Of a stretch of DNA of 36,173 bases, positions 1 through 36,173 are shown in pieces. The translations under genes and the position numbers were made by a program. Each line of letters starts with the position of its first letter. Position 1 is the first letter of the stretch. The stretch is taken from positions 1 to 36,173 of the IMG/VR virus record IMGVR_UViG_3300035698_011179; one strand, written 5' to 3'. Origin of the DNA: a virus. The notes under the pieces were generated by a model. It saw only the letters and a list, made by a program, of their open reading frames with translations. It had not been told where the DNA came from and ran no database searches.

Positions 1-7
1 AAAAAGT

Positions 8-36
8 TTGACATATAAAATTTAAAATGCTAAATA
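8..36 (+). promoter_or_regulatory. Possible sigma-70 promoter at the window start
   Basis: TTGACA at 8-13 and TAAATA at 31-36 are separated by 17 bases, upstream of a 30-codon ORF at 53. The -10 is imperfect and the region is very AT-rich, so chance matches are likely. Confidence 0.3.
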
Positions 37-52
37 AATAAGTATAGTAAGT

Positions 53-145
53 ATGACAATTATTAATGTATATTATTGTGTAGCATTAATAATATGTATG
101 CTGAAAAATGACAAGTTAAATAAAAAGTCGTTTTTCTTGTTATAG
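53..145 (+). CDS. Possible 30-aa hydrophobic small protein
   Basis: An ATG at 53 opens a 30-codon frame ending in TAG at 143-145. The peptide is hydrophobic in its first half and Lys-rich later, and like its neighbours it lacks Gly, Pro and Trp. Just upstream, GTATAGTAAG partly resembles the GTATAGAAAAG leader of the two larger cassettes, which suggests it could be a third, more diverged unit. No matching pair of terminal repeats is visible, perhaps because the left arm lies outside the window. A 10-bp inverted repeat (59-68/84-93) lies inside it. A chance ORF of this length is quite possible. Confidence 0.25.
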   Translation: MTIINVYYCVALIICMLKNDKLNKKSFFLL

Positions 146-210
146 TTATTTGACAACTAAATAAAAACTTAAATAGCTTATACAGTGTGCTGTATAGAAA
201 AGACTACATA

Positions 211-333
211 ATGAAAAATACAGCACTAAAAACTTTTGAAAGCAATTTTGAAACTTTTAATAATGTTTTTATACATATTAATAATGTTGAAACTATAATG
301 TTAACGCAAAGTCTTTGCGTTAACATTATGTGA
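211..333 (+). CDS. Cassette 1 ORF, 40-aa protein of unknown function
   Basis: ATG at 211 follows the shared 18-base leader at one base's distance, just as in cassette 2, and this repeated arrangement is the main evidence that it is real. The 40-residue product is rich in Asn, Phe and Thr and contains no Gly, Pro or Trp. There is no Shine-Dalgarno site, which the GG-free sequence would not allow anyway. The last 12 codons or so are built on a perfect 17-bp inverted repeat (295-311/313-329), so the end of the protein may be dictated by a DNA or RNA structure. It matches no family I recognise. It could instead be a structural RNA. Confidence 0.4.
   Translation: MKNTALKTFESNFETFNNVFIHINNVETIMLTQSLCVNIM
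295..329. repeat. 35-base perfect palindrome with a one-base centre
   Basis: ATAATGTTAACGCAAAG (295-311), T at 312, then its exact reverse complement at 313-329. An outer inverted repeat, TGAAAGCAAT (237-246) and ATTGCTTTCA (341-350), surrounds it. No T-run follows, so it does not look like a rho-independent terminator. An operator, a recombination or replication hairpin, or an RNA structure are all possible. Confidence 0.85.
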
Positions 334-370
334 AAGTTATATTGCTTTCACAATTAAAGACAGTACACAG

Positions 371-401
371 CTTGACATTGACATTTGTTTTGACTTTGAC
401 A
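371..401. repeat. Cluster of four TTGAC repeats
   Basis: TTGACATTGACA is followed by TTTGTT and then TTGACTTTGACA. Four TTGAC motifs lie within about 30 bases of the non-coding part of cassette 1. They could be protein-binding repeats or iterons, or promoter -35 copies, but no good -10 lies at the right distance. Confidence 0.5.
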
Positions 402-515
402 ATTACACTTTTAAAAAAACAGAAATTAATGTTAATACAGCAAACATGAAAATAGCAAATATTTATTTTACAATTAACTAACACAGCACACAGCACACTG
501 TATAAGCTATTTAAG

Positions 516-1166
516 ACTTATATGTATATGTAGTACTAGCTATACGCAATTAAGACGCTTAAAACAGCGTATAGAAAAGACTACATTATGACAACTACAG
601 CTATAGACAATAAGCACATAACTAATGTTAAAGCAATGTATAGCACTTGTTTAGCAAACGACACAGCAAACGACATACATGCAGAAAGCTTTAATGTGTT
701 AAGTAAGTACTTGTCAAAGCACAAATTAGCAATTACAGACATAATTGAAAATAGAAAAATACGTAAAGCACAGTACAACACTTTACATTTTTCAACTACT
801 GAAAAAACACAACTTGAAAAGAAATATTTAAATGCAGAAATAGTGAAAGCTGAAATAGCAGAAAAGCTTTCAACAATAAGTAGACAACTGAAAAATAATA
901 GTAGACGTAATGTCATGCTAACATTTTTAATGTCAAATGTTTGCACTTTCAATGAAATATTACTTGCTATTGACTTATATGCAGACAATAAGTTTTTTCA
1001 GCTGAAAGCTAATACAAGTCATATTAACAGCGTAATAAGTCAAGAAATTGAAAAGTATAAATACACTTGCACAGCTAAAGCAGACAACTTTGACAAAGCT
1101 ACAACAATTATTACGTTTGTTAAGTAAACATAAACTGTATAGCTAGTACTACATATACATATAAGT
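516..1166 (+). repeat. Cassette 2: 651-bp unit with perfect 30-bp terminal inverted repeats
   Basis: Bases 516-545 are the exact reverse complement of 1137-1166. The layout copies cassette 1: left arm, leader hairpin TATACGC/GCGTATA (541-547/567-573), the same 18-base leader (569-586), one ORF, then the right arm. The arms differ in sequence from those of cassette 1 apart from a shared TAGCT(T)ATAC, so each repeat is paired only within its own unit. Confidence 0.85.
588..1127 (+). CDS. Cassette 2 protein, 179 aa, unknown family
   Basis: The ATG follows the leader GTATAGAAAAGACTACAT at one base, exactly as in cassette 1. The product looks largely alpha-helical, with Lys/Glu-rich stretches around residues 50-110 and a hydrophobic patch near 110-130. 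It contains no Gly, Pro or Trp, and every Asp codon is GAC, as the word-exclusion of the whole block requires. I recognise no domain. It lies alone between the 30-bp inverted repeats and has no Shine-Dalgarno site, so initiation must rely on the leader or on a structured 5' end. A long ORF on the other strand (581-988) is treated as its shadow. It may be the cargo or the mobility factor of the unit; neither is shown. Confidence 0.65.
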   Translation: MTTTAIDNKHITNVKAMYSTCLANDTANDIHAESFNVLSKYLSKHKLAITDIIENRKIRKAQYNTLHFSTTEKTQLEKKYLNAEIVKAEIAEKLSTISRQLKNNSRRNVMLTFLMSNVCTFNEILLAIDLYADNKFFQLKANTSHINSVISQEIEKYKYTCTAKADNFDKATTIITFVK

Positions 1167-1202
1167 AATAAGTAATAAGTAAAGTAATTACATGTAGTTA
1201 AG

Positions 1203-1472
1203 CCCCCCTGCTTTTTTACGCACACTTTTATGTATTAAAAGTGGCATAGGCACCGCCACAATATTCTTACCTGAATATCTGAGATCCACAACTACGTTGA
1301 TCCCAATAGCAGTTCTTATAATCCTCCAAGTAACATTCCAAAACCTCTCCTAAGATCTAATCAACAATCCTAGATCATATATCCAAAAATCGGTGAGCAT
1401 GAATATTCGTCAGATAATACCTTCCAATAGCCTTTCGTTAGTGACTTTCTTTCTGGAAGGCTATAATACCGC
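1203..1472. other. Non-coding region upstream of the terminase genes; candidate packaging site
   Basis: No convincing gene lies here. It opens with a C6 run (1203-1208), TGC and a T6 run, then an 8-bp hairpin (1223-1230/1236-1243) and a 6-bp hairpin (1261-1266/1273-1278). Four GATC sites occur at 1283, 1299, 1354 and 1373, although GAT is absent from the previous 1.2 kb. Packaging sites (cos or pac) usually lie just upstream of or within the small-terminase gene, and the P1 pac site is rich in GATC. That this is the packaging site is inference. An 8-bp inverted repeat (1427-1434/1457-1464) lies near the promoter. Confidence 0.4.
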
Positions 1473-1500
1473 TTGACATACCGGGTATATATGTTATAAT
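1473..1500 (+). promoter_or_regulatory. Strong sigma-70-type promoter
   Basis: Consensus TTGACA at 1473-1478 and consensus TATAAT at 1495-1500 with a 16-base spacer. The start point would be near 1507, about 30 bases upstream of the first gene (ATG 1536), which has an AAAGGAG ribosome site at 1523-1529. It probably drives the packaging operon. Confidence 0.8.
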
Positions 1501-1535
1501 CTCACTATACCAATAACCTTGTAAAGGAGACGATT

Positions 1536-1739
1536 ATGGAAGAAAAGAAAAGATATACGGTTCCTTTCCACCTACCTAAGCAAGATACCAAACTCCGCAA
1601 ATCAGGAAGTCTTTGTGCTATGTGTGGAACCGAGATGCTTGATACCTATAGTTTAGCATTGCCGAACAAGAAGATAGTCCAATGTCCTGAGTGCGGACAT
1701 GAGCAAATGATTAATGTAAATGAAGGAGAGTGTATATGA
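1536..1739 (+). CDS. Small zinc-ribbon protein
   Basis: The product is 67 aa with two CxxC pairs (C27/C30 and C50/C53) about 20 residues apart, the layout of a zinc ribbon. The first 22 residues are charged and probably flexible. The start has an AAAGGAG site at good spacing. The stop TGA overlaps the ATG of the next gene (ATGA), so the two are translationally coupled. Zinc ribbons of this kind bind nucleic acid or protein. First in the packaging operon and coupled to the likely small terminase, it may help in DNA recognition or in regulation of the operon. I do not recognise a specific family. Confidence 0.75.
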   Translation: MEEKKRYTVPFHLPKQDTKLRKSGSLCAMCGTEMLDTYSLALPNKKIVQCPECGHEQMINVNEGECI

Positions 1740-2359
1740 GAGTAACTGAGAAGAATACTCTTAAACCTACTAAAGGAGGATTCAAAGGCCATAAACTTAT
1801 TATATTTGATGCTGTACAGAAATGTAGAGGAGAAGATTGTCCACTTCGTGAGTTATGTCCTTATGAGAATACGGGTAAGTGTACAGTAGAGACCAAGTAT
1901 GTTGATGCTGTATTCGATGCTATTATTGATGACATGGGTGATAGCCTTACTCAGAAATTCTTAAATAAAGTATCATTGCATCTGATGCCTTTATTCGGGA
2001 TGCTGGTTAAGATGAAAAAAGTAGCTCTTGCAGTGGAGGAACCTACGTATGTAACAGCTCAAGGTCAAGTCAAGATGCATCCTATATATGAGGAAATACG
2101 TAGAATTATATCAGCTATAGAACGTACCCAGCGTAGTCTGGGGATGGATGGAGAGTATTTAGAAGCTAAGAAAATATTCCGAGGTCAGAAGGACGGAGCT
2201 ATAATGATGCCTGGAGACGATGGTTTACCTCCTGCTAATGCTGATGCCGATTATGTGGATTATATGATAAGTGCAGAAGATAGAAGTATTAAAGCGGAGA
2301 TATTTCCAGAAGGTACTAAAACAGGTGTAAAAAGAGTGAAGAGGAGTGAAGAAGATTAA
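1736..2359 (+). CDS. Putative terminase small subunit with N-terminal Cys cluster
   Basis: The product is 207 aa. I choose ATG 1736 over an in-frame GTG at 1730 because GGAG at 1725-1728 sits 7 bases before it. Residues 105-140 (a His-Pro followed by an amphipathic helix ending in a Leu-Gly-Met) resemble the C-terminal part of P27-type small terminases. Those proteins recognise the packaging site and feed DNA to the large subunit. Residues 30-49 hold four cysteines (C30, C35, C41, C49), a possible metal site not usual in the family. The C-terminus is charged. Its place upstream of the large subunit supports the call, but two genes intervene and the similarity is weak. Confidence 0.5.
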   Translation: MRVTEKNTLKPTKGGFKGHKLIIFDAVQKCRGEDCPLRELCPYENTGKCTVETKYVDAVFDAIIDDMGDSLTQKFLNKVSLHLMPLFGMLVKMKKVALAVEEPTYVTAQGQVKMHPIYEEIRRIISAIERTQRSLGMDGEYLEAKKIFRGQKDGAIMMPGDDGLPPANADADYVDYMISAEDRSIKAEIFPEGTKTGVKRVKRSEED

Positions 2360-2362
2360 ATT

Positions 2363-2545
2363 ATGAAGATAAGAATAATAACATTTTCAAATTTAGATGG
2401 TCGTGAAGAAGTTAGATTTGAAGCAGATTTTGAAACAAAAGCTGAATATTGGAAAAGAAAATATATGGATATCACATTTGATAAAATTTGTGAAATGGAA
2501 ATACCTAGTACATTACCAATAGGATATAATTTAACAAAAGAGTAA
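2363..2545 (+). CDS. Hypothetical 60-aa phage protein
   Basis: A small charged protein with a beta-strand start followed by a helix rich in Glu/Lys/Tyr around residues 20-45. It begins 4 bases after the previous stop; purine-rich GAGGAG lies upstream inside the preceding gene but at long spacing. No family is recognised. It is co-directional and tightly packed in the packaging operon, which supports its being a gene. Confidence 0.6.
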   Translation: MKIRIITFSNLDGREEVRFEADFETKAEYWKRKYMDITFDKICEMEIPSTLPIGYNLTKE

Positions 2546-2558
2546 GGGGGAGTGAATA

Positions 2559-3074
2559 ATGGATAGTAAATATTCTAAAAATCAAATGCCTATTTTAAGA
2601 CCTGTTCCTATTCCTACTAAAGGAGCAGGATTTTTTATGGCTATATATTTATGGTTGGCTACTAATCGTAAATGGGAATTAATGGAGGATTGGAAATTTG
2701 AATTAAGGAAAGGAGTTTGGATTGTTATACATACAGGGTTTATATTCGATGGAGCAAGTATACCTAGATTATTATGGTGGATTTTGGCTCCTACAGGCAT
2801 ATTACTTATACCAGGACTTGTACACGATTACGCTTACAGGTTTGGGTATCTAAGGATGACGTATAAAGATAAAGTAGAGTTTAAATACGGAATATTTATG
2901 AGTAGAAATTATTGGGATGATATGTTTAAAGTTATAGGAATAAAAGTAAATGGTATGAAGATATTGAATAATTTAGCTTATTACTCTCTTGTTTTATTTG
3001 GATGGGTAGCTTGGAACAAACATTTGAAAATTAGAGGGAGAAATACGGAGAAAGTAATGCATGTCAATGTATAG
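2559..3074 (+). CDS. DUF1353 family protein
   Basis: The 171-aa product carries the DUF1353 signature: FIFDGASIPR at residues 61-70, then a hydrophobic stretch, then HDYAY at 89-93. The motif is common in phage genomes, but the function is not established to my knowledge. The hydrophobic segment at about 72-88 and a second one near 138-152 could associate with membrane. A strong AAGGGGGAG ribosome site precedes the ATG. Lying between the terminase subunits, it is probably expressed with packaging. The C-terminus is basic. Confidence 0.75.
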   Translation: MDSKYSKNQMPILRPVPIPTKGAGFFMAIYLWLATNRKWELMEDWKFELRKGVWIVIHTGFIFDGASIPRLLWWILAPTGILLIPGLVHDYAYRFGYLRMTYKDKVEFKYGIFMSRNYWDDMFKVIGIKVNGMKILNNLAYYSLVLFGWVAWNKHLKIRGRNTEKVMHVNV

Positions 3075-3141
3075 ACTACTTAATAATAATGTGGGGTTCA
3101 AAGGATATCAGCCTCGTAATCGTACAGGAGTAAATATTTGA
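3061..3141 (+). CDS. Possible 26-aa coupling peptide before the large terminase
   Basis: The ATG at 3061 lies inside the end of the DUF1353 gene and opens a 26-codon frame. Its TGA (3139-3141) overlaps the TTG start of the large terminase (3138-3140). CGGAG at 3046-3050 precedes it by 10 bases. Translation of this ORF would bring ribosomes to the weak TTG start. The peptide is basic and Asn-rich. It may be only a coupling device and not a functional protein. Confidence 0.35.
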   Translation: MSMYRLLNNNVGFKGYQPRNRTGVNI

Positions 3142-4973
3142 AACATACTATAGAGGAGTATAGAAACGGGGGTGAAGGCTTTTGTTTATGGGCTGAGGAT
3201 AATGCTTGGATTTCTATTTACCCAAAAGGTAAGCGTATTCCTGAATGGTATCCTTTAGGCGGATTACCTGAGGAATATTCAGAAATTTGGGAAGGTCAAA
3301 AAGAAATATGTAAAGAAGCATTACGTATGGTGGACGGTAATTTTATTTATACGTTAATAGTATTTTGTTGGATGCGTGGTGAAGGTAAATCTCTTTTAGT
3401 ATGTCTTATACAGCTCTGGAAGTTCTTCTGTTTTCCTAAACAGAAAATAACATTAGGAGCAAATTCCAAAGACCAGACCAAGTTTGTACATTTTGACATC
3501 ATGAAGGACATTATTAATAATAGTCCTAATTTGATTAGAATTGTAGGTTCTAAAAATGTACAGGAAAGAGTAGTTAGACTTATGGATAGACATAATAATG
3601 TGGTATCTACTATTCATCCTATTTCAACTGCTTCTGGTATTGTTTCTAATATTACAGGGTATACATTTTCAGAGTTCTTTGATATGAGGAATACCAAATT
3701 CTTTGTACAGTTAGATGGTTCTGTACGTAATATTCCAAATTCTCTTGGTTTAATTGATTCTACAGTTTCTGATAAAGAACATCAGTTATATGTATTATAT
3801 GAAACTTGGTTAGAAGCTCGAGGATTAACTGATGAAGAAGCTGAAGAACAAGAAAAAGATAAAACAATATTTTTTAGCTATCGTTGTAGTACTCTTGGGG
3901 ATCCTAAAGATTATTGGAATCCTTATATGTCTAAAAAACAATTATTATCTTATAAAAAGAAGTTTCCATTAGGAGATTTTGAAAGATATTTTTTAAATAC
4001 TTGGGATGCAGGTGTTAGAAAGATATTTACTCCAGAATTAATAGAATGCTCTAGGTATCTTGGAGCTAATGGAGTTTATGGAAATAATTCAGAAGTAGCT
4101 AAATTAGTAGAGCGTAAATTAAAAATAAAAGGATTTGCAGATTCAGGGGAATCTAAAGGAATAGAATTTAAAGATCCTGGAGTTTTATTAAATGAAATAG
4201 AAAAATCTCTAGTTCCTGTGGAGTCTATATATAATTTAGGTTCATTATCATCGGGTGTACAAATGATTTCAGGTGCGGATTTAAATAAATTAGGGGCTTT
4301 ATATGACACAGCATGGGTAATAACAGCAGGATTTGATAGATCAGATCCTATGAAAACCCACCCTTTAGCAAGAACTATATATACAGTAGTAGCAAAAGGT
4401 CTTGTTGGGTCTTTATCTAATCCTTTTATGGGGTTAGAGCCTAATTATGTCCCTAAGTATATTTATTTTTTAATTAATATTCAACATTTAACTAATAATT
4501 CTTTAGATGAAATGAAAAGACTTTTAACAGAGTCAGATAAGGAATATGATGGTTTAGATAAAATATGTGCTGAACGTTGGGGTACGTTTGATTTAGATCC
4601 TTGGTGTAAGGATAATGGAATAGAGTATGAAGCAGTTCATCCAGGGTATGAAAAACAGAAAACAGCATTTTCAGAATTATTTGTATTGTATCGTGATCAA
4701 AGGTTTAAAACTCCTATCGTACCTCTTCGAGGACAGAAAATGAATGATATTTTAGAAGAGGAAGCACTTGTATTTGATCACGATGTTTCTAGTAGATGGT
4801 TTGGCAGTTCTGAAAAACATCAGAAATTTGGAGTTCAAGATGATGTTATGTTTAGTTTAGCTTGGTGTATTTGGGGTAGTAGAACAATAGGTCCTGAAAA
4901 GCTTAGAGAAAGAAAAGTAAATTTGTCTTTTGGAGAAATGTTATTAGGAGACGGTCATTTAGGTTCTTATTAA
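3138..4973 (+). CDS. terL: Terminase large subunit (TerL)
   Basis: A 611-aa DNA-packaging motor. The ATPase part has a deviant Walker A, RGEGKS (residues 80-85), and a DST strand end near 207-209. A clear Walker B is hard to place; E179/D182 is a candidate. The nuclease part has Asp400 in GFDRSD, acidic residues around 484-488 and the DD pair at 568-569, matching the RNase H-like fold that cuts packaged DNA. About 110 residues (285-395) between the two domains are longer than usual and low in recognisable motifs. The TTG start is preceded by AGGAG at 3126-3130. The protein docks on the portal encoded next. Confidence 0.92.
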   Translation: MKHTIEEYRNGGEGFCLWAEDNAWISIYPKGKRIPEWYPLGGLPEEYSEIWEGQKEICKEALRMVDGNFIYTLIVFCWMRGEGKSLLVCLIQLWKFFCFPKQKITLGANSKDQTKFVHFDIMKDIINNSPNLIRIVGSKNVQERVVRLMDRHNNVVSTIHPISTASGIVSNITGYTFSEFFDMRNTKFFVQLDGSVRNIPNSLGLIDSTVSDKEHQLYVLYETWLEARGLTDEEAEEQEKDKTIFFSYRCSTLGDPKDYWNPYMSKKQLLSYKKKFPLGDFERYFLNTWDAGVRKIFTPELIECSRYLGANGVYGNNSEVAKLVERKLKIKGFADSGESKGIEFKDPGVLLNEIEKSLVPVESIYNLGSLSSGVQMISGADLNKLGALYDTAWVITAGFDRSDPMKTHPLARTIYTVVAKGLVGSLSNPFMGLEPNYVPKYIYFLINIQHLTNNSLDEMKRLLTESDKEYDGLDKICAERWGTFDLDPWCKDNGIEYEAVHPGYEKQKTAFSELFVLYRDQRFKTPIVPLRGQKMNDILEEEALVFDHDVSSRWFGSSEKHQKFGVQDDVMFSLAWCIWGSRTIGPEKLRERKVNLSFGEMLLGDGHLGSY

Positions 4974-4999
4974 TTTTTTTATTTTATATATAAAAAGGA

Positions 5000-5028
5000 T
5001 TGACAATGGTATTTAAGCGTGCTATAAG
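5000..5028 (+). promoter_or_regulatory. Sigma-70-type promoter for the head operon
   Basis: TTGACA at 5000-5005, 17-base spacer, TATAAG at 5023-5028. A very AT-rich tract with a 14-base palindrome (4982-4995) lies directly upstream and could act as an UP element. Transcription would start near 5035, only about 10 bases before the portal ATG. Confidence 0.65.
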
Positions 5029-5032
5029 ATAA
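5006..5032 (+). CDS. Possible 8-codon leader peptide upstream of the portal gene
   Basis: AAAAAGGA (4992-4999) lies 6 bases before ATG 5006, which opens MVFKRAIR and stops with TAA at 5030-5032, 13 bases before the portal ATG. The portal start itself lacks a ribosome site, so re-initiation after this mini-ORF would explain its translation on read-through transcripts. It overlaps the promoter, so only upstream-initiated mRNA could use it. Confidence 0.35.
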   Translation: MVFKRAIR

Positions 5033-5045
5033 ATAACCCTTATAA

Positions 5046-6656
5046 ATGGTGACTAATTTGAAACAAGAGCAAGATCAAGACGAATTATTTGTAGATAGAT
5101 TAAAAAAGTTAGAAGCTATTCCAGACAATATTTTAGAGCAATTTCAATTTTCCATGCCTTGGCAGTATGGGGATAGTTCTGCAAGTAAGGATGAAGACGG
5201 TTTTACTACTATAACTAATGAAAAAGGGGATAGTGTATTAACCAGATTTGCTTTACAGCAGGAATGCTGGAATAAAGTAAATCAGAATCCTTTTTTAAAT
5301 ACATCTGTAAGAGGTTCTGTAGGACGGAAGGTAGGTTGGGGCTTTGAAACAACTTCTAAAATTTGGGAAATCCAAGAAAAAATAGATCAAATTGAATTAG
5401 ATCATAGAAATCGACTTTATAATTTTTATCCTAAATATGAAGGTAGATTTGATATTGAAGGAGAAGGGTTTTATAGTTTAACTCCTTGGTTAGACGGATT
5501 TGTGGAGGTAGATTTTATAGATCCAGGAACTATTTATGATGGAGGGGATGATGATACAGGTATTATTTTTCATCCTTATAAAGCAACAATGCCTTTGTTT
5601 TATAATATTAAAGTAGGTAATGAAATTATTCAATGTCCTTCTATATATGTAGCTAGATATCCTAATTTAGTAGCTTCCGTAGTTAAACATAAGGATTATG
5701 ATAGAAGTAAACAACAACAATGTAGAGATGGTAAACATAAATATAGAGTTTTTGGTGGGTATTCAAGATTTATAGTAGCAAGAGATAAAGGATTTGTAAC
5801 AAGAAGAGCTGTATCTTATCTTAGAACCACACTTCAGTGGTTGAATCATTATGAAAATCTTAAAAAATATGAAATAGACCATAAAAAGTCTTCTGGGGCT
5901 TATCTTTGGGTATTTAGTTTTGACGAGTTGAAGGATTTTAGGCTTTGGATGGCTATGACAGACGAACAGAGGAAGAATACTGGTATTATGCAGAAAAAAA
6001 CTCCAGGTTCTTCACTTGTATTACCCCCGGGAATGAAAGCTGAGGTTATCAATCCTAAATTACCCACATTATCTGGCGAAGACCGAGATATTAAAGAGAT
6101 GATTGCCGCAGGACAGAATGAACCCACTGATATTATGACAGGTACTTCTGATGGTAATCGTGCTTCTGTTACTGCTACAAGAGGTCCTATGTCAGATCGT
6201 ACTTCTGATGATTTATCATATTTCGATAGATTTTTAAAATATGATTTTTGGAGTTCTATTTTCTTTTTAGCTGGAGCATTAGAAGCTTTTCCTAAAACTT
6301 TTCCTAAAACAGTTGGAACACATTTTAAAAATAAAAAAGTTCAAACAAAGATAGTAAAATTACCTCCTGAAAGATTTGTAGATATTTCATACCCTGTATC
6401 TGAAACATTAGATTTAGAAGGTAAGGCCAGAGCCATTTCAGGTGTTAAGCATGGTTCAATGAATAAACAATTAGGTATACCTAATAAAAAATTAGCTAAA
6501 ACTATAGGTTTTGGCGGGTACGGTCGTGATAGGCTAGATTCGGCTGTAGAAGATGAAGAATATCCTGAATTAGAAAATAGTGTAGATATGGAGTCTACTC
6601 AAGAAAAAAAATTAGAGCCTTCTAAAACTATTAAAAAAATTACTAAAAAGGAGTAA
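5046..6656 (+). CDS. Portal protein
   Basis: A 536-aa protein directly after TerL. It forms the ring through which DNA enters the head and to which terminase and connector bind. Portal-like features are the VRGSVGRKVGWGF segment near residues 89-101, the stem/clip region with LPPG followed by charged helices (about 330-360), and the MTGTSDGNRASV stretch (about 364-376) that precedes long helices in this family. The last 35 residues are highly charged. The ATG at 5046 has no Shine-Dalgarno site; a TTG at 5058 is possible, but the frame is open from 5046. The gene is either near-leaderless from the promoter at 5000-5028 or re-initiated. Confidence 0.85.
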   Translation: MVTNLKQEQDQDELFVDRLKKLEAIPDNILEQFQFSMPWQYGDSSASKDEDGFTTITNEKGDSVLTRFALQQECWNKVNQNPFLNTSVRGSVGRKVGWGFETTSKIWEIQEKIDQIELDHRNRLYNFYPKYEGRFDIEGEGFYSLTPWLDGFVEVDFIDPGTIYDGGDDDTGIIFHPYKATMPLFYNIKVGNEIIQCPSIYVARYPNLVASVVKHKDYDRSKQQQCRDGKHKYRVFGGYSRFIVARDKGFVTRRAVSYLRTTLQWLNHYENLKKYEIDHKKSSGAYLWVFSFDELKDFRLWMAMTDEQRKNTGIMQKKTPGSSLVLPPGMKAEVINPKLPTLSGEDRDIKEMIAAGQNEPTDIMTGTSDGNRASVTATRGPMSDRTSDDLSYFDRFLKYDFWSSIFFLAGALEAFPKTFPKTVGTHFKNKKVQTKIVKLPPERFVDISYPVSETLDLEGKARAISGVKHGSMNKQLGIPNKKLAKTIGFGGYGRDRLDSAVEDEEYPELENSVDMESTQEKKLEPSKTIKKITKKE

Positions 6657-6659
6657 ATT

Positions 6660-7067
6660 ATGCCCTTATATGACTATAGCGGTGAAATGACGATAAAGTT
6701 CGGTAAAAAAGTAGTATTACCAGGAGAAAGATTTATTTCAGAGGAATATTTAAATGATAGTAATTTAAATCTTATTTCGGATTTACCTGCTGTGGATGCT
6801 CAAGTAGATAGTTTATTTGCAGGAGAAATTACAGCCGGGGTAGTACAAGAGGTAGAAATAGATATATCTTATAAGAGAATTAGTATGTATAATATTTGTG
6901 GGGGTATCTGTAAAATATATACAAATGATGATTCAGATAAAGCAATTAGAATGCCAAATAATACATTTTATAATTTAGATAATAGAGAAAGAAAAATAGG
7001 AACTATTAATATATCTGGTGAAGTTACTGGAAAGTTTTATATTAATGTAGATAATAATATTATTTAA
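6660..7067 (+). CDS. Hypothetical virion protein, 135 aa
   Basis: It starts 3 bases after the portal stop, with AAGGAG just before. The protein appears beta-rich throughout. The second half, with repeated short strands around residues 60-135, resembles a small receptor-like or decoration-type beta sandwich. I recognise no family. Its place between portal and protease suggests a head component or a minor virion protein, and its base composition matches the phage average, unlike the next gene. Confidence 0.6.
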   Translation: MPLYDYSGEMTIKFGKKVVLPGERFISEEYLNDSNLNLISDLPAVDAQVDSLFAGEITAGVVQEVEIDISYKRISMYNICGGICKIYTNDDSDKAIRMPNNTFYNLDNRERKIGTINISGEVTGKFYINVDNNII

Positions 7068-7076
7068 GGATTAAAT

Positions 7077-8273
7077 ATGAAAAGAATATTATTAGTAATT
7101 TTATTTTGTTTTATAAGTTCCAGTTTATGGGGGCAATCTCCTGGGCCTAGTGGTGATATTACTGTTAGTGAGATAACAGACATAGACACTACATATCTTG
7201 GAATTGACGGTTCAAATGCAAACCAAGACATTGATATTGGAGCTAACGACTTTCAAGGCCAGAATATAACTGCAACTGATAACGCAACGGTTGGCGGTGA
7301 CTTGACAATGGTCGGAACCTTAGACATGACAACACAGGAGGGCGGTTATTCATCTCAACTGATTAAATGCTCTGTCTCAAATAGCTATTATCCAGAAAGA
7401 CTTGCTTCAATGGTTGGTGTTGATACGGCTATATGGATATTTGACAACGAATCTATCGCATCAAATTATAACTGGCTTGTTCACGCAAACCTGTCAGCGT
7501 CCGCAACATATGCGACAGCCTTTGGAATCGGTCTACATGGCGAGGGTCAAATTGGGACGCTCTATGAACAGAGTAGTTCTACCAATACCAACGGTGAGGG
7601 TGCTATGATTTCTATGGTTGATAAGAAGTCAGTAAGTGACCCTGGTGAATTACCTTGGATAACAGTTATGGATAGGGAGCTTAATGATGCAACCCACACC
7701 TACCCAAGTGCAACAGACGAGACACTTTTTAAGCTCGATAGGAACGGAAATATAACATCAAAAACTAAGTCTAATGGAACACCTAGAACTGGAATTAACC
7801 TTATAAATCTTATTACAGGCACTTCTTTTCTAGAGGATAATGAAGTTATTGGTATATTGAGTCAATCTAGCCTAAATGGTTCAACAGCGGGTGGTAATGC
7901 TGACAACCTCACAATACGAGGAGCAAAATTTTTTGGGGCGACATCCTATTTAGGGGCATTAAGTGCAAAAAAGATTGTCAGTATGACATTTATGCCGACG
8001 GATGAATTTGCTCCTTGGGGTGGCTCAATCACAGCCGCTGATACTATTGGGGCAGAATTTTTGAACGGAAATAGTGTCACAACAGGGGTGACCAACCAAA
8101 CTTTAGCACTGTTTGAAAAACCTTCTGGAGCAACAAATAATGTACAAATTAAAATGCTTGCTAATTCAACAGGTACGCAGAGCTGTACTATAGACGCAGT
8201 TCCTGATGGAACTTGCAGTGGGACAGTATTGGTTGATGGTGCAACAGCAGACCTATGCGGTGTGTGCAATTAG
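7077..8273 (+). CDS. Exported beta-rich protein, fibre-like, of foreign base composition
   Basis: The 398-aa product begins with a clear signal peptide: Lys-Arg, a hydrophobic core (residues 4-16) and a likely cleavage after LWG or LWGQ (about residue 19-20). Residues 40-90 contain DNATVGGDLTMVGTLDM-type repeats, typical of beta-helical fibre or tail proteins. The last 35 residues contain four cysteines, including a terminal CGVC. Sampled lines are near 47% G+C against about 28% in the preceding gene, so it was probably acquired. An exported protein between portal and protease is odd. A host-surface moron, a superinfection-exclusion factor or a fibre-related adhesin are possible. It uses the common operon direction, with AAGGA before the ATG. 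Confidence 0.7.
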   Translation: MKRILLVILFCFISSSLWGQSPGPSGDITVSEITDIDTTYLGIDGSNANQDIDIGANDFQGQNITATDNATVGGDLTMVGTLDMTTQEGGYSSQLIKCSVSNSYYPERLASMVGVDTAIWIFDNESIASNYNWLVHANLSASATYATAFGIGLHGEGQIGTLYEQSSSTNTNGEGAMISMVDKKSVSDPGELPWITVMDRELNDATHTYPSATDETLFKLDRNGNITSKTKSNGTPRTGINLINLITGTSFLEDNEVIGILSQSSLNGSTAGGNADNLTIRGAKFFGATSYLGALSAKKIVSMTFMPTDEFAPWGGSITAADTIGAEFLNGNSVTTGVTNQTLALFEKPSGATNNVQIKMLANSTGTQSCTIDAVPDGTCSGTVLVDGATADLCGVCN

Positions 8274-8295
8274 ATAAATTAAGGAGAAAAATAGC

Positions 8296-9513
8296 ATGAA
8301 ACAGATACCAAAAGGAGCCTTAAGTTTAGCTGAAATACAAGACAGCACTATTGCATGTTGTTTTAAAGACGGTGAAGGCGAAGGGAAAAAGCTTAAAATG
8401 CAGGTATACAGCGGTAAGCCTATTATAAACCACTGGTATTGGGGTACACTTGTTATTGACTTAATGGGTATGTCGGCAAAAAAACCTAAATATCCTATTT
8501 TAGAAGATCATATTACCAGTAAAAGGATAGGGTTTACAGAAGAGATGGTAGTAACGGATAAGTTTGCTTTGCAGGTAAACCCAGAAAAAACTGTACTTTT
8601 AGATACACCAGAAAGTATTGCTTTTCAAGAACAGTCAGCCAAGGGGTTTCCTTTCCAAGCTAGTGTAAGAGGTAATCCTATAGAAATACAGAGACTAGGA
8701 GAGAAGGAAGTAGCAATGGTTAATGGGTATGAGCTTAAAGGACCTGCTTATATCTGGCGTAAATGGGAGTTAAAAGAAGGTTCTGTAACAGTTTTTGGAG
8801 CAGATTCAAAAACACAATCATCCGCTTTTTGTGAGAAAGAGGGTGTCGATATAGACGTAATCGGGGAGATACCCGAAATGCTCAATAACGAACTTAATGT
8901 AAAAGAAACAAAAATAAAAAGGGTAAAGAGAGAGGAGAAGGGAATGGAATTTAAAGATTTAAATGTAACTAAGCTCAAAGAAGAATGTCCTGATCTATTT
9001 AAAGAGATCGAGGATAAAGCTTCCGAGAAAGCTACTGAAGCCGCTAAGGAGGAATTTTCAAAAAGAGAAAAAGAACTCTCTGATGAAAATAAAAACCTTG
9101 GCATTGAAGTAGGAAAAATGTCAACAATAGTTGGAGTATTACAGAAGAAAGACGAAGAAAGGGAGGCAGAGGTTGCTTCAAATGCTCTTAAACTTAAAGC
9201 AGAAAAGATTTGGACAAGTTGTTTATCAGAAAGTGATATACCTAAAGATCTTTATGAGAAAGTAATGCCTTGTGTGAATAAGGATAATTTCATGGAAGAC
9301 GGAACTTTGGATGTAGAGAAATTTAAATTAGCAATAGAAGAAGAAATAAAGGACTGGGTATCTAAGGGTATTGATAAGAGTTCTGTTAAGGGTTTTTCTT
9401 CTAATAAGAAAGAAACTGATGATACGGAACAGGGAAGTTCTTTTTCTGATGCCGATACTGAAAAAACTTCAGACACTCTGCTAGGATTAGCAGGGCATGT
9501 TTCAACTAAATAG
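8296..9513 (+). CDS. Prohead protease-scaffold fusion (Mu gpI-like)
   Basis: The 405-aa product has an N-terminal protease domain with H72 (in LEDH) and S123 (in FPFQASV), the arrangement of the herpes/Mu-type capsid maturation proteases. Residues from about 217 onward form a charged, helical scaffold with a coiled coil at roughly 240-300 and an acidic Ser-rich tail. In phages such as lambda and Mu the scaffold guides capsid assembly and the protease then removes it. A strong internal start separates the two halves (see the nested gene at 8944). The gene precedes the decoration and capsid genes, as in lambda. Confidence 0.82.
   Translation: MKQIPKGALSLAEIQDSTIACCFKDGEGEGKKLKMQVYSGKPIINHWYWGTLVIDLMGMSAKKPKYPILEDHITSKRIGFTEEMVVTDKFALQVNPEKTVLLDTPESIAFQEQSAKGFPFQASVRGNPIEIQRLGEKEVAMVNGYELKGPAYIWRKWELKEGSVTVFGADSKTQSSAFCEKEGVDIDVIGEIPEMLNNELNVKETKIKRVKREEKGMEFKDLNVTKLKEECPDLFKEIEDKASEKATEAAKEEFSKREKELSDENKNLGIEVGKMSTIVGVLQKKDEEREAEVASNALKLKAEKIWTSCLSESDIPKDLYEKVMPCVNKDNFMEDGTLDVEKFKLAIEEEIKDWVSKGIDKSSVKGFSSNKKETDDTEQGSSFSDADTEKTSDTLLGLAGHVSTK
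8944..9513 (+). CDS. Nested scaffold protein from an internal start
   Basis: ATG 8944 is in frame with the protease gene (codon 217) and is preceded by AGGAG at 8933-8937, 6 bases away, which is a full ribosome site inside the coding region. The product would be the 189-aa scaffold alone: coiled-coil, highly charged, no protease residues. Lambda C/Nu3 and Mu I/Z use the same scheme to make scaffold in excess over protease. Confidence 0.6.
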   Translation: MEFKDLNVTKLKEECPDLFKEIEDKASEKATEAAKEEFSKREKELSDENKNLGIEVGKMSTIVGVLQKKDEEREAEVASNALKLKAEKIWTSCLSESDIPKDLYEKVMPCVNKDNFMEDGTLDVEKFKLAIEEEIKDWVSKGIDKSSVKGFSSNKKETDDTEQGSSFSDADTEKTSDTLLGLAGHVSTK

Positions 9514-9528
9514 AAAGGAAAAATAATT

Positions 9529-10224
9529 ATGTATGATACTCCAAATGTAGTCCATGGTACACAAGTAAATTATAAAAGGTTATTTTATTCAGAACCTTTG
9601 GCATGTCTTAGAGTTCCTATTTCAATTCAGGCTGGTTATGGTATTATAGAGATGGGTACAGTTTTGTCAAAGAATACTTCTACTTCTAGTACAAATAAAG
9701 GTAAGATGCTTCCTTATTGTCCTACTACTTTTACAGGCGATTGTTGGAAAGGTGGTAGAGCGTATATCTTAGCTACTCCTTCAACATCAGGAGCCGCAAA
9801 AGTATATGTAACTCAGGACGATAGTTATAGATTTAAAATAGGTGATGATCTAATTCTTAATTGTACTGGTGTTACTGTAGAAAATCTTGGAATTATTACA
9901 GTAATAGATAGAACCACCAATCGTCATATGGCTTCTATTACTGCAACCGAGACTGTTTCAGGTACTTTTACTGTAGCATTATCCGCCTATGTATGTGTTG
10001 AGGCTTCTGTAGCAAATGCGGCTTCAAATAACTGGTCGGATGCTGTAGGTATACTTGATAAAGATGTGGATACTGGAACTGGTGCAAATGCCCCTGGAGC
10101 GGACGCAACAATCATTATGTCAAATGCAACCTTTTATATTGGGACACTTGAAGGTATTGATGATGCGGCTCAGACTGCAATAGGCACTTGTACTGAAATC
10201 GGTCAATTTTTAATGATTAAATAG
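9529..10224 (+). CDS. Head decoration protein (lambda gpD-like) with inserted beta domain
   Basis: The 231-aa product lies between scaffold and major capsid, the place of gpD in lambda. Residues 35-70 and 175-231 carry the split decoration fold (MGTVLSKNTS early, VGILDKDVDTG late). Gene D of lambda is only about half as long. The extra residues, about 76-156, form an apparent beta domain of the type seen again in the capsid protein and in gpM. Decoration proteins bind the expanded capsid at its three-fold axes and stabilise it. AAAGGA precedes the ATG. Confidence 0.72.
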   Translation: MYDTPNVVHGTQVNYKRLFYSEPLACLRVPISIQAGYGIIEMGTVLSKNTSTSSTNKGKMLPYCPTTFTGDCWKGGRAYILATPSTSGAAKVYVTQDDSYRFKIGDDLILNCTGVTVENLGIITVIDRTTNRHMASITATETVSGTFTVALSAYVCVEASVANAASNNWSDAVGILDKDVDTGTGANAPGADATIIMSNATFYIGTLEGIDDAAQTAIGTCTEIGQFLMIK

Positions 10225-10240
10225 AGAGGAGGAACTAAAT

Positions 10241-11488
10241 ATGAGTAGAGGAAAAAGTAAAATACCAGAACTAACATTAGCAACCTTACAGAGATTTATG
10301 CAGGTATATAATACACCAGTACCGGTCGTACTGAGTAATCTTTTCGGTTCTTCGATTTCCCCATCAAGTTCTATTAAATGGGAGAGTCAAAGAGGTGGTA
10401 GAGGAATGACTCCGTTTGTACCCCCTGGTTCACCGGCACCGTTGACATCTCCTTTTGGAATTGCACAGCACTCAGCAGAGGCGGCTTATTGGAAAGAAAA
10501 AATGTATTTTGATGAAGAGTTCCTGAATAATTTAAGAAAAGAGGGAACAGAATCAGATTACCTTTCTTCCCAGGCTCGCTTGGCTAGAGAACTTGCAGGA
10601 CTGAAAAATAGAGCTGTACGTAGGAAAGAGTGGATGTTTGCTAAAATGTTGTTTTCCGGATCTTTCAGTTATTCTGCTAAAGGCGGAATGAAAATATCTG
10701 TAGATTATGATCTCCCAGCTGAAAATGAAGTTGCTCTTGCCGCTGATTATAAGTGGAGTACAGGCGCAAGTAAAGATGTTTGGGGGGATATAATTGATGG
10801 TAAGAGGGTAGTTCTTGAGGCAAATGGAGCTAAAATACAGTATGCTATCTGTAACTCTGTTGTATTAGAGTATTTAGGTAGAGATGCTACTATTCAGGCT
10901 CTATTGTCAAAGTCTACTTTTGGAACTGGGGATTTATTTTCAGGTAATGTAAATAATCCCGTTGGTGTAAATCCTAATGTAATTGCAGGTTTACTGGATA
11001 TTCCTAAGATCATTGTTTATGATGAAATGTATGAGGTACGTTCCTGGTTGACTGCCGTTGTTACTGGCGGTTCTACTGTAGCTATTTCTGTAGAAGATGC
11101 TACTGATTGGGAAGTTGGCGGAACCATGCGTTTTCATAATAATGAAGATGGAAGTTGGGAAGATGAAACTATTGCATCTGTTCAGACAGAAACAGGTACT
11201 GTAACTGTATCCACTGCACCTACTGCAAGTTTTAGAGCAGGGCGTGATTATGTTTCAATGAGTAAACGATTTATTCCAGATAATCAGTTTAGTATGTTTG
11301 CTCCTATGGTAGACGGACAGCCTATTGCTGAGTATAAGGAAGCACCCTTTGGTTTAAATAGAGGTTATGGTCTTCGGACAGATTCCAATATAGACTGGGA
11401 TCCTGAAGGAGTTTTTATTCGTGTTCAGAATAAAGGCTTACCAATTCTTTATCAAAGAGATGCTATTTACTCTTTAACCGTAGCATAA
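10241..11488 (+). CDS. Major capsid protein (lambda gpE family)
   Basis: The 415-aa product has features of the phage capsid E family: an N-terminal arm, PFVPPGSPAP near residues 63-72, helical E-loop and spine regions at about 95-150, and a conserved C-terminus. About 65 residues (roughly 267-332) form an inserted beta domain with GGSTVAISVEDATDWEVGG, absent from lambda gpE, which is shorter (341 aa). It probably protrudes from the capsid surface. The ribosome site is GAGAGGAGG. It sits after decoration and protease, as in lambda. Confidence 0.88.
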   Translation: MSRGKSKIPELTLATLQRFMQVYNTPVPVVLSNLFGSSISPSSSIKWESQRGGRGMTPFVPPGSPAPLTSPFGIAQHSAEAAYWKEKMYFDEEFLNNLRKEGTESDYLSSQARLARELAGLKNRAVRRKEWMFAKMLFSGSFSYSAKGGMKISVDYDLPAENEVALAADYKWSTGASKDVWGDIIDGKRVVLEANGAKIQYAICNSVVLEYLGRDATIQALLSKSTFGTGDLFSGNVNNPVGVNPNVIAGLLDIPKIIVYDEMYEVRSWLTAVVTGGSTVAISVEDATDWEVGGTMRFHNNEDGSWEDETIASVQTETGTVTVSTAPTASFRAGRDYVSMSKRFIPDNQFSMFAPMVDGQPIAEYKEAPFGLNRGYGLRTDSNIDWDPEGVFIRVQNKGLPILYQRDAIYSLTVA

Positions 11489-11501
11489 GAAGGGAGGAAT
11501 T

Positions 11502-11984
11502 ATGGGCAATTTTAATAAAAGAAAACTACCCCCTCCCTCGCCTACGTTTGGTCATGATGTAACAGTTTTTGGCCAGCCAGATGCTAAAGGTATAGTTAAT
11601 GGAGACATAACTGCAGATTTTACTGCCTACCCTGTTCATTTGTGCAAACATGCGGGTAGGATAGTAGATGTTAATTTTGCTCTTGTTAAGTCAGGAGCAG
11701 ATCAAACAGATGCAATGTCTTTTGAATTAGATGTTCTTATTAATGGAACATCTTGTTTAGATACTAAACCTAAGTTTACGTATCAGAGTGGAGAGCAAAG
11801 TGTACCAATCTCAACATGGGCTTCAGGAGAAGGTATTATACAAGCTGTTATAGATTATGATAATATTAATTTTAATCCTGGGGATATTATCACTATGACT
11901 GGGGATATTACAAGAACTATTCCAGACACGGAAATGAACGGTTTGTGTACATTAGTACAATTTGAGCCAATTATACCTAAATAA
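11502..11984 (+). CDS. Putative virion structural protein, 160 aa
   Basis: It starts 13 bases after the capsid stop with GGGAGGA. The N-terminus is Pro-rich (residues 9-14) and the rest looks like an all-beta sandwich of about 140 residues, with two cysteines near 48 and 85. It could be a second head-decoration or capsid-stabilising protein given its place, but I recognise no family. The high-quality ribosome site suggests substantial expression. Confidence 0.6.
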   Translation: MGNFNKRKLPPPSPTFGHDVTVFGQPDAKGIVNGDITADFTAYPVHLCKHAGRIVDVNFALVKSGADQTDAMSFELDVLINGTSCLDTKPKFTYQSGEQSVPISTWASGEGIIQAVIDYDNINFNPGDIITMTGDITRTIPDTEMNGLCTLVQFEPIIPK

Positions 11985-12002
11985 TAGAAGGAGCAATCGA
12001 TT

Positions 12003-12308
12003 ATGAAAGTCGAAAGAATACAGGTTGTAAAGACAGTAAAGTTTGGTAAAGGTAAAGAGAACACTTATTATAAAGGAGTAGTTCTTTCAGGAAAGGATAT
12101 AACTCCTAGAATTTTAAGTGAACTTCATGCAAATACAGGCACCCTCAAGGCCCTTGGTGGCTCTGGGGGTGCTATTAATACTCCACAAACAGAAATCAGA
12201 GATGGTAAAGTATATACAGACGGAGTATTAATGGGTGACCTTGTTACTGAAAAGAAGGAAGAAGTAAAAACTGAGAAAATCAAGACCACTAGAGTACCTA
12301 GAGGTTAA
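12003..12308 (+). CDS. Hypothetical 101-aa protein of the head operon
   Basis: A small basic protein with a beta-rich first half, a Gly-rich middle (residues 50-60) and a Lys/Glu-rich tail. AAGGAG lies upstream. Small proteins at this place in lambda-like operons (lambda FI region) assist packaging or head completion; no sequence feature confirms that here. Confidence 0.55.
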   Translation: MKVERIQVVKTVKFGKGKENTYYKGVVLSGKDITPRILSELHANTGTLKALGGSGGAINTPQTEIRDGKVYTDGVLMGDLVTEKKEEVKTEKIKTTRVPRG

Positions 12309-12329
12309 GGAGAACTAAGAGGAGAAAAA

Positions 12330-12815
12330 GTGTTTTTAAGTAAAGCAGATTTTACAGACTTACTTATAGAAGAGGTCAAAGGACTAGCCGACTATCTCAT
12401 TACCGTCGATTATAGTAATGCTCTAGACGATGCGAGTAGGGATACCGGCTGGTCTTTTCCTGTATCTACAGATTTTAAAACACTTTGGATGAAGAATAGG
12501 GCTAAGAGGTATTTATACTTTTATCTTCTCACTGAGTCGGCTCATAAGTTTAAAATTAAGCAGATTAGTTTACAACATAGATTTGACCATTATTATGGTA
12601 TTATTTATGGTCAAAATGGAAAAGGTGGAATGGACGCTGAATGGTTAGCTATTAAGGAGGAGTATCCTGAAGAGTTTTTACCTACTGGTGTAGATCTTTC
12701 CCATATGTTTGGAACAAAAATAGATGCTGGATTTCAGTATGAGCCTCAAACCGGAATAGACACCACCTATACAGACGATAATGAAGTAATATTTAAACCG
12801 ACTGAGGACGATTAA
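12330..12815 (+). CDS. Putative head-tail connector (adaptor) protein
   Basis: The 161-aa product starts at GTG 12330, preceded by GAGGAG (12319-12324). The first 110 residues look mainly helical, with the pattern seen in gp6-type connector proteins (an N-terminal helix pair, then an aromatic-rich helix around 55-70). Connector proteins form a ring below the portal. The C-terminus is acidic. Its stop TAA shares a base with the next ATG (TAATG). The function rests mostly on gene order. Confidence 0.5.
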   Translation: MFLSKADFTDLLIEEVKGLADYLITVDYSNALDDASRDTGWSFPVSTDFKTLWMKNRAKRYLYFYLLTESAHKFKIKQISLQHRFDHYYGIIYGQNGKGGMDAEWLAIKEEYPEEFLPTGVDLSHMFGTKIDAGFQYEPQTGIDTTYTDDNEVIFKPTEDD

Positions 12816-13426
12816 TGGGTATTGGCGTTGATGTTAAGGATGCTTATAGTGAATCAGGTATCCGAGTACACAATCGTAGAACAGGTAATAGCGGGGAATC
12901 AATAGATTTTGAAGCTAATGCTCAAGTAACAAAACCTTTTATAAGAGAGTTTTTTTTAGAAGGTTCACTTCCTTACGATACGGATCAAATCGTAGGGGAT
13001 ATAATGGATTTTATTGTTGTAAATACAGATTACATGTTTATGAATAAAACTCCTATTGTATTTGAAAATGAAGTATATGAATTTAGTGGAGTGTATTATA
13101 AGTGTAACGTATCTGGAGAGATATTAAGGCCTTCAGGTGAAGTTAGAGATACAGACACATACGAATTAAAAGAAAAATTTAATTTAATAGAATCAAATGT
13201 TTATGCATTACAGACAGAGCCTTTATTCGGAACAGAGCTTAATACAGATGAAATGTTGGGAGTACTACAAATTGAAAAGGACGAGCTATATATCCCCTCA
13301 AGCTATAATATACAGGTGCTCGACAGATATCAGCCTGTGTCAGGGGAATATTATAAAGTAAATAAAGTATTAAAGAGGCGGTATAACGGAATAGACGTTT
13401 GTACTTTAGAAGAAGATAATAGATAA
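12815..13426 (+). CDS. Putative head-completion or head-closure protein
   Basis: The 203-aa product overlaps the preceding gene by one base. Sequence is mixed alpha/beta with many strands after residue 75; it lacks a motif I know. Coming after the adaptor and before the tail-completion genes (which resume after the glycan island), it fits a stopper or closure protein. It is the last structural gene before the island and is followed by 22 non-coding bases with a GGGAG site for the next gene. Confidence 0.5.
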   Translation: MGIGVDVKDAYSESGIRVHNRRTGNSGESIDFEANAQVTKPFIREFFLEGSLPYDTDQIVGDIMDFIVVNTDYMFMNKTPIVFENEVYEFSGVYYKCNVSGEILRPSGEVRDTDTYELKEKFNLIESNVYALQTEPLFGTELNTDEMLGVLQIEKDELYIPSSYNIQVLDRYQPVSGEYYKVNKVLKRRYNGIDVCTLEEDNR

Positions 13427-13448
13427 TAACAATCATCGGGAGAACAAG

Positions 13449-15497
13449 ATGAAAAAGAAGAAAATATTATTTGTTGGAGACCATCCTTTAGCTACTACTG
13501 GTTGTGCGGGTATGACACACTCTTTGTTAAAACAAGTTGATAAAGAGAAGTATGAGATTACAGTTTTAGGGTGTATTAATACCGGATATGATCCTGTTAA
13601 AGAACTAACAACAGAATTTCCTTATAAAGTAATTGAAGTTTCAGGTAATGAGGATCCTAGGGGAGCTGAAAAACTTTTAGTTTTGTTAAATACTTTAGAA
13701 TTAGATGTTGTTATCTTTGTAGGTTTTGATATATGGTGGTATTTAAATAAATTTGGTGAAATTAAACAAATTCAAAATAGTAAAGGTTTTAAGACAGGAG
13801 CTATTTTTCCTTGGGATATTCAAAACATAAGGAAAGATTGGGTTTCTTGGGTTAATTTTTTCGATTTCCCGTGTGTTTACTCAGAGTTTGGATACGAACT
13901 TTTATCCGAAAAAGTTCCTAATTTAAGATATTTTAGACCCCAATTAAATAATAATGAATTATTTAAACCTTTTCCTGAAGAAGAAAGAAAAAAACTTAAA
14001 AGAGGTATGTTTCCTGGTCATGATTTAAATGACCTAATCTTTGGGTTTGTAGGTATTAATCAATTCAGAAAAGATCCTCAGAAACTAATCAAAGCATTTG
14101 CTCTAGCTAAAAAGGAAGTAAGTAATATTGTTCTTTACTTACATACCAATCCTACTAAAGGTGTTTTTAATTTACTTCAATATGCTAAAGATTGTGGATT
14201 TGAAAAAGGCTGGTTAAGAGGAAAAGGAAATGGTAATGAGTTTAAAATAGGGGATATGGTTAATTTATTTAATGCCATGGATTGTTTGATTAATTGTAGT
14301 ATACAAGAAGGATTGTCTTGGACTCCTTTAGAGGCTATGCTTTCTGGGTGTCCTGTAATAGCAAGTGAAACTACAGCTCAAACGGAACTTGTTAAAGGTG
14401 CAGGCATACTTGTTAAGCCTACGATTCCTACTTATGTTCCTTTAGTTGGCGGATTAGGTGAAACTACATGGGTAGATGGAATGACTTGTACTCCTGAGGC
14501 TATAGCTAAAGAGATAGTAAAAGTAGCTAAAGATAGTAAACTTAGAGAAGAGATGATATTAAAGGGGTTAAAAAAAGGAAGAGATTGGGTAGATAATGTC
14601 GATAATATAAATAATTTATTAGAAGATATGACAAGTTCACCAATTGAAATAAATGTTGAAGAGTTAAAAGATGAGATTCTTTTTATGCAACATTCCTCAG
14701 CAGGGGATATTTTGATGACTACTCAGTGTTTTAAAGGAATTAAAGAGAGACATCAGGGTAAGAAATTAGTATATATGACACAAAGGAAGTTTCAGTGTGT
14801 TATTGAAGGAAATCCTTATATAGATGAAATTATTGATTGGTCTCCTGAAAAGGCAAAAGAGTATAAAATTAGATATAATCCACATGGAGAAAAGATATTA
14901 CCTGGTGGATTTAATAATTTAGATGTAACACTTTATTCCATGTATCCTTACTTTACAAAAGTAGAAGCAGACGATTTAAAGATTGTACCTAAGAAACCGG
15001 ATATGGAATTACCAGAAAAGTATATTGTAGTTAATACAGGGGGTGCTTCCACTTATAGACATTATAAACATATTGATATAGCTGTTAAAGGAATAGATTT
15101 ACCTGTAATACAATTAGGATGTGGATTAGATCCTTCCTGTTTTTCTGCAATTATAGATTTAAGAGATAGAGCAACCTATGCCGAAAGTGCTTATGTAATG
15201 AAACATGCAGTAGCGGCAATAGTTGTAGATGGATTTTGCTCACACTTAGCAGGAGCAGTAGGAACAAATGCAGTAGCACTTTTTGGACCTGCGCCTGCAA
15301 GAGTTGTTGGACCTAAAGCACAGAATTGTAAGATAGTTTGTTTAGAACCTAATATGTTAGAAGTATGTGATGCATTACATCATTGTTGGAGTAATCCTAT
15401 TCTAGGAAAGAAACAATGTACTTCACCTTGTATCAATACAATTAGTCCATTAACTGTTAAAAAGCATTTAAAAGCATTAATAGGAGAACAATCATGA
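13449..15497 (+). CDS. Bifunctional glycosyltransferase: GT4-like plus GT9-like domains
   Basis: A 682-aa fusion. Residues 1-400 are a GT-B retaining transferase: LFVGDHPL near the start and the E-X7-E motif at E287/E295 (QEGLSWTPLEAM), which binds the nucleotide-sugar. Residues 405-682 resemble heptosyltransferases (GT9): SAGD at 417-420, GNPYIDE at 454-460, then GFCSHLAGAVG (595-605) and LFGP (611-614). No membrane segment is seen. It opens the island of eight overlapping genes inside the late operon, so it probably acts in the cytoplasm late in infection, on a virion protein or a lipid-linked glycan. The last 4 bases overlap the next gene. Confidence 0.87.
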   Translation: MKKKKILFVGDHPLATTGCAGMTHSLLKQVDKEKYEITVLGCINTGYDPVKELTTEFPYKVIEVSGNEDPRGAEKLLVLLNTLELDVVIFVGFDIWWYLNKFGEIKQIQNSKGFKTGAIFPWDIQNIRKDWVSWVNFFDFPCVYSEFGYELLSEKVPNLRYFRPQLNNNELFKPFPEEERKKLKRGMFPGHDLNDLIFGFVGINQFRKDPQKLIKAFALAKKEVSNIVLYLHTNPTKGVFNLLQYAKDCGFEKGWLRGKGNGNEFKIGDMVNLFNAMDCLINCSIQEGLSWTPLEAMLSGCPVIASETTAQTELVKGAGILVKPTIPTYVPLVGGLGETTWVDGMTCTPEAIAKEIVKVAKDSKLREEMILKGLKKGRDWVDNVDNINNLLEDMTSSPIEINVEELKDEILFMQHSSAGDILMTTQCFKGIKERHQGKKLVYMTQRKFQCVIEGNPYIDEIIDWSPEKAKEYKIRYNPHGEKILPGGFNNLDVTLYSMYPYFTKVEADDLKIVPKKPDMELPEKYIVVNTGGASTYRHYKHIDIAVKGIDLPVIQLGCGLDPSCFSAIIDLRDRATYAESAYVMKHAVAAIVVDGFCSHLAGAVGTNAVALFGPAPARVVGPKAQNCKIVCLEPNMLEVCDALHHCWSNPILGKKQCTSPCINTISPLTVKKHLKALIGEQS

Positions 15498-16228
15498 TAG
15501 TATTAATGAAAGGTTTAAATGAAGAAAGAAGTGTAAAACGGGTAATATCTGATATTATAGATGAACCGTTTTGTGAAAGGATAATTTGTATAGATGGAGG
15601 TTCTACTGATAATACAGTTGAGGAACTTAAAAAGTTTGATAAAGTTAAAGTGTATACACACCCTTGGATGCATTGGTATCATCATATGGAAGTAATACAA
15701 AGTGAGATTGCTTTGTCATATGTACCTAATGGAGAAGGATTAGTTATATTAGATTTTGATGAAAGATTTAATCCAGCTTGTAAAGAAATGTTAAATAGAT
15801 TAAGTATAGATAATACTTTTGAAGGATTAGGGTGTATTGTTCGTTCAACACATGAGTTGATGCGACATGAGGATTCTACTTATGCTATATTAGACGATGA
15901 TGGGTGGCCTATATTAGCTCAACAAATACATCAGTTTCCAGATTATCAGCCTAGAATTATTAGAAAGACTCCTTATGTGCATTGGATAAATAGTCCTCAT
16001 CATCAGTTAATTGGGCAAGTAAGTACATGGAAAAGTACTGAGGAAGAATTTATTATACATTATGAAAAAGACGATTCTAGAGATCGAGATCGTATTGAAA
16101 TAAACTGGGCTAGAAATCAAGCAAGAAGAAAGATGTTGGGACTTACACCAGATACTTTTGAAGGAACAGTTCCCCCAGAACTTGCTAAATATGCTGAACC
16201 TGAAACATGGAGATGGCCTAATGACTAA
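15494..16228 (+). CDS. GT2 family glycosyltransferase
   Basis: The 244-aa product has the GT-A fold signs: an N-terminal strand followed by NEER, DGGSTD at 34-39 (nucleotide-sugar site) and DFDE at 87-90 (metal-binding DxD equivalent). Later come YQPRIIR and an HWINSPHHQ stretch, like the acceptor region of small GT2 enzymes of LPS or beta-1,4-glucosyl type. Start overlap is ATGA. There is no transmembrane tail, unlike many GT2 enzymes that act at the membrane. Confidence 0.88.
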   Translation: MIVLMKGLNEERSVKRVISDIIDEPFCERIICIDGGSTDNTVEELKKFDKVKVYTHPWMHWYHHMEVIQSEIALSYVPNGEGLVILDFDERFNPACKEMLNRLSIDNTFEGLGCIVRSTHELMRHEDSTYAILDDDGWPILAQQIHQFPDYQPRIIRKTPYVHWINSPHHQLIGQVSTWKSTEEEFIIHYEKDDSRDRDRIEINWARNQARRKMLGLTPDTFEGTVPPELAKYAEPETWRWPND

Positions 16229-16598
16229 GTTAATACTTGTATGTGGAACAAGAAGAACAGGACATAATTATGTGGCTTTTTATTTAGCCTTACATCCAGA
16301 AATTATGGAGCATGGCGATTGGAATTTATCTGGTAAGTATGTTTTGTACAATTCTGGTGTTTTTATTATTAGTAGAGGTATTGAGAATAAAGTATTTATT
16401 AAAAGAGAAATTAAAACTAAAGGTTTGCCATATTTAATAGAGCAAACAACTATGAATTATAATATTAATGATTTTAAAATACCTATAGGGAAGTTAGATA
16501 TAAAACATAATGCTATGTATTATTTTAAAGAACCTGGAAATCTCATTCACTTTGCAAATATACACAATCGTTTAGAAGAAATGGAGAATTTTAAATGA
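16221..16598 (+). CDS. Short sulfotransferase-like P-loop protein
   Basis: I start it at ATG 16221, with GGAG at 16209-16212; the frame is open to 16158, but that would overlap the GT2 gene by 71 bases. The 125-aa product opens with LILVCGTRRTGHNYV, close to the phosphosulfate-binding loop of sulfotransferases (GTxRSGT), then LALHPEIMEHGDW. Full sulfotransferases exceed 230 residues; here the 3'-phosphate motif and most of the acceptor region are missing, and the next gene starts 4 bases before the stop. It is a minimal or reduced version. An alternative is another P-loop kinase-like protein. Confidence 0.6.
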   Translation: MTKLILVCGTRRTGHNYVAFYLALHPEIMEHGDWNLSGKYVLYNSGVFIISRGIENKVFIKREIKTKGLPYLIEQTTMNYNINDFKIPIGKLDIKHNAMYYFKEPGNLIHFANIHNRLEEMENFK

Positions 16599-17332
16599 TT
16601 AAAAAATGTATATCAATATCTCTTTCAACAAGGGGAAATCAATCTTACTATCAATATTTACTTGTAACATTAAAAAGTTTACAAGAACACAGTCATATTG
16701 GTGAGTATAAACTTATTTTATGGTATGAGGATTTAAAACCAGAACAGTACCCACAGCTTGCAGATATTTGGGGGGATAATATAGAGTTTAGAAAAATAGA
16801 TGTAGAGAAGTATAAAAAGTATAAAAAGTATGCTCCGGGATGGTTTTGTTTAGAAGCATTTAGTCTTAAAGAGTATGATAGGGTATTGTCTTTAGATTTA
16901 GATTTTATATGTTTAGATGATATTAGTTATTTAATGGAAGTAGAAATACCTGAAATAGGAATGGTTAAAGAAGGTTCTGGTATATTTAATGGCGGTTTAG
17001 TTGTAATAGGAAAAGAAGTATTACAAAGTTCTGCATATATGGATTTACTTACAGTAGATCATGATAATGTAAATTTACCTGGTAGTAAAAGAAATAAATT
17101 TAGTAAAGATCAAAAGTTATATAATTGGTATTTTAAAAATATATTACAATTACCAGGGGAATACAATTTACTTGTTCCTGCTTATAGAAGAAATACTCCT
17201 TGTAGATTATTACATTTAATTTATAAACCTCTTTATTCAGGAGGACTTAAACAATTAAGGAATATAGAAAAATCAAACAATGTAGAAATTTTAAATAAAT
17301 TTACAGAATACTACAAAGGAGAATTAGCATGA
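16595..17332 (+). CDS. GT8-like glycosyltransferase
   Basis: The 245-aa product carries the DLD metal-binding motif at 101-103 (SLDLDFICLDD), FNGGLVVI at 131-138, and a late HLIYKP (207-212), the three motifs of glycogenin/galactosyltransferase-type GT8 enzymes, in the right order. A KYKKYKKY stretch at 72-79 comes from a 9-base tandem repeat. It overlaps the previous and next genes (ATGA junctions). Likely a retaining hexosyltransferase working in the same glycan pathway as the neighbours. Confidence 0.82.
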   Translation: MIKKCISISLSTRGNQSYYQYLLVTLKSLQEHSHIGEYKLILWYEDLKPEQYPQLADIWGDNIEFRKIDVEKYKKYKKYAPGWFCLEAFSLKEYDRVLSLDLDFICLDDISYLMEVEIPEIGMVKEGSGIFNGGLVVIGKEVLQSSAYMDLLTVDHDNVNLPGSKRNKFSKDQKLYNWYFKNILQLPGEYNLLVPAYRRNTPCRLLHLIYKPLYSGGLKQLRNIEKSNNVEILNKFTEYYKGELA

Positions 17333-17979
17333 TTAATACTTATAAGAAAAAATTTACTATGAAATTGGATTCTTGGATGTTATACCATCAAAGAAATTGT
17401 CATTTTAAGATGAGATATCATGGGTTACATATGCAGAAAATACCTACTGATTTAATTATTTATCAGGAGATTATTTATGACACACAGCCTGATGTTATTA
17501 TTGAAATAGGAGGGGCAGGCGGAGGAACAGCTCTTTGGTTATGTCATCAATTGGATACTATAAATAAAGGTAAGATGATAAGTTTAGATATCAATCATGG
17601 TGGGTTTAAAGCAGAGCATCCAAGACTTGTAAAAGTTACAGGGGATAGTACATTACCTAGTACAATAGAAGCATTACTTAAAGAAGCAGGTAGTCCAGAA
17701 AGTTGTATGATTATTCATGATGGGTCACATAAAAAAGAAGATATAAAGAAAGATTTTGAGAGTTACTCTAAGCTTGTTAGTGTTGGTAGTTATTTTATTA
17801 TAGAGGACGGAGTAATGGATATTTTTAATTGGAAAGATCATAGAACTACTGGACATGATTGTGGACTTTTTGCAGGTATAGAATTAGCTAAAGAAAATGA
17901 TAATTGGGTAATAGATCAAGAAAAAGAGAAGTACATTATTACCAATAACCCTCAAGGGTTCTTAAAAAGACAATCCTAA
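17329..17979 (+). CDS. CmcI-like SAM-dependent methyltransferase
   Basis: The 216-aa product fits the cephalosporin hydroxylase/CmcI family, which includes rhamnose O-methyltransferases: QKIPTDLIIYQEII (36-49), the SAM loop IIEIGGAGGGTALW (57-70), D87 after the next strand, and IIHDGSHKKEDI (128-139), whose Asp and His usually bind metal or act in catalysis. In a glycan cassette, O-methylation of a sugar is the natural role. It overlaps the GT8 stop. Confidence 0.83.
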   Translation: MINTYKKKFTMKLDSWMLYHQRNCHFKMRYHGLHMQKIPTDLIIYQEIIYDTQPDVIIEIGGAGGGTALWLCHQLDTINKGKMISLDINHGGFKAEHPRLVKVTGDSTLPSTIEALLKEAGSPESCMIIHDGSHKKEDIKKDFESYSKLVSVGSYFIIEDGVMDIFNWKDHRTTGHDCGLFAGIELAKENDNWVIDQEKEKYIITNNPQGFLKRQS

Positions 17980-17996
17980 TTAAAAAGGAAAGAGAC

Positions 17997-19061
17997 ATGG
18001 ATACAAACAATTTCATAGAAAAATTAGAAAATAAATTTGGAACAAGTGTATTTTATCTAAGTGCATTTGCTTCTTATCCTAGAAAACAATGTGATGTAGG
18101 TGAAACATTGAAAAGGATGATTCTTAGAAAACCCACAAAGACTGTATTAGAGATAGGAACTTGCAATGGTATTTCGGCGGCTTGGATGGCTCAATTTGTT
18201 GATAAAGTAATTACAATAGATATTGTAAATAACATTATTAAAAATGATGTTTGGAAATTTTTAGGTGTAGAGGATAAAATAACTTTTTATCAAGTATCCT
18301 CTGAGGAAGAAAAAGCAAAACTTATGGAAGAGTTAGAATATGATGTAGCTTTTATAGACGGTGAACATTTTGGGGAGTATCCTAAATCAGATTTTGAAAC
18401 AGTTAAAAAATGCGGAAGAGTAATTTTTCATGATTATAGCGATGGTTTTGAGGATGTTAAACATTTAGTAGATTCTTTAGATCAAAATAAATTAGATAAG
18501 AAGTCAACTTTTGTTTATTGGGAGGATACTTCAAGACAAGATTTATGTTTTACAGAGTTTGATCATAATATAACGTATGTTAGATGGTATTTAAAAGGAA
18601 AAGGATTGGATATGGGTTGTGGGTGTTGTCCTTTACCTATGAAAAATGTATTTCATATTGATAGGTCACTTCAACCTAAAGCATTTAAAATTATAGATGA
18701 AGAAGAGTTTTTAAGAGGGGATGCTGTTTCATATAGACAAGAAGAGAAAGTAGATTTTATTTTTAGTTCTCATATGGTAGAGGATTTAGAAACTGTAGAA
18801 GCAATAACGGATTGTTTAAATGGTTGGGCTGAAATGTTAAAGACAGATGGATATTTAGTATTGCTTTTACCTGATATGCAGGGTGGAAGATATCCTACAG
18901 TAGAAGAAGGAGGTAATCCTTCACATAGAGTAAATGTAGGAGCACCTTTTATTTATGATATATTAAAGGATTTAAAGGATTTAAAGTTGGTTCAAATGGG
19001 TACTATACCTAAGAATTTTGGCTGTACTATTGATGTAGTATTCAAGAAAAGGAGTTTATAA
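17997..19061 (+). CDS. Two-domain methyltransferase fusion
   Basis: The 354-aa product holds two class I SAM folds. The first has LEIGTCNGIS (51-60), D75 and FIDGEH (119-124). The second starts near residue 200 with LDMGCG (204-209), D222, then a FIFSSHMVEDL segment and a LKTDGYLVLLLPD segment, as in Methyltransf_11 proteins. A short Cys-rich run CGCC lies in the second SAM loop. Two domains may methylate two positions of one glycan. Start has AAAGGAAAG; the stop TAA overlaps the next ATG. Confidence 0.83.
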   Translation: MDTNNFIEKLENKFGTSVFYLSAFASYPRKQCDVGETLKRMILRKPTKTVLEIGTCNGISAAWMAQFVDKVITIDIVNNIIKNDVWKFLGVEDKITFYQVSSEEEKAKLMEELEYDVAFIDGEHFGEYPKSDFETVKKCGRVIFHDYSDGFEDVKHLVDSLDQNKLDKKSTFVYWEDTSRQDLCFTEFDHNITYVRWYLKGKGLDMGCGCCPLPMKNVFHIDRSLQPKAFKIIDEEEFLRGDAVSYRQEEKVDFIFSSHMVEDLETVEAITDCLNGWAEMLKTDGYLVLLLPDMQGGRYPTVEEGGNPSHRVNVGAPFIYDILKDLKDLKLVQMGTIPKNFGCTIDVVFKKRSL

Positions 19062-19435
19062 TGGTAAGAAAACATTATACTCAAGTAGAAGGCTTTATAA
19101 AAGAGGAAGAGATACAGGAAATTAAGAATATTTGTAAAGGGAAAGTATGCTTAGAAATAGACGCAATAAAAGGTAAGGAATCTATAGTAATAGCTCAAGT
19201 GGCAGAAAAATTATTTGTTTTGGTATCTAAAGAGAATTCAGAGGAAGTTAAAAGTAATCTTGAAGGATACCAAAATATACAAATAGTTACAGGGGATGTA
19301 AGTAATAATCTTAAAGCTATGCAGAGTAAATTTTTTGATGTAGTATGTGCTAATTCAATTTATATTTGTGATAATCAATGTGATAAACTTAAAAAGGACG
19401 GTATTTTATTAGTAATGGGAGAAAACAATGAATAA
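19061..19435 (+). CDS. Reduced methyltransferase-like protein
   Basis: The 124-aa product keeps the order of a Rossmann methyltransferase (a strand ending CLEIDAIKGKES at 30-41, a second strand ending in Val-Ser, a late FFDVVCANSI and a Gly-containing terminal strand), but the glycine-rich SAM loop is lost (IDAIKG instead of IGxxxG). It is probably unable to bind SAM normally and may be a decaying or repurposed copy of its neighbour. It sits in perfect overlap on both sides, so it is still translated. Confidence 0.55.
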   Translation: MVRKHYTQVEGFIKEEEIQEIKNICKGKVCLEIDAIKGKESIVIAQVAEKLFVLVSKENSEEVKSNLEGYQNIQIVTGDVSNNLKAMQSKFFDVVCANSIYICDNQCDKLKKDGILLVMGENNE

Positions 19436-19829
19436 TCTTCAATTATTTGTAATAAAAACATTTGGGGAAGATTCAGATGCTATTAAAACTTTAGAGTCTT
19501 TTAAAGGAAGAGCAGATAAATTTACTATAGTAGATAGTTTTTTTGAGATTAATTCTATAGATAAAGACGATGAAGGGTGGTTTGCTGTATTTTATGATAA
19601 TGAAGTATTAGATGAAAGATTGGCGGAGTCATTAGAAGAATTTTTTAAACTTTCAGAAGCAGATGTTCTTGTGTGTTTTAAAAAAAGTAAAGATAGTCAA
19701 AGTAAATGTCCTAGATTCTTTAGAGGTGATATTGAATTAAAATTAGAATGTTTAGCTTCTGCATTAGAGGATAAATTAGTTCATCAAGCAATATTAAATG
19801 GATGGGTATTAGATGCTAATTACTGTTAA
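19428..19829 (+). CDS. Reduced GT2-like protein
   Basis: The 133-aa product recalls the middle and end of a GT2: a strand WFAVFYDNEVLDE (51-63) in the place of the DxD region, then a CPRFFRG and LVHQAILNGW stretch (about 93-127), comparable to PRIIR and HHQ in the GT2 at 15494. The N-terminal nucleotide-sugar loop DGGSTD is absent, so full activity is unlikely. It overlaps the gene before by 8 bases and the tail-completion gene after by 17 bases. Confidence 0.5.
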   Translation: MNNLQLFVIKTFGEDSDAIKTLESFKGRADKFTIVDSFFEINSIDKDDEGWFAVFYDNEVLDERLAESLEEFFKLSEADVLVCFKKSKDSQSKCPRFFRGDIELKLECLASALEDKLVHQAILNGWVLDANYC

Positions 19830-20322
19830 GTTTAGCCCTATCGATTATCGAAAAGTGTTAGATGCTATAAATAGAGTTTCAAAACAAATAGTATCTGAGT
19901 CAAAATATTTACCTAAAAAGTTGGCTACTTTATACAGTTATAATGTAAGATCTAATTTAATGTCCCAGAAATTTTCAAGTGGTTATGAGCCTTTAAATAA
20001 ACATTATGTAAGAAGAAAAGTAAGAGAAACAGGTAGTTCTAATTTTTGGAGATATAGAGACGATTTGTATTCTAATATTACAGTTTTTTCTTTTTCATTA
20101 GGAGATGGAGCTACTTATTGGGCTGGGGGTATAGTACCTGGAGTATCTAATTCTAAAGGACAAGATATAACAAAATATGGGTTAGCTGTTGAATGGGGAA
20201 ATAGTGCTAGAAATCTTCCTTCCAGACCATTATTTAAGCCTACTATGTTATTATTTGCTAAAAATGAATGGATTAGGGAAGCTAATATTTCTTTAAGAAA
20301 CATTAAATCACAATGGAGGTAG
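19813..20322 (+). CDS. Tail-completion protein (HK97 gp10-like)
   Basis: The 169-aa product has a basic helical start, a middle strand region with WAGGIV, then YGLAVEWGNSARNLPSRPLFKPTM near 131-154; the E-W-G and S-R-P-F-P pattern is the signature of HK97 gp10-like neck/tail-completion proteins. These sit between head connector and tail terminator. The overlap with the last glycan-island gene ties the island to the morphogenesis operon. Confidence 0.75.
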   Translation: MLITVKFSPIDYRKVLDAINRVSKQIVSESKYLPKKLATLYSYNVRSNLMSQKFSSGYEPLNKHYVRRKVRETGSSNFWRYRDDLYSNITVFSFSLGDGATYWAGGIVPGVSNSKGQDITKYGLAVEWGNSARNLPSRPLFKPTMLLFAKNEWIREANISLRNIKSQWR

Positions 20323-20323
20323 T

Positions 20324-20716
20324 ATGAATAACTTCAAAGAAATGAAAGCAAGGGAATTAATATCAGTAATTGATAAAAAGTATTTAGAGTGTAAGAGGGA
20401 AAAGATATCAAGGTTTAACCCAGAATGGGGTTTATGGTCAAGAGAAATGAATCTTATATTAAAAGATAGAATTAATACTCATAAAGAAATAGAACATGGG
20501 TATTTAATTCTTGTATTTAATTATTGGGTTATTAGATCTAATTTATTACAATGTTACTATGAGGGTAAATTAAGAAATATGTTTACTATAAATAGATATC
20601 GAAAAGATGCTGTAATGATTAAAGAGATGATTGTAAAGGGTAAAGAACCCCCTGTATTTTCAGATTCCTTTGATAAAATAGCATCTCAACTTTTGGGGAT
20701 AAATAAAAATGCCTGA
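20324..20716 (+). CDS. Hypothetical 130-aa protein
   Basis: Starts 1 base after the previous stop with GGAGG at 20315-20319. The protein looks mostly helical and basic, with a Trp/Tyr-rich centre near 60-85. It matches nothing I know. Its place in the tail-completion gene block suggests an assembly role; that is inference only. Confidence 0.6.
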   Translation: MNNFKEMKARELISVIDKKYLECKREKISRFNPEWGLWSREMNLILKDRINTHKEIEHGYLILVFNYWVIRSNLLQCYYEGKLRNMFTINRYRKDAVMIKEMIVKGKEPPVFSDSFDKIASQLLGINKNA

Positions 20717-20912
20717 TATAGTTATTTTAGATGTAGAGGCTAAAGATATACATGTTACTTTATCAATACCTTTGGAGTCTTTAAGTAGAGTACAAAGATG
20801 TTTAGATGTAGCTTCAATAGCTTTGCCTTCAGATAATGAAGATTGGATTTATTTAAGAGATGAGTTTATTCCTCAAATTGAGGATATAATAGAAAAGGTT
20901 AAAATAAAATGA
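20709..20912 (+). CDS. Hypothetical 67-aa acidic protein
   Basis: Overlaps the previous gene by 8 bases and the next by 4 (ATGA). The product is acidic, with a beta-hairpin-like first 25 residues and a C-terminal helix. There is no recognisable family and no strong ribosome site; coupling by overlap is likely. Confidence 0.55.
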   Translation: MPDIVILDVEAKDIHVTLSIPLESLSRVQRCLDVASIALPSDNEDWIYLRDEFIPQIEDIIEKVKIK

Positions 20913-21379
20913 CTTTAGATGCTACAGCTCGCGAATCTAATTTAAGAGATAGTATTAAAAAATATTTTACGGATAATATTAAAGGAACAGAAGGTATAGA
21001 TGTTTTATATGATATAGGATTAGCAACACCAAATTTAAGAAATAAAGATATAACAAGATGGTTATCCATAGGTATAGGAAATAGTAGTAGACAAACTATA
21101 TCTGAAGTATTAGTAATCATACATTGTGTTCAAAGAAAGGATACTGAGAATCGTAAATTAAGTCAATTAGTAGATAAGGTAATGAATTTATTATTGGATA
21201 CTACAGCCGATGGGGATGGTATAAAAAGAATAACTTTGTATCAATCTTTTCCTTTACCTTGGACAGTAATAGGAGCTTTAATGGTCGATGATATAATAGT
21301 GTCTAATGACTTAGAAGGTATGGACGATTCGAATTATAAAACTTTAACAGTAACATTAAAATGGCCAGCAAAAGTTTAA
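20909..21379 (+). CDS. Tail terminator protein (lambda gpU-like)
   Basis: The 156-aa product directly precedes the intergenic gap and tail tube genes, the place of gpU. It has an N-terminal helix, a strand region with RWLSIGIGNSSR (55-66), a central helix and a C-terminal strand set ending in LTVTLKWP. This is the mixed alpha/beta pattern of terminators that cap the tail tube and stop its growth. The call rests on pattern and place, not a strict motif. Confidence 0.6.
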   Translation: MTLDATARESNLRDSIKKYFTDNIKGTEGIDVLYDIGLATPNLRNKDITRWLSIGIGNSSRQTISEVLVIIHCVQRKDTENRKLSQLVDKVMNLLLDTTADGDGIKRITLYQSFPLPWTVIGALMVDDIIVSNDLEGMDDSNYKTLTVTLKWPAKV

Positions 21380-21491
21380 AAATAAAGCATACGTTACTAT
21401 GCTTTATAGTAATTCAATAGCGTATCGTTAGTATATCAGCCTTTGTTTCACACGGAGTTTATGCAAATCTTTACAGATTACGGAGGAGTAA
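21380..21491. promoter_or_regulatory. Intergenic region with two mutually exclusive hairpins
   Basis: ATAAAGCATA (21382-21391) pairs perfectly with TATGCTTTAT (21398-21407) around a CGTTAC loop. The sequence TTACTA (21395-21400) can instead pair with TAGTAA downstream (21407-21412), which would break the first stem. No T-run follows. GGAGGAG lies just before the next ATG. This is the only sizeable gap in the tail operon, so it may be a regulatory leader, a processing site or a weak terminator. Confidence 0.5.
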
Positions 21492-21788
21492 ATGGAAGAG
21501 AATAAAAAGGTATTTTATACATGTGAAAAGTGTCAGAAGCGATTAATACAAAGGCTTCCTAATGGTACTTGGAAATTTTTATATGGGCGAAATCCTAAGT
21601 TTTCAAAAAAGATATATCCTCCTGTAGAAATGTATATTTATGGTTCTTTAAAAATGAGATGTTTAAGTAATAATTGTGATTATATGAATACGTTCAATTT
21701 TTTTCCTGGGAAGGAAAATAAAATAGTACAATCGCCTGAAGCGAAATCTCCGGAACAAACTAAAAATATAGATAGAGAGGAAGAATAA
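21492..21788 (+). CDS. Small zinc-finger protein (Com-like)
   Basis: The 98-aa product has C11/C14 (CEKC) and C57/C62 (CLSNNC), a spacing close to Com-type zinc ribbons of Mu-like phages, which act in translation control; that comparison is only structural. The last 25 residues are charged and disordered. A strong GGAGGAG site at 21482-21488 implies good expression. It directly precedes the tail tube gene. Confidence 0.65.
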   Translation: MEENKKVFYTCEKCQKRLIQRLPNGTWKFLYGRNPKFSKKIYPPVEMYIYGSLKMRCLSNNCDYMNTFNFFPGKENKIVQSPEAKSPEQTKNIDREEE

Positions 21789-21790
21789 TT

Positions 21791-22384
21791 ATGACTATAA
21801 GAAATGGACCAACAACTAAAAACAGTGGTAGTGTACGAATTGGGCTTATGAAAATATTGGCTGGACTTTCAGTTACTTACATTGATAGTAAGATGCAGGT
21901 ATTGGATACTACAACTAATTCTTTAGGAGCTCTTGCACAAACTAAATACACAGGAGATGTGGAGTGGTGGGATATGTACTCTGGATATCCTCAACAGCTA
22001 GATGCTGTTTTTCCTATTAAAGAAAGTGCTTCAATAGAATGTGCCTTTCTGGAACAAACTCCTTGGAATCTTGCTCTTGCACATGGGTTAGATCCAACAG
22101 CCGTAGAATATGCATCAACGTGGTCAGGTGAAATTGCTCTTGGTGCTAGAGTTGCTCCTGCATATCTTAGAGTAGAGGGAATTGGAACTTATCCAGATGG
22201 TACTCATCAATTGAATATTATCTTTCCTAAAGCTCAGGTTAAATCTTCTGTTGAAATGGAAGACCAAACCGATCAAGGATCAAATACACCATGTACAATT
22301 CATTCCACACCTGCTGATAGTGGAGTAACAGATGGTAATGCAATTTGGGATGATATGCCTTTAGGTAGAATTTATATATCCTGA
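21791..22384 (+). CDS. Major tail tube protein
   Basis: The 197-aa product has the plan of siphovirus tube proteins: an N-terminal strand (GSVRIGLMKILAG, residues 13-25), a central beta-sandwich with FPIKESASIECAFLEQTPWN (73-92, the helix that packs against the next ring), and a C-terminal strand set. Hexameric rings of this protein stack around the tape measure. GAGAGGAAG precedes the ATG. Gene order (terminator, tube, chaperone, tape measure) is as in lambda. Confidence 0.8.
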   Translation: MTIRNGPTTKNSGSVRIGLMKILAGLSVTYIDSKMQVLDTTTNSLGALAQTKYTGDVEWWDMYSGYPQQLDAVFPIKESASIECAFLEQTPWNLALAHGLDPTAVEYASTWSGEIALGARVAPAYLRVEGIGTYPDGTHQLNIIFPKAQVKSSVEMEDQTDQGSNTPCTIHSTPADSGVTDGNAIWDDMPLGRIYIS

Positions 22385-22414
22385 GAATAATACAACCTTA
22401 AAGAGGAGATGAAA

Positions 22415-22969
22415 ATGGATACACCGGAGAAAGAAAATAATACAATGAATCCTCAGAGAAAGGCTATCGAGATCGGTAGCCGGACTCTGAAGGAGATAAC
22501 TATTTACCCATTATCCATGGGTAATCAAGGGGATTTAGAAGATCTTGTTAATGAAGTTATTGTAAAGTTTTTTGAAAAAGAAGAAGGTGAAGATGATATG
22601 GCAAGTATGGTAAAAATAACATCTTTCATAATGACTTCTATTAAGAAGAATTTAAAAAAAGTATTTGGTTTTATTACGGATTTAGAAGGTGAAGAGTTAA
22701 ATAAGTGGAGTAGAGATATTACAAACATGCAATCTACACAACTTGCAGTTATGATTTTTGATATGAATTACAAGGATCCGTATGAAAAAAACTTGAAGAG
22801 CCTCCCATGGATGAAAAAACTATTTCAATTGGGGAGGCAGTTGCCATCTTCCTTAGTAAATACCCTCAATACAGAATCGAAGATATCTACAGGAAGTCCT
22901 TCAAAGAAGGTGGACTTACAAGAAGACAGTTTAATTTCCTCTTCAAGAAAGCCCAGGAAAACGACTTAG
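22415..22969 (+). CDS. Tail assembly chaperone, zero-frame product (gpG-like)
   Basis: I begin at ATG 22415 rather than 22409 because AGGAG (22404-22408) sits at the correct 6-base distance only from 22415. The zero-frame product is 184 aa. Residues 10-125 look like an alpha-helical chaperone with an acidic middle; it coats the tape measure before tail assembly. A -1 frameshift signal lies at codon 125-126, so part of the translation yields the longer GT form. The tail beyond that point (Lys/Ser-rich) is specific to the short form. Confidence 0.78.
   Translation: MDTPEKENNTMNPQRKAIEIGSRTLKEITIYPLSMGNQGDLEDLVNEVIVKFFEKEEGEDDMASMVKITSFIMTSIKKNLKKVFGFITDLEGEELNKWSRDITNMQSTQLAVMIFDMNYKDPYEKNLKSLPWMKKLFQLGRQLPSSLVNTLNTESKISTGSPSKKVDLQEDSLISSSRKPRKTT
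22786..22838 (+). promoter_or_regulatory. Programmed -1 ribosomal frameshift signal
   Basis: The slippery heptamer A AAA AAC (22786-22792) is in the right frame of the chaperone gene. After a 7-base spacer, GCCTCCC (22800-22806) pairs with GGGAGGC (22832-22838), a 7-bp stem with a 25-base loop. Slipping back one base enters the frame of the next ORF without a stop. The parts match lambda-type G/GT signals. Confidence 0.9.
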
Positions 22970-23190
22970 ATAAAATGAAATTTGAAGCAGGACTCCAAGG
23001 AATAGATTTGGATAAAGAGATAAAAGGACAGCAGACAATAAAAACATCGAGTGGTGAAGAGATTACAGTTTCAAAAGATTTCTTATTTGGTGATCCTAAA
23101 GATTATGAAAAAATGACTCCGGAAGAAAGAAATAAAAAGACGGAGGAAATGATGGGGATGCATAAGAAAGTTTTTGGAAGGAGAATGTAG
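22807..23190 (+). CDS. Tail assembly chaperone, T domain made by -1 frameshift (gpGT-like)
   Basis: This frame is reached by slippage: translation continues from 22792 and passes through ATG 22807, which has no ribosome site of its own. The fused GT protein would have 258 residues, 126 from the zero frame and 132 from this one. The T part is charged and helical (residues 13-70 of this ORF) with a basic end. In lambda the T domain binds the major tail protein and brings it to the tape measure-G complex. It ends just before the tape measure gene. Confidence 0.82.
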   Translation: MDEKTISIGEAVAIFLSKYPQYRIEDIYRKSFKEGGLTRRQFNFLFKKAQENDLDKMKFEAGLQGIDLDKEIKGQQTIKTSSGEEITVSKDFLFGDPKDYEKMTPEERNKKTEEMMGMHKKVFGRRM

Positions 23191-26100
23191 ATGGCTGATA
23201 ATGCTCAAAATTTAATACTAGCAACTATTTTTAAAGCGGTTGTAGATCCAGGAGCTGCGGCTCAAATAGCTTCTTTTAAAACTCAATTAGCAGGACTGAA
23301 TACTTCTTTAAATGCTACAAATACAGCAGGGGGTAAAGCAGGTAAAGGAGTTAAAGATGTTAATAAAGAGGTTAAAAAAGGAAAAGAACCTTTAACTCGG
23401 TATGCGACTGCGGTTAAAAAAGTACGTTCCGCATTTAAAACATTATTAGCTTATGCTTTTGTGGGCAAAGTAATTCAAGGAATTACCTCCGCTTTTACAG
23501 GGGGTGTTAATGAGATTATAGAGTATGATCAAGCTCTTAAAAATTTACAAGCTATTACTGGAGCCACAGAAATTGAACTTGGAGCATTGGGAAATACAAT
23601 TCTTCAAGTTGCAACAACTACTAGATTTTCATCCGCTGAGGTAGGTAAAGGTATGGTCCTTTTATCTCAGTCAGGTTTTACTGCTTCTGAAAGTATAAAT
23701 AGTATGCAATCAGTAGCGGATCTTGCTACTGGTACTCTTTCTACAATGGCTACAGTTACAGACTTATTAACTACTTCTATTAGAGCATTTGGATTAGAGG
23801 CAGTTGAATCAAGACGTGTAGCTGATGTAATGGCTAATGCTATCAATAAATCTAAGTTGACAGTAGATAAAATGAGGATAGCATTCAACTTTGTAGGTGC
23901 TTCCGCTTCATTAGCAGGGTTATCTATAGAGGAAACTTCGGCCGCTATGATGGTTCTTGCTAATAATGGTCTTAGAGCATCTACTATAGGTACTGGTTTA
24001 AGACAAGTACTTAAAAGATTAATTGCTCCTAATTCTGATTTACGAGATGCGTATTCTCAATCAGGTATAGAGTTAGATAAAATTAATCCTAAAACAGTAG
24101 GGTTTAAACAAGTTTTATTAAATCTTGCTAGAGTATTATGGGATAGTAAAGAAAGAACAGTAGATATGGCTAAAGCTTTTGATTTATTTGGACTTAGAGG
24201 AGCCCAGGCCGCCGCAATTTTAGTTAAAGAATTTGTTAGTAATAAATATGAAAAAGCTTTAAAGGCCGCCTTTAATATTGGTACTGCGGCGGAGATGGCG
24301 GCCACACAGTTTAAAGGATTACAGGTTTCTATTAAGAATTTATCTGATGTTTGGGGTGTTTTATTTGTAAATTTAGGTGAAGCAGGGGCCAAAGGGATGA
24401 TGACGGCTGTTTTAGATACAGTAAGAGAACTTGTAAATTGGATGAAAGATTTATCTACTAGTATGGTAGGAGGTATTATAGTTAAAACTGCTCTTCTTAC
24501 TACAGGTATGTATGCTTTATCTGTTAGTATAAAAGGAGTGATTTGGGCTTTTTCTACTTTAGGTCCTATGGTAGCAAAATTATTTCCTTTTTTAACTGTG
24601 TCCACTAATTGGTGGGCTTTGCTTGCTATAGCAATAGCTGGTGTAGCAGCTGTAAGTTATCAACTTTCAACGGAGAATAAAAGAAATGCTAGAGAACTTT
24701 CTGAATTAGCTGTTAAAACAGAAGGTGTAGTTAATGCTTTTGAAGTTTATGCAGGAGCTATGCAAGAACTTTATGATAAATATAAGCAAAGTAATGACGA
24801 TACGGCTTATCGAGCTAATATGGAAAGATTGAAAAAAGATTTTCCTGAGTTGACTACAAGTATAATAGGAACTACGGAGGCTTTTGAAGAAGATAAGACA
24901 GCTATGGATCAAATAGTAAGCGATGCACAAATAGAGAAGGTAGCTAATTTAACTGGGGCTATATCAAAATATAGAGATGCGGTTAGAGATGCGGCTATTT
25001 GGATGGGGATTTGGGAAAGTGTTAAAGATATAGGAACAGGAGCAAAGGATACGTATTTAAAATTTGTAATGTTTTATATAAAAAATTGGTCTAAAGCAGG
25101 CAGTATTGTTGGAAATACTTTAGACGGAATGAGTACTAAGATACGAGAATTCGGTAAGGGGGATCCTTTATTTGAAAAACTTGCTGATCTTTTAGAAATG
25201 CCTACTAATGTTGTACATTCTATTGGTAATGGTATTACAAGAAGTTTTGAAACTTTAATTGAAAAAGGTATGGATACAAATGTGGTTAAGGGGTTAATAA
25301 AAGAAAAAACCACAATGATTGCAGAGCTAGCTAAGGAGGCTTTTGATGCGGAAGTAGCGTCAGGAATGATGCTTAAGCCTTTAGATTGGGCTAGTATGAA
25401 TTTATTAGATAGTTTTCCTGATTTAAATGATTCAGAGATGTTAAAATTTCTTGAGATAGGAGATAAATTAAGAGAAGAATATTATATAAATGAAAAAGAA
25501 AGAATAGCTAAAGAAAATGATCTTACTAGAAAAAGGAAAAAGAATGAAATAGATGTTTTAGAAGAAATGAAAAATGAAGCTGATGCTATTCAAAGAGTTA
25601 GATTAGATCAAATGACTAAAGCTATGAAGAGTGAAGTATCTCGATTTAGAGAAATTAAGGAAGCTGAATGGGTTATAGAGAAAAAAACTGCTACTGAAAA
25701 AGTACAAGCTTGGAAGGATTTAACTTCTGAAATAGAAGCTATACAGGCTCGACATTTGGTGAAAATGAAAAAAATGATGTTGGAGGATCCTATTTATTAT
25801 GCTAAAAAGGGGCTTAGAGATTTATCAGATGCTAAAAAAGAGTATAATAGTATACCAGACGATGAAAAAACATTAAGCGATTTAATGTCATTAGCGGATA
25901 AAGCTAAAATAGCATCTCAAAAAATAGATTTACTAGCTAAAGCATGGGAAGAGTTTAAAACAAAAGTTATAGTTAAACCGGAAGAATCTGAATATATAGA
26001 TCAATTATTATCTCAATTTTCTAGAGCCGATTCTGAAATTCAAGGAATGATAGCAAATAAGGACGATAAAATATTAAACGGATGGAAAACTAATTTAGAA

Positions 26101-26634
26101 AGTATAGGAGATACACTTGTAACGGATATAGCAGGTAACTTATCTTTAATAGGGGATAAGACAGTAGATATAAAAGAAAAATTTAAAGATATGGCTCAGT
26201 CCATGTTACAAGATCTTGCTGCTCTTATTATCAAATATACTTTATTAAAGTCTATTATGGCTATTGGAGGAGGTGAAGGTTCAGGTAATTTCTTATCAAA
26301 TTTTGCAGGTGGAGCTTTAAATAAATTAGGTTTTACTGCTATGTCATCTGCATTACCATCCTCCTCCTCAAATAGTATGCCTAGTTCAAGTATGTCTAAT
26401 GCTCGTATGTTTTCTTCTCCTACTATAGCTAATCCTACTGGAGTAGTAAATAATGGGGTTGTATCTAGAGCAGGAGGTAATAATGGGGGAGGAAATAATA
26501 TTCATATATATAAAATAGATGCTGTGGATTCTAAATCTTTTGTTAGTTTACTTTCATCTAGAACTGCTCAAAGTACTATAGCTCAAAATATATTAGCTAA
26601 TAAAGGTCATAACGGAATAGTGAGGAACGGATAA
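23191..26634 (+). CDS. Tail tape measure protein (TP901 type)
   Basis: The 1147-aa product begins directly after the chaperone stop. Residues about 100-400 match the TP901/PhageMin tail core (for example GLSIEETSAAMMVLANNG and STIGTGLRQVLKRL). Hydrophobic segments lie near 80-100 and 424-490, the latter probably used to cross the host membrane during DNA injection. A long coiled-coil region follows, then a Ser/Asn/Gly-rich stretch and the usual short C-terminal DS.SF.SLL motif. Family knowledge of about 0.15 nm per residue suggests a tail near 170 nm. GGAAGGAG precedes the ATG. Confidence 0.93.
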   Translation: MADNAQNLILATIFKAVVDPGAAAQIASFKTQLAGLNTSLNATNTAGGKAGKGVKDVNKEVKKGKEPLTRYATAVKKVRSAFKTLLAYAFVGKVIQGITSAFTGGVNEIIEYDQALKNLQAITGATEIELGALGNTILQVATTTRFSSAEVGKGMVLLSQSGFTASESINSMQSVADLATGTLSTMATVTDLLTTSIRAFGLEAVESRRVADVMANAINKSKLTVDKMRIAFNFVGASASLAGLSIEETSAAMMVLANNGLRASTIGTGLRQVLKRLIAPNSDLRDAYSQSGIELDKINPKTVGFKQVLLNLARVLWDSKERTVDMAKAFDLFGLRGAQAAAILVKEFVSNKYEKALKAAFNIGTAAEMAATQFKGLQVSIKNLSDVWGVLFVNLGEAGAKGMMTAVLDTVRELVNWMKDLSTSMVGGIIVKTALLTTGMYALSVSIKGVIWAFSTLGPMVAKLFPFLTVSTNWWALLAIAIAGVAAVSYQLSTENKRNARELSELAVKTEGVVNAFEVYAGAMQELYDKYKQSNDDTAYRANMERLKKDFPELTTSIIGTTEAFEEDKTAMDQIVSDAQIEKVANLTGAISKYRDAVRDAAIWMGIWESVKDIGTGAKDTYLKFVMFYIKNWSKAGSIVGNTLDGMSTKIREFGKGDPLFEKLADLLEMPTNVVHSIGNGITRSFETLIEKGMDTNVVKGLIKEKTTMIAELAKEAFDAEVASGMMLKPLDWASMNLLDSFPDLNDSEMLKFLEIGDKLREEYYINEKERIAKENDLTRKRKKNEIDVLEEMKNEADAIQRVRLDQMTKAMKSEVSRFREIKEAEWVIEKKTATEKVQAWKDLTSEIEAIQARHLVKMKKMMLEDPIYYAKKGLRDLSDAKKEYNSIPDDEKTLSDLMSLADKAKIASQKIDLLAKAWEEFKTKVIVKPEESEYIDQLLSQFSRADSEIQGMIANKDDKILNGWKTNLESIGDTLVTDIAGNLSLIGDKTVDIKEKFKDMAQSMLQDLAALIIKYTLLKSIMAIGGGEGSGNFLSNFAGGALNKLGFTAMSSALPSSSSNSMPSSSMSNARMFSSPTIANPTGVVNNGVVSRAGGNNGGGNNIHIYKIDAVDSKSFVSLLSSRTAQSTIAQNILANKGHNGIVRNG

Positions 26635-27287
26635 TGAGTAATGAAATTTTTAAATGGATGCCTCAAATGGTGGATATAGATGGGGGTTTAAAATATAATG
26701 TTGCTATATCTGAATTTGAAAACGGAGCAGTTCAAAGAGGGTTAATATCAGATAGAGAAGCTAATAAATTTACTTTTAAATATATTAATAAATTATTAGA
26801 GCCTGGGCAAAGAGTACATTTGAATAATGAAATTAAAGCATTTTTTAAAGCACGGCATGGTAGTTATGATAATTTTTTTATCCCCTCTTGGCAATTAGAG
26901 GGTCAAGTAACAGATGCTCTTACAGCAGGGGGAAGTACTTTTAAATTGGCTACTAATCCTTCTTATTTAGATTTTTCACAAACTGTATGTGAGTCAGGGA
27001 ATTATATTTATTTATGTAGGAAGTTTTGTAGAGGATTTGAAGTAACTTCCACACATGAAATACAAAGAATATTAAGTTGGACAGGTAGCGGGGATGATTG
27101 GACTGTTACTATTGATGGTACTTTTACTAATAATTATCCAGCAGAAATATATGTTCAAAAAGCGTATAAAGTATTTTTTACTTCACCAGAATTACCACAT
27201 ACATTAAAAGTACCACATGGAATTGAATATTCTTTAGAATTTATTGAGGATTTAGCCAGCTTATACCAAACTACTTTCGGAGTATAA
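26634..27287 (+). CDS. Minor tail protein (lambda gpM-like)
   Basis: The 217-aa product follows the tape measure (TAATG overlap), the place of gpM in lambda. It has AFFKARHGSYDNFFIPSW near 69-86, a motif of tail-tip/distal-tail proteins. Residues 92-176 are an insertion of the GGSTFKL beta-domain type, and the distal-tail fold resumes at the C-terminus. It links tail tube and tail tip. Two cysteines (C128, C132) lie in the inserted part. Confidence 0.72.
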   Translation: MSNEIFKWMPQMVDIDGGLKYNVAISEFENGAVQRGLISDREANKFTFKYINKLLEPGQRVHLNNEIKAFFKARHGSYDNFFIPSWQLEGQVTDALTAGGSTFKLATNPSYLDFSQTVCESGNYIYLCRKFCRGFEVTSTHEIQRILSWTGSGDDWTVTIDGTFTNNYPAEIYVQKAYKVFFTSPELPHTLKVPHGIEYSLEFIEDLASLYQTTFGV

Positions 27288-27288
27288 A

Positions 27289-28236
27289 ATGAGAGATGCA
27301 CCTTTAAATTTTTTCAAAGAAAAGAATAAACAACAATATGATTTGGTTAGCATTGTTTCAGTAGAAGCATCTTATGTTTATATGGCAGATGTTGAAAGCA
27401 CTTCTACTAAAACTTTAATTGGAGTAGATAGTACTGTTAAGACAGTATTAAATGCTACTAGTTATGATTTTACAGAGTCAGGTGATGGTTACTGTTGGAC
27501 TTTATCTTTTGAGGATGGAGCTAATGTAGGGGCAATTAGAAAAATAACAGGGTATGATTCAGTTACAGGTATTTTTACTATAAGTATTCCTTTAGATAAG
27601 GAACCAGGAGTAGATCCGGATAGAATTAGAATAGCTAAAAATATATTTTTATCCAATATAAATACTCCTATTGATTTTTATTTACCTGATGATTCTTACG
27701 GAGATGATGTAGCTATTAAATATATGCCTTTTCCAATGACCATCGTACCTATGGGAACAAACTCTAGAGGTGAAGTAATGACTCTAGACATTTCAGTATC
27801 CTCCGTGGATAAGGCTATATCAAATATTGTACAATTAGCAGAAGGCTTGCAGGGAAATAGAGTTATTCATTTAAGAGTATTTACAAGTGTGTTAGATCAA
27901 GGAAAAGAATATTGTATTAAAGATGTTGCTTATATTGATACAGTTTCAATAGATACTCAGGAGTTAAAGTTTTCTTTAGAAAGTAAATATAATATAGTAG
28001 ATGTACAAATACCTCAATGTACGTATACTAGAGATTTTTGTAGATTTAAATTTAAGAGTACTGAATGTGGTTGGGAAGAAACAGGGGACGGGGACGGGCA
28101 TGGTTTTTATACTAAAATAGATTTTCCTTTAGTCTCTGCTAATTCGTGTGAGCATACTTTAAATGGATCAAACGGTTGTTTAGCTCATAATAATAGACTT
28201 CGTTTTGGGGGTTTCCCCGGATTAAACAGTCGTTAA
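27289..28236 (+). CDS. Minor tail protein (lambda gpL-like) with C-terminal cysteine cluster
   Basis: The 315-aa product has the DAPLNFF start of gpL-type proteins. The C-terminal domain carries C244, C251, C260, C287 and C297 and ends with RFGGFPGL (305-312), the same layout as lambda gpL, whose C-terminal domain binds an iron-sulfur cluster. Residues about 35-118 form an inserted beta domain not needed in lambda. It would sit at the tail tip between M and J. It ends 67 bases before the K gene. Confidence 0.75.
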   Translation: MRDAPLNFFKEKNKQQYDLVSIVSVEASYVYMADVESTSTKTLIGVDSTVKTVLNATSYDFTESGDGYCWTLSFEDGANVGAIRKITGYDSVTGIFTISIPLDKEPGVDPDRIRIAKNIFLSNINTPIDFYLPDDSYGDDVAIKYMPFPMTIVPMGTNSRGEVMTLDISVSSVDKAISNIVQLAEGLQGNRVIHLRVFTSVLDQGKEYCIKDVAYIDTVSIDTQELKFSLESKYNIVDVQIPQCTYTRDFCRFKFKSTECGWEETGDGDGHGFYTKIDFPLVSANSCEHTLNGSNGCLAHNNRLRFGGFPGLNSR

Positions 28237-28239
28237 ACG

Positions 28240-28323
28240 GTGAAAGTAGCCTTTGATATCTTGCGTAGAATAAAAGAACTTTTAATAAGATATATAAGAC
28301 ATTATGAAAAAATTAGAAAATAA
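28240..28323 (+). CDS. Possible 27-aa basic peptide bridging L and K
   Basis: A GTG at 28240 opens 27 codons of a basic amphipathic helix that overlaps the start of the K-like gene by 20 bases. It would couple translation to K, which has no clear ribosome site. There is no good ribosome site before this GTG either, so I give it low weight. Confidence 0.2.
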   Translation: MKVAFDILRRIKELLIRYIRHYEKIRK

Positions 28324-28714
28324 ATATCGAAAGTATTTAAATGCACCATATAAACATTTAGGTAGAGATTTATCTGGCTTAGATTGTTTTGGTTTATTAA
28401 TTTTATATTACAAAGATTTTAAAAATATAAAATTAAAGGATTGGTATTATGAAGAGGATTGGCACAAGAAAGGCCATAATCATATTTTAGAAAAATCTAA
28501 ATATTATAATTTTATAGAAGTAAATGACTTTCAAAAAGACGATGTTGTTTTACTTAAAATGGATTTGCATTCTAAAATACCAAATCATGTTTGTATAATA
28601 GTACAACCTCCTAATATTGGTATAAGTGCAGAGAAAGGCGGAGTTATGTTAATTGATTTAAATCGAAATATTCTTAAAAGACGTATATATGGAGTATATA
28701 GATGCCAAAACTAA
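28304..28714 (+). CDS. NlpC/P60 tail tip peptidase (lambda gpK-like)
   Basis: The 136-aa product shows the NlpC/P60 plan: LDCFGLL with C28 as nucleophile and NHVCII with H95 as the catalytic His. A third polar residue expected after the His strand is not clear. Such proteins cut peptidoglycan during DNA entry and help tail-tip assembly. Lambda gpK also has a JAB/MPN half, which is absent here. There is no clear Shine-Dalgarno site; ATG 28304 is the first start in the frame. The stop overlaps the next start by 13 bases. Confidence 0.8.
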   Translation: MKKLENKYRKYLNAPYKHLGRDLSGLDCFGLLILYYKDFKNIKLKDWYYEEDWHKKGHNHILEKSKYYNFIEVNDFQKDDVVLLKMDLHSKIPNHVCIIVQPPNIGISAEKGGVMLIDLNRNILKRRIYGVYRCQN

Positions 28715-31700
28715 CGATTGTTAAAAATCCGTTAATGCCTGAAGATAAAATAGAATTTATTTGTAAAGAAATAGATTTTATATCTGTTTTTAATAAATTC
28801 TTACTTGTAAATCCAAAGTATATTACTTTATTAGAAAAGGAAATTTTTTCAGTAAGAGTTAATAATGTTAAAATAGATAATACTACTTTAGGTTTTAAAT
28901 TATTAGATAAAGATCAAATAGTATTATATCCTAATTTGGAAGAAGGTTTTACCTGGGCCGCCATATTAGCTTCAATAAAAGCAGGAGCTGCCTCAGCAAT
29001 AGGTACAGGAGCCGCCTTAAGTGGTACAGCCGCCATGGGGGGTTGGGTAACTTTAGGAGCTTATGGTTTAGGTTATGGTTTAGGTATGTTAGGTGGAATG
29101 GCCATAATGTCGGGTATATCCTATGGTTTGAATGCTTTGTTTGCTCCTTCTTTAAGTTCTCCTTCAGGGCCTTCGGAAAATTCTCCTTCATTTGCATGGA
29201 ATGTAAATCCTACTTCTAGAGAAGGAATAGCTATTCCTGTTAATTATGGTGAAATTTTAGTTGGGGGTAATATACTTACTCAAGCTAAAGAATATTTAGT
29301 TAGACAGCCTTGGGAATGGGTAGATGTTAATAAAAATGAAACTAGAATACCTGGGTTTGGATCTATAGGATTTTTAGATTTATTTAGTGTGGGATTTTTA
29401 GATCCTGTTAGAGGAGTAGAAATAAAATGTAAATTAGAAACTCCTTATTTATTTTTTAGATACAGAATACTTAGTATATCTCAATGGGATGCTTTTTGGA
29501 ATTTAATATTTCCTGGACTTAATGCTGGGGATATAATTATAAATACTTATTTAGATCTTTTGGAAATTGTTAAAGCTGTTCTAATGTGTACTTCTTGGAA
29601 TATATATAATGCAGGCCCCCAAATATATATGCAAATGGGCAGGATAATAAATAATCCTAGTATTTTAGATAAATCAAATAGTGTTTTATCCGTAGCTCAA
29701 GATGTAATTAAATCTCCTGGGGTTTTAAAAAGAGCAAATTTATTTTATAAAGGAACTGTTAAAAACGAGGAAGAACGAACTACAATAGGTAATATTATTT
29801 TTAATGCTTTGGAAAAGGTTATAGATACAGTTTCTTCTAATGAAAGTTTAAAATTTACTTGGCATGACCCTCTAATTTCGGGAGACACCTACACGGAAAT
29901 ATTTTCAGACGAGACACATGATAAAGAAAATTTAGGTTGGTATCTTGTAGGAAGTATTTATATAAATCCTATAGGTTTTGGTGTAAATATTACAAATAGT
30001 CAAGTAAAAGAAATGGCGGATTTGTTTTATAATTTAGGAAAAAAACTTATATTTGATATACCCACCCCTTTACTTGATTCTGCGTTAGCTGTGTTTGGGT
30101 ATACCCCAGATAAATTTGAATTTGATAAATTGTGGGCATTTGATAAAGTAGAAATAGATTGGCAAGCAGATATAGAACAAGTGTATAAGCCTGAGTTTCC
30201 CACGGAACAAAAGTATTTACAAAAGCTTAGAAAAAAGGATGATTATGTAGAGGATATTAGATATAATCAAGTATTACATCAGCTTATAGGATTATCTGAG
30301 GGTACTTGTGCAGGAATAAAAGAAGTATTAGTTAATGATTCCCCTTCTAAAAATGTACCCAATTTTACTTATAGTTTCTTTGATGGAAGAAATAATCAGT
30401 ATATGGGAAATAGAAATGCGGATGCCAATACATATGATAATTTTAATAGAGCTACTAAGTTTCATACTAATAGTACAGAGTTAATTGAAAAAGGGGATTA
30501 TGTAGAGTTTCAAACTACAGCTGATTTTAATGTAAGTAATGTTTTAGTTGAAACTAATTCAACTGTATATCATATATCTAGTGGAGGACATACAAGACCC
30601 TTTAAAGGGGAAGGATTAAAATTTGCTATACAAGTAGGTTTTTCTTGGTCTGATTTTAATGTGTATGATACTACTAATTTAATTCCTGATATATTAAGAA
30701 CAGGAATGTTTCTTCATAATGAATATGAATTAAAAGGTCAATTTGATACAGAACCTACTATTTCTAGATGGGCAGGATTACCTATACGTGATTTTTTAAT
30801 GGGTGATGTTGATATGGAATTATTTGTAAGTAGATTTCCTTATTTAGGCACAGGGCTATGTGCTTGGTTAAGTATTTCTCCTTACGGAAGAACTTATGAC
30901 CATCAATTATATGTAAATAATTTAGAGTATAAAAATTATGTTCTTAATTTAATAAGAGAAAAAATTATAGAATATTTTACAGAACAGAATCAAGGATTAC
31001 GTATAAGAGTAATTAGGATTTCAGAGGCATATGATGGGGATGGAGCTAAAAATATAAAAGTTACAGGATTTCAGGAAGTGTCTTACAATGGTTATGATTA
31101 TCCTAATACAGCTATATTGGGAGTTCAATTTAAAGCTACATCTCAATATAATGCTTCTATTCCTAAAATAACAGCTATTGTAAAAGGAAAGAAAGTACTT
31201 GTTCCTAAATTAATGTGTGGTACAGAAAGAGCTTATCATGAGTTTTCTTGGTATGATGAAGATTTCCTTTGTTATAGAAGTACTATGCATAATGGTAATA
31301 AGTGTAAATATGATACGGACGATGAAAATAGAATAATATTTGTAGAAGAATATTCAAATAATCCTGCTTGGTGTTCTTATGATTTAATTATAGCTAAAAG
31401 ATACGGTTTAGGGGAATATACCTCTCAATATAATTTACCTATAGATTGGTTTATTTCAGCCGCCGAGTATTGTGATACATTAGTTCCTGATGGAACAGTA
31501 CGTTGGGCTAAAGATGATTCAGGAACTTCTACTTTATTAGAATCTAGAATGAAAGATCAGGATTCTGATTTTTTTAAGAAAGGTAATCCTTATTATGATG
31601 AAAATACATTAGGTTTAAATAAACAAGGTGAAGGTATTTTTGGAGAGGATTTAGCTGAGTATTTAAACGACACTCTTCTTTCAGAGTCTAATTTTACTCA

Positions 31701-34700
31701 GTCTGTTTCAGGTATGGCTGTATTTGCTAAAACAGATACAGGCGGATTAACTAAAGCTATAGTAAAAGAAATATATAGAACTATACCAGGTCTTTCTTTA
31801 ATAATAAATGAAGCGGATATGACTTTTAGAAGGGATTTTAATCAAAATATAGCAGGGGGAGGGTCTGGATTTTGGTCAAACGGATTACCTTGTAAAGTAG
31901 TTTCTTCAGAGTATTATGCTCAATATCAATTAAGTGAAAAAAGATTTACTTTAAATATATCAATTGATAATGTTTCAAGTGCTACTGATTGGGTAAAAAC
32001 TATATTTGAAACTTTTAGAGCTTACCCTATTCAAATTGCAAGTGGTTATAAACCTGTAATAAATAAATTTGAAGATCCTATAGCAACAATAGGTAAGGGT
32101 AATATTATAAAAGGCTCTATGCAATTATCCTGGGTACCTCTTTCTAAATCTTATAATGTAGTAGAAGGGCAGTTTGTAAATAAAGAGAATCAATTTAGTA
32201 GGGATACTAGACAAGTTGCTGATATAGAGGTTGATGTAGCCACCGCCACCGCTGTTATGAATACTATTCGTAAAAAGACGGTTAAACTTTTTGGTCTAAC
32301 TAAACCTTCTAGGGTTCAAAGAGAACTTACTTCTCAATTACTCGCTTCCAAATTAAATAGAAAACTTATTAGTTTTGGAATGGGACCTGAAAGTATAAAT
32401 CTTACAGCAGGGGATGTTTTTATATTTAATCATTATGTAATAATGGGGGATAGTAAAACAGGAAGATTGCAAGGGTATGTTTCAAGCGGTGGTGAAAAAG
32501 TAATATTAGATCAAGACATAGACGATTTATCTGGTCCTCTTGTTATTAGTTTAAAATTACTTATAAGTAAAGCCTATTGTGATGCATGTAGTAAAGATAT
32601 TTTACTTGAAAGTGGGGCTCCTGATTATACTGTTACTATATGTCCTATTTGTGGGCTTCCTATTGATGGTGAGGAAATTGTTCAAGAGTATGAAGTAACT
32701 TCTTTTAGTGGTAAAGAAGTATATGCTAGTTTTACAGAGTTTGGGGGAATTAAACCTAAAGCTTTCGATAATTATGAAATAGGAGAAGCCACAGTAACTC
32801 CACAAAAATATAGAGTATTGGATGTTACACCAGATGAAAATAATAATGCGGGCATTATGGCTATTGAAGATAATGTTCTTAGTTATGGTACTACTAGAAC
32901 AACTATGCAAGGTACTACAGTAGCTTATGATGATATAGAACTTGCTACTCAAGATAATAGAATCTCTATTCTTCCTATGGTTTCAGATACTAGAATTGTA
33001 TCTAGTGTTACTGTATGGCCCGTAAATATAGATAAATTACAAATTATAGTTAAGTTTAATCCTCCTATAGGTTTGACTATTCTTTATACAGGTGGTAGAG
33101 TAGTTATAGGAAGTGATGTAAACGGCGAATTATTTAATGATGTTGTAGAAGATGGCCCTAAAGGAAAAGTATATACTCTTACTGCTAAAGATAGAGAATA
33201 TTGGGTTGATGTATATGCGATGTATGCAGATGGAAGATCATCAGACCCTGTTCGTAGTTATATTAATTTCAATGCAATAAATTATGATAATTTAGAAATT
33301 GATCCTAGACCTGCTCAGGTGGGTAATTTAAGAATAGCGGCACAATGTAGGCCTTGGAATAAATGGGCAGTTCAAAATTATAATTATTTTACTACTGATT
33401 TTTTAATTTTTAGATGGGATTCTGTAGCACAGCCTGATGAAGATGATAATTTTTTTACTACAAATTTTGTAGTAATAGATGGTTATGAATTAATCGTTTA
33501 TATAAAGAAAAAAACTTCTGAGCTTTGGGAGAAAGCAGGAAAATATGAGTTAGGAAAATATGAGTTAGAAAAAAGAGTTGATTTATATGATGTAGTTCTT
33601 AGTGCGAAAGATTTTACAACCTCTGCCTTAGCTATGGGTGAGATAGATCAAGTTAAAGCAACTATAGTGGCTAAATCTGCATTAGGATATAGGAGTGCAT
33701 TAATTACAGAAGAAATATTCGAACCTTGGACACCCACTTCCCCCAATAGTCCAAAAATAGTAGAGCTTTTTGGAAGTATTTATATATGGTGGGAAAAAGA
33801 GGATAATTATCAAAATATAAAATATTGGGAGGTGGAAGTAAAAGTATCTAAAGGTGTTAGTGTTACTGCTAATTTTAGAAATGCACCCCCTTGGACTTCT
33901 AAACCACAAAGAGTGTATGAGAATTTTGCTGTAGTAAAAATACCAGAAGAAGATGCTACTGAATTTAATTTGTTTGGTATTTTATGGGGTTGTAAATTTG
34001 AAGCTTCGATTGTGGCTGTTACTAATGCAGGAGCTAGAAGATCTACAAGAGAATATACAGTGATAGGAAGTGATGGGGAAGAACAACCTCCTAATGTTAT
34101 ATTACCACAAAACGGTATACCAGATTATATGTTACAATCCCCTGCTTCTAATATAATAGTATATGATAATGTTTCCAATTATCTTACTCCTACAAGTGTA
34201 TATATACAAAGAGCTTTTAATACTTCCGAGTATAATGATAGACAAGCTCTTATAGACGGCCAGTTGGGAACAGGAATTACATATACAATACCAAATGCAT
34301 TACAGGTAGCTAGAATTACATATCAATCTCCTACTGAGGAAGAATTTAGTAAAATAATTTTTAATGTAGATGTTGCTTCTAGAGTATGGATAGAGTATAT
34401 AAAACAAGACGATAGTGGGGATTATTTATTAGGACAATGGAATTATCTTGCAACAGATTCTAGTCATGCTTTAAATGGAGATGGGGAATTAACAACATAT
34501 GATGGTTTAACAGCGGTGGCTAATCTTAGTGCTTCAACTAAATATTGGTCTGTATCTGCAGGAAGTAATTCAGCTTTATTTCCTATTCCTCTTAAAAATA
34601 AGTATATAAGATTATTAATACGACCAGAAACAGGAACTACTGTTACAGTAAATGAAATAAGGTTGGTTAGGGTAGGTACTTTTGAGGAACTTAATGTTGA

Positions 34701-36036
34701 CTTAATAAAGAATCTTGATTGGGAAGATGGGGATGAAAAGTTTTATTTAGATGCAAACGCTACAGGGTTAGTTGACGAAGACGTTGGCCCTTCAGCCCCA
34801 GTTTTATGGGCATCAGATGGTGGCATAGGTGGTACGAGAGAATACCCTGCTGTAAGATTGACCCCAACTGGACTTGCTGATTATACGGGTGGTGAAGGTA
34901 TCTTGATTTACCCTAGTGGTGAATATCAACCCACACTGCCTAGTGGTGAAGTAAACTGGTCTCTTGTTGATGAATTTTATTTAAGTAAGTGGACTACGGA
35001 TATTGAGTTTGATTCTGACGACAGGGACGACATTCAATGGACAGCAGGAGACATAGAATTTGCAAGTGGTGTAACCTTTACCATATCTTCAGGTAGTGCT
35101 GTAATACCAGAGGATGAATCAACGTATGTTTATTTAGATAGAGCCACGTCTGAAACAGTTTTGCAAACTACAAATGATTTTTCAGACTTAGTTAAGATTG
35201 GTATAGTCTTAATTGCAAGGGGTGTGTACAGTTCAGAACCATCCCAAAATGCATTAATTATAGGTGAAGGAACATTGTCACCAAAAATAAATGAAACCGT
35301 AATTGGCCCAAACTCTATTTCAACGAGTCAACTACAGGCCGATTGTGTAGATACAGACCAACTAAATGCAAGCGCTGTAGAAGCTGGTAATATAAACGTT
35401 AGCACCTTAAGTGCTATATCAGCCAACGTTGGGACGTTAACAGCGGGAACGATACGTAATAGTGCTAATACGGTTTCTTTCAACCTGTCTACTGGTGTTA
35501 TTACCATTAATACTGCAACGGGTTTGGCTGTAGGGGGCAGTGGAAGAATTACGCTAGCCCCTGGTGGGGATATAGTTTTTACAAGTTGTTGTGAGATGGA
35601 TGCAAGGAGTGTTGGGGGTGGTATTTATTGGCTCGATATTTTACCAGTCAGTTCCACGCAAAGAATAGCCATAGGAACAAACACTACACCTTGGAACTAT
35701 GTATGGATTAATGGAAAAACATATGCGAGATTCATGGCAGAAGATGATTTGGATATTTATTGTTCAGGTGGAAATGTAGATGTAATAGGTAACACAGCAA
35801 CGGTACATTCAAATACTGGTGACACCACCATATCTTCTAATGTTGGCAGTATTAATATAACCGCTGGTGACGATATAGAACTAACACCGGGGGCAACAAC
35901 AGCAGACCAAATAATAGTTCATATACCAGAAGGTAATGTTGCCGATTCTGGAGCAGATGGGGCTACAAAGGTGGCATATAGACTGTATGCGGCTGGGTCT
36001 GGAGATACTAGGTTTTTAAAAGTTACAAAGGCATAA
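28702..36036 (+). CDS. Giant tail tip protein: gpI-like, gpJ-like and fibre fusion
   Basis: A 2444-aa protein. Residues 1-85 resemble a beta-grasp (MoaD/ThiS-like) fold as in lambda gpI, then a Gly/Ala-rich hydrophobic segment (about 88-150) and a REGIAIPVNYGEILVGGN stretch (173-190), gpI-like again. The gpJ-like hub follows. A zinc ribbon (C1293, C1296, C1314, C1317) lies in the hub, then fibronectin-like domains (about 1430-1800), a galactose-binding/discoidin-like region (about 1813-1997) and a fibre with SQLQADCVDTDQLN-type repeats (about 2200-2270). G+C rises sharply after about 34740, so the fibre end was probably swapped in. It binds the host receptor. GGAG precedes ATG 28702. Confidence 0.82.
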   Translation: MPKLTIVKNPLMPEDKIEFICKEIDFISVFNKFLLVNPKYITLLEKEIFSVRVNNVKIDNTTLGFKLLDKDQIVLYPNLEEGFTWAAILASIKAGAASAIGTGAALSGTAAMGGWVTLGAYGLGYGLGMLGGMAIMSGISYGLNALFAPSLSSPSGPSENSPSFAWNVNPTSREGIAIPVNYGEILVGGNILTQAKEYLVRQPWEWVDVNKNETRIPGFGSIGFLDLFSVGFLDPVRGVEIKCKLETPYLFFRYRILSISQWDAFWNLIFPGLNAGDIIINTYLDLLEIVKAVLMCTSWNIYNAGPQIYMQMGRIINNPSILDKSNSVLSVAQDVIKSPGVLKRANLFYKGTVKNEEERTTIGNIIFNALEKVIDTVSSNESLKFTWHDPLISGDTYTEIFSDETHDKENLGWYLVGSIYINPIGFGVNITNSQVKEMADLFYNLGKKLIFDIPTPLLDSALAVFGYTPDKFEFDKLWAFDKVEIDWQADIEQVYKPEFPTEQKYLQKLRKKDDYVEDIRYNQVLHQLIGLSEGTCAGIKEVLVNDSPSKNVPNFTYSFFDGRNNQYMGNRNADANTYDNFNRATKFHTNSTELIEKGDYVEFQTTADFNVSNVLVETNSTVYHISSGGHTRPFKGEGLKFAIQVGFSWSDFNVYDTTNLIPDILRTGMFLHNEYELKGQFDTEPTISRWAGLPIRDFLMGDVDMELFVSRFPYLGTGLCAWLSISPYGRTYDHQLYVNNLEYKNYVLNLIREKIIEYFTEQNQGLRIRVIRISEAYDGDGAKNIKVTGFQEVSYNGYDYPNTAILGVQFKATSQYNASIPKITAIVKGKKVLVPKLMCGTERAYHEFSWYDEDFLCYRSTMHNGNKCKYDTDDENRIIFVEEYSNNPAWCSYDLIIAKRYGLGEYTSQYNLPIDWFISAAEYCDTLVPDGTVRWAKDDSGTSTLLESRMKDQDSDFFKKGNPYYDENTLGLNKQGEGIFGEDLAEYLNDTLLSESNFTQSVSGMAVFAKTDTGGLTKAIVKEIYRTIPGLSLIINEADMTFRRDFNQNIAGGGSGFWSNGLPCKVVSSEYYAQYQLSEKRFTLNISIDNVSSATDWVKTIFETFRAYPIQIASGYKPVINKFEDPIATIGKGNIIKGSMQLSWVPLSKSYNVVEGQFVNKENQFSRDTRQVADIEVDVATATAVMNTIRKKTVKLFGLTKPSRVQRELTSQLLASKLNRKLISFGMGPESINLTAGDVFIFNHYVIMGDSKTGRLQGYVSSGGEKVILDQDIDDLSGPLVISLKLLISKAYCDACSKDILLESGAPDYTVTICPICGLPIDGEEIVQEYEVTSFSGKEVYASFTEFGGIKPKAFDNYEIGEATVTPQKYRVLDVTPDENNNAGIMAIEDNVLSYGTTRTTMQGTTVAYDDIELATQDNRISILPMVSDTRIVSSVTVWPVNIDKLQIIVKFNPPIGLTILYTGGRVVIGSDVNGELFNDVVEDGPKGKVYTLTAKDREYWVDVYAMYADGRSSDPVRSYINFNAINYDNLEIDPRPAQVGNLRIAAQCRPWNKWAVQNYNYFTTDFLIFRWDSVAQPDEDDNFFTTNFVVIDGYELIVYIKKKTSELWEKAGKYELGKYELEKRVDLYDVVLSAKDFTTSALAMGEIDQVKATIVAKSALGYRSALITEEIFEPWTPTSPNSPKIVELFGSIYIWWEKEDNYQNIKYWEVEVKVSKGVSVTANFRNAPPWTSKPQRVYENFAVVKIPEEDATEFNLFGILWGCKFEASIVAVTNAGARRSTREYTVIGSDGEEQPPNVILPQNGIPDYMLQSPASNIIVYDNVSNYLTPTSVYIQRAFNTSEYNDRQALIDGQLGTGITYTIPNALQVARITYQSPTEEEFSKIIFNVDVASRVWIEYIKQDDSGDYLLGQWNYLATDSSHALNGDGELTTYDGLTAVANLSASTKYWSVSAGSNSALFPIPLKNKYIRLLIRPETGTTVTVNEIRLVRVGTFEELNVDLIKNLDWEDGDEKFYLDANATGLVDEDVGPSAPVLWASDGGIGGTREYPAVRLTPTGLADYTGGEGILIYPSGEYQPTLPSGEVNWSLVDEFYLSKWTTDIEFDSDDRDDIQWTAGDIEFASGVTFTISSGSAVIPEDESTYVYLDRATSETVLQTTNDFSDLVKIGIVLIARGVYSSEPSQNALIIGEGTLSPKINETVIGPNSISTSQLQADCVDTDQLNASAVEAGNINVSTLSAISANVGTLTAGTIRNSANTVSFNLSTGVITINTATGLAVGGSGRITLAPGGDIVFTSCCEMDARSVGGGIYWLDILPVSSTQRIAIGTNTTPWNYVWINGKTYARFMAEDDLDIYCSGGNVDVIGNTATVHSNTGDTTISSNVGSINITAGDDIELTPGATTADQIIVHIPEGNVADSGADGATKVAYRLYAAGSGDTRFLKVTKA
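33538..33567 (+). repeat. 15-base tandem duplication within the tail tip gene
   Basis: GGAAAATATGAGTTA occurs twice in a row, giving GKYELGKYEL in the protein. It keeps the frame and lies in the fibronectin-like region; a recent slippage event is likely. Confidence 0.8.
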
Positions 36037-36072
36037 TTAGTTATATATAAACAATCTTAAAGGGAGAAAGTA

Positions 36073-36173
36073 ATGGAAAAGAATGAAATGTTATCAAAAC
36101 AAAAGATGGAAGAAGCATTACAGGCAGGTATGACTAAATATCTACAGACTTTTTACGATAGTAATTTTCAGAA
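36073..36173 (+). CDS. Truncated gene at the window end
   Basis: ATG at 36073 with AGGGAG at 36061-36066. The 33 visible codons are polar and helical (Met/Glu/Lys-rich), with no motif. Following the receptor-binding protein it might be another tail or lysis-region gene. Base composition returns to the AT-rich average here. The gap 36037-36072 shows nothing but the ribosome site. Confidence 0.6.
   Translation, partial: MEKNEMLSKQKMEEALQAGMTKYLQTFYDSNFQ

Follow-up and report, generated by a model that had tools for sequence, protein, structure and literature searches.

Organization of the locus

The term "window" refers throughout to the whole stretch of DNA, an IMG/VR virus record that is linear and 36,173 bases long. 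Its first 1202 bases lack several short words altogether and are referred to below as the island. The features at the locus are listed here with their coordinates and strand.

1..1202, unstranded: word-free island (GG/CC, GAT/ATC, GAG/CTC and GAA followed by C, G or T), a proposed modification-free hub, based on counts, nulls and islands in relatives
168..193, plus: left arm of a 26-nt perfect inverted repeat (partner 490-515)
192..224, plus: 33-nt leader (GTATAGAAAAGACTACATAATGA...), copy 1
295..329, unstranded: perfect palindrome with 17-nt arms, hairpin-forming
490..515, minus: right arm of the 26-nt perfect inverted repeat (partner 168..193)
508..545, plus: left arm of a 38-nt inverted repeat (92%) that flanks the gene for the 179-aa protein (partner 1137-1174)
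569..601, plus: second copy of the 33-nt leader (91%), at the beginning of the 179-aa gene
588..1127, plus: basic protein of 179 aa without Gly, Pro or Trp, possibly helix-turn-helix, with a homologue in L126
1137..1174, minus: right arm of the 38-nt inverted repeat (92%; partner 508..545)
1161..1182, plus: tandem repeat ATAAGTA x3, close to the right border
1203..1208, plus: C6 run forming the right border
1730..2359, plus: conserved 209-aa gene, found between island and terminase in the family, a putative small terminase by position
3138..4973, plus: terminase large subunit (TerL), the query for finding relatives

The 179-aa protein has a homologue at the same place in the relative L126 (43% identity). 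No close homologues were detected among the viral contigs searched, and a structure model of the protein was of low confidence (pLDDT 54) and unusable. Neither a blastn search of the island against isolated phages nor an Rfam scan of window positions 1-1800 gave a match. The leader word TATAGAAAAGACTAC occurs in at least 119 stretches of viral contigs, and no long GG-free run was present at the loci fetched. Past the island and before the packaging genes, positions 1473-1500 match the extended sigma-70 promoter consensus perfectly (TTGACA-16-TATAAT with TG).

Absence of short words from the island

Direct counting gave zero occurrences of GG, CC, GAT, ATC, GAG and CTC in positions 1-1202, in agreement with an earlier note on this DNA that had reported their absence from the letters alone. 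Also missing, and unremarked there, are GAAC, GAAG and GAAT with their complements; the same stretch is rich in GAC (31) and GAAA (31, counting both strands). The exclusion is strand-symmetric and crosses reading frames and non-coding DNA, which places it at the DNA level as the note had argued, and the encoded 179-aa protein is indeed devoid of Gly, Pro and Trp. It stops where the C6 run starts at 1203. On the left, the contig begins inside the island and does not include its border. In the rest of the window the longest gap free of GG and CC is 124 nt.

Three null models were applied to positions 1-1202, a comparison of the kind the earlier note had called for. When the bases of the island were shuffled (20,000 shuffles), GG and CC together occurred 42 times on average and never fewer than 23 times, and all excluded words together had a mean of 100 and a minimum of 66, against an observed count of zero in both cases. 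Windows of 1202 nt taken from the remaining contig contain at least 59 GG+CC, with a mean of 88. Synonymous recoding of the 179-aa protein produced 28 forbidden words on average and at least 12, where the actual gene has none. Since the three nulls never approach zero words, chance and coding constraint are excluded as the cause of the word-free stretch. A chimera or other artefact was ruled out as well: in L126 the gene order is preserved and the homologous gene present, upstream of a terminase that is 70% identical.

Islands at the same locus in relatives

Relatives were gathered using TerL as the query; a TerL search against isolated phages gave no match. The related elements with the same exclusion that the earlier note had proposed to look for do exist, and GG/CC-free islands of 0.4-2.5 kb are found at the same place in many of the terminase-family relatives. 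The GG/CC-free run upstream of the terminase measures 1186 nt in L163, 1146 in L167, 1041 in L141 and 1024 in L160, and further runs at the same locus measure 1017 nt (L166), 956 (L133) and 828 (L135). In L177, a run of 808 nt lies within a locus of 47% GC, and further relatives have such runs as well. The GG-free runs have log10E values of -15 to -43, and the largest island, that of G057, comprises 2244 nt at the contig end (log10E -98) and about 2.5 kb across the contig junction, at 43% GC. No other dinucleotide showed anything comparable at the island locus of the relatives. In joined contigs there is a single such locus per genome. L212, a contig binned with a Desulfobacterales MAG, likewise lacks GG and CC over a stretch upstream of its terminase, and this binning is a possible hint at the host.

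The island is positioned at the point where the two halves of the genes diverge and where the sign of the GC skew also flips, with the skew minimum 1.0-3.7 kb from the middle of the island in five genomes. The terminase genes follow 0.8-4 kb downstream. A bidirectional replication origin is expected to show a GC-skew minimum from which gene directions diverge. The relatives show this arrangement, but the skew switch coincides with gene direction and is confounded with the direction of transcription, so the skew is no separate proof of an origin.

Islands contain inverted or short tandem repeats, which in the window are the inverted repeats and the short heptad repeat listed above and in L129 include nine 11-bp repeats. 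No repeat or other element common to all islands was found among those compared. C-runs occur at or near the equivalent right border in L129, L132, L133 and L141. To the right of the island, blocks of the form CC-N-TTTTTT-CCC are repeated in L129 (1616-1720), L132 (2040-2120), L141 (3780-3900) and L143 (8615-8800), and may possibly be a protein-binding or packaging signal. The GG-poor island of L126 adjoins a tandem repeat with a GG-rich 23-bp unit (GGTTTGGTTAAGATGTA..., at least seven copies, positions 1-180), with which the contig ends. An AGA-free stretch in G054 was rejected as a word-free island, being a repeat array: a degenerate array of about 0.8 kb with TTTGGAATGAAGTTAG-like units occupies positions 59291-60103 of that contig.

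Islands of the GG class encode small, mostly basic proteins of 109-193 aa that have no Gly, Pro or Trp; in proteins from YGG-class islands Trp alone is absent. Several island proteins give a weak helix-turn-helix signal near the C-terminus, none of them significant. The model of a related protein from L167 (pLDDT 73) gave only weak matches of the winged-helix type, the best with an E of 0.07.

The excluded word differs among relatives

The excluded word is GG in most relatives, and longer words containing GG were found where there is no GG/CC island. The island is free of YGG in G023 and G024, with YGG depleted about tenfold in G048 and L179; it is free of GGB in G026, L168 and L185, of GGD in G010 and of GGS in G027. 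The set excluded in the window is GG+GAT+GAG+GAAB. The additional exclusion of GAT, GAG and GAAT is common to the window and its nearest relative L126, which tolerates GGC. At the island locus of G028, TGG and GGA words are only partly depleted.

The words that remain are informative about the cause. In the G010 island, GGA, GGG and GGT are at zero and GGC reaches 81 per kb versus 28 in the genome; in G024, CGG and TGG are at zero and AGG stands at 55 per kb versus 24; and in the GGB-free island of G026, GGA occurs at 56 per kb versus 55. With sister words at or above the genome rate, neither composition nor amino-acid usage nor mutation is a favored cause. The G+C content of GG-class islands is somewhat below that of their genomes (0.34 versus 0.41 in G012), as a local mutational process or composition effect would have it, but the G010 island has a higher GC content than its genome (51% versus 45%) together with its threefold GGC, and AGG is doubled in G024 where CGG and TGG have vanished. 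The unusual mutational process raised in the earlier note therefore has hardly any probability left, in view of sister words (AGG, GGC, GGA) that are normal to threefold.

The note had also suggested escape from a GG-directed nuclease or from a CRISPR system with an NGG or CC PAM. Defenses of this kind could act on the first-entering DNA, and in many family members the excluded word does resemble a PAM. Such escape would be expected to produce avoidance across the genome or in all entering DNA, but GG is abundant elsewhere in every genome, outside the single island locus. Relatives exclude GGB, GGD or YGG instead, and one fixed locus of 1 kb could not shield a genome of 90 kb, so we consider host restriction or CRISPR a most improbable cause.

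Modification genes in the family

Relatives carry genes for FolE, QueD-like and QueE-like proteins, QueC and DpdA in a slot between the replicative helicase and the DNA polymerase. These are the genes of the 7-deazaguanine DNA modification pathway, in which dpdA acts together with the genes for preQ0 synthesis (folE, queD, queE and queC). The full folE/queD/queE/queC/dpdA set was found in G012 and G013, and dpdA with folE in G007, G016, G020, G024, G048 and G057. An island is present in all eight relatives in which both loci are readable and DpdA was found, and FolE is likewise present in eight of eight; six belong to the GG class (G007, G012, G013, G016, G020 and G057) and two to the YGG class (G024 and G048). 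Several relatives' contigs end before the cassette, and few genomes are available to link cassette with word. The DpdA proteins of the GG and YGG classes do not form two clear sequence groups. Generic profiles for TGT (PF01702) and C5-methylase (PF00145) gave no hits, in the case of TGT probably because DpdA is too divergent.

In G026, neither DpdA nor FolE was found, and N6/N4 methyltransferase genes occupy the same slot in this genome with a GGB-free island. G050 (90 kb, locus covered) has no DpdA, FolE, cassette or island, the longest GG gap at the locus being 81 nt, and is the single clean negative control inside the family. In the G028 slot (L270:2317-6888), a large radical SAM/N6-N4 methyltransferase frame is accompanied by genes for a thymidylate-synthase-like protein and a PP-loop ATPase, which together may form a different hypermodification pathway.

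The 36-kb contig of the window ends before the cassette region. FolE and DpdA are encoded on L382, a fragment from the same metagenome as the closest relative, L126, and the tetranucleotide signature of L382 is by far the nearest to that of the window (r 0.945, next 0.835). For the window phage this match is suggestive, though not proof. Two further observations concern the cassette proteins. The 608-aa DpdA frame of G024 (contig positions 23665-25500) seems to be split by an intein-like insert that directly follows the conserved YPWY motif. In L322 the DpdA frame is 605 aa, and a QueC-like protein (3701-5038) has an N-terminal region resembling a class-II amidotransferase; this Gat-QueC type would predict archaeosine, not preQ0.

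A possible role for the island

As read from the genomes, the family has a fixed locus, a varying excluded word, a cassette or methyltransferases in one slot, and no island in G050. Of the causes named in the earlier note, avoidance of a modification enzyme is the best supported, to which we add that the enzyme would most likely be the phage's own. Our preferred explanation, which we hold to be probable, is that the island is an origin or packaging hub selected to be free of the sites of that enzyme. Purifying selection would remove the enzyme's recognition word from the island, which would stay chemically unmodified while the remaining genome is modified. Naked DNA would be required because duplex opening by an initiator would take place here, at the origin; the small island-encoded protein is perhaps that initiator. 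We infer both that the enzymes of the slot would target exactly the excluded words and which process would need naked DNA: the start of replication has about an even chance, and the start of packaging and first transcription are each given a small share.

One alternative is that the island holds the pac region and that the terminase recognizes or cuts only unmodified DNA there. Packaging of phage P1 depends on methylation of pac, and only 0.8-4 kb separate the islands from the terminase genes downstream. The pac cut of phage 9g has been mapped to nt 28243, in a divergent intergenic region upstream of terB (PMC5567051). However, 9g has DpdA yet no word-free island; the island far exceeds the length of a pac site and contains a gene; and the GC-skew minimum suits an origin at least as well. 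We regard a pac requirement by itself as unlikely. Much the same can be said of first transcription, in which modified bases would slow the host RNA polymerase so that promoters and the first regulator gene would need naked DNA. The island is the point from which transcription diverges, and it usually contains a small gene whose product gives a weak helix-turn-helix signal in several cases, but the genes flanking it on both sides sit outside and contain the word, and the sole full-consensus promoter near the window island (1473-1500) is also outside, leaving this a doubtful reading.

The excluded word could also be the start word of a primase, removed so that neither strand is primed within the origin. 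The origin-like position, the G/C runs in the flanks and the size of three-letter GG-core words, which matches primase recognition, would fit. Lagging-strand priming predicts a strand-specific exclusion on each side, however, and the exclusion is symmetric throughout; nor is the GG+GAT+GAG+GAAB set of the window primase-like. A primase-site-free zone is thus very improbable.

Returning to an origin kept free of the phage's own modification, we think it reasonably likely that this is a kilobase-scale naked origin, genes included, with no or almost no target sites of that enzyme, and that it is rewritten to a new word when the enzyme changes specificity or is swapped for another type, so that the island would reveal the motif without any measurement. 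If true, sequence design would divide the genomes of these phages into a modified and an unmodified part, one or more essential transactions could not run on hypermodified DNA, and the motifs of DpdA and methyltransferases would become readable from uncultured phage genomes. The islands also provide natural proteins of 109-193 residues without glycine, proline and tryptophan.

Comparison with known systems

The 7-deazaguanine phages CAjan, 9g and Rosebush carry the same FolE-QueD-QueE-QueC-DpdA cassette as the complete relatives. DpdA of CAjan modifies G at GA and GGC (PMC10002423, PMC8306585). These are short words with G in first place, like the putative targets in this family, and their resemblance to the GG and GA-type exclusion of the window was counted in favor of avoidance of the phage's own modification. 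The new part relative to the known 7-deazaguanine phages is the island, and we found no description of such word-free islands in the open literature (subscription papers lay outside the search). The isolated DpdA phages CAjan, 9g, ART, Me-ZS1, phiSM and ZHS have no word-free island (9g and phiSM over 50 kb). Modification alone therefore does not force an island, and the requirement would be specific to the machinery of this family. The 95-kb "complete genome" of Achromobacter phage vB_Ade_ART (MH746817, L299/L300) contains two terminases, portals/capsids and tape measures, and may be two phages joined.

Avoidance of restriction sites in phage genomes is likewise selection against a short DNA word. 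The islands differ in that the avoidance is confined to one locus, is near-complete, concerns a word of two to three letters and is apparently aimed at the phage's own enzyme. In phage P1, packaging is dependent on Dam methylation of the pac site, so that one phage DNA transaction hinges on whether a particular locus is modified, as is proposed here. P1 concentrates its sites at pac, whereas the phages described here remove theirs over 0.6-2.5 kb.
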